Origin: Tricholomella constricta
Lineage: Eukaryota; Basidiomycota; Agaricomycetes; Agaricales; Lyophyllaceae
Direction of reading: 5' to 3'
Length of the DNA: 64,000 nucleotides
Assembly (NCBI GenBank): GCA_013368375.1
Contig: JAACJP010000072.1
Span: 1 to 64,000, forward strand
Shown one piece after another: positions 1 to 64,000 of this stretch (positions are counted from its first letter, which is position 1; each line of letters opens with the position of its first letter). The notes under the pieces are model-generated. The model was not told the origin of the DNA. It did no database searches and saw nothing but the letters and a program-made list of their open reading frames with translations. Made by a program: the position numbers and the translations under genes.

Positions 1-285
1 TCTGGCATATGTGACATGTCTTTACGAACCACACGACGTCGGCCTGAACATTAGGCCACCAGAAGCGTTCGAGCAAGGTTGCGCGTGTCGCGTAGAAGCG
101 TTTGTGTCCGAGGTTGTCGTGGACCGATCGTAGAATCTCTAATCGCGCGCTGGGGCGGGCGACTAGTTTATGTGCGCCTTGGCTGTCTCTTCTCCAGAGT
201 CGTGTTCCGTCTAGGAAGAATCTGGTGGCGTATCGAATGAAAGTGGCGTATTGATCATTGGACATGCCTTCTGGTCGTTCTAGTT
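1..285 (-). CDS. GypA-1 integrase, N-terminal end (cut by window edge)
   Basis: This is the start of the integrase part of pol, which joins retrotransposon cDNA to the host chromosome. Read on the minus strand it gives an HHCC zinc-binding region: the histidines lie in HDNLGH, the cysteines in TCHIC, with the FWWP motif between them. The catalytic core lies beyond the window. It follows the RNase H region but is in the -1 frame: the upstream frame stops with TAG near 280-283. A close homologue is on the plus strand at 6512-7563. I see no slippery heptamer at this frame change, so an inactivating indel is more likely than programmed recoding. Confidence 0.8.
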
Positions 286-2706
286 GGTCAACCATTGTCT
301 AACAGCATCTATGCGTTGGTCTTGGGCTTTAGCGACGTCGGTTCTGGGCACGTCGTCGTATGACAAGTCGGTCGAATTCGCATTTGGGTCGGTTATTCCT
401 GTATCGTCGTCGGTACGGATTCTGGGTTGTCGTGGGGGGTCGGCTGCGAGTTCGTGAGTCGTTGAGTCTGGTGGTACCGCGTCAGTGTATACTGCCACCA
501 TCTCCTCCTTACTTGAGATCTGAGCCATAGCGAAGATCTGGCCCACATGCAACGGCGACGGCGGTCGTGGCAGCGGTTGAATAATGTGCATGAGTCCTTG
601 CATCCGGTCGACCCAATCCTCGAAGTCGGCTTCTTCTGCGTCGTAGTTGTCGGCCGGGTCGTCAGGTTGTCGCGGGCGACGGGATAAACCGTCGGGCCCG
701 TGGAACGTGCCTTTAACGTGGACCAGCTCGAAGTGGAACATGAGAACAGATACGATCCACCGGTTTATGGAAGCTGACGGTTGGATGTCGGGGTTGGAGA
801 GCATGCCTTTAATGTAGCGCGTGTCGACTTCGACGACTAGGTTGCGGACGCCTATAACGTACAGTCGTAGCGCGCCAAGCGCCCGGAATAGACCATAAAA
901 TTCGAGTTTGGGTTGGGAGAATCGTGATTCGCGATCATTCAGTGTGATGGAACCGAACCGATTGTATCTGCGTCGTTTCCGATCGACGGGGTCGGCTTGA
1001 CAGAGGTAGAATCCGACTGCGATGTGTGAAGTGTCGACGGCCAGGATAACTGGGTCGTCCGAGGTGTAGTCGATGGGTACGAGGGGTTTAGCTTCTGCGA
1101 TCGCTTCGACTATGTCGCGCTGTGCTGCGATTTGGTCGGGTCCGAACTCGAAGACGGCATCCTTGCGAGTCAGTTTTATGAGGTGGTGTGCACGATGAGC
1201 AAAGTTCTTGACGAATATCCTGAGCACCCCGACCGTTCCTAAGAACGCGCGCAATTCCGATAGGGTGGCGCACGACTTCCAATTACGCAGCAAAGTGAGT
1301 CGGTCCACGTCGGGTATGCGGCCGTCGGGCGTGCAGACGTGTCCGAGGACTTTAAATTGCGGGGCGCATAAAACTAGCTTCTTGCCAGAGAAGGTGCCTC
1401 CGCAGTACTTCATGCGCTGAAGGATTCGATTGACGTCGTTGAAGAATTCCCAGATCGCGAATCGTACGTCGGCATTGTCGGGGTGTGTTTTCGGCAGTCC
1501 TGTGTCCGGGTCGGGGTACCAAGTTGCTGGTCCCTTTATAGCCGCGTCATCGATATAAGGCAGTGTATAGTCCGGGATCTCCGGTTGCAGGATGTGAGTG
1601 ACGTCGTCGTGGAAGATTGGGACGGAGTTGGTCCAGCCCATGGGTAAGGTGACTAGGCGTAACGCGCCGAAAGGTGTCTGGAAAGTGGTAAGGTCGCGCG
1701 ACGATGGTGCGATTAGCCGTTTGTCGTAGCCGACAAACAGGTCTAACATTGCGCCACAAATTCGACCGGCGAATTGTTCAGCTACATGGTCTGGTATTGG
1801 AGTGACACCCGAGTGTCGGATGGTTACTCGGTTGAGTGGTTCGAGGCTGTGGACGAGGCGGAACTTGCCATTCTTTTTCAGCGTGCAAAACCAACGCGAC
1901 CGGTAGCTAGAGTTGGACGGTTCGTAAACGCCAGCGGCGAGCTTAGTTTTGATAATGTCGCAAACTTCTTCGTAGATGCCAGGTGGTATGGGGATATTGC
2001 GCTCAATCCAAGGCGTGTGCGCCACAACCGGTATGTCGATGGGGGGGAAGAAATCCGACCGAAAACTACCGCGCTCGGAATCGTCCCATGCGAACGCGAG
2101 GTTCTGTTTACACATGAGGTCGTGCATAATGGCGCGTTCGGCGGGTGTTAGGAAGTCCGGGTGTTCGCGGTCTAGGTCTTTCTTTCGTTCTAGGGTGTAG
2201 CGGCCTGTGGGTTGAAAAGGTGGCGGGTTAGGAACCAAGGTCGGCATGTTGGCGAGAGGATCGCCTAATATTTTGCGTTCGATTCGGAAGTGGTCGGGAC
2301 AGCTTGCTATGATCGATCGCACTTTTTGCGCTACTGGTTTGTACTTCTTTTTGGTTTGTACGCCTTTGATTTTCACAACGAAGGTGTCGGTGGCGGCGTT
2401 GGTCAGGGATTGGGTGTGGCGTCCACTATGGCGCTCGTTGTTCGGTAAAATAGTGCAGAGGGTCGTTCGTTCAAGAGGGGTAGAGCTGGTATTAACGGAT
2501 TGGTCGGCGATTGCTGGTGTGGTTAGTTCGGATGCCGCGACATAGAGTGAGGCTAGTTGCGCGTCGTAGGTGGCATCGCTATTAAATTCGGTCGGTAGTT
2601 CGCAGAAAGAAAGGACAGTCGGGGTATAGCTTAGTGGGTCGTACTCGAGGAGGAGTGCAAGATCGCCGTGATCTCGACTTATTTCCTCGAGAGTATACGA
2701 AAATTT
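280..2706 (-). CDS. GypA-1 pol: reverse transcriptase and RNase H
   Basis: Ty3/Gypsy polymerase that copies the element RNA into DNA. The open frame runs from the slippery site at 2700-2706 to the TAG at 280, with no ATG near its start, so it is probably made only by frameshifting from the gag-protease frame. Visible parts are an RT fingers region (KKNGKFRLVHSLEPLNR), a YIDD catalytic motif (near 1550), and an RNase H domain with AVDTS, KLEFYGL and VEVDTRY carrying the acidic residues (about 1040-830). The C-terminal linker reaches the integrase only after a further frame change. YIDD replaces the commoner YLDD or YVDD. Assignment to Gypsy is secure; activity is doubtful because of the downstream frameshift. 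Confidence 0.9.
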   Translation of the reverse strand, partial: KFSYTLEEISRDHGDLALLLEYDPLSYTPTVLSFCELPTEFNSDATYDAQLASLYVAASELTTPAIADQSVNTSSTPLERTTLCTILPNNERHSGRHTQSLTNAATDTFVVKIKGVQTKKKYKPVAQKVRSIIASCPDHFRIERKILGDPLANMPTLVPNPPPFQPTGRYTLERKKDLDREHPDFLTPAERAIMHDLMCKQNLAFAWDDSERGSFRSDFFPPIDIPVVAHTPWIERNIPIPPGIYEEVCDIIKTKLAAGVYEPSNSSYRSRWFCTLKKNGKFRLVHSLEPLNRVTIRHSGVTPIPDHVAEQFAGRICGAMLDLFVGYDKRLIAPSSRDLTTFQTPFGALRLVTLPMGWTNSVPIFHDDVTHILQPEIPDYTLPYIDDAAIKGPATWYPDPDTGLPKTHPDNADVRFAIWEFFNDVNRILQRMKYCGGTFSGKKLVLCAPQFKVLGHVCTPDGRIPDVDRLTLLRNWKSCATLSELRAFLGTVGVLRIFVKNFAHRAHHLIKLTRKDAVFEFGPDQIAAQRDIVEAIAEAKPLVPIDYTSDDPVILAVDTSHIAVGFYLCQADPVDRKRRRYNRFGSITLNDRESRFSQPKLEFYGLFRALGALRLYVIGVRNLVVEVDTRYIKGMLSNPDIQPSASINRWIVSVLMFHFELVHVKGTFHGPDGLSRRPRQPDDPADNYDAEEADFEDWVDRMQGLMHIIQPLPRPPSPLHVGQIFAMAQISSKEEMVAVYTDAVPPDSTTHELAADPPRQPRIRTDDDTGITDPNANSTDLSYDDVPRTDVAKAQDQRIDAVRQWLTN
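2672..2706 (-). promoter_or_regulatory. Candidate -1 ribosomal frameshift site, GypA-1 protease/pol
   Basis: The minus strand reads GTA AAT TTT CGT in the protease frame, giving the heptamer A AAT TTT (2700-2706), a canonical X XXY YYZ slippery site. Slipping back one base gives AAA TTT TCG, exactly the frame of the RT region, which stays open. A 7-nt spacer (2693-2699) is followed by a stem of TCTCGA pairing with TCGAGA around a 9-nt loop. A longer alternative pairs CTCGAGGA with TCCTCGAG further on. The zero frame stops 21 nt after the heptamer. Confidence 0.65.
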
Positions 2707-4088
2707 ACGTCGGTCTTGGGGCGGCGACGTTGTCCGCGCGCGAAGGTCGGTATCGCGATGACCTCTCGGGTGTTCGGGTCGGTGATGGTTATGATCGTAT
2801 CGTCGGCGGATCTCGTTTTCACGTTAGAGCAAGTAAGTACGTCGAACGGGCGGCCGAGGAGTATATCGTATGCAGGGTTGCGAATGACGTGCATTTGGAG
2901 GTAGAGCGTGACCTCTCCTATCGTACAAGGTACGTTTCGTGCTAGACCGAGCGACGGGTCGGTTGTTCCGTTTGCTGATTGCATCTGCAGCACTATAGTT
3001 GGGTCGTATTTGACCCCTAGTCCATGGCAAACTTCTTCCGACATGGCTATGATCTGGCACCCGCTGTCGACGATGCTTTCTATCTGTTCTCTCGCGTCGA
3101 CCATTATCATGATCGATCTGAGTGCATGCGATTCCATTGCGACGATCAGTCGGTCCGGATGCTCGCCAGGTAGTAGTGTCTGGTAATACGTGTCGTAGAT
3201 GTCGCCGGTGACTAGCGCTCCGGGCGGTGGCGTCGCGTTGTCGTTGTTGGATTCGCAAGGTAGTGCGTCGAGTTCTTCGATGAATGCCGACGTGGGGACT
3301 TCTTGGTACACCGTTGTGAGGTTGCTGGCGACGATGCGCTTCGGCGTATTGGCTTCCCTAAACTTTCCGCGAACCTCTGGTGCTACTCCGCAGAGTTCCC
3401 TAACCGTGACTGGTATGGTGGCGTCAAGCGCTCGTTCGAACAGGGCTGTTGATTTGGCTGGGTCGGTGATGGGCGCTTGTGTGCGGTACGCACTGTCGGC
3501 TTTCGCCTTCTCCGTGGCGGCTAAGTTTCGCGTGGTAGGGGGGATGTATCGGTTCTCAGGAATGTTAGAGAAAGGGTGTACTGGAGTCTGGTCGCGGGCA
3601 TTGCCTGTGGCGTCGGTCTTGGTACTGGGGATCAGAGGTATGTTGGACGGTGGCGGGGGAGCCTTGGCTTGGCCTTTCGTCGCGTCCGAGACGGGCTGCG
3701 ACGCGGGCGCTGACTTGTTGACTGGTGCGATCCTTGGTTGGTCGGCGTCTTGAACGGTTTCGACCGTGACGGGTCGTTTTTGCGGTGCGCGGCTAATAAG
3801 TTCTACGCTGTCGAACACCTCTTTCCTTGCACGCAGGGTGTTGAGTTCTCGTTCTAACACGATCATGTGATCCTCGATTTTCAGGTCATGGTCGGTGACA
3901 TCGTTAAACTGTAGTATTTCCAACATCATGCTTTCGGTTGGGTTCGCGTTCGCTGATAGCTGTCCTGTCGCCATTTGGCCGGGGTTGCGTCTGTGCCACT
4001 CGTCTAACTTGTCTTTTATGTATCGGCCTGGAGTTCCCGCCGGTATGCGCGCGCCGCTTGGTAGGCCTATCTTGTTGTCGTCGGTTCG
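2679..4088 (-). CDS. GypA-1 gag C-terminus and aspartic protease
   Basis: Retroviral-type aspartic protease that would cut the element polyprotein. The frame is the same as gag and is separated from it only by a TGA at 4089-4091. The active-site motif is VDSGC (near 3060), and a second hydrophobic hallmark, DILLGRPFD, follows about 70 residues later. The region before it is proline- and serine-rich linker. It ends with TAA at 2679, 21 nt after a slippery heptamer that leads into the RT frame. The first residues after the TGA (KIGLPSG, then DEWHRRNPGQ) look like the normal continuation of gag in relatives I know, so this is one gag-protease frame broken by a stop. Confidence 0.85.
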   Translation of the reverse strand, partial: RTDDNKIGLPSGARIPAGTPGRYIKDKLDEWHRRNPGQMATGQLSANANPTESMMLEILQFNDVTDHDLKIEDHMIVLERELNTLRARKEVFDSVELISRAPQKRPVTVETVQDADQPRIAPVNKSAPASQPVSDATKGQAKAPPPPSNIPLIPSTKTDATGNARDQTPVHPFSNIPENRYIPPTTRNLAATEKAKADSAYRTQAPITDPAKSTALFERALDATIPVTVRELCGVAPEVRGKFREANTPKRIVASNLTTVYQEVPTSAFIEELDALPCESNNDNATPPPGALVTGDIYDTYYQTLLPGEHPDRLIVAMESHALRSIMIMVDAREQIESIVDSGCQIIAMSEEVCHGLGVKYDPTIVLQMQSANGTTDPSLGLARNVPCTIGEVTLYLQMHVIRNPAYDILLGRPFDVLTCSNVKTRSADDTIITITDPNTREVIAIPTFARGQRRRPKTDVNFRILSRK

Positions 4089-5501
4089 TCAGCAGCGTCC
4101 TTCGGTCGCGTATGTTTGATGTATGGGACAGTTAGGAATATAGTGTCCTTCACCACCGCAGAAGTGGCAGTTGTCATTAGGTGACTGATTCGGTCGGCCG
4201 CCGTCGCCTCCTTTGTCTTGTCCTAAGCGTTGAATATGTTGTTCCAACAGGTTGATTCTTTCGTAGAGCTCTTCCAACTTGAGGGGCTGTCCCGTGCTAG
4301 GCGACTTGGTCGCGCCCGTTAACGACCCGCTTGGCGCGATCGTAATTTGTGGGGGTGCGCCCGATGGCGCTTCCTGTCGTTGGCCGGCGTTTGTTCCGTG
4401 GAGGATATGTTCAGCCGCAGCGCGAACGGTTTCCGTGGCGTAGGGGTCGTCGGGATGGTGGTTCGGGTTTAGGATCTCGAGCCTGCGATGGATCTTTGAC
4501 CATAGATCGGACTGGAACACGCGACGGAATTGGCGGTCGCGTTCGTTTATCGAAAGTCGGTTTTTGCTGACAAGGAACTGGGTAACAGAAAGGAACTGTC
4601 GGTAATATTCCCCGAGGTCACTATTCGACTGGATCCTGAGTCGGTGTCGTTCTCTGATCAGGTAGTCGAGGTCGGCCATTGAATACTTTCTTTCTTCGCT
4701 TGCGCCTGGGTAAAGCACCATTATCGCTTTTCGCCAATCGTCATATGTGGTACCGACTGCGAACTCGTCAAGTTGCTCCCACAGATCCGCGGTATCGATG
4801 TCGGTGTATCGCGTAGTGTGCGTTTTCTTCTCTTGTTCATCTACGACATTACACTCGATGAAGAGATGATTTAAGTCCGAGAAATATCGGCGCAGTTCAC
4901 GCGCGTGTTCGGGCACGAACATCGGTGCCGAGCTTTGTCCGCGTGCGGGCATCGGCTTTATAATGATTGGTGGTTGTGCCATGCTAGATGGTATTGGTTT
5001 CGGGATAGGGGACGGGGAGGGGGAATACGACGGTGAAGAAGAATCTGAGATTTCTGGGGTCGCGGGCGATAGATAGGGGAGTCTAAATTCAACTCCTTGA
5101 TCGGTGGTAGGAGGTTCCAATGCAAAGGGGTCGAAAGCTAGGTCGGGTTGCGCGGTTGGTTCGGGGAGCGGTGTTTGATCGGTCGGGGTAGGCGACGGTA
5201 GTGTCGACGAAGGGCTATAGGAGAGCGGGCTGAGGTTGTTATGGATCGCGCGGTGTGGGGTTACTGAGCGGAAGAACGGGGAGAGCGATTCTGAGTCGGT
5301 GTCGGCTTGTCCGAGAGCAGCGCGAATTTCGGCACGGAGGGTTCGGGCTTTAGCTTCTTGTCGGGTTGCGGGCGGAATTGTCGACGAGTCGTAGGTTTTT
5401 ATGAACAAGAGGAATGAGGTTGCGTGTTCGGCGGTGGCTTTTAAAACCCTCGCGGTGGGCTCCAGAATGATAGAGCTAGAAGGCCTGTAGGTGCTGTGCA
5501 C
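4089..5501 (-). CDS. GypA-1 gag (capsid/nucleocapsid)
   Basis: Structural protein that packages the element RNA. There is a long proline/serine-rich N-terminal part, a helical capsid-like region (about 4900-4430, with ERKYSMADLDYLIRERHRL) and one CCHC zinc knuckle, CHFCGGEGHYIPNC (near 4165-4125), close to the end. The frame stays open through the primer-binding site into the 5' LTR, and the first internal ATG is at about 4982 (MAQPP). The true start is therefore uncertain and may be LTR-encoded or non-ATG. It ends in TGA followed by C (4089-4091), directly before the protease in the same frame. Confidence 0.85.
   Translation of the reverse strand: MHSTYRPSSSIILEPTARVLKATAEHATSFLLFIKTYDSSTIPPATRQEAKARTLRAEIRAALGQADTDSESLSPFFRSVTPHRAIHNNLSPLSYSPSSTLPSPTPTDQTPLPEPTAQPDLAFDPFALEPPTTDQGVEFRLPYLSPATPEISDSSSPSYSPSPSPIPKPIPSSMAQPPIIIKPMPARGQSSAPMFVPEHARELRRYFSDLNHLFIECNVVDEQEKKTHTTRYTDIDTADLWEQLDEFAVGTTYDDWRKAIMVLYPGASEERKYSMADLDYLIRERHRLRIQSNSDLGEYYRQFLSVTQFLVSKNRLSINERDRQFRRVFQSDLWSKIHRRLEILNPNHHPDDPYATETVRAAAEHILHGTNAGQRQEAPSGAPPQITIAPSGSLTGATKSPSTGQPLKLEELYERINLLEQHIQRLGQDKGGDGGRPNQSPNDNCHFCGGEGHYIPNCPIHQTYATEGRC
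5447..5464 (-). other. Candidate tRNA primer-binding site of GypA-1
   Basis: Three bases inside the end of the 5' LTR, the minus strand reads TGGAGCCCACCGCGAGGG. It begins with TGG as expected for pairing with the CCA end of a tRNA. I could not name the tRNA. The site also lies inside the open gag frame. Confidence 0.5.
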
Positions 5502-6511
5502 AACAACAAAACAACTAACAACTATGGGGGGCGAGAAATGTTAAAAGTTCCCAAACACGCGAGTGTGCAGGGCTTGTAAGGGTTGTTTGACGAAGGTAAA
5601 AGACGATCCGACTCGTAGCTAGTTGAACCGACAACAACGCGACGGGGGCGATGGAACGCGACATTCACGAGTGGAACGGGTCAGCGACGTGACTTTGGGT
5701 GTCGGTCGTGCGACAACGAGAGGAACGAGGTTAGTACGGAGAACTCACGAGTTCGGGCGACGAGTACGAGGCGACAGAGATGGCAGTTACGAGATTTACG
5801 ACAGTGGCGACGGTTTATACGATGAGGACGGTGCAGAGACGACAGAGACAACGGTTTTGAGCTATTCACTCTGAGTGTGAGGGAAAATACGGGCTGTAAT
5901 TCACTGGGGGAAATAGGTAATACACGGGTATGTTTTTATACTATACGACCGACTCGCCTCGCGCGAGCCAGCGAGGCAGGTGTTTTACTGGTTTATTGGG
6001 AGAAGCGCCGCCAAGCTTGGTACCGCGCGACGCTTTTTAGAGAGTGTGGCGCTCTTCGGCTCGGCAAAGGGGCTTTTGATCGGCTCGAGGCGTCCGGTCG
6101 GATGTATGATCGGTGGTGGCTTTGCGATCGGTAGTGGCTCTTGGGTGCGGAACTCCGTCGTACGGCCGGATCCTTCCTGCGACTGGCTGGGCAACGGCGT
6201 TTCCTAAGATCATTTCAAATCGGGTTTGGTTGTCGCCGGGTTGAGGCCTTGGCATACAAACATGCGCGGTCGTTGACAGGTTATACGGCGTTCCGTGCTC
6301 CGTGCGCCCAGAGAGGAGAACTGGCGTTTCAAGTTACTTTGTCTCTTGGTCGGTGTGTCGGTCGTTTGGTCGTATTGTCGGTCGGTCAGTCGTATTGTCA
6401 GTCGGTCGGTTTAGCGCTTTGATCGCATTCGGGGCCGTGTTCGTCGTGGCGGAGCGGTTGATGTCCGTATTATGGGCAGGTTCGGTGTACAGCGCGGGAC
6501 GGTGCTCATCA
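5468..6511 (-). repeat. LTR-A of GypA-1 (5' LTR, 1044 bp)
   Basis: In the element sense (minus strand) it starts TGATGAGCACC and ends CTCTATCA, so it has TG...CA ends. The same 1044-bp sequence, highly similar by eye, is at 27513-28556 in the opposite orientation. It directly precedes a primer-binding site and gag, so it is a 5' LTR. On its outer side it abuts integrase sequence of GypA-2 at 6512, so GypA-1 appears to have inserted into GypA-2. The other end of GypA-1 lies outside the window, so the target duplication cannot be checked. Confidence 0.85.
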
Positions 6512-7563
6512 GCGACATGCGCGACCTTACTCGAACGCTTCTGGTGGCCTAATGTCCGGGCCGACGTCGTGTGGTTCGTGCAGACATGTCACATATGCCA
6601 GATCCAACAAACGACCAAGGTCCTGATCCCTCCGATCGTTGCGACACCTGCGCCACTGTTCGCAAAAATGTATATCGACACTATGCACCTACCTGTTAGG
6701 ACCTTGCGTAGCACGCTGGTTGCGGAGTTATTCCGAGACCACCGAAGTGGACAGGCCTGACGTCGTCAAGGAAGACGGGCTCCGATAGGGTAATCGGAGG
6801 TCGTGAGCATTGACGAGGATGTTCACCGGAGCTTATTCGAACGAATGAGCACAAGTGATACAATTGCGGAGCTGAGTAAACCGAGAGAGTAAGAGAGAAT
6901 AAGAAACGGGAACGGGAACTAGTCGTAACAAATGGTAATATCGAGGTGAAGAGTCCGAAAAGAAAGTGGTGCCATATATATACAGTAGACGTGCGTGGGA
7001 AGGCGTAGTGGGTGTGAAATTAGGGGGGTCATTAGGGCCGGTCGTGACACTACCACCATCGAATGGTTTCAAATACATTGTCCAAGGTCGTTGCTCCTTG
7101 ATTCACTTTCCTGAATGGCGCGCGCTCCGAAAGGAAAACAGTCGCACGCTCGGTGACTGGATGTACGAAGACATCATCTGCCGGTGGGGCGGGTTGCGCG
7201 AAATCGTAACCGACAACGGACCAGCCTTCATCAAAGCCGCCGAACACCTCACAAAGAAATACCACATACACAATATCCGAATCTCAGGATATAACTCTAG
7301 AGCCAACGGGCTCGTCGAGCGATCCCATTTCGACATCCGACAATCCCTTTTCAAAGCCGCCGACGGAAACGAAAACAAATGGTCGCAATCCGCCTACTCA
7401 GTCTTCTGGGCTGAATGCGTCACGATCCGCAAGCGGTTGGGGTGCTCCCCCTATTACGCTGCGACAGGAACTCAACCCCTTGTCCCACTTGACATCGTCG
7501 AAGCCACATACCTGCAACCGCCACCCGACTCTATCCTGTCCTCCACCGACCTCTTGGCACGTC
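6512..7563 (+). pseudogene. GypA-2 integrase, N-terminal zinc region and core (broken)
   Basis: Plus-strand integrase of a second GypA copy. It begins abruptly at the LTR-A boundary with the FWWP and TCHIC zinc-binding region, then is cut after MHLP by the solo LTR at 6694-7049. It resumes at PSNGFKYIVQ and runs through the catalytic core (VTDNGPAF carries one Asp, NGLVERSH the Glu) to LLARRAI, where the KDZ transposon enters. Removing the solo LTR (with one CTACC) and the KDZ element (with one GCGCGATC) gives one continuous frame into 22972. The 5' part of the gene is missing from the window. Confidence 0.9.
6694..7049. repeat. Solo LTR, 356 bp, TSD CTACC
   Basis: The sequence starts TGTTAGGACC and ends CGTGACA, with the 5-bp duplication CTACC on both sides (6689-6693 and 7050-7054). 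It interrupts the GypA-2 integrase between MHLP and PSNGF, and precise removal restores the frame. It holds a TATATATA stretch near 6974. It has no internal coding region, so it is a solo LTR left by LTR-LTR recombination, from a family not otherwise seen here. Confidence 0.9.
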
Positions 7564-7571
7564 GCGCGATC
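7564..7571. repeat. 8-bp target-site duplication, left (GCGCGATC)
   Basis: GCGCGATC occurs here and at 22964-22971, immediately outside the KDZ transposon ends. Collapsing the two copies gives the codons for A-R-R-A-I-A-L-Q-K-R, continuous integrase. Eight-base duplications fit what is reported for Zisupton-type elements. Confidence 0.92.
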
Positions 7572-9300
7572 CACATAGAGGCATCACAGTGTATTGTGTC
7601 CCACGGCCCACAGGGCCAATACATGTAGTGTGTTTGACGGAACGAGCGGGCCCGCTGTGGCTCCAGCGGGCCTCATACATCGTATCAATGCTCACGGTGC
7701 AGCGGGCCTTATACACTGTATCCACTCAGACGGTGTCAGCGGGTCCCGCTGGTCTGCACCAACAGGCCCGATACAATGGACACCGCGGCATGCACGATAC
7801 AGTGTAGCGGATGGCACGGTGCAGCGGGTTTGTACAAGGTATCGGAGAGGACCAGTTCTGCCCCACCGCGGCATTGATGATTGTTGCAGGTGTTGAAAGT
7901 ACGTCGTTCGGCCCCGCGGCATGAGATACAATGTATCGGGTTGCACGGCACCAGCGGGCCTGTTGCAGGTATTGAAAATACCTCGTTTTGGGTGCCGCGG
8001 CGTGAGATACAATGTATCTGACTGCACGGTGGGACGGCCAGCGGGTCCGTTGCAGGTACATCGCGGGTGGTGCCGCGGCATGAGATTCAATCTAGCATTG
8101 CCGCGGCATGCATAATACAATGTATCGGGCTACACGGTGTAGCGGGTGGTACAATGTATCGGGTTGCACGGCACCAGCGGGCCTGTTGCAGGTATTGAAA
8201 ATACCTCGTTTTGGGTGCCGCAGCGTGAGATACAATGTATCGAGCTGCACGGTGTAGCGGGTGGTACAAGGTATCGTGTGGGACGGGGCCAGCGGGTCCG
8301 TTGCATGGCACCAGCGGGCCTGTTGCAGGTATTGAAAATACCTCGTTTTGGGTGCCGCGGCGTGAGATACAATGTATCGAGCTGCACGGTGTAGCGGGTG
8401 GTACAAGGTATCGTGTGAGACGGGGCCAGCGGGTCCGTGGCAGGTACATCAGTTGGTGCCGCGGCATGAGATTCAATCTAGCACTGCCGCGGCATGCATA
8501 ATACAATGTATCGGGCTGCACGGTGTAGCGGGTGGTACAAGGTATCGTGTGGGACGGGGCCAGCGGGTCCGTTGCAGGTACATCAGTTGGTGCCGCGGCA
8601 TGAGATTCAATCTAGCATTGCCGCGGCATGCATAATACAATGTATCGGACTGCACGGTGTAGCGGGTGGTACAAGTTATCGTGTGGGACGGGGCCAGCGG
8701 GTCCGTTGCAGGTACATCAGTTGGTGCCGCGGCATGAGATTCAATCTAGCACTGCCGCGGCATGCATAATACAGTGTATCGGGCTGCACGGTGTAGCGGG
8801 GGTACAAGTTATCGTGTGGGACGGGGCCCGCGGGTCCGTTGCAGGTACATCAGTTGGTGCCGCGGCATGAGATTCAATCTAGCATTGCCGCGGCATGCAT
8901 AATACAATGTATCGGACTGCACGGTGTAGCGGGTGGTACAAGTTATCGTGTGGGACGGGGCCAGCGGGTCCGTTGCAGGTACATCAGTTGGTGCCGCGGC
9001 ATGAGATTCAATCTAGCACTGCCGCGGCATGCATAATACAGTGTATCGGGCTGCACGGTGTAGCGGGGGTACAAGTTATCGTGTGGGACGGGGCCCGCGG
9101 GTCCGTTGCAGGTACATCAGTTGGTGCCGCGGCATGAGATTCAATCTAGCCCTGCCGCGGCATGCATAATACAGTGTATTGGGCTGCCCAGTGTAGCGGG
9201 TGGTCGTTTGGTGCCGCGGACCGCGGCATGCATGATACTATTTATGTTGGATCTATTGGACTCAAGCCAGAGGGAATACATGTAGCCATCATCATTTTCT
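7572..9300. repeat. Left terminal inverted repeat and 134-bp subterminal array
   Basis: The first ~280 bp are inverted relative to the right end. From about 8080 to 9165 there are tandem units of 134 bp (one of 133), each with two TGCCGCGGCA palindromes, the string TTCAATCTAGC (seven copies), and GTATCGG-type and GTACAAG-type blocks. Short open frames here are repeat artefacts, not genes. Such arrays commonly act as binding sites for element-encoded proteins. Confidence 0.85.
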
Positions 9301-9362
9301 TATACACAATAATATGCTTGCAAAAAAAATTGGGATCGGGGGACAGGACAACATCATTCTAA

Positions 9363-11024
9363 TCATTCCTCCTCTTCTTCGCTGTCTTCGCTGAATTCCA
9401 TTTCCATGTCGTCTGCGAGGATTGAATCAGGAATGTGTGCAAATGATGATGGCGTGTAAGGGCCATGCGGTACCTGAATACGAGTGGAACCGCTCGCGGT
9501 ATGCTCCACCGTGTCTGGGATATCACCGTCGTCAAAGGCAAGCAGCTTGTCAAGGTCCAAATGGGGCAGCCCAGTGCCGGGGCGACGGACATCCTGAACC
9601 TCGTCATCACTCAAATCCACTGCAACGACTGCCTCATCATCAGAGACATCTACAAGGACAATGCCCGTGGAAGGCTCATCATCACTGCTTAGCTCAAGTT
9701 GTGGAATGGCTGGACTTTGATCCTCATCGTCGCTAAGCACAATCATTGGGAGAGTTTCGTCATCATCAGTCAGCACAATCATGGGGACTGATTCCTCATC
9801 ATCGCTGAGCAGGATCATAGGAAGGGATGTCGCTTCATCTTCCTTGTCCTCATCATCTGACAACTCCAACGCAACGATGGAGGATGCCGCGGCGGTCTGC
9901 TTTCGTGATGCCGCGGCGTCCAAGTGTGGGGGCGCCACGGCTGCCTGCTCTGGGGATGCCATGGTGTGTGCTGGGAGAGGAGTTACAATGATAGGAGACC
10001 GATCTCTATGGTAGTAGCCGCGGTATGGCTCCACATCGTCAATGAAGCTTCGTAGGGGTTGTTGCTCGAAATGGGTGGGTATTTCTGGGCTTTCCAGGCT
10101 ACGTGGCTGGATGATGTCGGTGCCAATGGCATCAAATCTGTGCGCACTGGAGGGGGAATGGGTGCCATCAGAAGAGTCCTCCCACTTCAAGGATCCTGAG
10201 GCCAGATCACCAAAGTCAGTTCCCAGAGGACCTGAATTGGTCCCTGGTTCAAAGATGTCCTTGACCTCTTTAGCAGTGAGGTCAGTGGTTTCTGCTGCAC
10301 CCGCGGTGTTCTCCTTTTGGACCGCGGCCTCATTCATGCTGTGCAATGCCGCGGCACGGCGCATGATCAAATCCATGCGTGATCCAAAGATGCTGGTATA
10401 TCCCTGTGTTTGACCCCGAATGTCATTGACGACGCGGCTGGCTTGATTAGACGGGACCGCCGCGGGAACCCAGGTCTTTGCAGAGTCCGGCTTTAATCCA
10501 CGATGGGTATCCAAGCATGTGTTGATGGTAAACCGGTTAAAATCTTGCCGTGCGTCATCGTCCAAAGGGAAGCTCCACCAGTCACAGGAATAATCGCTGA
10601 CTGGACCTGTGGGATAATCAATGTTCACCGATGCCTCGAGCTCCAGCTGCAACTCGGGAGATAGTTGCCATGTGTCCGTGAGATTGTGGGACAACAGGAA
10701 AAGGTTGCAGGCTAGGAGGCGAATGAGATCTGGAATCTCGCATGGGACCATCATTGCCGCGGCAGCACCAACATATCCCAGCGCAAAATCCTGGGTTGAT
10801 CACATCAGTCACACAACACGTGATGTGATGTCACAAATACGCACAAGCTCTTGAACAATGCGCGGCTGCATCCACTGCTGAACATCCTGTTCCTCTTTCT
10901 TGTATATCTCCAGGGCTTTGCGGAAGCGAGATTCACAGTAGAAGAGGACCTCCTGTATGTGAGCACCATGGACATTGTAAGTGCCCAGGGAGAAATCCAT
11001 AGAATCTAATGGCTGGAGAGTCAT
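9363..11024 (-). CDS. KDZ element gene A: acidic protein with seven SIM-like motifs
   Basis: Two exons joined by a 54-nt intron (10791-10844; donor GTGCGT, acceptor CAG) give about 535 residues. The N-terminal 150 residues are helical and not recognised. The C-terminal third is strongly acidic and repeats a hydrophobic core followed by serine or threonine and acidic residues: ALELSDDE, MILLSDDE, MIVLTDDD, MIVLSDDE, QLELSSDDE, VLVDVSDDE and AVDLSDDE (about 9600-9878). These match the pattern of phosphorylation-enhanced SUMO-interaction motifs. The protein ends in a run of glutamates. No enzyme domain is visible. A role in SUMO-dependent targeting is inference. It is the last gene before the left repeats, transcribed toward them. 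Confidence 0.75.
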
Positions 11025-11478
11025 GAATGTTTTTGTGGAGGATTGGGATCAGATAACAAGTTGTGATGAATGTGTGACACTGACAGAAGAGCGTGACAAT
11101 GATCGGAATTTCAACCGGCCATTCACATTATTTATAGAGTGAGAGCTGGCATATTTATAGAGTGAGAGCTGGCACCGCGGCCCGCGGTGCGTGAGCTGTA
11201 ATTCATATCCCTTTCTTAGTGACGATGGTTATGTTGTGTTGTATCTAATAATGGGCTAAGCACCATGGTGGCTCGGCCCCATGTGTTACTTTTTGGTGGT
11301 GCCGCGGTGCTACTTGAAGCCACCCTGGCCGCGGTGTGACCTTCAATTGTGACAATGTGCAGGCACACCGCGGTGCCCTGGCTGCAATATGAGTTCCTAG
11401 AGATAATGTAGTATGCCGCGGTGTCGCTTCAAATTTCTTGGTCAAAAACTTGGTCTGTATTCAAATCTTCAAATATTG
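11025..11478. other. Intergenic region between KDZ genes A and B
   Basis: No gene is seen. It should hold the promoter of gene A and the 3' end of the transposase gene. It contains a 21-nt direct repeat, TTTATAGAGTGAGAGCTGGCA, twice in tandem (11131-11174) with TATA-like cores, and at least six CCGCGG motifs. Confidence 0.6.
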
Positions 11479-14400
11479 CTACTGAATGACAAGTGTGAGG
11501 TATGCAGTGTTCACCCTTTTAAATTGTTCCTCTGCTGAAGATGCAAGGCGGTACCACATAGCTGCCTTTCGCTTGGCATAGGCAGCTGCACCGGCTTTAC
11601 TCGCAGCATCCGCGGCATTGCCGCGGTCTTTCCAAGTTTTCATCTGATGAAGGAAATACCGTGTAGTCCAGGTCATTTCATATCCCACTAATATGTACTC
11701 CTCATTCCAGCGATGCTTTTGAGCGCGTGCACGTAAGAAATGGACCCTTTGATCTATTGGTGAAGAGTGAATTTAGTAACATTGCCGCGGCTAGGTGACG
11801 TCCAGTATGACACCTACATTCCAAAAGAGCTTCAGGACTGTCAGAGGCCTGGCTGCCAGTTTGCCAAATCCAAGACAACCGAAGTGTTGTGGAACCAGGT
11901 ATGTTAGGATCCAATATGGCTGTGCTAGCCTTGATGTGCTCTCTGAGTAAGATTTTGTACTTGTCCAATGTAGCTTCATCTGCGTGAAGGCGAACCATAG
12001 CAGCTCTGCACTTCCCATATGACTGACAAAGGGTATTGAGAGTGGTGTTGAGCTTGACGATGGTGACACGGGAGCGTGTACGAACAGCCTTCCGCGGAGC
12101 AATACGCATAACATGAGAGTATAGGAATGACTTCTCGGCAATGCTTTCCCGGAGGTTCGTCAGCAACTTCTCTGCTTGCAGCTTGCGAAATTTCAATTCA
12201 AGGCTTGCCAGAGGGGAGATGATTGCAGAATTGTTGACCGAGGGCAGGAAGAGGGGGGTCCTTTCAGGTTCAATGACTGGGTCATCTGCCTCAGCAGGGT
12301 TGGCTCTACCCGCGGCATTGGTTGTGGTTGGGCCACTCCCCACGGCTCCTGCTCGGCCACTGCCACCATTTCGTGCCGCGGTATTCATCTCGCCACTCCC
12401 GCCATTTGGTGCCGCGGTATTTGGTGCCGCGGTATTCATCTCACCTCTTTCCGTTGCACCTGCCGCCCCTTCCCCTTGGTCACCCTGTCCTTCTATCTCA
12501 TCATCTTCCAGGTAGTCAAACATGTCATCGGGAGGGTCATCTGGAATGACTGGGGTTGAATGATGATGTCCCGTGCGGGCTTGCAATGCTGTGAAGACGT
12601 TAATCTGCGTATGCAGACGTGCTCTTTCAGCCTCCACTGCCTTGCGGTCCTCTTCCCGCGGCTCCCGCACCAACCTCTTCACTTTATTCTGAAGGCTAGT
12701 CCTGGCACATCAGGTCAGAATGATGTTCAACATAAAATGCAAAAGACTAACTGCTGCTCTTGAAGGTCAATTCCTAGCTGGATCCACTGTTCTTCAAGTG
12801 TTAAGCATTCCATGACCTCTGGTGACTCTTCACGGGGTTCGATGGCTGTAGTGCGTGCCTTCAGAATGTCCATGGCCTTGGGATCGTTAAGCCTTTCCCT
12901 CTCCGCTTCTTCAATCTCTGCAACCCACTCAGCAATCTGCTCAACCGGAACTCCATTACACATTTGATCATAATATAGGTCGGCACTTTCCCTGGTTTCA
13001 GTAGCTCGACGGAATCTCGAACATAATGCCGCGGCTAGAGAAATATTAGGAGTCAACACATGACCGCGGCATACAACACACCGCGGTAAGACCATTATTA
13101 CTCACACATGTCAAGCAACTTCTTCCAATTTGAATCATTCATGTGGTCGTCCAGAATTTCTGCCCGATGGGCCAAAGTAGCTGTCCTAGTCATGGGGGAG
13201 ACGGTGTTAAGGACGGCCCATAAGCTCTCTAGGATTTCTCCAGCAACAACCGCGGCACCAGGGATGAAAGATGATGCAAAGCGGAAGAAACAGTCAGGCT
13301 TGTGGCCATGGACATGCATAAGGCCAATAGCGCGGTCAATTATCATTTGAGGGGGAAGGGAGGGTCCGATGCGATCATCAAGGTGGATGATGTACTGGCA
13401 AACGATGTCGTAGATAAAAAGAAGCACCTCGATGTCAGTCATATTGGTTGTTTTGATTGCCTGTAGAAGAGACCAGTCTACATTCTTTTGTTGCTCGCCA
13501 GCATAAAGGTTAGCAAGGCTGTTGGGTGCAAAGCAACCATGACGGGCGCATGCAACGGCAACAATCCCCGTCACATCACAAGCCTTGGAAGTCAGCAATG
13601 CTTGTTCCAAAACACGAAATTGGTTTTCACATGGGGCTTTCTGCCGCGGACAAGGTAATCAGTGCCGCGGCGATGCATAACCAAATAGACTTACAGTGAG
13701 TTTGTTGAATGCTGTCTTCAAAAACTCATGATAATCCTCCCTCTTGGCCATCATTCCTCCCCCCTCTGATAACCATACATCAGCCGCGGCGTTTGGCTGG
13801 CGAACATGGTCTGCTTTGAAATTTCCATCTGCTACAAAAGACCGAATGTAGACTTTCCTGTGTTCCAATCTGTTAAAATGCTTAACTTTATGGAAGAAAT
13901 CAGGTGGAAGTACCTGTTCTGGTCAGATTTCCAGTCAGTGGGTAGATTGACCTCGGGCTGAGGGCATGCGGGGCAAAAAATTGCAAGATCACCCGCGACA
14001 GGGTTCATTGGATCATCTTTCTCATGTCCATAGCCAGCCCACTTTATTTTCTTCAACCACCTCCAGGAACGAGAAAGCCTCCGCAGTTCACGATAAAAAT
14101 TATCAATGTCCGCGCTGTTCGTCGCCGCGGCCGTTGCACGACTAAGTTTTTGCCAATACTGAAAAGCTGATGCTTTACATTCCAGGTTTGCCAATCGATA
14201 GTCATCCAAAACGCCAGCTGTGAAGAGTGTTGTGTACCGAGTGAATGTTGTGGGTATCAAGCGGGCATGCATTAGGTCAATAGTGACCATTGACTGGCCA
14301 TGGCAAGTGCAGAAGACCAGAGGGATGTAGTGGATTCCGTTGATGTGCACAACGCGAACATAGTTATTGTTCAGTCCATCATGCCGCGGCCCAAGGACAG

Positions 14401-15624
14401 AACTAACATTTCTGTCCGGTGGATCCAAGAATTCCTCGTCCAGGTCATCGTCCTCGATGTCCTCTGGTGTCTCTTGAGTGTCACGACCTTCCATGTCATC
14501 TTCCAAGTCGTCACCCGTTTTTCGCCCACCTCTGAGGTGAAATAACTCATCCAGACGCGCTATATACTCTTCATCAGTGGCTGGGCCGTCATCCGCCAAG
14601 TCCGTGTCTTCAAATGCCGCGGCCGCGGCATTAGATGCCGCGGAGCCGGAAGCATTCATGTCCAAATCATATGCCGCTAATCCAGACTCAGCCACTTGTC
14701 CTAAGTCCGTGTCTTCAAATGCCGCTGATCCAGAATCGCATGCCGCGGCCGCGGTATCGGGCACCGCGGCATCGTTTTCCATAGTGTCAACTTCCATGAC
14801 ACTCTCCGCGGTGTACTGATGGTGTGGCGCAAGGCCTTCTTCCTCTGTGATAGGAGCTTCCGCCGATGTCCCTGTTGAATGACCTTGCTGTGGCTTAGAG
14901 CCCCGCTGGGATATGGTGTTCTGGTCCATGATATCTTTCTGGGTTTGAAAGGTCTCCAGACGGGTGCGCTGAAACTGAAGTTGGGAGCAGAACTGTTCCC
15001 CGGATGAGTGGGGGACGATAATGTACGCCCCAACCTCCCACAGTCGTGCTGTACGGAAGTATTGCCCATTCCAGCACTCAATCTTATGCAGGGGATTGTC
15101 TCGGTGATTGATCCGCATACAGTGGCGGCAGAGTATGCGGGGGCTGGTACAGTCCTGACACCGCCATCGAGCATAATTTTTGTGGGGACAGTCTGGGCAA
15201 GGGTGCTTTTCTTGCATAGTCTCTCTAGCCAGTAGACCTTGCAGCATCTCAGGAGCATGGTCAACAAACTCCTGTAGGTAGTTGGCTTGTGTCTGTTCAC
15301 CAATCATTGTCAAAGCAATAATGGAAAGCAACAGTAGTTTACCTTTGTCCGACGAATGGGCACTGGTATTTCTATGTCATCATTGAAATGACTTCCTCCA
15401 TTATCAGGATCTACTGGAACTTGGGTTGAGCCAATGGGCACTGGCATGCGTGGAAAGGCACTGGGAATAGGGATAATTGGCCTTGACTGCAAAGGAACCA
15501 TTGTTGATTCCACAACATCACCTCGAGCAGTAGTCCGTATGGATGTATGAACATCCAGGCCACCCTGCACCCGATCAGTCTGTCTAAGGATGGGATCCTT
15601 TTTGGTGCGTTTGCGCTTGAGCAT
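11479..15624 (-). CDS. KDZ transposase with CxC2 cysteine cluster
   Basis: Transposase of the Kyakuja/Dileera/Zisupton class. Seven exons (15624-15343, 15292-13914, 13869-13695, 13640-13106, 13034-12752, 12701-11818, 11753-11479) join in phase to about 1,270 residues with no stops. Residues ~120-175 hold the CxC2 cluster (CPDC, CQDC, CRHC, then PLHKIECWNG). The RNase H-like core shows ADGNF (Asp ~569), CARHG (~643), YDIVC (Asp ~690), HVHGHKPDC (~720) and GEILESLW (Glu ~746). The C-terminus has the family's helical tail (RARAQKHRW, EMTWTTRYF). Introns are 44-71 nt, and three of them contain CCGCGG. The start at 15624 (MLKRKRTKK) is chosen for its basic N-terminus. It is head-to-head with gene C. 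Confidence 0.92.
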
Positions 15625-15960
15625 GGTAAGGAAAGAGGGTTGACAGAGAAAGCCTGGTGATGGTTGATAATCTTCACAATGATCTTGAATCACCCCATGT
15701 CATCTCCTCATGGCATTGAACCTCCTCATGGCATTGAACCTCCTCATGGCATTGAACTCTGTACACATGACCTCCCTGCAGACACATGTACTGCCTTGCT
15801 TGCTACACATGTCCTGTCGGACCCCGGCCAGATGTTAATCAAAGCGATGGATTTGTTTGCGCAGTGTCAGCTGGCCGCGGATCAAATTTCTAACTTGACC
15901 CGAGAACCAACCTCATGTTTGTTGTCCCATTTTGGTCATTCCTTTCCACTACACTCTCAC
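15625..15960. promoter_or_regulatory. Divergent promoter region of transposase and gene C
   Basis: The 336 bp separate the transposase start from the chosen start of gene C. They hold three tandem copies of a 15-bp unit, CCTCATGGCATTGAA (15712-15758). These are open in the gene C frame, so an upstream start at 15664 cannot be excluded. One CCGCGG is present at about 15875. Confidence 0.5.
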
Positions 15961-18321
15961 ATGTCAGCCAACGAAGCCGAGGCACCAAAGACCATCAGAA
16001 AACAAAGTGCCTATTCAAGAGAGGAGCGTGATGTCCTTAACAAGTACAAGGACGAGTACCGGGGAGAGCCAGATGCAGCCAAGAGAGCCAAGATTTTTAC
16101 ATCCAAGGTGCTTGTTGACATTTTCAACTACTGGAGCTTGCAAAAGAAGGATCCCCAAACGGACGAAGCTTCACAAAAAGCAGTAAAGGTACACTATGCA
16201 CCATTCAACCCATAATCATTTGCTAAACTGCCCACAGCAACTTGCCAATTGGGTGAAGAACAACTGGAGGGTGTACCCGGACTTCAAGAAATCTATGGGG
16301 GAATTGAACATCACCCTCCGACATGTGGTCATGCGCACTAAGCGCGACGCAATCCATGATGAACTGGAGCACATACTGGGTGTGGACGACCTTGACCCAG
16401 CATGCCCCGAGGCATTTCAGCAGCGGAACAAGGCCATTTCCAATGTCATCAAAAACCTGGCCCCTGATGAACGCCAAGCATTGGAAACGACAGCTCAGGA
16501 GTGGAGTAGAAAGGGATATCCACAGGAGGAAAGGCCAAAGTAAGTGTCACCGCGGCGGGCGGCGCACGCCGCGGCCCCGACGCTGTGGCTATCGTTATGA
16601 GGCTAACACTTGCCCTGCCCACAGAATTGCAGATAAACATGGCTTCACACGGGTGGAAGATGTGGACAAACGGCGGTGGCGGGAAATGGGAATGGTTTCC
16701 CTTACATTTGTTGCATGGACCAACAGTGAAGGGCACCTTTGTGTGCGCGCGTAAGTAATTTTTCACATTGCATAACTGTCCGCGGCCTGACGTTCCGCGG
16801 CGTAGTCACGACAAAATTGCTCACAACATGGGCGCCGTGTATAAGAAGTTTACAGAAACCTTTCCTACCTTGATTCAAGACTGCAAAGTCAAGCTTATGG
16901 ATTATGTGGTTGCTGTACAGCAGTCACTTGACCCCATCCCCCTAAACCCTCTCGAGGCCGCGCAGCCCAACATCCAAGTGAAGATACATGAGGACGGTTT
17001 TCCGATCTTACCATCTCCGGATGACACTCCAAAAACTCACAACGATCTTGAAATGATCGTACGTTACTATCTGAATTACCATTACAGTATGTTGTTGTCC
17101 ATTGCTGTGTTGACTCTCTGACATACTCCTTTAGTGCTTGCCTCTGGCCGTACAAAAAACTCGACACCATTCAAGGCTGTGGAGGCAGAGTGCGCCAAAT
17201 TTATTGCCGCGGAATATCTTCCCGCGGGACAGAGAATTTGTGATCCACGCAACATTCGATTCAAGGAATTAGAATCGCTCCTTGACTTTTGGTACCAGCG
17301 CCAGGAGGAACATGGTCATTCTTCTGCATTCCGGTGGTCCTCTTACCTGAACACCAAGAAGGAGAGGGTTGCAGCAGTATATGGAGAACGAAAGGATTTG
17401 GAGGCCGCGGCAGAACGAAAACAGGCAATCAGGAAGAAGAAGAGGAAAGATAAACAAAGGATGCATATTGACCCTTTGTTGGAAGGGTTGACATCTATGC
17501 CCCCGTTGCCAGCCAGCGAAAACACCGGAGCGGACCGCGGCAGTCCAGGCCGCGGCGAAATGGAACCAGGGGAGACTGCAGTCAGTCCCAGATCACAGCA
17601 ACCTAACACCAGCCCAAACACCGGAGCGGACCGCGGCAGTCAAGGCCGCGGCGAAATTGAAACAGCCACACAATTCAATACCAGATCACAGCCACCTAAC
17701 ACTGAGGCAGCCAGCCCAAATATCGGTGCGGACCACGGCAGTCGAGGCCGCGGCGAAATGTCACCAGATGAGGATATGACTGTTGGGGTAGACCAAGGCA
17801 TGTCTGGGCACCACAACCAGGAGGCTAATTTCAATGCAGCACACAAGGACACTCCTCAAGTCCAAAGTGTACTTGTAGACGATGATACCATGCGCAAGCT
17901 CATGGCCCGTGGCTTTGCAGGACAATACCCAATCAATGGCCCTGCAGACGGACCACCAAAGTACCGCGTGCCTGAGACTGCACTAGAGCTATTGAAGCAG
18001 GATAATCCCACCACACCCATAAATGAACCTTCAGCATCAAGGTCTCCAACCCCTCAACTATCCAGCACTACACCGGCATCACAAAAGCGAAAGCGCGATG
18101 AAGCTCATACGATGGGAACTAAGAAGTCAAGGAGCACTCAGAGGCTGTTAGATGAGGCGCAGCAGATTCTAGAGGGGTCCAGTAGGAGATCGACAAGGCA
18201 GCAGGATGCCATGGCAGTTACATCAAGGGCAGCAACACGGTCCGCGGCAGCGCGGGCCGCGGCACCCAAGCCCGCGGTAACAAGGTCCACAAAAGTCAAA
18301 GCAGATAAACGTAGACGTTAG
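15961..18321 (+). CDS. KDZ element gene C: large basic protein, possibly DNA-binding
   Basis: Five exons (15961-16188, 16238-16539, 16625-16750, 16806-17086, 17135-18321) join in phase to about 707 residues. The N-terminal part has a charged helical segment (SREERDVLNKYKDEY) followed by LANWVKNNWRVY, which recalls helix-turn-helix accessory proteins of fungal transposons; this is resemblance only. The middle is unrecognised. The C-terminal half has a KKKRKDK basic cluster, three repeats of GADRGS..GRGE (17530-17760), a KRKRDE cluster and an Ala/Arg/Lys-rich tail, suggesting a nuclear protein. Introns 2 and 3 each carry two CCGCGG motifs, and the repeats carry up to two each. An alternative start at 15664 would add 99 residues. 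Confidence 0.75.
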
Positions 18322-18713
18322 AGGGAAGCTAGTCAAATATCTACACATAATAGTATGCATGCTTATCAACCAGTCTGTTATGATTTAGAAATGTATCTGT
18401 GGTGATGGGCAGCAATGCTTGTGCCGCGGCATCATTGATGTGCCGCAGCATTATAGCATTGCGGCACCTTCAATGACATTGGCACACGTCATTCACACTT
18501 CATTTGTTCAACACTTGAGTGCAAGAAAAATTTTTGATTATCTACAGCTGTAACTAGTATATGTACAGTGTAGCTCTGGATGTTAGCTTTTTGTTATCTA
18601 CAATTGTCTGAGGTATATATCTACAATTGTCTGAGGTATATAGAATAGCTATTGTATACAATCAAGAAAGCAGGTGTCAAAAAACAATGTAAAAAAGGGC
18701 GTCCGCGGAGTGT
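18322..18713. other. Convergent 3' region between KDZ genes C and D
   Basis: No gene. It lies between two converging stop codons and probably holds both polyadenylation regions. A tandem duplication of CTACAATTGTCTGAGGTATA lies at about 18598-18642, and near-palindromic TGCCGCGGCA/TGCCGCAGCA blocks lie at 18422-18450. Confidence 0.55.
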
Positions 18714-21042
18714 TCAATTGAGGCGCGGTTTTTTTGCCGCGGCCTCATCCAAATCGTCATCTGCCTTCCGCTTTTCACCATCTGTGCTGATGGGAGCCTT
18801 GCTACGCGTCCGGTGAAGTGGCTCACCATCTTGATCCATAGGTGCCGGTGTGCGGCTACGTGACCGTGAGCGACGAGTTGTAGCGGTTGGAGGGGGAGCT
18901 AGGTGTTCAGTCTCCGGGGTTGGCGAAGTCACTTGGAGGGTAGGCGGCAAAGGTGGGGGAGGGCTGTCCGGCACATGTGGAAAGGGCGAGGGGGATGGCG
19001 ACGGTGGTGGTGGTGATGGTGATGGTGGTGGTGGTGGTGGTGGTGGTGGCAGGGTGGTGGTTGGTTGGGGCGGGGACACCGGTGCTGGGAAGTCAGCCGC
19101 GGCATGCATGTCCGCGGTGTCCATGTCCATGGGGCTCGCCGCGGCGTGAAGGTCGTCAGACTCCTCAGTACCAAGAGGCTGCTCACCACCTTCTGCGCCG
19201 TCTCCCGCCGCGGCATCGACGTTGTTGGGGGGGGAAGCTACTGCCGCGGCATCAACGTTGGGGGAAGACTCACCCTCCGTCTCACTTGCCTCCTGCATCA
19301 CCACCCTCTTTCTAAACACCCGGCACTCCATAGAGTCCACTCGGTCTGTCAGGACCGCAATGGATGCTGACATCCGGCGGACCGCCTCTGTCAACACTCC
19401 AACCCGTCGAGACATCTTCCCGAGAGCCTCAGAGTGACCCTCCCTCCCTTGCTCCAGCTGCTCAATCTTGGCCTCCTGGGCAGTGACCTCAGAACGGAGG
19501 TTTGTGGTGTCCTCATCCATGGCGTCGGCAAAGTCTTCCAGCTCACGCACTGTCCCCTTGATTGACCTGATGGTGGAAGACATTTCATCATCGTTTACTG
19601 CGGCATGAGGGGTCAGGGCCACCGCGGTGACGGGAGGAATAGGGGCCGCGGTGGGGGGAGCGGTGGGAGCGCCAGGAGTGGGGGCCGCGGCCTTGTGAGA
19701 TGCACCTCTATCTTTCCCTACTCTTAATTAGCTTTGAAACTGAAATACAAATTTTACACTTACTTGGTTTGCTGGGCCCAGCCACCGGGACCTCATCACC
19801 CACCACTCTTGAAGTCCCAGCTGACTTCTTCCTCAAGGGGCCATATGTGCAGTGCCTCTTCTTGTCACGGCAAGCTTGACATGCCGTGGCTGAGGATGCT
19901 TGCTTCCTGCATTCTTGATTGAAGCGAACGCAGGCACTGCAGGGCGGGTGGTAGAGTGTTGGGTTGTAGGGGGCGGGGGCTGTTCTCTGGGCACCAGCAG
20001 GGTCTGCATCTGAGTCAACTTCCATGTAAGTTGTCTCCCCACCGCTTTCTGCTCCCAGTGCGGTGAAGGTGGCCGCGGTCGATGAGTGGATGGGCTCCCC
20101 CACTGTGATGGTCGTCTTGTGGGGGGTGTGGGGGGGTGCGGGTGCCTTTTGCTTACCCTTGTCCTTCTTGGTGGCCTTGGGTTTGGGAGCGCGGGCCTTT
20201 GCCACCGCGGCCGCGGCCTCCTCCTCTCTCTTCCGCACCGCAGCCTCCTCCTCTCTCTTCCGCACCGCGGCCTCCTCCTCTCTCTTCCGCACCGCGGCCT
20301 CCTCCTCTCTTTTCCTCGCCTCCCCTCTTTTCCTCGCCTCCTCCCTTTTGCGCGCCGCGGCCTCCTCCACTTCTTTCTGTGCCGCCGCGGCCTCTTCTCT
20401 CTTCCGTGCCTCCAGTTCCCTCTTTGCCTTCTTGCTCGCCCTCTTCTCTTCCTGCTCCCTCACCCTCTTCTCTTCCTCCTCCCTCACCCTCCTCTCTTCC
20501 TGCTCCCTCACCGCAGCCTCCTTCATTCGTGCCGCGGCCTCCGCCTTGGTCTTTCTTGCCGCGGCCGCGTCCTTTTCTGCTTTGGCCTTCCTTTTTGCCA
20601 CCTTCTTTGCGACAATGTCATCAGCGACAAGGCTTGCCGCGGTCCCCGCCTGGACCTTTGATGACCCCTCACCCCTGTCCTCCTTCTCCTCCACCACGGT
20701 GACCCGCTTCTTGAACTCCGCAGCCTGCGTCCGGTACGCGGCGAGGTGCTCAGCAAACTTCTCGGTCTCACGAGAGACCTTTTGAAGCAGCTTGAGCGTG
20801 AGCCCAAAGAACGAGCTGTTGAATAGCTTGATTGTTTGGGGGTCTCGGATGCCGGAGACGCGTATGTAGAAGTCCTTCTGCTCAAATATTCAATAATTGG
20901 AAAAGAAAAAAAAAAATTAAAAAGCGATGCTTACCGAGTCCTTGTAGATGGCGACGAACTCATCGCGCATCCCAGCCTTTACGGCCTTGAGGAGCCTCCG
21001 GTCAGTCGCAGCGAGGGTGGTTTGAACGGCGGAAGAATCCAT
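18714..21042 (-). CDS. KDZ element gene D: mirrored Zn2Cys6-like, coiled-coil protein
   Basis: Exon 1 (21042-20935), a 57-nt intron, exon 2 (20877-19764), then exon 3 to 18714 give about 740 residues. The second acceptor is ambiguous (19721 or 19712; both stay in frame). Residues ~100-250 are a Glu/Lys/Arg-rich coiled coil that includes a 27-bp minisatellite (about 20207-20316, EEEAAVRKR). A cysteine cluster follows at 19943-19849: C-x2-C-x6-C-x9-C-x2-C-x6-C (CSACVRFNQEC ... CQACRDKKRHC). This mirrored Zn2Cys6-like module is seen in many Agaricomycete proteins. A second coiled coil, a proline tract and a basic RSRSRSR tail follow. DNA binding is inferred; Zn2Cys6 proteins typically contact CGG triplets. 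Confidence 0.8.
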
Positions 21043-21232
21043 CAAAGTTAATGTAAGGTGATCGGGTGGAAGAGGGTGCGCGGTGCGGGGGAAGTTGTGG
21101 TTGGGAAGAGAGAGAGGCGGTGAAATTTTTTTCAACATCAGTCACATGACCTTATCTCATCAATCCATCGATCAAACAAATTCACATAAAGTGCTTGGTC
21201 TCGGTCTTCAAAATCAATCAACTCCCCCCATT
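21043..21232. promoter_or_regulatory. Divergent promoter region of KDZ genes D and E
   Basis: The 190 bp lie between two head-to-head starts (gene D at 21042 and gene E at 21233). No clear TATA box. It is short enough that the two genes are probably co-regulated. Confidence 0.45.
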
Positions 21233-21893
21233 ATGAACAACGAAGCCTCTGAAGGACACCGCGGTGAGAACCCCCGCGGTGCCAATTCCTCCCGTGTTGT
21301 GCAGTCCAGCACCGCGGCACCTCCCACTGGCTATTCTGTCATTGCCACTGAAAACGGGGACTATCTGGTGCCAAAGTTCCTCGTTCCTGTGACCGAACGT
21401 GCACTCATGGTCCAGCCAATGGACTCAACCTTTCCTGCTGGGGTGAGCCCAATTGAAAGCTTTTCTTTCTGCACACCACTCTGAATAATGCATTTTAGCC
21501 CTTGCCACACACAGAGGGCAAGTGCCATTTCCTAGCCCATGGAAATATCATGATACCTCCAGATCCAGTGGGTTTCAAATGATATGGGTTGAATACATAC
21601 TAATATAGTTACAGCCCTTGACTGGCCGTGAGGCCTTGCAACTTCACGCAGAGGTCCTGGCATACCAACAGCAATATGGCGGAACATATGCCGCGGCATC
21701 GCGCCAGCTTTATTTGGCAGAAGTTGCAAAGCTTGAAAGTGTGGCCGCGGCACACAATGCCTTCAGTAATCTGCGTTCTCAAATCGATGGTCCACAGTCA
21801 GGTAACATGATAGACAAAAAGGGAAAGGGAAAGGACAGAGAAAAGGACGAGAGGCCAAAACCCAAAGCTAAGAAGGGAAAGAGGGCAAAATAG
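21233..21893 (+). CDS. KDZ element gene E: small basic protein
   Basis: Three exons (21233-21442, 21499-21567, 21615-21893) join in phase to about 185 residues. The second intron has a TACTAAT branch point just before its acceptor, and the first has donor GTGAGC. Skipping the 69-nt middle exon would also keep the frame. The first half is polar. The second has a helical Ala/Gln-rich stretch (HAEVLAYQQQYGGTYAAA) and a strongly basic tail (KKGKGKDREK ... KAKKGKRAK). I do not recognise the family. The basic tail suggests nucleic-acid binding or nuclear import. Confidence 0.65.
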
Positions 21894-22009
21894 TTTACAC
21901 TTGACAATTGAAGCACATTTATCACAAGTCTTGCCACTATGTCCTTTTGAAACACCGCGGTATTACACGAAACAGAAAGTAGGTTGTTGACAAGTGAATA
22001 TTGATACCA

Positions 22010-22963
22010 TGATGCCTTGTACACAACCGCTACACCGTGCAGCTCGATACATTGTGTGATGCATGCCGCGGCACTAAATGTGTTTGCCGCGGCAGTGGTA
22101 CATTGTATTATGCATGCCGCGGCACCAGAAGATGTACCTGCAACGGACCCGCTGGCCCCGTCCCACACGATACGTTGTACCACCCGCTACACCGTGCTGC
22201 CCGATACACTGTATTATGCATGCCGCGGCAGTGCTAGATTGAATCTCATGCCGCGGCACCAACTGATGTACCTGTAACGGACCCGCTGGCCCCGTCCCAC
22301 ACGATACCTTGTACCACCCGCTACACCGTGCTGCCCGATACACTGTATTATGCATGCCGCGGCAGTGCTAGATTGAATCTCATGCCGCGGCACCAACTGA
22401 TGTACCTGTAACGGACCCGCTGGCCCCGTCCCACACGATACCTTGTACCACCCGCTACACCGTGCTGCCCGATACACTGTATTATGCATGCCGCGGCAGT
22501 GCTAGATTGAATCTCATGCCGCGGCACCAACTGATGTACCTGTAACGGACCCGCTGGCCCCGTCCCACACGATACCTTGTACACACCCGCTACACCGTGC
22601 TGCCCGATACATTGTGTTATGCATGCCGCGGCACCAATTATGAATGCCGCGGCGTGGCAGCCACGGCGTGCCGTCCTGCCAAAACTTTCTGACCTTCCTT
22701 GTACAAACCCGCTGCACCGTGCAATCCGCTACACTGTATCGTGCATGCCGCGGTGTGCATCGTATCAGGCCTGTCAGCACAGACCAGCGGGACCCGCTGA
22801 CACCGTCTGAGTGGATACATTGTATAAGGCCCGCTGCGCCGTGAGCATTGATACGATGTATGAGGCCCGCTGGAGACACAGCGGGCCCGCTCGTTCCGTC
22901 AAACACACTACATGTATTGGCCCTGTGGGCCGTGACATACAATACACTGTGATGCCCCTACCT
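22010..22963. repeat. Right subterminal array and terminal inverted repeat of the KDZ element
   Basis: Inverted copies of the left-end units: three full 134-bp repeats around 22230-22540, with the string CTAGATTGAATCTCATGCC, and then about 280 bp that mirror 7572-7850. The right array is shorter (about 0.95 kb against 1.7 kb), so the ends are asymmetric. The small open frames here are repeat artefacts. Confidence 0.85.
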
Positions 22964-22971
22964 GCGCGATC
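22964..22971. repeat. 8-bp target-site duplication, right (GCGCGATC)
   Basis: Matches 7564-7571 exactly and is followed directly by the resumed integrase frame. Confidence 0.92.
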
Positions 22972-23431
22972 GCCCTACAAAAACGAACGACCGACCTGGA
23001 GCGACTGCATTCAGACGTATACGCGGCGCGACGACAAGCGGCGATTCGCTTTGAGCTTCAACACGCCAGAACCTTGCGCGACCATAACTTTAAACGCGGA
23101 GACCTAATCCTCATGCGCAACACGAAAATCGAGAAGTCGCTCAACCGCAAAATGCGATCTAGATACCTAGGTCCGCTCGTCGTGATCTCACGCAACCGCG
23201 GAGGCGCCTACATCCTCTGCGAACTGGACGGCACCGTCTTACACCGGCCTGTAGCAGCGTTCCGACTCACCCCCTATTTTGCATGAAACAATATCCTCCT
23301 ACCCGATAGCGCCATGGACATAGACACCAAACGACTCAGAGAACTGGAGGCTACGACGATCACCGACGACGAGGACCGACCCGAAGTCGTAGGCGACGAC
23401 TCTGAGTCAGAAGATGAGCAGAACTAATCGC
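22972..23431 (+). pseudogene. GypA-2 integrase C-terminal part
   Basis: Continues the integrase cut at 7571. It reads ALQKRTTDLERL, then a helical arm and the SH3-like C-terminal domain (FKRGDLILMRNT, MRSRYLGPLVVISR). An in-frame TGA at 23284-23286, after RLTPYFA, is followed by a further open stretch of about 48 codons (NNILLPDS ... SESEDEQN) to TAA at 23431. An arginine codon (CGA) mutated to TGA is the simplest reading. Confidence 0.88.
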
Positions 23432-23798
23432 CATCCCGCGAACAATATACCCTTTCTTTTAATTAGCACCTTTCTCACTGACACACCCCGTTCGACCGAA
23501 CGAATATACCGACGGCCTACGCCCCTCATTTTCCCAGTTCCGACCTATGACCGACCACCGATCGAAGTTTCCGATTCTTTAAGTTCAGACTTAACAAAAC
23601 TCCACTCAATCACTTTCCCCGACCCTTTCGCCACTTAATTACAACCAAGAAGCGCCAGACCGAACACGAGCGTATATTATGCGATGGCCCAATTTAGGGA
23701 CCGCCCAGACACAGACTACTTCAATATATGCAACAAGGCCGAGCGCACGACCAAGACACCAAGTGCGCTCCGACCTACCGACGCCACACGACGATCGC
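23432..23798. other. Spacer between GypA-2 integrase and antisense gene
   Basis: About 370 bp with no gene, repeat or clear signal. It should contain the 3' end of the antisense gene. Confidence 0.5.
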
Positions 23799-25666
23799 TC
23801 ACCCCACCACTACATCCCCGCCCTCGCCCTCGTCACCATGTTTCCCATCTACGTCGCCCTCGCCTTCACCCCCGGCATCCTCATCGTCGGTGCTAACGGC
23901 ACTCCCCTCGCTAGACTCGGACCCGGCCGCCATCTCATCCACCACCTCCGAGCGCCGCTCTCTCAGCATCCTCAACGTGTCCACCGTACCTTCGACTTGC
24001 AAGTAGATTTGTCGCAGCGACCACCGCGTTATCTCTTGCTGGGACTGCAAGATCTGCGCTTCCTGTACCAGAGTCCGAAGAAAGGCGTTGCGCGAAAACA
24101 GGGCGCGGTCCACGTCGGCAAGGCCAAAGTTGTCGATCATCGATGTCGACGCCATGTAGCCCAGGCCCTCCAGGTCTTCGTTACGAAGCAAGGCCTCCGC
24201 TTGAGGAAGCGACCCCTGCATTAAAAAACTAGTGCCCATCCCCGCAGAGCCGGCGGACTGGAACATCGCAAGGCGGTGAGCGCACCGCAGCCAGTTCGCG
24301 CTCGCGCTCCCGGGGATCCGCCATGAACGGTTGGGGAGAGCGGTGCACCGGGTACATGGGTGCAACGTTGGGCTCCTTCTCCTCGGCATCCTCGACGATA
24401 GCGCGCGATGGGTTTCGGCGCCCCGATCGCGAGCCAGAGGCCCTCGGAACGACGATGGGGACGCCATCGCGCGTCGTCTCACACTTCTTGGCGTGTATCT
24501 TGCAGAGCGCGCAAGGACTAACACCGGGCTTCTGCAGACAATCGACGCCGGAGTCTACACAGCGGTCGCACTAGGAGAAAATCAGCACCGACAAATGACA
24601 CGACTCAACTGACAACCTACCGCCACATCGCGCACCAAGTGGTGAGGGCACTCCTTCTTGAAGTCCTCGAGGCGCCCGAGCCACTTGTCGGTCGTGCGCC
24701 GCTTCCTCTTGCCCTTCCCTAATTCTTCCTCGGGAGCCTCCACTACCGATCCTTCCCCGTCGTCTGCGACGTCGCGTTTGCGCTTGCGACCCGAAGTCGT
24801 CGCCTTCCCCTGCTCACGGGCCGCGGGCGTCGTACCTACCAGGCTCGTCAGTGGCGTACCAGTAGTGGGACAGAAGACGTATCCCCAGCGCGAGGTAGAC
24901 TCACGTGCACGATGAGCCCGTGGTGTTGGCCGAGCAACCTGTCCGAGATCAGCGTCCCGACGCATGAACACGCCTAAACGTACGTACCTCGACAGCACTG
25001 TCGCTAGCGACGCGAGGTCCGCCGCCGACTGACATCCGGGCTGTAAAGTGAGGCGGCTTGCTTTTTTCTTTAACTAGCGGCGCCGCTGGAACACTACCCG
25101 ACGCCTCCCCCGCGACCGGCGGTAGGATCGCCTCACCACTCCCCTACGTCTGCTCCGCCTCCATCGCCGCCGCAAAATCTGCTTCGCGCATCTCGACGTC
25201 ATTAACGCCGGGACGCAGGTCCGGCGCGACTGGTGGTCCTTCCCTGGGCCCCTCGGGAACGGCTGGTGGTGCAGCCCCTGCGCCGCGAGAAGCCCCCGCG
25301 ACGAGATGCCGTTCGCGATGCCGGCGGGTGTACTCGTCCTACGAGGAGAACCAGACGAGTCAGTACCAACACACCAGAGGACCAAACCGGACATACCTCA
25401 GGCTCCAGATCCGCGAACTTTTCCTTCCACTCCCCGTCGTCCTTTATGCGTGACCATATCAAGGTCAGCGCATCCTGCTCCTTGGGCCATTCAAGCCGTC
25501 CAGGGCCCGCCCCTTGTGTACGAAGCGCAGCTAGGCCGTCCCGGATGTCCTCGAGCGCCTCAAGGTGCTCTCCGCGAGTGGCGTCGGAGGGGAGTTGGCA
25601 CCATCGAACGTAGTCTGTCATCAGGTACCGCAGGACACGCTTGAAGTCAGACACGACGGCCGCCAT
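23799..25666 (-). pseudogene. GypA-2 antisense gene, copy 1 (mirrored Zn2Cys6-like protein)
   Basis: A multi-exon gene running opposite to the retroelement, between integrase and the polypurine tract. The first exon (from MAAVVSDFKRVL) is helical and ends ..FADLEPE before a GTATGT donor. A later exon has KRKRRTTDKWLGRLEDFKKE and is spliced by a 48-nt intron onto CDRCVDSGVDC ... CALCKIHAKKC, i.e. C-x2-C-x6-C-x8-C-x2-C-x6-C. The C-terminal part has LLRNEDLEGLGY, LADVDRALFSR and a leucine-rich coiled coil, and ends acidic. An in-frame TAG (25144-25146, probably from CAG) and a frame change near 24270 suggest decay. Function is unknown; a transcription-factor-like role is inference. Confidence 0.7.
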
Positions 25667-25838
25667 GGTGGTTGAAAGAAACAGGAACCGAACAGGAAAG
25701 CCGTCACTTAAAAACAAAACCAGGACGCGCCGTCAAATTTAGTTGCACCGCCACCGACATCTCACGCCACACACGCGCCGGTTCTAGAATTTTCTCAACT
25801 GGACTCCGGCCCGACTGGGGACAGTCGGCATTTTAAGT

Positions 25839-26064
25839 AAGGAGGAGACATGACCTGCGGGTTGAGCGGCGGCCGATGCCAGTAACCGACCACGCCGATG
25901 ATAAAAACCAACCAACATGGAGAACCGACATGCGCCACTTGAAACGAAAAGTTCAGATTATAAAGAACGACCCCATTCTAGGGCCCGCATGACAAAGCAG
26001 GTATATACAGAATACGCGACCGATAACGAACGCAACCTGACCGCAAAACACAACAAACCCGAAG
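25839..26064. other. Internal polypurine tract (AAGGAGGAGA) and unresolved spacer
   Basis: AAGGAGGAGA at 25839-25848 matches the tract before the real 3' LTR (27503-27512), and the bases before it are also similar (GGGGACAGTCGGCATTT against GAGGACAGTCGGTATTT). Here no LTR follows, only about 215 bp without a gene. It may mark a truncated 3' end of another copy joined to this one, or a duplicated gene-plus-tract module. Confidence 0.6.
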
Positions 26065-27352
26065 TCAAGACGACGCACTTTCGCCACCATCGTCGCATAC
26101 GCCACCGTCGACACCGCTCCCACTGCCGCTGCCCCCGCTTCCCGAATTATCCATCGCAGACGCACCAACCAACTCTGCACGCCGGACCTGAAGCAAGTCA
26201 AGGGCCGACGACGTAGACACGACCTGCTCGTAAAGCTGACGGGCCGACGAACACATGATCTCTTGGCGCGATTCAAGGACTTGAATCTCCTGGACCAAAG
26301 TACGCAAGAAAACAGTGCGTGCCGATAGCGCCCGATCTACATCTGCAAGACTGAACCGCGAAATAACCGACAACGGCTGGGTGAAGCCCAAACCGCGCAA
26401 ATCTTCGTTACGAAGGAAGTCCGCAGGATGAAACACCGGACCCTGATACAGGAGACCCGCACCCCGGTCTACCGAATCCGCAGAACGAGTCACGACAAGG
26501 CGCTGGGCGACCCTTGCCAGATCGGGCGAACGGACCTCGTCGAACAGCGGAGGGGGCATACACGCGTCGCAAAAGTGTCCCTCTACTGAGCACGACACAA
26601 ACTGGTGCGGAGCCGGCCGAAACGACCCCACCTCGTGGGATTGAATCTCGCAAACCGCGCAAGCATCAACGTCGCTACGCTGAACGCAGTCCAAAGCGTA
26701 GCTCACGCAACGATCGCACTAACCAACAAATGAGCAGAAAAACAAAGCTACACGAGGACCGACGACTTACTGCTTCGCTACGAGTGTAATGCTCAGGGTA
26801 TTCCTTCTTAAATTCCTCCAGACGCTCCAGCCACAAACAGTGTCGCCTCCCTTGTGCCGCCAATACCGACTCCCCAGAGATCTCGACGACAGACTCTTCT
26901 TCGTCCCCGTCCCCAACAGGGGAAGTGCACGAACACTCCCGAACGACAGACCCTGCCTCTTCTTCAACAAAGGCAGCGTGCATACGCTCCCGAGCGACCG
27001 TCTCTCGGTGAGGGTAATCGGACTACCAACTAGCGCGTTAGTACTCCGCAGAAACGACCAAATAACCAGCAAGCGAACGCACACTCGGTTCTAGAACTGC
27101 GAACCGCTCGGACCATTCGGGGTCGGACGCGATCGTAGACCATACGTTAGACAATGCCTCTTCCTCGTCGCTCCACATCCAACGCCAGGGACTAGCCGCC
27201 GGCGACCTAAGCACTTCAAGGCCATTCGACAAGTATTGTAACACACGGGTGCGCGCATAACGAGGGGAGTCGGCCGACAGCGATTGCCATTCGTCCCAGT
27301 CTCGTTCCAAGAAGCGGAGAGTACGCTGAAGATCGACAGGAGGTCTCGACAT
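26065..27352 (-). pseudogene. GypA-2 antisense gene, copy 2 (diverged paralogue)
   Basis: Same architecture as copy 1. The start exon is MSRPPVDLQRTLRFLERDWDEW, ending ERFAVLEPS. A middle exon has LERLEEFKKEYPEH, and a GTAAGT intron leads to CDRCVSYALDC ... CAVCEIQSHEV. The last cysteine of the mirrored cluster is replaced by valine. The C-terminal region shares FLRNEDLRGLGF and LADVDRALSAR ... FLRTLVQE with copy 1. It lies between copy 1 and the 3' LTR. The conserved exon order, with strong sequence divergence, suggests an old duplication or the joining of two related elements. Exon edges before the cysteine exon are approximate. Confidence 0.7.
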
Positions 27353-27502
27353 AACGATGGGTAAACCAAACAAGAACCTGGATATATATATGTCGCCAGC
27401 ACGTCGGCACCGCCACCTCCTCCTATCCCTGCCCTTCTTTTCCAAGACGTACGCCCCCTGACCGATGCACGGGACCGACTGAGGACAGTCGGTATTTCAA
27501 GT

Positions 27503-27512
27503 AAGGAGGAGA
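27503..27512 (+). other. Polypurine tract of GypA-2
   Basis: AAGGAGGAGA lies directly before the TG of LTR-A, as expected for the plus-strand primer. It fixes the orientation of the LTR-A family. Confidence 0.8.
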
Positions 27513-28556
27513 TGATGAGCACCGTCCCGCGCTGTACACCGAACCTGCCCATAATACGGACATCAACCGCTGCGCCACGACGAACACGGTCCCGAATGCG
27601 ACCAAAGCGCTAAACCGACCGACTGACAATACAACCGACCGACCGACAATACGACCAAATGACCGACGCACCGACCAAGAGACAAAGTAACTTGAAACGC
27701 CAGTTCTCCTCTCTGGGCGCACGGAGCACGGAGCGCCGTATAACCTGTCAACGACCGCGCACGTTTGTATGCCAAGGTCTCAACCCGGCGACAACCAAAC
27801 CCGATTTGAAATGATCCTAGGAAACGCCTTTGCCCAGCCAGTCGCAGGAAGGATCCGGCCGTACCACGGAGTTCCGCACCCAAGAGCCACTACCGATCGC
27901 AAAGCCACCACCGATCATACATCCGACCCGACGCCTCGAGCCGATCAAAAGCCCCTTTGCCGACCCAAAGAGCGCCACACTCTCTAAAAAGCGTCGCGCG
28001 GTACCAAGCTTGGCAGCGCTTCTCCCAATAAACCAGTAAAACACCTGCCTCACCGGCTCGCGCGAGGCGAGTCGGTCGTATAGTATAAAAACATACCCAT
28101 GTATTACCTACTTGCCCCAGTGAATTACAGCCCGTATTTTCCCTCACTCTCAGAGTTAATAGCTCAAAACCGTCGTCTCTGTCGTCTCTGCACTGTCCTC
28201 ATCGTATAAACCATCGCCACTGTCGTAAACCTCGTAACCACCGTCTCTGTCGCCTCGTACTCGTCGCCCAAACCCGTGAGTTCTCCGTATTAACCTCGTT
28301 CGTCTCGTTGTCGCACGACCGACACCAAAAGTCGCGTCGCTGACCCGTTCCACCTGGGAACGTCGCATTCCATCGCCCCCGTCGCATTATTGTCGGTTCG
28401 ACTAGCTACGAGTCGGATTGTCTCTTACCTTCGTCAAACAACCCTTACAAACCCTGTACACCCACGTGTTTGGGAACTTTTAACATTTCTCGCCCCCCAT
28501 AGTTGTTAGTTGTTTTGTTGTTGTGCACAGCACCTACAGGCCTTCTAGCACTATCA
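27513..28556 (+). repeat. LTR-A of GypA-2 (3' LTR, 1044 bp)
   Basis: Starts TGATGAGCACC and ends CACTATCA. Same length as the LTR at 5468-6511 and highly similar to it in inverse orientation. It is preceded by a polypurine tract. It inserts into the minus-strand gag fragment at 28557-28692; the expected second copy of the flanking GCGTC is off the window. Confidence 0.88.
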
Positions 28557-28692
28557 GCGTCAACTGCCGCTGTATGAGCGGCCCTTAGGAACGCTCTGGG
28601 TTGCTTCTTTGGCTTCTTGCACTCCTTTGCAAAATGTCCTAGTCCTCCACAATTAAAACACACCTTGCCAGGTGGGTGATTATGGTGGCCGT
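28557..28692 (-). pseudogene. Gypsy-4 gag, zinc-knuckle end (split gene)
   Basis: Continues the gag at 35040-36965 after removal of Gypsy-2. Reading across one GCCGT copy gives KNHG joined to HHNHPPGKVCFNCGG. It holds a CCHC zinc knuckle, CFNCGGLGHFAKEC, followed by a lysine-rich stretch, and is cut at 28556 by the GypA-2 LTR. The 5-bp repeats are at 28688-28692 and 35040-35044. Confidence 0.9.
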
Positions 28693-29182
28693 TGTTAGGG
28701 GAACGCCCGTTCACGCCCTCCGACGCTCACCGACTGTCCCCCGACACGTGCGATCGCTCCCGACCGATCGCGCCCCCGACCCCGACGCTCCGACCCAAGC
28801 GTCGGTGTACATACTTATACATCCCTGTCCCTACCTCCCCTTCCAGCGCGCGCCCGATCCCGACGTCCGACATCCCGACGTCGGTCGCCCGACCTCGTGC
28901 CCGCACCCTGAGCCACGAGGATCGGACAGCGTCGGGAACGTGTACATACACGCGCCGCTGCTCATCCGTTATCATTTACGTACCATACACCCCAGAGAGC
29001 CGGCCCTCACGTATCTTACTCGTATATAGTCATCCTCCTGACATGGGGGAATCCTTTACTCTATTCTCATTGGATTCCCCTCTGCCAGGTAGGTCTACTT
29101 ACGCTCTCTCTACCGTACATAATATAACATTGGATTCCCCTCTGCCAGCACGACTAAACTCTGCGCTGAGGTCGCCCTAACA
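28693..29182 (+). repeat. Gypsy-2 5' LTR
   Basis: Begins TGTTAGGGG and ends CCCTAACA. It contains TATATAG (29023-29029) and, 35 bp further on, ACTCTATTCT (29058-29067), the predicted RNA start. The 20-mer ATTGGATTCCCCTCTGCCAG occurs twice inside it. Confidence 0.95.
29023..29067 (+). promoter_or_regulatory. Gypsy-2 TATA box and predicted transcript start
   Basis: TATATAG at 29023-29029, with the predicted first transcribed base at about 29058. The start is inferred because the RNA would then begin ACUCUAUUCU, the exact complement of the primer-binding site. Confidence 0.6.
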
Positions 29183-29184
29183 GC

Positions 29185-29194
29185 AGAATAGAGT
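29185..29194 (+). other. Gypsy-2 primer-binding site, self-priming type
   Basis: AGAATAGAGT lies two bases inside the 5' LTR and is perfectly complementary over 10 nt to ACTCTATTCT at 29058-29067. It does not start with TGG. This is the arrangement of Tf1/sushi elements, where the 5' end of the transcript primes its own reverse transcription. Confidence 0.7.
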
Positions 29195-29309
29195 GACTCT
29201 AGAAACCCGACGAAGCCGACCGATCCGCTTCCGCACCGAAACACGCGTCTGCTACACGCGACCGTCCAACGCGCACTCGCTCCGATCGCCTGCCCAGTCC
29301 CGTTTCAAG

Positions 29310-30518
29310 ATGTCCGAATTTGATGACATGTCGCAGCGACCGTTCTCTCCCTTCCTCACGACGGAGGAGCGGTTGGCGAATATGGAAGCCACAATTTCGG
29401 CTCTCTCTGCCTCCAATACCTCCAACTCGGCCTCTATGGACCGCCTCTCCGCTCTTTTCGAAAAATTCATGTCGGGGACACCCCCCAATCCCACCCCCGC
29501 TGCTCCCGAAGCAGACACGACCCCCCCGCCGCCTGAGACGACCACCCCGCTGCCAGGCTCTCCGCGATCGGGATCGCACCACCTCCGACCGTCGCCCCCT
29601 CCCATTTACGACGGCGCCCGATCGGGCGGTCGCGCGTTCTTGAACGCCTGCAAGCTCTACTTCGCCTTGTGCGGGGGAAGTTTCGCCGACGACCACGCCC
29701 GAATAGTATGGGTGCTGTCGTACATGCAGCACGGGCGAGCCGCCGACTTCGTCAGTCGGGTGTTCCAGTTCGGAACCGCCAAAGACGTCTTTCCCGCCTG
29801 GAAGGACTTCGAAGACACCTTCCGTGGCGAGTTCTTCCTCTTCGACGAGGTCGCCGATGCCGCGCTCATCCTGGAGTTGACGGTGTACTTCCAGAACGGT
29901 CGATCGATCGACGAGTACATCGACTCGTTCCGATCCCTGTGGGTCAAGGCGGGCTACCCAGATGGGCGTCACCTGGTCCTCAAATTCCGTCGGGGAATGG
30001 ACCTGAAGCTCTCGAGGCGACTCGGAAGCATCACCACGGGTCGCCCGCACGACGAGAAGATTGAGGAGTGGCTGAGGATCGCTCGTTCTCAAGATTTCAT
30101 CATGAGGTCGGAGGACGACTTCCACCGTCGGATGGTCCCGACAAAGGCGCCCGACAGCCGCCCGCCCACCACCGCAGCCGCACGATGGGCGTTCGCTACT
30201 GCCCCCGCTCCCGCTCCCGCTCCCCCCGCCCCCCGCGCTCCTGCCGCACCAGCCCCCAGGCCGATCCCCCAGGGCATCCCAATGGACGTAGATCGGATGC
30301 GCGATCGAGTCGCGCCTGCCGACGACCACTGTTTTCGGTGCAAGAAAAAGGGTCACTACTCTCGTGACTGCCCTTTGCGCTGGGACGTGCGCCACATGCT
30401 CGATGATGAGCTGGAGGCGCTTATCATGGAACGTCTAGCTCGCAAGGACGCAGTCCCCGCTGACCCGACTCCATCGTCGGCCGACGCGACCACCTCCGAC
30501 GCCGAGGAGGGTTTTTAA
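29310..30518 (+). CDS. Gypsy-2 gag
   Basis: Capsid and nucleocapsid protein of about 402 residues. The start at 29310 (MSEFDDMSQRPF) is the first ATG followed by gag-like sequence; the frame is open upstream to 29193. A helical N-terminus (TTEERLANMEATISAL) leads to a proline linker and a retrotransposon gag core (about residues 110-260, with YMQHGRAADFVSRVF and SIDEYIDSFRSLW). One CCHC knuckle, CFRCKKKGHYSRDC, lies at about residues 341-354. It ends in TAA at 30516-30518, directly after a slippery heptamer that leads into pol. Confidence 0.93.
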   Translation: MSEFDDMSQRPFSPFLTTEERLANMEATISALSASNTSNSASMDRLSALFEKFMSGTPPNPTPAAPEADTTPPPPETTTPLPGSPRSGSHHLRPSPPPIYDGARSGGRAFLNACKLYFALCGGSFADDHARIVWVLSYMQHGRAADFVSRVFQFGTAKDVFPAWKDFEDTFRGEFFLFDEVADAALILELTVYFQNGRSIDEYIDSFRSLWVKAGYPDGRHLVLKFRRGMDLKLSRRLGSITTGRPHDEKIEEWLRIARSQDFIMRSEDDFHRRMVPTKAPDSRPPTTAAARWAFATAPAPAPAPPAPRAPAAPAPRPIPQGIPMDVDRMRDRVAPADDHCFRCKKKGHYSRDCPLRWDVRHMLDDELEALIMERLARKDAVPADPTPSSADATTSDAEEGF

Positions 30519-30551
30519 TTACACAACGGGTGGAACGTACGCCCCCGTTGT
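30509..30551 (+). promoter_or_regulatory. Gypsy-2 -1 ribosomal frameshift signal
   Basis: In the gag frame the sequence reads GAG GGT TTT TAA, so the heptamer is G GGT TTT (30509-30515), directly followed by the gag stop. Slipping back one base gives GGG TTT TTA ATT, the pol frame, which is open. A 7-nt spacer (30516-30522) precedes an 8-bp perfect stem: ACAACGGG (30523-30530) pairs with CCCGTTGT (30544-30551), and GG/CC can extend it inside the loop. Confidence 0.8.
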
Positions 30552-33500
30552 CTAGTCGTAATTGGTTCGCTCCTTTATCCGTAGAATACGCCAATACACC
30601 TAATATTGCTGCTATTCCGACGAGTGAACCGACCGACAAAGACGTACAAAACCCCTCCGACCCGACGACACCGATCGCAGTCGCAAAGCCGATCGCCCCG
30701 TCGCGTCGTGGCCTACCCCGCTGGGAAAAGCGACTCCCTAGTCGCTTCATCGCCGCTGCCTCCCCCTGCCCCAGATCCCTGTGGCTCAACGTCGAACTGG
30801 AGACCACCGACACCCAGGAGTCGCATGCCGTCACTGCCCTAGTGGACAGCGGAGCGACCGGCAGTTTTCTCAATGTCGCTTTCGTCGAGAAACACAAGCT
30901 CACGACCAAGGTGCTTAGTCGGCCATCCCCGGTTTACAATGTGGACGGCACTCTCAACGAAGGCGGTTCGGTCTCTTGCATCGTAGAAGCTGTCTTGCGA
31001 TACAACGGTCATACCGAACGAGCCGTCTTCGGGGTCACCCAGTTAGGCAAGCAAGACATGATCCTCGGGTTCAACTGGCTTAAAAACCATAACCCCGAGA
31101 TCGACTGGGAGACCAAGGAGGTGAAGATGAGTCGCTGTTCGACGCAGTGCGGCACCTGCAAGGACGAGGTCAAAGCTGATCGGCGCGCACGCACCAAAGT
31201 GCGCGCAGCAATCCGCGCCTGTCGAGCCGACGGTATACCGATGACTGAGCCCGACCTGCGAGCCCCGACCAACCCGTATGTTGAGGACGACTCTGATGAG
31301 GAGGAGTTCCTCCCCTACACCCCGATCCTGGAGGAACCTGACCCAGAGTCTGACGACTTCCTGGTGGAAACCTTCCTGAGTGGCGATCGCATCTTCGCGA
31401 CTGCGATCCATCCGACTCCGACCGCCGAACATATTCGGGCCAGCCAAACGACATCGCAGCGACTTGCGGAAGCGCACGCTGCTAACTCCGTGCCCAGAAC
31501 TTTCCGCGACGCAGTACCGACCCACCTCCACGACTTTGAAGATGTCTTCTCCAAAGTCGCATTCGATGAGCTTCCAGAGCGCAAGCAATGGGACCATGCC
31601 ATCGAACTGGAGCCGGGCGCGTCGCCGACGGGCACGAAGGTCTACCCGCTCTCACCGGCAGAACAGGTCGAACTCGACGCGTTCCTCAAGGAGAACCTCG
31701 AGACAGGTCGCATCCGACCGTCCAAGTCGCCCATGGCGTCGCCGGTCTTCTTCATCAAGAAGAAGGACGGGTCGCTCCGACTGGTTCAGGACTATCGGAC
31801 GCTCAATGCGCTCACGGTGAAGAACCGATACCCGCTGCCCCTCATTAGCGAACTGGTGAATAACCTTCGCGGCGCGCGGTACTTCACCAAGTTGGACGTC
31901 CGATGGGGGTACAACAACGTACGGATCAAGGAAGGCGACGAGTGGAAGGCAGCATTTCGGACGAATCGCGGCCTCTTCGAGCCGCTCGTCATGTTCTTCG
32001 GCCTCACGAACAGCCCCGCCACATTTCAGACCATGATGAATGATATCTTCCGCGATCTGATCGCTGAAGGTGTTGTTTGCGTGTACCTCGATGACATCTT
32101 GATTTATACAAAGACGCTAGAGGAACACCGTCGGGTCACGCGACTGGTACTGGACCGACTCCGCGAACATCAGCTGTTCTTAAAGCCTGAGAAATGCGAA
32201 TTTGAGCAGACTAAGATCGAGTATCTCGGGCTGATCATTTCGCAAGGGCAAGCAGAAATGGATCCGGTTAAAGTCGCTGGAGTGTTGGAATGGCCGGCGC
32301 CGAAGAACAAGAAGGAGGTGCAAGCGTTCCTAGGCTTCACCAATTTCTACCGACGGTTCATCCAGGACTTCTCGCACCACGCCCGACCCCTGTTCGATCT
32401 GACAGGCAAGGACGTCGCCTGGCGATGGGGAGAGTCGGAGCAGTCGGCCTTTGCCCTTTTGAAGTCTGCGATCACATCGGGGCCAGTCCTCATGTTCTCC
32501 GACGACGATCGACCGTACCGCATCGAAGCCGACTCGTCCGACTTCGCAACGGGCGCAGTCCTGTCGCAAGAGTCGCCGTCCGATGGCAAGTGGCACCCGG
32601 TCGCGTTCTACTCGAAGAGCTTGAACGCCATCGAGCGGAACTACGAGATCCATGACAAAGAGATGCTGGCGATCATCCGGTCTCTGGAGGAATGGCGACA
32701 CTTTGTAGAAGGCGCAAAACACAAGGTGGAGATCTGGACCGACCACAAGAACCTTGAGTACTTCCTCACCGCGAAGAAACTCAATCGGCGTCAAGCCCGA
32801 TGGTCGCTTTACCTCGCTAACTTCGACTTCGCCCTCCACCACCGTCCTGGCCGTAGCATGGGCAAACCCGACGCGTTATCGCGTCGCCCCGACCATGGCG
32901 ACGGAAGCGCCGACAACGCCAACATCGTGCTGCTCAAACCAGAATTCTTCGCCGTTCGTGCAACTGAAGGCCTTACACTGGTCGGAGAGGAGGATGATGT
33001 GCTGAAAGCGATCCGCAAGGGCAATCGCGATGGGGCTCAGGAGGATGCGGTCGCGAAAGCGGCGCAACTGGTCAAAGCATCCAAGATCGCCGGCCGCTCC
33101 CTTCGCTTTGGCGAGTGGGGAGAGGAAGGCGGTCTGCTCACGTTCCGTGGACGGATCTATGTCCCGAACGTCCCAGACCTTCGCCGACGCATTGTGGAGC
33201 AGCACCACGACTCCAAGGTCGCCGGTCACCCCGGTCGCTGGAAGACGCTCGAACTGGTGTCGCGCAACTACTGGTGGCCCCAGATGTCGCGCTTCATCGG
33301 TTCGTACACCAGCACCTGTGACATGTGTCTGCGCACGAAACCTCGCCGCCAACTCCCCGTCGGACAGCTGCAGCCGCTTCCCATCCCCGAAGGCCGATGG
33401 AATGTCGTATCGGTCGACTTCATCACCGAACTTCCAGAGTCCAACGGCCACGACGCGATCATGAATGTCGTGGATTCGGTCGGAAAGCGCGCGCACTTCA

Positions 33501-34549
33501 TCGCGTCGCACACGACTTGTTCGGCCCTGGGAGCTGCGAACCTCTACCGTCGCCACGTCTGGAAGCTGCACGGTCTCCCCGACGCATTCGTCTCCGATCG
33601 AGGTCCACAGTTCGTCGCCGAGTTCACGCGCGAACTGTACAGACTTCTGGGTATCAAGCTGTCGGCCTCGACGGCGTACCACCCACAGACCGACGGACAG
33701 ACGGAGCGTGTCAACCAGGAACTGGAACAGTTCTTGCGAGTCTTCTGCAATGAGCGCCAGAACGATTGGGAGGATCTCCTGCCCGACGCCGAATTCAGTT
33801 ACAACAACCATGTACATTCGGCGACGCAGCAGACCCCCTTCCTGCTTGACACTGGTCGGCATCTGCGCATGGGCTTTGAGCCGCGTCGGGGCGTTTCCAA
33901 GAACGAGTCAGCCGACGAGTTCGTGGAGCGCATGAAGGAAGCACAGGAGGAAGCCAAGGCAGCGCTTTCAAAGGCCAAAGACGACATGGAGCGGTATTAC
34001 AACCAGCGACACGCCCCAACGCCCGACTACCAGCCTGGCGACAAGGTATACTTGGACGCGACCGACATTTCTACGACCCGACCGTCTAAGAAGTTGTCGC
34101 ATCGCTACCTTGGCCCTTTCGTCGTGCAAAGGCGAGTCGGCCCGCTTGCATACCGCCTCCTGCTGCCTCAGTCCATGAAGCGCATCCACCCAGTCTTCCA
34201 CGTCGTGAAGCTCATCCCTGCCGTTGCTGATCCGATCGAAGGTCGTCGATCCGATCCCCCTCCGCCCCCCGACATAATCGACGACGAACCCCATTACGAA
34301 GTTGAAAAGATCCTCGATAGCCGAACCTTCCGCAAAAAACTACAGTACAAGGTCCTGTGGAAGGGCTATGGTTACGAAGAAGCTTCTTGGGAACCTCGCG
34401 AAAATGTCGCCGCCCCCGATCTGGTACGAAAGTTCCACCGTGACAACCCTGACGCTGCCCGCCACATTCGTGGCATATTCACGTTATCCCCGGCCGTCTT
34501 CGCCACCGCGGCCCCGCACCGAGTCGTTGCGATTCAAAAGGGGGGGTGA
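30530..34549 (+). CDS. Gypsy-2 pol: protease, RT, RNase H, integrase, chromodomain
   Basis: A polyprotein of about 1,340 residues. In order: aspartic protease (VDSGATG, Asp ~106); reverse transcriptase with LVQDYRTLNALT and YLDDILIY (~520); RNase H (IEADSSDFATGA, then NYEIHDKEMLAI and WTDHKNLEYF); integrase with an HHCC region (HPGRWKT ... CDMCLRTK, ~890-940), core DFITELP, SDRGPQF and NQELEQF; and a C-terminal chromodomain (EVEKILDSR, YKVLWKGYG, SWEPRENV). The chromodomain makes it a chromovirus and suggests targeting to histone marks. There is no usable ATG at its start, in line with synthesis by -1 frameshifting from gag. The stop codon lies inside the polypurine tract, just before the 3' LTR. 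Confidence 0.95.
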   Translation: MERTPPLSSRNWFAPLSVEYANTPNIAAIPTSEPTDKDVQNPSDPTTPIAVAKPIAPSRRGLPRWEKRLPSRFIAAASPCPRSLWLNVELETTDTQESHAVTALVDSGATGSFLNVAFVEKHKLTTKVLSRPSPVYNVDGTLNEGGSVSCIVEAVLRYNGHTERAVFGVTQLGKQDMILGFNWLKNHNPEIDWETKEVKMSRCSTQCGTCKDEVKADRRARTKVRAAIRACRADGIPMTEPDLRAPTNPYVEDDSDEEEFLPYTPILEEPDPESDDFLVETFLSGDRIFATAIHPTPTAEHIRASQTTSQRLAEAHAANSVPRTFRDAVPTHLHDFEDVFSKVAFDELPERKQWDHAIELEPGASPTGTKVYPLSPAEQVELDAFLKENLETGRIRPSKSPMASPVFFIKKKDGSLRLVQDYRTLNALTVKNRYPLPLISELVNNLRGARYFTKLDVRWGYNNVRIKEGDEWKAAFRTNRGLFEPLVMFFGLTNSPATFQTMMNDIFRDLIAEGVVCVYLDDILIYTKTLEEHRRVTRLVLDRLREHQLFLKPEKCEFEQTKIEYLGLIISQGQAEMDPVKVAGVLEWPAPKNKKEVQAFLGFTNFYRRFIQDFSHHARPLFDLTGKDVAWRWGESEQSAFALLKSAITSGPVLMFSDDDRPYRIEADSSDFATGAVLSQESPSDGKWHPVAFYSKSLNAIERNYEIHDKEMLAIIRSLEEWRHFVEGAKHKVEIWTDHKNLEYFLTAKKLNRRQARWSLYLANFDFALHHRPGRSMGKPDALSRRPDHGDGSADNANIVLLKPEFFAVRATEGLTLVGEEDDVLKAIRKGNRDGAQEDAVAKAAQLVKASKIAGRSLRFGEWGEEGGLLTFRGRIYVPNVPDLRRRIVEQHHDSKVAGHPGRWKTLELVSRNYWWPQMSRFIGSYTSTCDMCLRTKPRRQLPVGQLQPLPIPEGRWNVVSVDFITELPESNGHDAIMNVVDSVGKRAHFIASHTTCSALGAANLYRRHVWKLHGLPDAFVSDRGPQFVAEFTRELYRLLGIKLSASTAYHPQTDGQTERVNQELEQFLRVFCNERQNDWEDLLPDAEFSYNNHVHSATQQTPFLLDTGRHLRMGFEPRRGVSKNESADEFVERMKEAQEEAKAALSKAKDDMERYYNQRHAPTPDYQPGDKVYLDATDISTTRPSKKLSHRYLGPFVVQRRVGPLAYRLLLPQSMKRIHPVFHVVKLIPAVADPIEGRRSDPPPPPDIIDDEPHYEVEKILDSRTFRKKLQYKVLWKGYGYEEASWEPRENVAAPDLVRKFHRDNPDAARHIRGIFTLSPAVFATAAPHRVVAIQKGG
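34535..34549 (+). other. Gypsy-2 polypurine tract
   Basis: CAAAAGGGGGGGTGA lies immediately before the 3' LTR. The last three bases are the pol stop codon, so coding and priming functions overlap. Confidence 0.8.
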
Positions 34550-35039
34550 TGTTAGGGGAACGCCCGTTCACGCCCTCCGACGCTCACCGACTGTCCCCCA
34601 ACACGTGCGATCACTCCCGACCGATCGCGCCCCCGACCCCGACGCTCCGACCCAAGCGTCGGTGTACATACTTATACATCCCTGTCCCTACCTCCCCTTC
34701 CAGCGCGCGCCCGATCCCGACGTCCGACATCCCGACGTCGGTCGCCCGACCTCGTGCCCGCACCCTGAGCCACGAGGATCGGACAGCGTCGGGAACGTGT
34801 ACATACACGCGCCGCTGCTCATCCGTTATCATTTACGTACCATACACCCCAGAGAGCCAGCCCTCACGTATCTTACTCGTATATAGTCATCCTCCTGACA
34901 TGGGGGAATCCTTTACTCTATTCTCATTGGATTCCCCTCTGCCAGGTAGGTCTACTTACGCTCTCTCTACCGTACATAATATAACATTGGATTCCCCTCT
35001 GCCAGCACGACTAAGCTCTGCGCTGAGGTCGCCCTAACA
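34550..35039 (+). repeat. Gypsy-2 3' LTR
   Basis: 490 bp, aligned without gaps to 28693-29182. It differs at four sites by eye. Three are CpG in the left copy and CpA here (near 34600, 34614 and 34859); the fourth, near 35013, is an A/G difference. Confidence 0.95.
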
Positions 35040-36965
35040 GCCGTGATTCTTCGTGTGATCGTGGAGCGGACGATCTCCAGTCTTCACTGCTGGTTTCTTG
35101 ACATGGAGCTGTTGTTCTCCACGTCCTTGTGGTTCCTGGAACGCCGGTTTGGTATATGGCTTCGCGTTAACTGCGCCAGGACGTCGAAAGTTGATAAAGT
35201 TGTTTTGTGGGGCGTTTACTCGCCCCCTTTCTGGTTTCCTCGGCTGGCTTGGTTGAGCTCGTTGAGCGGTTATATTCCGCTCGAAGTAATCAGCCGTCTT
35301 CTGAGTTGCTTGGTGTGCTAAGCCCACCGCTAGGAACTCTTGTGCTGTGTTTATTTCGGGTGATAACCCGTCATCGAATAGCGCTTTCCGCATTTCACAC
35401 GGAAGTGTCTTGAGGAATTTCTCCAAGAACGTCCAATCGTCTGTTCTTGCTGCCATGTTCATGGCATGATCAACAAGGTCATCATACAGACCTTGTATGC
35501 CTTTACTCGCCGAATAAGTAACGGCATTGAAGTCGTTATGGGCGTCCTGCATGGTTGACGGCAACACGAACCGATCATACAGTCCTAGTATGACGTCTTC
35601 AAACGTCCAATACTGCTTATCGCAGTTCACGTGAATAACGTGGCGATTGTACCACTTCCGAGCTTCACCGTCGAGGAACTCGGATGTTATTAGAACGCGC
35701 TCTTGGTCGCGTTCGGCTCCTCCAAATTGGCTCACAGCCAGCATGACTACAAGGCTCGACAACCATTCTTCCAGGTCGCCGAACTTCGCACTTCCGCTAT
35801 AAGTGCCCATGGACTTTGCATCCACGCGGCGGGACTTCATCCTGTCAGGTAGCGATAGTTGTACCGACAGTCGCTCGTGTATGAGCTGATGCAACCGTTT
35901 GTGCATCTTCGTTTTGTGCTGCTCTCCAGCAGCATGAATTCCGTCTGCAATGGATTGACTCCGGCGGATCGGTGCAGGCATGGAGTAACCTCGAGTCTGA
36001 GCTCGAGGCTGTGCCGATGCCGAGGGTTCGCTAATGTGAACCCGCATATCTTGACGGCCGTTAGCCGTCGCCGTCGTAGGATTTCCTCCAACGGCCCCAG
36101 TTCTCAGTCCGACATCTGAACCCTGAGTTTGCGAGGCCCATTGCCGCGCCATCTCATCGACGGGCATATGTCCCTCGAATACGACTCCTTGATCGTCATA
36201 CTTCGTGAATTTACTCTTTGATAGATCAGCGTTTCTCAAGCGCTGATATATGACTCGCGTGTCCCACTCCTTGGCCAACGGAGTTTGGTCCCTAGGATCT
36301 TTAGGAACTTGAATAACTGGCGCACTTTCGTTGCCAGCCGCCTGCACGCTTGCTCCATTACGCACAGTGGTTGGATCTAGGGTAGCTTCACTAGTCGGGG
36401 CTCCTTTGGACCCCTGTGGTTGCGAATAATGCCCTTCCAGGGTCATTCGTTCGCGTCTCGCGGCTGCTGCCCGACGACGATAATCGTCGTCCGACTCTCC
36501 TACTTGGCGTGCTTGGTGCAACGCCGATACGGCCATGGCTGCCTCGTCAACAGGCTGATTCGACCCAGACGCGACTGCTTGCAGGGTAAAAAGGTCACTC
36601 AAGCGACCTTTCCCTTTTTCTAGTGGGACACTCTTATTCATGGGTGTCCCAGCGATCGAGCTGGCTGCTGAATTAGAAGTTCCCTTAGGGTACTTCTTTC
36701 TATATTCCGTAACTACTACAGACAATGCTTCAATATACCGGTCGGCATATTCTTCAGCGACCAGTTCTCCAACCGTCGCTGCGCCAGTTGATCGTAGAAC
36801 GAGGCGATCTGCTCGTTCTTCCAGTCGTCTTCGCCGGTACTCGCTAAGGACATCAGTCGTGTCCCAGAATCTCTTTACTCGCAATGCGAGCAATCCTTGG
36901 TCTTTAATTATGTAATGTAGTGTATTAAATAGGCAACACCAGACGGTGTTGCCAAACAATAACAT
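35040..36965 (-). pseudogene. Gypsy-4 gag, main part
   Basis: Capsid-like protein of a further LTR element, about 640 residues before the Gypsy-2 insertion. It has a long charged N-terminal region, RRRAAAARRERMTLEGHY, then a retrotransposon gag core (FGDLEEWLSSLVVML, EFLDGEARKWYNRH, TFEDVILGLYDRFV), and then a QPRKPERGR linker that leads to the zinc knuckle at 28557-28692. A possible upstream exon (37097-37026, MSTNANGTS ... FDGSNF, donor GTAAGG) exists, but I found no convincing acceptor. No pol is left in the window. Confidence 0.85.
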
Positions 36966-38511
36966 AATCGTATCGATAAGATACGATTAGATAAGATTAG
37001 CGGATTAGATGGTAAGCGCCCTTACAAAATTAGAGCCATCGAATTTCTCGTCATCTGGGAACGACGGGACGCTGGTGCCATTTGCGTTTGTAGACATGTT
37101 GTATGTAGTTGGATGAAGTATTGAGTTCGTCTTTTTATTGTGTTGTTACAAGCGCAAGCGGGGGCCCTAACCTGTAGAATAACGAGGGTTAATTAAACCT
37201 CAGATCTCGACACAAAGTGCAAGACAACTATATTGACCTGTAGAATAACGAGGGTTAATTAAACTACAAGTTATGGTAAGTAAAGATTGTTAGAATGGTA
37301 AGTAGGTGGATTTGCTCACCCTCAGATCTCGACACAAAGTGCAAGACAACTGAGGGAGAGCGGATCTGTAGGTAGAATATATGTAGTGTGAAAACTTATA
37401 AGGTTCACGACAAAGACTGGCAAATATCGTGAACGATCGAGAGGTTCGCACCACGGCGCACAGCGCCGTGGCGTAAAGTATAAGCGGTCTGAATGATGTA
37501 AACATACGAATGAGGGAATAGTGATCGGCGCATCACGCGTCGCGTCGGCCTTGGTAAGTCCCGCGCTCAACAGTCGTGACGCCTGATTCTTCTGTCCTGT
37601 GCTCTGCGCGGAGTCCTCATACCAAGCGAATCACTCAAGCCATATAATTCGACCAAGGACATTACAGCGACTGCACTCTGGGCTCCTCTCTGAGCTGTTG
37701 ACCTTTGACACGCAGGCAGTATATGATTGTCCCGTCACTCGATCACATTACTCTGGTAACAATCACTTTATCGTCGGTTCCTACTAAGCTCCAGTTCAGG
37801 TATGATGTCAATCTATTGCTGGAAAGGCTATGTATGCCTGTGTTCTATGACTTCTGCAGGCTGGCCGGCTCGCAAATATTGACTAGCGCGTTACCGCTAG
37901 ATGATGCGGCGTGAGTTTTGCTGACTCCGTGTCACTCAAATTCCTGAGTGCATCTCGGTCATTTAATCTCGAGCAGCGTGGGTGTAATCCGTCTCACCAT
38001 TTTTAGGACGCACCAAAGCGCTGTGGTTGGATCTATCCATTTGGAGGCATGTATTTTCAATAGGCACGGACGCGTATCGAAGATGAGCAACGCTCCGTTC
38101 AGGCGGGAGCACCAGGTCTCTTGTCACGGTCGACGGTATACTTACTAGGTTGTACTCCAGTTTGTTACAGTTCGATAAGCTGGATTTCAAGAAGAACTTG
38201 AGTAGAGTCAGACGGCTGGGAAACTTAAGGCAGCTCCCTGTGATCGTATCCACGTCTACTTGGCATCGACCTTCCCGAACCACCCTTCTTCGACTCGCCT
38301 AAACCACGTTTTTCCATTCTCCATTTGAACCCTCTACGCACGGTTTCAACGTGCTCCCCTGCGCTGATCTGAAAATCTTTTCAAGAGAAGAACAAAAAGG
38401 TACGAGCCTCGTCCCTCTCCTTTCTGAATCCCCCGCATATATGTTCTGAGTACGAAGACACTCCCTATAAAACAATAGGCAGTATCACTGTTGAATCTTT
38501 ACGATCTAGGA
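36966..38511. other. Non-coding stretch with interleaved direct repeats
   Basis: No gene is supported. It includes a 22-nt hairpin (GGCAACAC ... GTGTTGCC near 36932), and two direct repeats interleaved at 37170-37351: a 29-mer (37170-37198 and 37236-37264) and a 32-mer (37198-37229 and 37320-37351). From about 37590 to 38510 the sequence is homologous to 40570-41000 and 43990-44420, i.e. the upstream part of the kinase duplication. Confidence 0.6.
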
Positions 38512-39832
38512 TGTTCGCCAAGGATGCCCGCGAGGCCATCAACAGAAATCTCCCCCTTCTTCGGATGGTCGACACCGATGACTTTCTGAACAAGATATTC
38601 CCCGTCAAATCTTTACCTCGGACGCCCGAGGACATCCTCAAAGATCTACAGCACAAGTTTTTCTGCGATTTGCGAGTGCTCATCTGGGTTTTGTATGGCT
38701 GCAGCATGGGTATGTCATTTGATGTTGTGTTGTCTTCAAGTTGCTAAATGCATAGTCAAGATTACTCGCATGCATATGGCAAGTTGATCGTCCACCGCGA
38801 TATTAGCATCGGGAATGTCATGATCTTTCCGACGGCTGCCGATCCTGCGAAAACTCGCGGCCGTCTGATGGATTTCGACCACGCAAAGAAGGCGAATGAC
38901 TCCAGAGATCTGTGTGCCTCAGAGTCCCCGCAGCTTGACGTGCTGAACGTGCAACACATCAAGCACAACATGGCACGTCTCAGAGGGTGCTGTGACCTTG
39001 TTGTCGCTGATGAGGTAATTGAAGAACTGTTTCGTTGGATACCACACGACGAGGCTCTGAAATACATCAAAAAAGTCATCGATGTTCGTGAACGCCATTT
39101 TGGATTAGATCTGGAAAAATTGGAAGGTCCGCTGATGCTTGCCCATCTGGGCTGGGATCACGACAAGGTATGTTCGCATTTCACAACCCATCACGCTTCG
39201 GGTCTAATTCCTGCTTTCAGATTGAAAAATGCCCTGACTTCAGCACCCGTGTCCCTCGGCACGGAGAACGAACAGTATGATAACTCCTTGTGTATTCTCT
39301 TTTTGTGGCTGATCAACATTTCTGTCAGGGAACTTTGCCGTTCATGAGCGCTGATGTCTTGAATGAGGGGTGGATGTGGAACGTTGACTCTGATATGCCG
39401 CCTTTCAACCACGATGCTGTTCATGATATGGAATCACTTCTCTCAGTCTTGACATATCTCTGTCTAACCCGCCGAGGACCTGGAATGCATATGCTGCGTG
39501 AGGAGTTGGACATTGGACACGCATCGTACGATTCAACTGGAACTGGGAAGTTAAACCAGGCTGTTCACACATACTTCAAGGCCAAGGGGAACAACCTCAA
39601 GGAAGCAAAGGCCAAACTTATCCTGCTGCAGGTTTCCTTCGAGGAAAGGATTGTCCCACTATTCCATCCTGACTTCGAGCCGCTTAAGCCTCTGGTTATT
39701 CAGTGGTTCGCTACACTTATTCTTGCCTACCTGCATCATGGGTACGAGTACTATCACATCCACCACCACGTCCTTCGCTTGCTCGAGGACACCTACGATG
39801 CGCTTCCTATTCCAGCCCCGGCCACCACTTAA
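38512..39832 (+). pseudogene. FunK1-type kinase, copy 1 (internally deleted)
   Basis: Fungal-specific protein kinase-like gene. It starts MFAKDAREAI and matches copy 2 through TPEDILKDL, then jumps directly to KFFCDLRVLIWVLYG. About 1.5 kb present in copy 2 (44560-46095), covering the N-lobe, is missing. The catalytic loop (VHRDISIGNVMI), LMDFDHAKKAND and GTLPFMSADVL remain, with the same introns around 39170 and 39275. The C-terminus ends PIPAPATT. Loss of the nucleotide-binding lobe means it should be inactive as a kinase. Confidence 0.8.
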
Positions 39833-42800
39833 GAGCTGCAACACCGTGAAACATATTAACAAAGGGGCCTTCGATTCAACGCAATTGGTGACATGCCTTC
39901 CTGCCTTCACCAGCGCTGCTCGATATCACGCAGCAATCAATCCGAAAGCCTCCGCTTCTGATGATTCCCTCTCCGGGTCCAGCGGTGAGCCCGGCCAGTA
40001 GTGGGGTCCCCTCTCGATTTCTTCTCTTGCAGATTGGGCCGTCCAATATTTACACGATGTATTTGCTGTACCCTACTTACTATGTCCTGTCGCAACATGT
40101 GTTATGCTGATCACGGTGGGCGTAAGACAGCGAAAGTATGTCTTCTCAAACTTTTAAATCTATTTTGCCTGTGTGTGCGCCACTGATCATATGCGTGGTC
40201 CTCTAGGCTCTGAGTATCATTCCGAGATATGCACGAACGGTGATAAAATTTCGAAGTCATAGGAGGTAAACAATCAGATATTTTTGCGCGCCGAGGGAGG
40301 GGTCGACTTTGCACCTGTACACTGGCAGATGGAACGACTCAATGCGGGTGCGGGCGCGAGCGTCGGCACAGGAGCCAGCCTCTCCCACCGGTGGAGCAAC
40401 ATACTGGGATTGCTGCCATGTCGGCCGAGGCTGAGTGTACTGGTATTGAGACGGTAGTAACGGGCCCCTCCAGTGCTCTGTTTCAACCTGCCCGCGCTAA
40501 AATTCCAACTTGACGTCCTTGCCAAAGTTGTTGCGCCGTTCCGAGTCGCTCGCTCAGTCCACTACATCCACCGTGGCGCGTCTGTCCTGTGCTCTGTACA
40601 TCCTCATAACCAAGCAAATCACTCAAGCTATACATTTCGACCAACTTGAAGGACATTACATGCGTACTTACGACTGCACTGGTTTGGGCTCTAAGCTGTT
40701 GACTTTTGACACGCAGACATTTGGCCATGTCTCGTCGTTCTGTGGTACCAATCGTCGGTTAACAAGCTCCAGTAGAGGTATGATGTCAACCTATTGCTAG
40801 AAAGGCTATGTATGTTCTCCATTTATATTCCTATGTTCTATGATTCTTCTGCAGGCTGTCGGTTCGCAAATATTGACAAGTGCGTTACTGCTAGATGATG
40901 CTTCGTTCAAGGCGGCGTGAGCTTTGCTGAATCTGTGTCACCGAAAATCTCGAGTGTATATCTTGGTCATTTGAACTCAGGCATGTTTGTGTCATTCTGA
41001 ACTCAGAATATGGCGTTGGCTAAAACTTGATCATCCACAATCGTCCATCCTCCCCGGTGCACTCACACGCTTCCGACTGCATGTTTAACACTCAGGCACT
41101 ATGTCTGCCGGAAGGACATCTTCCTGAAACAGTTGCAGAATACTCGAAGGGCCGCCTGAGCATTCGGGAGCTTCCGTTGGAGTGGAGTCGGCGTCATTTC
41201 GACGTTACCTAGGATAATCGGCGGATAGGATGGGCCTGTCGATCAATTGACTTTCCTGCAAGTGAAGTAGGTATTCCTTTTTCTTGTCACAGTGTTTAGA
41301 TGATCAATCATTCTCACTGGGTATCACACAGCGGGAATACAGTGCAGTATCATCACAGGTTGATTTACAGGCGTCGATGTTTCTCCTTGGCTCCATTCCA
41401 ACTTGAATCGTCGGCATAAATTCAAGCCATGGCGTCAAAAACCTGACCGTCGAGGTTGTTAAATAAAGTCCATCCAGGGACGCGGAGGCCTTGAACTCGA
41501 AAATAAACAATGTTTGGCAGGGATGTTCAACTGTCTCGACCACATGGTCGTCAGGAGCTCTGACTCTGTTCTTCAGGGTCACAATCGACCGAGGCACTGT
41601 CCATCCAGAGACAACTTACAAGGCATCATCATCATTCGGATATCGCGACTCGCCTATCGCGCACCAGATTGTACCCTCGCATTCCCTATCAGACAATCTG
41701 CCCCCTCTATGATCTCAATTGCGAGATCCCCATGGGGCCAAACAAGATGCACGGCGACATCTGCCATCGCGGGTGTTTTTCAGTCCCAATGTTTCATGAA
41801 CACATATGGGACCTCCCAAATTGACGGCCGACGTAGGTTATCCGGTTGGCTTTCCCATTCGCATCTCAATTATTCCCCCCCCCCCCCCCCCATTTTTCAT
41901 TTTGTATTACAGGCACGGCCGACGCTGTCTTGGGTAGCTTCATTTTATGTCTGTCATCGCGCTTGACTAGGGCGGGTGGAGGTGTCCAACGCGGCATTTC
42001 CAGCCTTCTCGCAATCAGCCTGTATATATTTTCAAGTGACATATGTATATCTCTCGCATCGTTCCTACTAATATGTATCCATCAAAGGCCACTCCATCCT
42101 TGTCCTTCGGTGGTTCGGGTCATGGAGCGTAATGGTGCTTACATTAAACCGTTATTTCGAAAAGCGTGCATGAGGATTGCCGGAGGTTTTATTACCTCGC
42201 ATCTGCTGGACTCTGGACTCGGAGCCTTGTCGCTTGTTAATATTAATCAGAGCCTGATTGCTCTCTCGCACCGCTTGCCGCCAACTCCTTGATCGCCCCC
42301 GTCAACCAAAAAAAAATCGATACCGTGTTAATAATATCGCTGTTGCGTCGGCACCGCACTTCCTTCGAACGTCCGCCCTACGGCTTCGCCCACAGTTGGT
42401 ACATTTTGACACTCAGACAATTGACACCGTCATCTTTATTCTTCTTTCGCAGTCTCGCCGGTTGCGAGGGTCAGGGGCCCGAGGACCAATATTACCGCCG
42501 GGACGACCAGACGTGCCCTCCAGGACCACACCAATACGATACGTGTTGTTCGAGGGGGAGGACAGGGGCAGGTACGAGGTAAACGTGTCGTGTCGATGTC
42601 GATGTCGACGGCGCACTCCGTCCTCTGGACCCACCACCAACGACAGTGTCCAAATTCTGATAGACAGACTGACAGACAGACCGACAGGCAAGCACGAGAA
42701 GCTGAGATGATGGGCGAGATGAAATGATGCATATGTCGATACTGCCAGATGCATTTACAGCCAGTCAGTCCCTGTCGGAACCGTGGGGCGCAACACGATT

Positions 42801-44359
42801 CCCAAATACAATTTACTTGCAGCGCATTCCCTGAGAACCGACAAGATCAGAGCGGGCGTACGGGAACTGGAAAAATCAAAGTCTCGATCACTGGCAGGGG
42901 CGCGAGCTATTTCTTTTTCCCGGCAGAGCCACAGGGACATGGTGTGAATCATTTTTGTGTGCTGTGGGCGTTTGAAAGGACAGGCAGGGTCAAAGAACAA
43001 AGCCATGACACCGTTGAGACCCGCCATGCATGATGCAAGGAGTCCACGGCCAGGGAGACGAACGACGTTCAGGGAGCAAAGAAAGAAATAAAAGCAGCGG
43101 CGCTCGGCGTCATAAGGCAGACGGGCAGGCAGGCGCCACCTGCAGCCACAGTCACACTGCACTCAGGTCCCGTTTCAATAAAAACAACAACGCCCGGGGG
43201 TAAAGACTAGTCGTGATGTCCTGATCTTCAACGCATGAACGCGATGAATACCAGTTTGAAGAATCAGGCTCGTCGGATCTTTACGGGGAAAGCGAGGTCC
43301 TGGATCCCTGGGATCAGCAGATCTGACCTGGAGGTTTGGGATCAGCGGATTCAACGCCGTGTCATCAACAAGATGTTCTCATCACTGGAATCCGGGCGAA
43401 TGCTTGAAGAGCATGGATATCCCGAGCTATAATGGATTGGGTGGAGCCTCCGGGACAACGTCAGTTTTGAAATTTGAGGCTCGGGCGCAGAATGTTCCAA
43501 GTGAGATATTTGAAGTGATGGCGCGTTGAGAATTTGTGTTCTTCACTATTAGAGGAACAACACTACCAAAAGAAAAGAGTTGAGAGCTGCAGAAAATTGC
43601 CGAATCAGCTATCACGACGAAAGGCGCAAACAGACAATGAAACATACCTCGGGAACAAATCAACACGACACCAACTATCACTAGCAGCCTCCGTTGGGGT
43701 GGCCTTCAAGTTGGGTCAAGAGCCGGTGGTGGTGGTACGTTGTATTGAGTTGGCGAATGAAGCTATGTCGGGGCCTGGGGCGACGTGCGTGGCACAGGTA
43801 TCAAAGTTGTTGTCCGTGTTGGGATGCTTGTTGTCCGCGCTGATACTTCCCTCGCGAATTTACCAGTCTCGGAGCTGCTGGATGTGCGAACACGGCTTCG
43901 TAGGGACAAAAGAATACAATAGAAAGGAAAATGGAACAAAGAGGGTGCTTGTACCAGACAGACGGTACCCATAGGCGGGCAATCACAAAGACTACAAGCA
44001 CCAGAAGGAGACAACTTCTCCGAACAGGAATGCATTGGGGATGCGGATTGCAATACTGAAGTGATTGAATCACGGTCACGTGCCTCCTTCAACAACAGTT
44101 CGACCAGCTGGATATTCAGGAAAAACTTGAACAGAGTCAGACGGCTGGGAAACTCAAGGCAACTCCCTGTGATCGTATCACGTCTCCTTGTCTCGAACCA
44201 ACTTCTTCGACTCGCCTGAACCACGTTTTTCCGTTCTCCAATCGAACGGTCTACGCACGACTCCAACGTGCTCCCTGATCTGAAAGTCTTTTAAGACAAG
44301 AACACAAAGGTACGAGCCTCGTCCCTCTCCCTTTCTGAATCCCCCGCATATACACTCTG
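39833..44359. other. Intergenic region between the FunK1 copies
   Basis: About 4.5 kb with no gene I can support; all open frames are short and without recognisable motifs. 40570-41000 repeats 37600-37930 (second unit of the duplication), and 43990-44359 repeats 38160-38460. A run of 17 cytosines lies at 41875-41891. Confidence 0.55.
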
Positions 44360-47300
44360 ATGTACGAAGACACTCCCTATAAAACAATAGGCAGTATTAC
44401 TGTTCAACCTTTACGAACCAGGATGTTCGCCAACGATGCCCGCGAGGCCATCCACAGAGTTCTTCCCCTTCTTCGGATGGTCGACACTGATGACTTTCTG
44501 AACAAGATATTCCCCGTCAAATCTTTACCTCGGACGCCCGAGAACATCCTCAAAAATCTAAAGCAGTCGGATGCTTACTCAAAGACCGAAGCGCAGTGGA
44601 AAGGTTGGCCAGACCAGCCAGCTAACGGCGCTGAATCTGCACTATACAAACCCTTCGTCGAGGCTGCAAATGCTATCGTCGCAGGAGTTTTGAAAGGCGC
44701 TGCGTCGACTGGGACTGAAGGTTTCTGGGTCGACCGCCACGACAGATCTCCCAAGGCTGCCAATGCGAAAGCCGCGAAGATCCGTCCTGATTGCCTACTC
44801 GCCAGCATAGAGAAGAAAGTCGAGCTCAAAAAGCTTGACGACGATCTGGATGAAATCCTCAATAAGCATCAGACACGACATACTGTAAAGGCAGCAGAGG
44901 GCCTTCGTGCTGAACGGGCAGCCATGGTATGCCATTACATCTGTCCACAGTGCTCTCAGAATTTATCATGCCTTATCTATAGGCAGAGCTGCTAAATTAT
45001 TGTGGGGCGACGTCCACTCTCCACTGGAGATGAAGTCCGAGCGGGTCTTAGTTGACGGACAGCTTCATGTCAAGCATTGGCAGAATGTTGTCAGCCAGAC
45101 ACTTTCTTATATGCGACAAATGCTTGAAGAGCAACCTGACCGGCGCTTCGTGATCGGCTTGGCGATATGTTTCGACGAAATGATCATCCTACTCAGTGAT
45201 AGGTCCGGCATCCTCGCGACGAGTGCACCTATCAATATTAACAAGGTCAGCATGTTTTCTTCGACAAGCATGTATGCTTATGCACTTACATTAATAGGAA
45301 CCCCTTTCTTTCATTCGTGTCATTGCTGGTCTTCGGTGCATGACCCCAGAACAGCTCGGCTGGGACACGGGCATGAAGCTTTACAAACCACTCGACGGCG
45401 AACGATATGACCTCCAATGCTCCTACGCAGCCGACGAAGAGCTAAAGAAGAAAGACAGGTACCACCGCCACTGGGTATTTGATGTTGTTGTCGAAGGTAG
45501 CACCCGACAGTATCTCAGCGTACGTGTCCTCTCGGCGCTGGGATTAGGAGAAATGTGTGGCCGAGCCACGATTGTGTATGAAGTGATTGAATTTGAAAAG
45601 CGGTTTAAGCCGACTGAGGTAAGAATGGGTCATTTCATGGCTGAGATTTCATCTTACAACACTCTTATAGACATTTGCACTCAAGCGCTACTGGCGCCCA
45701 CTCGGAAATGACGAGTCTGGCGAAGTAAATGCGGCCAACACCAAGGAAGCCTCAACATACCCATCCGAAGGCCAGATCTACGAGATATTGAACCAGGGTC
45801 ATATCATTGCGCAGCATGACATCACGGTCAGCGCTGAGGTTGACAACACCTTCACAACCATCCGTCATGGATTGGTCCCGAAGGTTACCCAAGTCGCACC
45901 TGGTCATGTGCTACCGCCGGCGGAAGACGTTCTTAGGGAGAACTCTGAAGACGCCGAAAACTTTCTTCACTTGACTCTCACTTCGCCAAGAGTTGAGTCG
46001 AAGTATTGTTTGGAGTTGTATAAGCGCCCAAAACGACATGAAATCGTGGCGCGCGTTCATACGCAAATCTTGATGCCTGTTGGATATGTGGTCAAGTTTT
46101 TCTGCGATTTGCGAGAGCTCATCTGGGTTTTGTATGGCTGCAGCATGGGTATGTCATTTGATGTTGTGTTGTCTTCAAGTTGCTAAATGCATAGTTAAGA
46201 TTACTCGCATGCATATGGCAAGTTGATCGTCCACCGCGATATTAGCATCGGGAATGTCATGATCTTTCCGACGGCTGCCGATCCTGCGAAAACTCGCGGC
46301 CGTCTGATGGATTTCGACCACGCAAAGAAGGCGAATGACTCCAGAGACCTCGTGTGTGCCTCAGTGCCCTCACAGAGTGACCTGTTCGAGATAAAGCTCG
46401 TCATGCAGCTCGTCAGGGGCAGCTTGGCATATCTCAGAGAGAGCAATGACCTTGTTGTCGCTGATGAGGTGATTGAAGAATTGTTTCGTTGGGTACCACA
46501 GAAGAGGGCTCTGGACTACATCAAAGAAGTCATCGATGTTCGTAAACGCCATTTTGGATTAGATCTGGAAAAATTGGAAGGTCCGCTGACGCTTGCCCAT
46601 CTGGGCTGGGATCACGACAAGGTATGTTCGCATTTCACAACCCATCACGCTCCGGGTCTAATTCCTGCTTTCAGATTGAAAAATGCCCTGACTTCAGCAC
46701 CCGTGTCCCTCGGAACGGAGAACGAACAGTATGATAACTCCTTGTGTATTCTCTTTTTGTGGCTGATCAACGTTTCTGTCAGGGAACTTTGCCGTTCATG
46801 AGCGCCGATGTCTTGAATAAGAGGTGGACATGGCCTGTTGGCTCTGATATGCCGCCTTTCAACCACGATGCTGTTCATGATATGGAATCACTTCTCTGGG
46901 TCTTGACATATCTCTGTCTAACCCGCCGAGGACCTGGAATGCATATGCTGCGTGAGGAGTTGGACATTGGACACGCATCGTACGATTCAACTGGAACTGG
47001 GAAGTTATACCAGGCTGTCCACACATACTTCGAAGCCAAGGAGGACAACCTCAAGGAAGCAAAGGCCAAACTTATCCTGCTGAAGGTCTTTGAGGAAGAG
47101 ATTGTCCCACTATTCCATCCTTACTTCGAGCCGCTTAAACCTCTGGTCATTCAGTGGTTCGCTACACTCACTCTTGCCTACATGCATCGTGGGTACGAGT
47201 ACTACAACATCCACCACCTCGTCACTTGCTTGCTCAAGAAGACGCATGATGCGCTCCCTATTCCAGCCCAGCCCGACCCGGCCACCACCGAAGAGCTACA

Positions 47301-47532
47301 ACGCCGCGAAACATACCGACAAAGGGGCCTTCAATTTTTCATTGAAATGGGCACGGTTGACATGCCTCCCTCGCCTGCCTTCACCAGCGCTCGATATCAC
47401 CCAGTAACCAATCCGGAAGCCTCCGCTTCTGATGATTCCCCCGAAACACCCACTGAGACAGTGGAAAAGTCTGTTCGCATGCTGACCGACCTTTTGATCT
47501 CAGGGTCCTGCAGCAGTGAGCATGGCCAGTAG
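44360..47532 (+). CDS. FunK1-type protein kinase, copy 2
   Basis: A multi-exon fungal kinase, a family expanded in Agaricomycetes. Start MYEDTPYKTIGS (44360); MFANDAREAI at 44423 is an alternative. The N-terminal part has VELKKLDDDLDEIL. Good splice junctions join NINK to EPLSFIRVIAGL (donor near 45245), PTE to TFALKRYWRPLG (donor near 45619), WDHDK to IEKCPDF, and ERT to GTLPFMSADVL. The catalytic loop is VHRDISIGNVMI; the metal site is LMDFDHAK, with DFD where most kinases have DFG. The C-terminus runs to SSEHGQ at 47532. The first intron (from 44931) and the one near 46148 do not join in frame with the best-looking sites, so either the model is incomplete or the gene is decaying. Confidence 0.8.
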
Positions 47533-47550
47533 GGGTCCCCTCTCGATTTC

Positions 47551-48263
47551 GGCCGTGTTCGGGAACGCCAGAACTATAGTTTGGGCCAAAGTAGCCTACT
47601 TCGGAAGTACCGTCTGAGTCGCGCAGTTACTGTCCCACGCAACTCAGGATGTGACGCTGCAGTGACTGACTGTGATGATGTCGTGACGACTGATGCAAAG
47701 CCCCTGCTCATGATCACGATAGGCCACTTTGCACCGCAATCCCTCCTCCACGTACACCTGCTGTGATGGTTCTCATTAGAACTAAGAAGAAATCCGAGGC
47801 TCCTGTTCATGTCCAACATCGGGAGCAGATCAGAAAGGCTAAGAGTGGAATTTATAAAAAGAAAGTAGGGAAATGCAAGGGAAATGAGAAATAATAGCAT
47901 TTTATTTTAAAAATATCCCTGTTTATTGACTGCTGAGCGCAAACTCATGTCGGTCCTGACAATACTATGTACATTAAAGGGGGTGTGCCCCCAGTTCCTG
48001 CACCTGCTGAGTATGCAAATGCGCATGTTGACGGGCCATCCTCGACGCCGCCCAACAGCCTGGGAATAATAGCATGAACACGACAAGATCTCGCCAACGC
48101 AGCACGCGAAGTCACACCTTGTCACTCAGTTAGTTACTTGGGGTGGTTGCCGAACACTTTTGCTCAAACTAAGTACGCTACTTTTCACGTTCTTTGGCCA
48201 AAGTAGAATTTGGCGGGAAGATTGTAGTTACTTCCGAAGTAACTCGAGTTCCCGAACACGGCC
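47551..48263. mobile_element. MITE, 713 bp, TIR GGCCGTGTTCGGGAAC
   Basis: Both ends carry the 16-bp inverted repeat GGCCGTGTTCGGGAAC, and further inside shared ACTTCGGAAGTA and CCAAAGTA blocks. TTC flanks both sides (47548-47550 and 48264-48266), a 3-bp duplication as in PIF/Harbinger-like elements. The paralogous sequence after FunK1 copy 1 (about 40013-40035) lacks the insertion and serves as an empty site. No transposase is encoded. Confidence 0.85.
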
Positions 48264-48375
48264 TTCGACTTGCAGATTGGGCCGTCTAATAATTACGCGA
48301 TGTATATGCTATGCCTTGATATTTTGTTACAACATGAGCTACACTGATCACGATGGGCGAAAGTCAGCGGCAGCA

Positions 48376-48547
48376 TAAGACCAGCGCTCTCGTAAATAGT
48401 GAGGAACGGGAAGGGATGAAGGGAATAAGACAGTTAAAATGGTGAGGGGGGTTTCAGTGTCCGCGCAAGCGTCCGCGTGACGGTTGCTGGGGGAAACCTC
48501 CCGGTACAAATGGCGGTGCGTCAGTAAGTAAGCGAGTGAGACTACAA
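48376..48547. repeat. Copy of the DIRS-like element end (~170 bp)
   Basis: GACCAGCGCTCTCGTAAATA to GAGTGAGACTACAACC is nearly identical to 53365-53544, next to the DIRS-like recombinase gene, apart from a small indel in GGTTTC(GGTATGGAA)GTCCGC. It is in the same orientation, about 5 kb away. It is probably a terminal-repeat fragment of the same family. Confidence 0.7.
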
Positions 48548-48961
48548 CCAACCAACTGTAAAGTAAAGTAGAATAAGAAGAATAAAGTGAAAGGGTGGGA
48601 TGGAGGGTGAACGAAAACTTTTCGAAGATGAGCGGAGGCGAATGAGAAAGAATGTCTCGCAATAATCGAGACCTCGCATATATTAGAATACAGAAAACAA
48701 GAAAATATTTCGTGACACGCGTTGGTCTTATCTCAGCTTTGGCAAGCAGGGGGCACAAAAAAGGACAGGACACGGACAGGGGAGGGAGCTCTCCGAAGTG
48801 TCATATGGCCCCGGCAGATATCATCATACCATATATTGAGATATGGCAGGTAAAGAAAAAACACTCACATCAAATCAGATCACATCACATCCAATAAGCA
48901 CCCCGTCCGTCCAATCCATCCGCGTAAGATCGGTCCCGGTCCCGGTCCTGTTCCCGTTCCC
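48548..48961. other. Region downstream of the DHHC gene
   Basis: About 410 bp with no gene. It holds the 3' flank of the DHHC gene, whose last codons are an Asp/Glu run. Confidence 0.5.
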
Positions 48962-49687
48962 CTATTCATCATCCTCATCATCTTCTTCGTCGGTGAGTTC
49001 CTCGCCCCTTCTAACGCCCTGATGGCGCGCGTAGCCTTCGCGGCGCGCCCAGGACCGGCCGTCCGTGTAGGGGCTGATGCGGAATGGGAGGAAGAGGGTG
49101 TACAGCGGGCTGGGTGGTCAGAAAACAGAAAAATAAATTAGGTTCTGTGCCTGTGTGACAACTTGTTGCATAAGTAAGTGGGTAACGTACTATCCAGCTT
49201 CGCCGACGTTGAAGAATAGTTGCAGGTTTCTCCGTTTCCTGACAAAAGGAGCGATAAGAACCCGAGCTCACCCAAGGATTGTATGTAAGACGCACCCGAG
49301 GTCGTAAGAGTTCACGAAAGTCTGCGACGCTAACATGTCAGCACCGAAGCTTTTCTTGATATGACGATTCCACCAACCTCGCCGCGAGACTTTGCTTTCC
49401 TGCGATACACTTCGTGGTCCTGGCCTTCGACTGACGTTTCAGCCCACGAGATACTGTATAGGTGGTACGACAGCATGATCCCCACAGCTAAGCAAATAAC
49501 CACGGAGAGCAAGTAAGTGATGATGTACGCGATTTCGGGGACGTGGTAGGGCCATCGTGTCTGCTCTAGGCGTGTCAGTGAATGGAATGCCGACGACAGG
49601 AAGTGGGAGCGACGGACGTATGTGATGCCTAGTGCTTCTAGTAGCTGTGTGTACCCGAGAACGCTGACGCAGAAGGTTGATACGACG
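48962..49687 (-). pseudogene. DHHC palmitoyltransferase, 3' half (broken host gene)
   Basis: C-terminal part of a DHHC protein S-acyltransferase, a membrane enzyme that palmitoylates cysteines. Exons join cleanly: LVVSTFCVSVLGYTQLLEAL (TM), ITY to TRWPYHVPE, a second TM (YIITYLLSVVICLAVGIML), ETSVEGQDHEVYRRKAKSRGE to TFVNSYDLG, KRRNLQLFFNVGEAG to YPLYTLFLPFRI, and SPYTDGRSWARREGY to the acidic end at 48962. The TTxE-like and NxxYDLG motifs and the C-terminus match the family closely. The 5' side is cut at 49688 by a 2.9-kb element. The upstream exon piece is at 52669-52706. The catalytic DHHC exon was not found. Confidence 0.85.
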
Positions 49688-49694
49688 AGGTAGG

Positions 49695-52607
49695 TTTGAA
49701 GCGCCTCACCGGACAAAAAGAAATCAGACTTTGAAAAGGCTTGAATGTTGTATTTGGCTTGCATAACTTGTACCAACAACGCCTTCAAACTTGAACTAAA
49801 CATTGAGAACTTTGATTTGATGACTTAGTGTGCGGAATTTACGGCCGTTTGGCGTATGGGAAAAACGGCGCCGGCACCTGCCGTGATCCGACGGCGATCA
49901 CTGGTCACGTGCGTGACCAAGAGCGTCTGCGCGAAGGCGCTCGCCTCCCTCCCTCCTGCCCGCGGCGCGCCCTGTAGCTCTGTTGATGTACCAAAAAAGA
50001 ATCGTCGCTGCGCGGCACCTCCCTGAGCATACCTAAGAGTGGATATACCTGGCTTGAAAGCATCTGAAATGAATTTTGTTCTGCAAGGGGTGCTCCTCTA
50101 CCATAAATGAAGACAGTTAACCAATCCTTAGAATGCACATGTGAGCAGAAAAACAGCCCAGCACACTTGCAACCTCCCAAAGGCATGTCCAGGAGGCAAA
50201 TATACTGTAATGAGAGCCTATAGTCCTGCTATTGACTGCTATATGAGCCAGAAGTGGCCATTAAGCTCTGAAATAAGGGGGCTAAGTGCCCATAAGTACT
50301 TAGCTCTGACTGATTTATCATTGTAACTACGGGTTCCAGGGGTAGGGAGTAATTTCGCAGGCCTCTGCGCCTGCGTCCAGACCCTTCCACGTGTCTCAGT
50401 GTCTCGCCCTCGGGGCGGATCACTTCATCACGCGCACTGAGTTTGAACGTCTGCCCACATTCAGTCTCGCTCCTCTTTGAACCTCCGCGCTGCGCTATCA
50501 TTTAGCAGATGCGGCGTACGAGGAAGTTTTTTAGGAGGATTGGGTCTGCTCCTATAAAACCCTGGGCTGGGAGGCTTCACCTCTTCCTTCCTTAGTCTTC
50601 GACTTCCCAGCCCAGGTATGCACTTCGTGCCCTTCTGCCAGCTGCGCTCCAGCTCACCTATTCTTCCGGATTTCCAGTGATAACAGGTTACTCTGTTCTT
50701 CCTGTCTAATTACCTTATGTTCATCACTGGTCATCTGGTAAGCTCCCCTCGGCTCCGCCGCATCGTGCTTCGCACTCACCCTCATCGATTTTAGTTTGAC
50801 TTCGTCAAACCTTTAAATCGTACGCTTTCCGGCTTCGCCGCCTTTTCTTTCTATTCTAATCAGTTTATTATATTAGCTCGTAGACTATATTCTCTTGTCT
50901 TTTCGCTCGCCCTCCCACTGCTAGCCCTTCTTTTTGTTTGTCTTTTTCTGTGTCGTCCCTCCTTTTGTGTAGTAGCCATTTCGCTCCTCGCCAGCCAAAT
51001 ATATTTTGGGGGGCCCGCTTCGGCGGTGATATGCACCCTCTTCAGCTGGTCACCGATCCGACGTTCCGACCACAGTAAACCGCCCAAAGACACAGGCGAC
51101 AACATCGGCCGACTCGCCAACCAACTTGCCGACCAACTCCCAACCAAATGCGACCTACTCAACTCGGCCAACCTCGTTCTCAGGCGCCGGAGATCGGAGT
51201 AACCGTGTAGTCACCAAGCAACCACGCATGTTCGTCTGTTAAATGTCGAACACCCGACTTGGTGCCTTACCCATGACACATTTACCGACAAAGCCACACC
51301 GTCTCCTATTCACAGCACAGATCCGACTAACTCACGGAGTCCCGCAATCACCGACTGCCCTGATCACGTATCCGATCCGACACTGGTATCCGATCAATAA
51401 TGCGCCACACTCGACTTGTCCTCAGAAACGCGCCGTGCAGTACCAGACTTGGCAACAGCCTAACGTGAAACGCCTGCATGGTCGCACTAAGAGTCGGTGA
51501 TCTGGCTTTACCATATAAACAATCCCATGTAGCACCTACCGTCCTCCAGTGAATTACAGCCCATTTTTTCCCTCACATTCAGAGTCAACAGCTCAAAAAC
51601 CATCGTCTCCATCGTCTCCGAACCGTCCTCATCGTATAAACTTGTCGCAAACCGCCGCAACTGTCGCCACAGTCGTAAAAACTCGTAAACCGCTGTATCT
51701 GTCTGCTCATACTCGTCGCCAGAACCCGTGAGTTCTCCGTATTAACATCGCTCGTCTCGTTGTCGTGCCACTGACATCAGCAGTCGCGTCGCCGACCCGT
51801 TCCAGCTGGGAACAATCGCATACTAATCGTGTTCATCGCATCGCCGTCGGTTCGACTAATTACGAGTCGGATCGTCTTTACCTTCGTCCAAACCATCCTT
51901 TCAGCACTACACACTTGCGTGTTTGGGAACTTTTAACACTTCTCGCCCCCTATAGTTGTTAGTTGTTTTGTTATTGTGCACAGCACCTACAGGCCTTCTA
52001 GCTCTATCAGCAAACCTTCCAGTACCCGCTATCCATCATCCGTGGCTACAATCTCTCCAGTCTCTGCCCCTCCCAGACTCCGCTCCCTCTGCCCCCACCC
52101 CCCTCTGAAGCAGTTCGTGCAGAGGCCGTAAATCAGGCCAATTTACAGCTGAATTTACAGGCCACGAGCTGGGCCAACAGCCCGGTAAATCAGCTCAAGG
52201 TGCGTGCTAGCACGTGCCCATTAATTTAGGTCCCTGAATTCCTCTAGGCTCTCATTACAGTACATTTGCTTCCTGGACATGCCTTTGGGAGGTTGACTTG
52301 GAACAAAATCTATTCAGATGCTTTCAAGCCAACCTGTGCCTCCGGATCCTAGGAGACGTGCTGCACAGCGACGAATTTTTTTGTCATGTACCAACGGAGC
52401 TACAGGGCATGCCGCAGGGAGGAGCGAGGAGTCTTACGCGCAGGCGGCGTCTAGTCACGTGACCGCCCTCGGGATCACGGCAAACGCCGGTCCAAATTTT
52501 CCCAGACTAAATGAGGCGTGGGAAAACATCAAGGTCAACATCTGGCAAGTCAAAGACATTGTCGCGATTACTCTAGGTCAATGTTTTTGTCCGGTGAGGC
52601 CCTTCAT
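49695..52607. mobile_element. Inverted-repeat transposon, 2.9 kb, inserted in the DHHC gene
   Basis: Ends are inverted copies of TGAAGSGCCTCACCGGACAAAAA (S = C on the left, G on the right). Longer inverted arms follow: 49850-50222 mirrors 52230-52510, with shared blocks such as CAGATGCTTTCAAGCC and GGATCACGGCA. It is flanked by the 7-bp duplication AGGTAGG (49688-49694 and 52608-52614). Removing it with one copy joins the exon codons M-A-Y to L-V-V, the expected DHHC family sequence. No transposase is seen. A TATAAAA box with a pyrimidine-rich start region lies near 50552. The interior holds LTR-B (51027-52009). The superfamily is unclear. Confidence 0.8.
51027..52009 (+). repeat. LTR-B (983 bp), inside the inverted-repeat element
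   Basis: Starts TGATATGCACCC and ends CTCTATCA, parallel to LTR-A, and shares its 3' 60-70 bp almost exactly. The middle is homologous to 58948-59735 in the opposite orientation. No internal coding region is attached, and the five bases on either side do not match, so it is a solo or rearranged LTR. Confidence 0.75.
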
Positions 52608-52706
52608 AGGTAGGCCCTGTTGAAAGGATGTCAGTTCAGACTTGAGAAAGGGTAGTCCGGATACGTACATGAACATGACGAAATGACGTTCGTGCTTATG
52701 TAAGCG
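52608..52706 (-). pseudogene. DHHC palmitoyltransferase, exon fragment upstream of the insertion
   Basis: The minus strand reads HERHFVMFM, then a 52-nt intron (52617-52668; donor GTACGT, acceptor CAACAG), then GCC TAC CT, where the inverted-repeat element enters. Joined to 49687 this gives HFVMFMAYLVVSTFC, matching the segment just after the DHHC active site in this family. Upstream of about 52706 the family sequence is lost, so the catalytic exon is deleted, moved or outside what I could recognise. Confidence 0.7.
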
Positions 52707-53364
52707 TGTCCCTGGGACACGGCGGCTGTGCGGGAGTGCGAGGACGCGTCGGTCGTCGTCGAGATCGGCGAGGGGGGGCCGAACGGAAGCGTCGGGGGTG
52801 ATTTTAAGCTGGCCATCACGTAGCGCAGCAGCCGAGCAATAGAATGATGGGCTCGATTGATTTTTTATGTCATGAAAATGGTATCTAATTGACATAAAGG
52901 GTCCAGCGTGTCCCAAGGCTCGAAAACATTTTATTTTTCATGGGACACGCTGTGGCTGACGCTGCCTGCGAGAAACTGCGTGTCCCACAAGATTCTAAGT
53001 CGCTCTTTTACTGCTGGGACACGCCGCATAGATCCGAGCAAGCCTTCCCTGCATCAAGGGGAGAAAACCAGTAAAAATTGTGTCCTCTCTGATTTTTGAG
53101 GCTCTGGGGGGCTAAAAATTCCGGAGATCTTTCAGAGCTTGTACCTACACATAATATGTAGTCTATATTCGAAGATGGGACTACTGGGATGGCCACATCC
53201 AATTGATTTTGGCCTCGAGAAGACGGCGCGGCCCTCCGTCGACGCTGGCTGCGTTCGATTACGTCAGCCGGCAACTCCCCCGATCATCTGAGACGGGTGT
53301 CCCGAGGCGTTCTAAACGTTGCTTAGGCTAGCCGTTCACAAGCTTACGTAGCCTCAGCTACTGA
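52707..53364. other. Non-coding region with repeated TGGGACACG sites
   Basis: No gene. The 10-mer TGGGACACGC or its reverse complement recurs in both orientations (around 52704-52723, 52903, 52940, 52979 and 53024), including the near-palindrome GTGTCCCTGGGACAC. This could be a hairpin-rich repeat edge. Confidence 0.5.
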
Positions 53365-53544
53365 TAAGACCAGCGCTCTCGTAAATAGTGAGGAACGGGA
53401 AGGGATGAAGGGAATAAGACAGTTAAAATGGTGAGGGGGGTTTCGGTATGGAAGTCCGCGCAAGCGTCCGCGTGACGGTTGCTGGGGGAAACCTCCCGGT
53501 ACAAATGGCGGTGCGTCAGTAAGTAAGCGAGTGAGACTACAACC
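53365..53544. repeat. DIRS-like element terminal repeat region
   Basis: About 180 bp beyond the recombinase stop, repeated at 48376-48547. Position and repetition fit a terminal repeat of a tyrosine-recombinase retroelement. I could not assemble the full split-repeat structure. Confidence 0.6.
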
Positions 53545-53613
53545 CACCTGGAGCATGGCTCAACGTCGTTGAACGAGCTTCCCCGAAAAAGTCATGGATA
53601 AGGTAATCGTGTA

Positions 53614-55148
53614 TTAGAAAAGGCGAGGTAAATTAAAAGTATTAGCAAATTCAGCGCGGCGGGCAGCCCAAGCGCGGGTGATGGCGGCTGGAAGGATGAA
53701 ATCGAGGTGTCGCCAGTAAATAAGGAAACATAGAGAAGACCAACCACCAAGTTTCATGACGACGTGGGGGGGAACTCCGGCGGCAAGAAGTTCTGCGGTG
53801 CCGCCTATGCGGAAGCTGTGGCCGAAGATGGGTTGGAGTTGGTGGGCATCGAAAATGAGGAAGAGTGATCGGAGAAAATGAGATTTGAGGAGAAGAGAAT
53901 AAGAAGCGGGGGGAGGAGAAGAGTAAGCGAAAAGGGGACTAGAAGGAGGTAAGTTGTTAATACGTAAATGGTTTTGTAAAGCAGTAACCGGACAGAAAAT
54001 GTTATTAGTAGAGGTGAGAATACAGTCGATACCTTGAGGAGATGTTTTTGTCCACGGGATGTGGAAGGAGAGGACCTTCGAGTCGTTAACGAAGGATATT
54101 TTGAGGTTACAGTCGCGAGATACTAGTCGCGAAACGTCGAAGGACGATTTTGTAGGTAGGAGTTTGCCGAGACGGCGACAACCCCAGAAAGCGACAAGAG
54201 CGCAAGCCCAGATGGCGGCGCCTGAAGGGGAGCTAAGGTCGAGGTCGTCGTGGAGTGCTAGAAGATGGCGACTAGTGATTGGCTGGCGAGGCGGTCGTTT
54301 AAAAGGGAGACCTTGTTTGTCGGCCGATTTTAGTAAAGAGTGAACTAAAGGTTCACGACCGTGCCATTCAGCGTAATTGAAAATGTGCCAGAAGCGTAGT
54401 AGCCCATTGAGCCAGTTGCGGATACACTCGCCGGTACAGGTACCTAAGGTGTCGGCGACAAAGGCGGAGATGAGAATGTCGGATGCGGGCATTCGAAGGT
54501 TTTCGGGAATATGAAGACGGTCGCAATATTGAGTAAAACGCAGGAGGCCGGCACCGTAAGAAATACGGGTTGATTCAGACAAGGAATTGAGAAGTCCTTG
54601 AAATATTTTGGCCTAAAGAAGCGGAGTAAGAAAAATATGTGAGGGAGCATAGCAGATACCTGAGATTCGACGGGAATTTGAGCGTCGAACGAAGATTGAG
54701 CCAGACGAGAGTGCGGCGTAGTCCAGGATAGGAGACGACGACCTGCAGGAACAGGAGGGCGGTAAGGACTAGGTGTGTAGGAGGTAGAGTTCCTAGCGGG
54801 GCTGCTTGAAAATGGAGGTAGCGAAGCTTCGGCAAGGTGACGAGGTGAAGCTGGATGGATGAAGACACCGGGAGCAGCTGCGTATGATGTGGTTCTTCGA
54901 GGAGTAGCTATGAGTTCTGATGAAGTGAAGGAAATAGATGGAGGGCGATCGTCCGAAGTAGTGGGATTACGGAGGAAACGGGAAGAAGGCGAGCTGGCGT
55001 AGACCCCGGGGGCGACGACAGTGGAGGTGGTGCGAGCAGAGCGAGGGAATGTTTCGATCGACGGAATGCGTGGAGAGGGCATAGGTGAGACCCTCAGACC
55101 GTCGTCGGCGGCCTCAGAGGAAACCGCGTTAAGACGAGGATCAGCCAT
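53614..55148 (-). CDS. DIRS/Ngaro-like tyrosine recombinase
   Basis: Integration enzyme of a tyrosine-recombinase retrotransposon. Exon 1 (55148-54660) encodes a Ser/Pro-rich N-terminal region. A 47-nt intron (donor GTATCT, acceptor TTTAG) leads to exon 2 (54612-53614), 495 residues in all. Exon 2 has an N-terminal SAM-like helical domain (TRISYGAGLLRFTQYCD) and the catalytic part: an Arg in WGCRRLGKLL, HSFR (the H-x-x-R box), and GGWSSLCFLIYWRH with the candidate tyrosine. Its ATG overlaps the end of the RT/RNase H frame (ATGGCTGA). No methyltransferase domain is present between RNase H and recombinase, which favours Ngaro-like over DIRS1-like. Confidence 0.88.
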
Positions 55149-56398
55149 GAAAGAAACGTTGTAGCTCGTGCGGTAATAGGAAAGACCGCACTAATAAGGT
55201 TCTGGGTGCACCCGATTCTCCACGCGAGATAGGGTCTGCAGGGTTATCGTCCGAAGGAACGTAGGCGAAAGAAGGCGCTATTAGGTGTTGGACGAGGGAA
55301 GCGTACGTGCGACGCGTGCATAAGTTGATAGGCACGTTCGGGCTCCGATGCTTGTGGTGAGCTCCGATAGCACCAAAGTTATCGGAATGAATTATAACAT
55401 GAGTGTTTGTGTAGTGGAGTTGCACAAGAAACGAAACAGCGAGCTCGATAGCTACTGCTTCGAGCCAGCATATATCATGCTGCGGCAGTTTCCAGTCGTC
55501 GACTAATTTTAAGGCATACCAAAAGTCGCCGATAATGATTCCTAGTCCCCAGGAGGTCGAGGCATCGACGTAGATACCGATATGTGCCAGGTTTCGAATA
55601 GGGTAAAGCTGACAATAACCAGAAGGATTTTGAAGTTTCGTCATCCACCAATGTAAGGCGGCAACAACTGAGTCGCTGAGGTGGTGAGTGACAAAGGTGT
55701 TGGCCCTAAAACCTATAAAGAGGGTGAGGAGAATACGAGGTAAACGTAAGAGGGCGAACCGGACCTGACATGAAATTCGAGAAAGCCGGGAGCCTCGACG
55801 AACCCTCGGGATAGACGAAAGTGACATGCACAAGGGTGCCGTGAATCACTTGTATATCATGCAGATTAAAAGCTGCACGGTTTTGAAGGTGAGCGTTGAG
55901 CATGAGCGTCACCCGGTTAAGATATTTCAAACGTTTCTTTTCGGGTAAAGAAACCCGACGCAAGACGAGATCCCAGGCGAAGCCAATGTACGTGAAATTG
56001 GTCGAAAAATGAGTATCAGTTTTCTCGGGGTGCCAAGCGATATTGAGATCTGCGATTAAGGCCATGACAGAGTCGCGATCATGAGCATAGTGATATGGGC
56101 CTTCATGGAAAGGTCCGTTGGCGACTGGGTAGCGAAAGGCTTCGATGTCATCTTCATATTTGAGAAACAAACATGATGGGCGAGTTTCGGCATGCCAAAC
56201 ATCAACAAAGGCACTAGCAATCTGTCCTGAATTACTGCTGGCAGGACGAGCACCAAAAGGGTGCACGTGGTCGATATAAAATTTGTCTTTGAAAGAGACG
56301 ACAAGAAAAGGCTTATGGTCAGGGAGTGCTGGGCAAGTACGATGGAAGGCTTTGATGTCGAAAGACATAGCCTGGGTTCCTGAAGGGGCGCGGGCCAC
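55141..56398 (-). CDS. DIRS/Ngaro-like reverse transcriptase and RNase H (5'-truncated)
   Basis: RT palm sequence SFDIKAFHRTCP, then HPFGARPASSNSG, and the catalytic motif as KYEDD (the usual second position is variable in this group). A 51-nt intron (donor GTCCGG, acceptor TTATAG) joins SNFMSG to FRANTFVTHHLSD. RNase H follows with IYVDASTSWGLGI, ICWLEAVAIELA and IIHSDNFGAI carrying the acidic residues, and SDDNPADPISRG. The frame is closed by a stop just upstream of 56400, so the N-terminal RT and any gag are lost or out of frame. The stop is at 55141, overlapping the recombinase start. Confidence 0.85.
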
Positions 56399-56790
56399 CT
56401 GGACAGTAAGACGAGATTAGAAAGAGCTCGAGATCAGGGACGAGAGAGTGCCTCAGTGCTAACGAAGGAAGCACAAAGGAGATAATATATGCGAGCCAAC
56501 GAAGGCCATGCGAACAAAGGGGAAGCTTCGTGAGGAGAGAGGAGAGGTATTCGAGGCTGAAATAAGCGACACTGAAGAGACACACGGTCTAAGAAAGATC
56601 GTTTGAAAGAGCAGCGTAGCTCTAGAAAAGAGTAGACCAGTGTTGATAGATAGAACACTGGGGTAGAGATGAGATATTCGACACCGTTGAGTGACAGCGT
56701 CGAGGAGAGAGATGGGAGAAAGAGTAGACCAATGCCGACGAGTATCAGCACTGGATACGCTAAACATGCTCCAGTTTCACTCTTTCGTTT
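56399..56790 (-). pseudogene. Degraded 5' part of the DIRS-like element
   Basis: Minus-strand sequence with family-like composition (e.g. SRPRSRALSNLV) spread over several frames with stops. It meets the truncated Gypsy-3 pol near 56790, so both elements are broken here. Confidence 0.5.
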
Positions 56791-58948
56791 TCACCCTACA
56801 GGTTCACCCGTCTATGTTGCGGCTACGTCGTCCGACTCTTCAAACGAAGTTGACGACCAAGTCCCGACTACGCCACCACCCAACGACCAATACCAACACG
56901 TACCATCCAAGTATATGTCGCGGGCTGACACTGTCTTTTCTCCCACAGAAGTCAATCACCTTCCGCCCCATCGACCCTATGATATATCTATTGAACTCGA
57001 AGAAGGGAAAACGCCTCCATTCGGCTCGATTTATCGACTGAATCAGGAAGAGCAAAAGTACCTTTCCGAATATCTCGATGATTATCTCAAGAAAGGGTTT
57101 ATCAGGCATTCGACTTCCTCCGCCGCCTCGCCAATCCTCTTTATTCAACGAAAAACCGGCGATTTACGTCTTTGCGTGGACTATCGTGGTCTTAACGCGA
57201 TTACGAAGAAGAACCGCTATCCTCTCCCCCATGTCGATGATCTCTTGGATCGGACGCAAGGATGTAAACTCTTCACGGTCATTGACCTGAAGAACGCATT
57301 CAATTTAGTTCGCATTCGAGAAGGAGATGAATGGAAAACCGCCTTTCGGACACCACTAGGACTCTATGAATATTTGGTTATGCCATTTGGTTTGATTAAC
57401 GCTCCAGCGACTTTTCAGGCTTTTATTCAGGACACTCTCCAGGATTATATCGGCGTCTTCTGCGTCGTTTATCTCGATGATATTCTGATATTCTCCCGAA
57501 ACCAAGAAGAACACGATCATCAAGTCAAATTGGTTTTGGATCGACTTCGTGAAGCTCGTCTTTTCGCTAACGCGAAGAAGTGCGAGTTTGTCAAGACCGA
57601 GGTCGAATACCTAGGCTTCCTCATCGGAGCTGACGGTATCAAGATGAATCCCAAAAAACTCGCTACCATTGCCGAATGGCCTACTCCTCGAAATCGTCGT
57701 GATATTCAATCTTTCCTTGGTTTTACTAATTTTTATAGACGTTTCGTGGATCACTACGCCAGAATTGCCCTTCCTTTGAACAAGTTAACTCACAAAAATG
57801 TTCCTTTCGACTTCACAGATTCCGCGCGTTCGTCTTTCGAACGACTTAAGCGCGCTTTCACTTCGTACCCTGTTTTGCGCCATTTCGACCCCACCAAACC
57901 CTCTACTCTCGCTACTGACGCTTCAGATTTCGCTCTTTCAGGTATTCTCCAACAACCCGACGAGAGTAATCGACTCCACCCCGTCGCCTACTACTCTCGA
58001 AAACTCTCACCCGCCGAAATCAATTACGACATCCACGACAAGGAACTCCTCGCTATCGTCGATTCATTCCGCGATATGCGTCCTTGGTTGATGGGTACCT
58101 CTGTCCCCATTTCGGTGGTTTGCGACCACAAAAATCTTGAGTATTTTATGTCTTCTCGTTTACTTAATCGCCGCCAAGCTCGGTGGTCTATGTTTCTTTC
58201 CGAATTCGATTTCTGTCTCGATTGGGCCCCAGGTACTCAGAACGTCGCCGACTCGCCGTCTAGGCGCCCCGATTTCCTACCTCAAAAAGGGGATGACGTC
58301 CTGGAGGCTCAACGAAAGACAGTTCTTACTTCGTCGCATACTAAACGCATTTTTCCTTCTTCCGAAACAGATTCACCAGCTACACCTTCAATTTCTGCCT
58401 TTACGACACTCGCCATCGATAATTCTGAACTCCTCAAGCGTTTTTGAACAGCGTTCCAAGAAGACTCCGAGTGGCGAGAAGCACTTCTCCAAGGATCTAC
58501 GGAATTCACGGCCCAAGACGACATGGTATTCCACAACGGTCGCGTCTTTGTACCGAAGTCCCTTCATGCTGAGATACTCTATACTCGCCACGATTGCGTA
58601 CTTGGTGGTCATCCTGGACGTACTCTGACCGTCAAGAATGACTACTCTTGGCCGGGAATTTATACGTATGTCCGCCGCTACGTCTCAGCGTGCGATATGT
58701 GTAATCGTATCAAGATCCCTCGTCACAAGCCCTATGGTCTTCTACAACCGCTCGACATCCCTGAACGCCCATGGAAATCAATTTCTATGGATTTTATTGT
58801 TAAGCTTCCTAATTCTCACTCTTACGATTCAATTCTCGTCGTTTGTGATCGTCTAACGCGTGCAGCGCATTTCATTCCCTGTACAGAGTCGATGACCGCG
58901 TCGGATCTCGCGTGGTTATTCGTCGATCGCATATTTCGCTACCACGGT
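56791..58948 (+). pseudogene. Gypsy-3 pol: RT, RNase H and start of integrase (truncated)
   Basis: Ty3/Gypsy polymerase without gag or protease. The frame is open from 56669, but recognisable pol begins at about 56790 (VYVAATSSD). RT has LRLCVDYRGLNAIT and YLDDILIFSR. RNase H has LATDASDFALSG, NYDIHDKELLAI and CDHKNLEYF. After ELLKRF an in-frame TGA (58445-58447) interrupts, and the same frame continues EDSEWREALLQGS into the integrase zinc region (HPGRTLT ... CDMCNRIK) and first core Asp (DFIVKLPNSH). It is cut at 58948 by LTR-B before the rest of the core. Most likely an Arg CGA became TGA. Confidence 0.9.
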
Positions 58949-59735
58949 GATAGAGCTAGAATGCCTGTGGGTGCTGTACACAACAACAAAACAACTAACA
59001 ACTATAGGGGGCGAGAAGTGTTAAAAGTTCCCAAACACGCAAGTGTGCAGGGCTAAAAGGATGGTTTGGACGAAGGTAAAGACGACCCGACTCGATATTA
59101 GTCGAACCGACGACGATGCGACGAGTGCGATGGTATGCGATAGTTCCCAGCTGGAACGGGTCGGCGACGCGACTGTTGATGTCGGTGACGCGACAACGAG
59201 ACGAACGATGCTAAAACGGAGAACTCACGGGTTCGGGCGGCGGTTACGAGCGGACAGATACGGCGGTTTACTAGATTTACTACAGTGGCGACGGTTACGG
59301 CGGTTTGCGACGGGTTTATACAATGAGGACGGTTCGGGGACGACGGAGACGATGGTTTTTGAGCTATTAACTCTGAACGTGAGGGAAAATACGGGCTATA
59401 ATTCACTGGGGGACGGTAGGTACTACATGGGGTTTGTTTATATGGTAAAGCCAGATCACCGACTCTTAGTGCGACCATGCAGGCGTTTCACGTTAGGTTG
59501 TCGCCAAGTCTGGTGCCGCGCGGTGCGTTTCTGAGGACAAGTCGAGTGTGGCGCGTTATTGATCGGATACCAGCGTCGGATCGGATACGTGGTCAGGGCA
59601 GTCGGTGATTGCGGGACTCTGTGAGTTAGTCGGATCTGTGCCGTGAATAGGAGACGGAGTGGTTTTTGTCGGTAAGTACGTCATGGGTAAGGCGCCAAGT
59701 CGGGTGTTTGACGTTTTGACAGACGAACGTTGGAG
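58948..59735 (-). repeat. LTR-B-type LTR, inverse orientation, incomplete
   Basis: On the plus strand it begins TGATAGAGCTAGAATGCC and matches the inverse of 51229-52009. Similarity stops near 59735, so about 200 bp of the LTR-B start seen at 51027-51228 is absent. It interrupts the Gypsy-3 integrase on the left and abuts the Gypsy-5 gag region on the right. Confidence 0.75.
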
Positions 59736-60235
59736 TAGGCGCGCCAGCGCCACTCCAATAGCACGAGAGACTGCAAAGGCGTTGTTTGCACCTGTTTGGC
59801 AACACCTTCGGAGGATTAGTCAGCCTTATGTAGACTTCGGGGGAGATCCTGAAAGATCTCCTCGAGCCAATCACAAGTCCATTCCGAGTCAGAAGCACCA
59901 GGCCAATCGGGCCTACTCCATCTGGTGACGACGACAGATTCATCTACACGCACTACGCGAGCCACAAGAGAACGAAGAGCAAAGCACCAAGAGCATCTAC
60001 GAAGTTTCGCGTTGCGAAAAAACTGGCACCTCGACGCCGCACCACGCAACGAAGAGACGCACAGGGCCGATTTCTGGCCTTCCGCGAACCCACGCCCGCA
60101 CTGTCGTCTACGCCGCCTACGTCGGACACATCCCGGTCTGACAGTCCCGACTCCTACGAATTTCAAGGCAGGAGCCCCACAGCACCAACATCGCCGCTTA
60201 GAATCCCTACGCCCATTCCTGACGCAGACGACGAC

Positions 60236-61492
60236 ATGCCCGCCAACATCGAACCATTCTGGGGAGACCGACCCGACGAGAACGGCCAGGATTTCTTCCG
60301 GGCCTTTAATCGCGCCATGGGGGACAAGTCCGACAACGTCAAGCGTAAGCTTTTCGTCAACTACTTACACGCCGACAGCGAGGCTGACGAGTGGTACGCC
60401 GGACTCCCCGCCAACGTTCGCGGAGATTGGGACCAGATCGAGCAGGCGTTCCATCTACGATGGCCGAGGGCGACAGTAGCAAGGAAAACTGCCATGGAGT
60501 ACGAGGAGGAGATTCTAGCCATGCAGCTGAAGGAGGAGAGCGTCGGATTGAAGGAGACGGTAGCAGGAAGGGAGGTCTACACGCACATAGCATGGGCAGA
60601 CCGGATGGGGGCCCTGGTGGCCAGGGCCGGACACGCAACAGGGTCGACGTACATCGGACTCGTGCGCCGCGGCCTACCGACCCTGATACGGGACAAGATC
60701 GTCGGCACGCCCGCCAGTTGGACGCATTTCCTCGCCACCGTCCGCGCCGTCGACATCGACCAAATCAGGGACAGCGCTGCTGAGCTAAGGAAGGAGAGGG
60801 AGAGACAGAAGAAGGTGGATGACCGCATGCGGATGCTGGAAGCGATGGCGTCGCCCACACGGGCCATACGCGCGCAACTGGCGCACACCACGCTCGCACC
60901 GAACGCGACCAGAGCCCGCCAGACAGCCACAACCGACGACAACCCCTTCCTCGCTGCCGGGGGCGGCCAGGGAAGCCTCTCATACGCCGTAACGACGACG
61001 AATGCACAGGGAGGGCGCGCAGGGGGAGGTACGGGGGCACGTATGTCGAGGCCACCGCCGACTGAGGCCGATCGCGCCGCACTACGAGCGCGCATCGCGG
61101 GGATGGTCCATCACCCCAACACAGAGGCGGGTCGCACGGCACACCAGGCGCAACAGCGAGCCTGGATCGAACAACATGGTGCAGAGACCAAGGTGACCGA
61201 ACTGACACCATACCCCCTTCGACCGGGAACACTCCCTCCGAACTCGAACGAGTGCTTCGGCTGTGGCATGGCGGGCCACATCGCCCCGAGGTGCCCCCTC
61301 CCCATGGAACGCAAGCTCAACATACGGGAGGCGGACTGGCGCGCCATCTGCCGGAGCGTGCTCCGCGTGGCATTTGCTACGCCCGTTCGCTACGTTGTCA
61401 TCGATGACTACGGTGGCATAGCTACCGTAGAGCCGTCAGCATACATCGAAGAAGTAGAAGACCAGGGAAATGGGGAAGGGCCGTCCGAATGA
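60236..61492 (+). CDS. Gypsy-5 gag
   Basis: Capsid and nucleocapsid protein. The first ATG is at 60236 (MPANIEPFWGDRPDENGQ), giving 418 residues, but the same frame is open back to about 59900 with gag-like sequence (SPDSYEFQGRSPTAP), so the real start may be upstream and lost at the LTR boundary. It has a helical capsid core (FFRAFNRAMGDKSD, ADEWYAGLPANVRGDW), a long basic linker and one CCHC knuckle, CFGCGMAGHIAPRC. It ends TGA at 61490-61492, overlapping the pol ATG as ATGA. Confidence 0.85.
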   Translation: MPANIEPFWGDRPDENGQDFFRAFNRAMGDKSDNVKRKLFVNYLHADSEADEWYAGLPANVRGDWDQIEQAFHLRWPRATVARKTAMEYEEEILAMQLKEESVGLKETVAGREVYTHIAWADRMGALVARAGHATGSTYIGLVRRGLPTLIRDKIVGTPASWTHFLATVRAVDIDQIRDSAAELRKERERQKKVDDRMRMLEAMASPTRAIRAQLAHTTLAPNATRARQTATTDDNPFLAAGGGQGSLSYAVTTTNAQGGRAGGGTGARMSRPPPTEADRAALRARIAGMVHHPNTEAGRTAHQAQQRAWIEQHGAETKVTELTPYPLRPGTLPPNSNECFGCGMAGHIAPRCPLPMERKLNIREADWRAICRSVLRVAFATPVRYVVIDDYGGIATVEPSAYIEEVEDQGNGEGPSE

Positions 61493-64000
61493 ACGCTAAA
61501 CGGACGGCCCAACGACAAGAGGCGGTGGATGCAGGAGTCCCCGCCCAGCGACGAGAGGTGGACGGGGACATGGCAATCGCTCACGACGTAGACTCCAAAC
61601 AACATGTAATTCCAAAGAACACGAACATCATTGATATCTACGCCGTGGGCAGAACGCCCGTCACCAGCAGAGCTCAAGGGGAAGCGGCACCGTTCGCACA
61701 CACCATCGCGTTATTGGGAGCGAATGGAGAACGGGTCTCAGTCATGGCAACGTTCGACGACGGCGCCATGGTAGGCGCCATGTGTAGTCGCGTCTTTGCG
61801 AGGACGAAAGCACAACTCACGAACTGGGGACCATCGACGCGCCGCCTACGCATGGCGGATGGAAAGGTGGTGCGGGCCGAGGCCGTGTGGCAGGGCGACA
61901 TCGAAATAGCGGGCGTGAAGGCGAACGGAGCTTTCGAGGTGTTTGACAGTGGCGGAAGCTGGGAGTTCCTGTTCGGGAAACCCCTCATGCTGGCGTTCGA
62001 CGCCGTGCATAGCTACCGGCTCGACCAAGTGCAGATCTGTGACAAAACCACAACCGCCACCCTGCAGAATGAAAACCCGAAGCCGACGCCAACACAGGAG
62101 CAGGGGATAGCGGTGCCCGAAACCGCAGGAGAGGAGCAAGGAAACGCAAAGGGGGGGCAGCCGGAAACTGCGAAACAACCCCCCGCGAGGCAAGTAACCC
62201 CCTTGTCTAACGTAAACGAGGAACCAATTAACCGGACAGTAGCACGGGCAGCGTTGGAAAGGGAACAGGGTGACCCGCAGGTGGGGGAGAAGCCGGTCCA
62301 AGAACACGCTCAGGACCCCGAAATGTCGAGCGAGCCGCAGAGTAACATCATGGGGGGACAGGGCGCGCCCCCCGCGAGGCAAGTCATATCGGATCCTGAC
62401 GGGGATAGAACGGCGGTTGACCCAGCAGCGCCGCAGTACATGCGCACCGAACGAGATCGGGGACAGCCAAACGAGGGCGAGGCACCACCACCAAGACGCA
62501 GGACGGCATGGGCGGAGGACGAGGCGGAGGAGGAGGATGAGCAGCCTGCTACGCACGAGCACCGAGATGAGCACTCGAACCAGCTCCCCCAGAGGCACGT
62601 TCCACACACAGACGACGCACAGACTAACGAGCACCGGCAAGGGGATACAACAGATACCGCCGGCGCAGGGATTAGGCCGCAAGGGGAGAGGAGATCGAAG
62701 AAAGCCGCGACGTGGAGGGGAGCAGGACAACGGCGCCATCACCGATTCCATACCAGGTCCCAACGGCCATGGGGAACGAGAGGCGTGAGGCGCACGCAGA
62801 CACAGCACCGGCGGGAGGACGCAACAGACAATGCCAGCACGACACCAGTACGCAGCGTGGAAGACGCAGGCCCGGACGAAACCGACAGCGGCACCGACAT
62901 ACCCGTCAACGACTTCCGGCACGACGCTGCGGGGATCTTCACACGGAAATCGGACCCGTTCAAGCTGGAGCAGGTGGAGGAAGTGCTGCGGAGCGTCAAG
63001 ATCGGCGACGATCTCTCTAGTGAGGAGCGTACGGCAGTGCGCGCACTAATCGCCGAATACGCTGATGTATTCGCACTGTCCGTCGGGGAGGTGCTCACTG
63101 TGGATGGGGCGGTGCACAGGTTGAATGTGCCGCCCGATGCTAAGTTCTCATCGAAAATCCGCCAGAGACCACTCACACCGCCCCAGCGACAGTACCTCCA
63201 TGAAAAGATCGACGAGATGTTGGAGGCGGGCATCATCGAAGCCTGCAGCCCCAACGACGTAAAATGTGTTTCGCCAACCACCCTACCGCAGAAGGCACAC
63301 CAGGGCGTGGGTCTCACACTCGAAGAACTGAAGCAGAGGGTCAACGAGCAGTGCGTCGTCAACGGCTTTGACCCTCAATTCCAAGTCGCGCCGAGAAGCG
63401 AACCAACTCCAGACGACGAGAAAGCTTCGGGCGCACCCAAATGGCGCATTTGTCAAAACTTTGGCGAAGTCAACAGGGTCACCGAGATCGCACCGATGCC
63501 CCAGGGCGATATACGGATGAAGCAACAGAAGCTGAGTTGCCACCGTTGGTTATCGCTTTTCGACTTCGCGTCGGGGTTCTATGCAGTGGAGATGGCGGAG
63601 GAATCGCGCCCTTACACGGCGTTTTACGTCGAAGGACGCGGGTACTTCTGGTACCGACGCATGCCTTTCGGCCTCACGGGAGCGCCATCAACATTCGCAA
63701 ACGTAACAGCGGAATGCTTGCATGACCTACTGGCACAGGAAGTCATCGAGTTATTCGTCGACGACGGCGGAATAGCAGCGAACGAGTTTGAGGAGATGAT
63801 TCGGAAGCTGACGATGCTCTTTACCAGGGCACGCGAGAAGAAGCTCTCAATCTCTGCGGCCAAGTCAGAGTTCTTCGTTTCATCGGGAGTTTTCGCTGGC
63901 GCCTCAGTCGGCAGGGAGGGGGTGCAACCAGACCTCATGAAGCTAACCGCGATAGTCAACTGGAAGAACCCCCAGGACGCAATGAACCTAGCCGCTTTCT
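61489..64000 (+). CDS. Gypsy-5 pol: protease and RT (runs off window)
   Basis: Open for 837 codons to the window edge, with no stop. It starts MNAKRTAQRQEA, in the -1 frame relative to gag, at an ATGA overlap. A protease-like domain at residues ~80-190 has FDDGAMVGAMC in place of D-S/T-G, then WEFLFGKPLML. A polar, Glu/Arg-rich linker of nearly 300 residues follows. RT starts with the primer-grip-like region (SSKIRQRPLTPPQ), WRICQNFGEVNRVT, LFDFASGFYAVEM and the catalytic FVDD (near 63761). RNase H and integrase would lie to the right. The linker is unusually long for Gypsy pol. Low ATG use upstream points to reinitiation after gag. Confidence 0.88.
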   Translation, partial: MNAKRTAQRQEAVDAGVPAQRREVDGDMAIAHDVDSKQHVIPKNTNIIDIYAVGRTPVTSRAQGEAAPFAHTIALLGANGERVSVMATFDDGAMVGAMCSRVFARTKAQLTNWGPSTRRLRMADGKVVRAEAVWQGDIEIAGVKANGAFEVFDSGGSWEFLFGKPLMLAFDAVHSYRLDQVQICDKTTTATLQNENPKPTPTQEQGIAVPETAGEEQGNAKGGQPETAKQPPARQVTPLSNVNEEPINRTVARAALEREQGDPQVGEKPVQEHAQDPEMSSEPQSNIMGGQGAPPARQVISDPDGDRTAVDPAAPQYMRTERDRGQPNEGEAPPPRRRTAWAEDEAEEEDEQPATHEHRDEHSNQLPQRHVPHTDDAQTNEHRQGDTTDTAGAGIRPQGERRSKKAATWRGAGQRRHHRFHTRSQRPWGTRGVRRTQTQHRREDATDNASTTPVRSVEDAGPDETDSGTDIPVNDFRHDAAGIFTRKSDPFKLEQVEEVLRSVKIGDDLSSEERTAVRALIAEYADVFALSVGEVLTVDGAVHRLNVPPDAKFSSKIRQRPLTPPQRQYLHEKIDEMLEAGIIEACSPNDVKCVSPTTLPQKAHQGVGLTLEELKQRVNEQCVVNGFDPQFQVAPRSEPTPDDEKASGAPKWRICQNFGEVNRVTEIAPMPQGDIRMKQQKLSCHRWLSLFDFASGFYAVEMAEESRPYTAFYVEGRGYFWYRRMPFGLTGAPSTFANVTAECLHDLLAQEVIELFVDDGGIAANEFEEMIRKLTMLFTRAREKKLSISAAKSEFFVSSGVFAGASVGREGVQPDLMKLTAIVNWKNPQDAMNLAAF

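Follow-up and report, generated by a model that had tools for sequence, protein, structure and literature searches.

The element and its genes

The window, a 64,000-nucleotide stretch of the Tricholomella constricta genome, contains a KDZ DNA transposon with the following features.

7572–22964: KDZ DNA transposon with 5'-CA..TG-3' termini (exact junctions, by comparison with the C11, C45 and C70 copies)
7565–7571: left 7-bp target duplication, CGCGATC (junction comparison)
22965–22971: right 7-bp target duplication, CGCGATC (junction comparison)
7783–22753: 117 CCGCGG sites, all positions enumerated (first start 7783, last site 22748–22753)
8230–9204: left tandem array, 134-bp unit, 7.3 copies, most with two CCGCGG
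22085–22633: right array of the same 134-bp unit, inverted, 4.1 copies
9363–15376 (approximate), minus strand: KDZ transposase gene region, several exons (Pfam; intron models)
13107–13859, minus strand: KDZ transposase domain (PF18758, 4.3e-36, match at 13101–13658)
14129–14368, minus strand: CxC2 cysteine cluster associated with KDZ transposases (PF18803, 1.5e-17)
15720–18318 (approximate), plus strand: multi-exon gene kept in the C1 relative (comparison, intron models)
18717–19727, minus strand: neighbouring open frame that may be another exon of the cluster gene (open frames)
19711–20889, minus strand: open frame encoding the candidate motif-binding protein, a coiled-coil-like charged region followed by a six-cysteine cluster
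19849–19941, minus strand: Zn2Cys6-type cluster, C-x2-C-x6-C-x9-C-x2-C-x6-C (alignment, profile and structure comparison)
21062–21890, plus strand: small conserved gene, two open frames (open frames; C1 comparison)

The insertion target is a Ty3/gypsy-like integrase frame (read by eye). At the corresponding places the other copies carry GGGTCGC (C11), CTAAGAG (C45) and AAATACA (C70), and all four copies having both junctions combine a 7-bp duplication with 5'-CA..TG-3' termini. The ends are inverted and similar over ~265 bp, and a single end of the C6 copy aligns with both (265–267 bp, 91–93%). The marker of the 134-bp unit occurs 7 times on the left and 4 on the right, compared with 5 and 3 in the C45 copy. 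The KDZ gene region has a colinear, protein-level match in the C1 element, its CxC cluster lies N-terminal to the KDZ domain, the arrangement by which KDZ transposases are recognised, and a protein database search with the transposase returned 30 relatives. A Pfam scan of the gene at 15720–18318 placed no family above the cut-off, and intron modelling found no splice junction between the frame at 18717–19727 and the cluster-gene frame.

KDZ elements of the Kyakuja type have 7-bp target duplications and CA..TG termini, according to the part of the source considered here (PMC12730594). The window element thus resembles the TET/JBP-bearing Kyakuja of Agaricomycetes in its KDZ transposase, its duplications and its termini. 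It differs from them in its ~265-bp inverted ends, as the two Laccaria Kyakuja families described in that part of the source have no TIRs (PMC12730594), and, unlike TET/JBP-bearing KDZ elements, it showed no TET/JBP gene in its scanned frames.

CCGCGG saturates the element and stops at its boundary

A hand count in the preliminary description had given about 117 CCGCGG sites in the element and only a handful outside it. The recount gave exactly 117 in 7572–22963, where 5.2 are expected from base composition and 3.5 from dinucleotide frequencies, and 6 in the remaining 48.6 kb (1 in the 7.6 kb to the left of the element, 5 in the 41 kb to its right). The next most frequent palindromic 6-mer in the same interval has 24 copies. 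The element thus carries 7.6 sites per kb, compared with 0.276 per kb genome-wide; across the genome we counted 12158 sites and 12474 of the reversed control, so that the motif has no genome-wide enrichment. The boundary is equally sharp at 11 related loci, two of which have no inside sites: together they contain 148 CCGCGG within the termini (18.4 kb) and none beyond them (16.5 kb). All DNA-level comparisons of the motif were made among loci of this one genome.

In coding stretches we found 69 sites, compared with 9.4 +/- 2.7 in synonymous-codon shuffles (maximum 18 in 1000), a test built on open frames such that about 5 of its 69 sites fall in introns modelled later. Neither base composition nor codon use can therefore account for the excess, and related copies carry CCGCGG as well; these were the two points on which the preliminary description had proposed to judge the motif, and it came through both. 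Each of the three codon frames is represented among the sites. Their frequent reading as in-frame alanine held, with xCC-GCG-Gxx at 52 of the 69 sites, the full Ala-Ala-Ala being found at 25 of these. Two other details proved too strong. Rather than most introns, 4 of 9 modelled introns contain the motif (7 sites in 489 bp), among them the intron at 13641–13694 in the KDZ domain, which has two. These intron models are crude: 15 junctions were tried, 11 gave a candidate and 4 none, and 9 were used, the two candidates set aside (one inside a single open frame, one of 172 bp) having site-free best candidates. Likewise, the full extension TGCCGCGGCA, described as usual, accompanies only 29 of 117 sites, mainly in the terminal arrays, whereas GCCGCGGC accounts for 60 of 117. 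Of the half-site flanks, CCGCGGCA is the most frequent, at 103 of 234 half-sites.

The inverted terminal regions are the densest part of the element, with 35 sites in 2.6 kb. Interior sites are clumped (CV 1.23 versus 0.98, P 0.016), gaps of 15 bp being seen 11 times and gaps of 27 bp 5 times; the even spacing that would be a sign of coating was thus not found. Interior spacing in the C1 element shows no clumping (CV 1.00). As a separate observation, at C41:263301-279200 CCGCGG is confined almost wholly to the neighbourhood of the two ends.

The syntenic C1 relative is 59% identical to the window element over 6.1 aligned kb, in which it has 32 sites and the window element 29. Only 8 sites are at identical positions; as judged from this alignment, it is therefore density, more than position, that is maintained. 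The retained fraction (8 of 29) nevertheless exceeds that of GC-rich hexamers (32 of 615, P 1.8e-4). In the C33 copy, CpG within the motif was kept at 60 of 74 positions versus 117 of 174 outside it (P 0.03); for whole sites the difference (28 of 37, versus 209 of 331 GC-rich hexamers) was not significant (P 0.15). The decayed C6 copy has lost 7 of 8 sites, every loss involving a CpG transition. Saturation extends to short elements with related termini, for instance two in which the terminus matches lie 4.5 kb apart (C41:387156/391700, C29:331020/335565). Together, these results support the view that CCGCGG behaves as a DNA-level feature of the entire element, its density being maintained while individual sites turn over.

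Slippage, gene conversion or insertion might instead have multiplied a functionless GC-rich palindrome. The terminal arrays and the short tandem duplications reflected in the 15-bp and 27-bp gaps do multiply sites. The presence of the motif in introns and in every codon frame nonetheless makes such neutral spread extremely improbable, as does its outlasting of comparable hexamers while being mostly lost from the C6 copy. By eye, base substitutions outnumber clean insertions among the differences from C1, and the comparison gave no obvious sign of the motif having been inserted whole.

A zinc-cluster gene accompanies the saturated lineage

The open frame at 19711–20889 encodes a six-cysteine cluster. 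Zn2Cys6 proteins follow the pattern C-x2-C-x6-C-x5-12-C-x2-C-x6-8-C, and the spacing found in all six subfamily members examined, C-x2-C-x6-C-x9-10-C-x2-C-x6-C, fits it. Invariant in the six-member alignment are the six cysteines, two prolines and a lysine four residues after the fifth cysteine, placed as is the contact lysine of GAL4. In all six members the best match to the Zn_clus profile pairs the profile's second half with the protein's first half, both halves of GAL4 match the cluster in swapped order, and swapping the halves raises the Zn_clus score in every member. Canonical Zn2Cys6 clusters have the basic recognition half first. For the window protein the natural order scores 16.1 bits, below the Pfam gathering cut-off of 21, and the swapped order 27.6; swapped strings exceed the cut-off in 2 of 6 members, and L074 alone exceeds it in natural order (24.2 bits). 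The halves of the cluster are thus apparently circularly permuted relative to Zn2Cys6. In structure comparison with an only fair predicted model (pLDDT 64.9 overall, ~80 over the cluster), 8 of 9 Foldseek matches, which all had E-values of 0.95 or worse, and all 10 rows among the VIA-align matches listed were Zn2Cys6 domains. Protein database searches with the cluster protein, one of which had only two candidates, gave no match.

The class is of interest because CCGCGG is the site of the yeast Zn2Cys6 proteins Pdr1 and Pdr3, whose PDRE is TCCGCGGA in the parts of the sources considered here (PMC5539612, PMC3091778). The element therefore encodes a protein resembling the class that binds CCGCGG, and shares with Pdr1/Pdr3 the identical everted CGG site. 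Its flanks vary by family: in the interior of the window element the base following CCGCGG is C or T in 141 of 164 cases, and in the C1 element A or G in 99 of 134, the favoured A on both sides in the C1 family giving the yeast PDRE as described in those parts. Unlike Pdr1/Pdr3, the protein has apparently swapped cluster halves, is encoded by a transposon, and is accompanied by sites that fill an element and not a promoter.

At 21 of 35 places we found KDZ on the same strand within 8 kb downstream of a cluster gene, and at 29 of 35 within 25 kb, compared with 0 and 3 for the control geometry, in which KDZ lies on the other side of the cluster gene; the 35 places were counted after two second rows of the same place had been dropped, and 6 of them have no KDZ downstream within 25 kb. 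Four further subfamilies show dense CCGCGG beside the cluster gene (12–15 per 1.5 kb). In contrast, 30 KDZ loci without the cluster gene are not enriched, with 0–3 sites each, and no other palindrome is comparable in those loci (3.4–3.8 kb each), the best being CAGCTG in L016 (8 versus 1.4). These data show that CCGCGG saturation occurs in the KDZ lineage that has the cluster gene.

A host Zn2Cys6 transcription factor could be exploited instead, the element being filled with host sites for activation. CCGCGG is a standard zinc-cluster site, and one such protein could serve every subfamily sharing the core. We regard this as very improbable, as the saturated lineage has its own cluster gene in synteny and the motif is no more frequent genome-wide than its control. 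The preliminary description had proposed a binding or modification site used along the whole element. Because the motif is element-wide at the DNA level and a cluster protein is encoded within the element, the option that a protein of the element recognises the motif is a well-supported inference.

Self-recognition and its possible role

We propose that the CCGCGG sites are recognition sites of the element-encoded cluster protein, most likely for anti-silencing, and give this reading a probability of about one half. The Zn2Cys6-type protein (19849–19941, minus strand) would recognise its own element at CCGCGG, read as two CGG half-sites, everted and with zero spacer, as in Pdr1/Pdr3 sites. Selection for self-recognition would hold site density in exons, introns, spacers and terminal arrays, and the bound protein would shield the element from the repressive marks of the host (CpG methylation and the chromatin that goes with it) or, alternatively, activate the element in spite of them. 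Such anti-silencing would resemble that of VANC, which acts on VANDAL elements in Arabidopsis.

In the part of the VANC account considered here (PMC5735166), loss of methylation on motif-bearing copies is shown. The likenesses to that system, drawn from the same part, are a short motif enriched in one family and rare elsewhere, motif variants (C-type and T-type in VANDAL, C/T versus A/G flanks in the present families), tandem repeats that multiply motifs whose density is thought important, and a protein encoded by the element (PMC5735166). VANDAL elements are MULEs; the present element belongs to another superfamily and has another protein, its transposase being KDZ, and Pfam scans of its main frames named no MULE domain. 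VANC21 motifs, as that part describes them, lie mainly in non-coding DNA in one orientation (PMC5735166), whereas CCGCGG is palindromic and exon-rich, with 69 of 117 sites in coding stretches (~5 of these in modelled introns).

The same binder might instead serve as a transposition co-factor, in transpososome assembly, end synapsis and self-recognition, or as an activator of the element's own promoters, with internal sites keeping the complex on the element. The peak of density in the inverted terminal regions is consistent with this, as are the short saturated elements, which are as expected if sites act in cis with protein supplied in trans. Sites in the exons of every gene, however, would be unneeded for end synapsis, and the 30 other KDZ loci do without enrichment; we therefore consider this role somewhat doubtful. 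A related arrangement is known from maize Spm/En, in which subterminal transposase-binding repeats are confined to the ends. The window element is similar in repeating a short motif in its inverted terminal regions, and differs in that CCGCGG runs through all 15 kb.

For anti-silencing by the cluster protein, methylation may be what the sites act against, because the element is poor in CpG apart from the motif (o/e 0.63, with a TpG+CpA excess of 1.37) and CpG transitions make up most of the changes in the C6 copy (44 of 87). The same depletion and decay, and the DNA methylase and TET/JBP matches in the genome, would also fit cytosine-modification marks, two CpG per site, written or erased by an enzyme acting without a sequence-specific binder. 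Several findings render this very improbable. Pfam scans of the element's reading frames found neither a DNA methylase nor TET/JBP, and a bare CpG mark needs neither CCGCGG nor a family-specific flank. A link to TET/JBP, raised in the preliminary description, was not borne out: a genome search gave no TET/JBP match on the contig of the window (C72), and, unlike the window element, the TET-linked KDZ loci of the same genome are poor in CCGCGG (0–1 at each of 8 loci examined). TET/JBP, which is linked to other KDZ elements, coincides with the cluster gene at 1 of 113 KDZ places (merged from the best 150 of 157 KDZ matches), where 2.8 are expected within 8 kb (P 0.30) and 3.8 within 25 kb (P 0.11); mutual exclusion of the two is thus not established.

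Should the proposed anti-silencing be correct, this transposon family would be labelled from end to end, in its exons as well, with binding sites for a protein of its own. VANC-type sequence-specific anti-silencing would then have a second, independent instance, from a different kingdom and built on a different protein fold, which might be the counterpart of the capture of TET/JBP by related KDZ elements of this genome. It would also allow the escape of fungal DNA transposons from CpG methylation to be tested directly with one protein and one 6-bp motif. A literature search returned, among the matches listed, no title or abstract opening on CCGCGG saturation or a KDZ zinc-cluster gene.

More tentatively, and at slightly less than even odds, fungal KDZ elements may have evolved sequence-specific self-labelling and anti-silencing independently of plants, as an alternative to the TET/JBP of other KDZ elements in this genome, through a transposon-encoded, circularly permuted zinc-cluster protein and an element-wide CCGCGG code that bends protein sequence (alanine runs here, other residues in a sister family), with flank and binder co-diverging. 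A setting of flank preference by residues of the cluster was not clean across subfamilies: L073 and L075 both have CKHAKQSC, yet L075 prefers C/G in its flanks and L073 is mixed.

Saturation with CCGCGG and its boundary

The KDZ element at 7572-22964 is saturated with CCGCGG, and the saturation ends at the element's boundary. The preliminary description had put the count at about 117; we found exactly 117 sites in 7572-22963, against 5.2 expected from base composition, and 1 and 5 in the element's two flanks within the window. The whole 44.1 Mb genome, in which the window is on contig C72, contains 12158 sites (0.276/kb) and 12474 of a reversed control pattern. Because CCGCGG is no commoner genome-wide than this control, the saturation belongs to the element itself. 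Pairs at close spacing are enriched genome-wide (839 vs 142), presumably because related elements are dispersed through the genome. The proposed comparison of inside with outside gave the same boundary: 148 sites in 18.4 kb inside and 0 in 16.5 kb outside at 11 loci identified via similar termini (the subset of terminus matches extracted at far-related termini with readable orientation), two of which hold no inside site. The analysis covers one genome and takes in parts of several copies; the searches scored the best candidates only, so copy numbers are lower bounds.

Comparison with the copies on contigs C11, C45 and C70 gave the exact junctions, CACATAGAGGCATC...CCCCTACCTG, and all four insertions carry 7-bp target duplications. 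The element's genes, whose models are crude, are as follows:

minus strand, KDZ transposase with CxC2 cluster
plus strand, gene of unknown function
19711-20889, minus strand, frame with six-cysteine cluster (the cluster gene)
plus strand, small gene

The C45 copy is 99.9% identical across 11.3 kb of body and holds 113 CCGCGG in 15.3 kb; the number of array units varies among copies. The element splits an apparent Ty3/gypsy integrase frame (6939-7571 and 22965-23286). Acidic patches of the type PMIVLSDDE recur towards the C-terminal end of the KDZ gene region (9363-9900, minus strand), with PDIVFSDED-like repeats in the corresponding region of a relative on contig C1; we take such patches to resemble tandem SUMO-interacting motifs.

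CCGCGG acts at the level of DNA. Coding stretches hold 69 sites (about 5 of them in introns modelled afterwards) versus 9.4 +/- 2.7, maximum 18, in 1000 synonymous-codon shuffles; this codon-matched control, suggested earlier, shows that codon use is not the cause. Alanine codons touching the motif are GCG in 58 of 120 cases, other alanine codons in 38 of 254. Most introns had been said to hold the motif: introns do carry sites, but only four of the nine modelled, with 7 in 489 bp (leaving out two further candidates with 0 CCGCGG; four junctions gave no model). The terminal regions contain 35.

Maintenance and decay among copies

The motif is maintained in a selection-like manner. Its presence in related copies, named earlier as a check, extends from C45 to the element at C1:1152400-1164400, which shares the window element's gene order and holds 68 CCGCGG over 12 kb. 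Aligned blocks (6.1 kb, 59% identity) contain 29 sites in the window element and 32 in C1. Eight of them coincide in position, a retention exceeding that of GC-rich hexamers (8/29 vs 32/615, P 1.8e-4). The majority of positions differ, and from the alignment CCGCGG seems to be both retained and regained over time. Of 37 sites compared in the C33 copy (92-94% identity), 28 are intact, which as whole sites is not significantly above GC-rich hexamers (209/331, P 0.15); motif CpGs were retained more often than others (60/74 vs 117/174, P 0.03), also in the reverse direction (62/68 vs 118/150, P 0.03). The C6 copy (91.6%) keeps 1 of 8 interior sites; 44 of its 87 CpGs are now TpG or CpA, and 95 of 118 GpCs are unchanged, a pattern that methylated, unselected DNA would show.

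In the window element's interior, 141 of 164 half-sites have C or T as the base following CCGCGG; in C1, 99 of 134 have A or G. This difference suggests that binder specificity has moved between the two families. Flank preference in other subfamilies, in smaller samples, had no simple match to cluster residues.

Other DNA, about 9 kb long, splits the C33 copy (C33:113001-128600). At C41:263301-279200, two CCGCGG-rich ends, mostly A-flanked, enclose about 12 kb nearly devoid of the motif, which looks like either a nested insertion or two elements. Density is moderate at C1:46486-48841 and C1:57386-60568; the latter adjoins a KDZ match (C1:58247) and is possibly an older decayed relative.

A putative permuted zinc cluster

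The spacing C-x2-C-x6-C-x9-10-C-x2-C-x6-C is found in the window element and the five other subfamilies whose DNA was compared (L071, L073-L076). Invariant in the six-member alignment are six Cys, two Pro and one Lys four residues past the fifth Cys. In natural order only L074 passes the Pfam Zn_clus cut-off, and for each of the six the best-scoring stretch aligns the second half of the profile with the first half of the protein. Rearranging the halves to canonical order raised every score, two of them over the cut-off.

Zn_clus scores in bits (cut-off 21), natural then swapped order
Window protein: 16.1, 27.6
L071: 11.6, 16.1
L073: 10, 14.5
L074: 24.2, 24.7
L075: 9.3, 13.2
L076: 15.3, 20.6

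Against PDB, the family profile matched GAL4 best, weakly (E 2.2), with both GAL4 halves in opposite order. AlphaFold2, given the six-sequence alignment, predicted the cluster at pLDDT of about 80. Zinc-cluster domains (Pho7, GAL4, PUT3, HAP1, AlcR) made up 8 of 9 Foldseek matches, no single E-value being significant, and all 10 of the VIA-align matches listed. Together, these profile and model results indicate that the cluster is likely, though not proven to be, a circularly permuted Zn2Cys6 domain.

Zn2Cys6-type proteins read CGG. CCGCGG is the site of Pdr1/Pdr3 (PMC3091778), and the yeast PDRE is TCCGCGGA (PMC5539612). Directly right of the element (24232-24570, minus strand) is a further cluster with comparable spacing (CDRCVDSGVDCLQKPGVSPCALCKIHAKKC), and another is at L066:3871, in the C33:113001-128600 region; such clusters may be widespread in the genome.

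Linkage to KDZ and possible function

The cluster gene is linked to KDZ. Among 35 cluster-gene places (two duplicate rows merged), a same-strand KDZ match lies downstream in 21 at up to 8 kb and in 29 at up to 25 kb, versus 0 and 3 on the other side. None of 30 KDZ loci without CCGCGG enrichment partners a cluster gene, and four further subfamilies have 12-15 CCGCGG per 1.5 kb adjoining it.

We infer that the cluster protein binds the CCGCGG sites; the purpose of binding lies a further step from the data. The candidate protein would occupy sites across the whole element body, a role proposed because CCGCGG occurs in all gene regions and throughout 15 kb. Motif and protein may instead serve transposition or promoter activation, the chief rival, which may coexist with a whole-body role. 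Under whole-body occupancy, methylation would be the binder's opponent, as the CpG-driven decay of the degraded copy suggests. The model for such a role is VANC on VANDAL transposons (PMC5735166).

At 113 KDZ places (merged from the best 150 of 157 matches), a TET/JBP match lies within 15 kb at 15, and a cluster gene within 8 kb at 21 and within 25 kb at 29. Both occur together at one place, its TET match 8.7 kb off, versus 2.8 expected (8 kb; P 0.30, not significant) or 3.8 (25 kb; P 0.11). Eight TET-linked loci inspected have 0-1 CCGCGG each. KDZ lineages of this genome may possess one or the other, the oxidase or the cluster gene plus motif, but such a division is not established. We give a probability of about 0.42 to a self-labelling, anti-silencing system of KDZ elements independent of that in plants, in which a permuted zinc-cluster protein would use a whole-element CCGCGG code, TET/JBP would be the alternative, and flank and binder would co-diverge; the figure was reduced from 0.45 because the exclusion is not significant. 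On C67, C5, C42, C27, C14, C29, C56, C50, C22, C33, C10 and C51, KDZ matches of other families have a TET/JBP match at a distance of about 2.4-9 kb.
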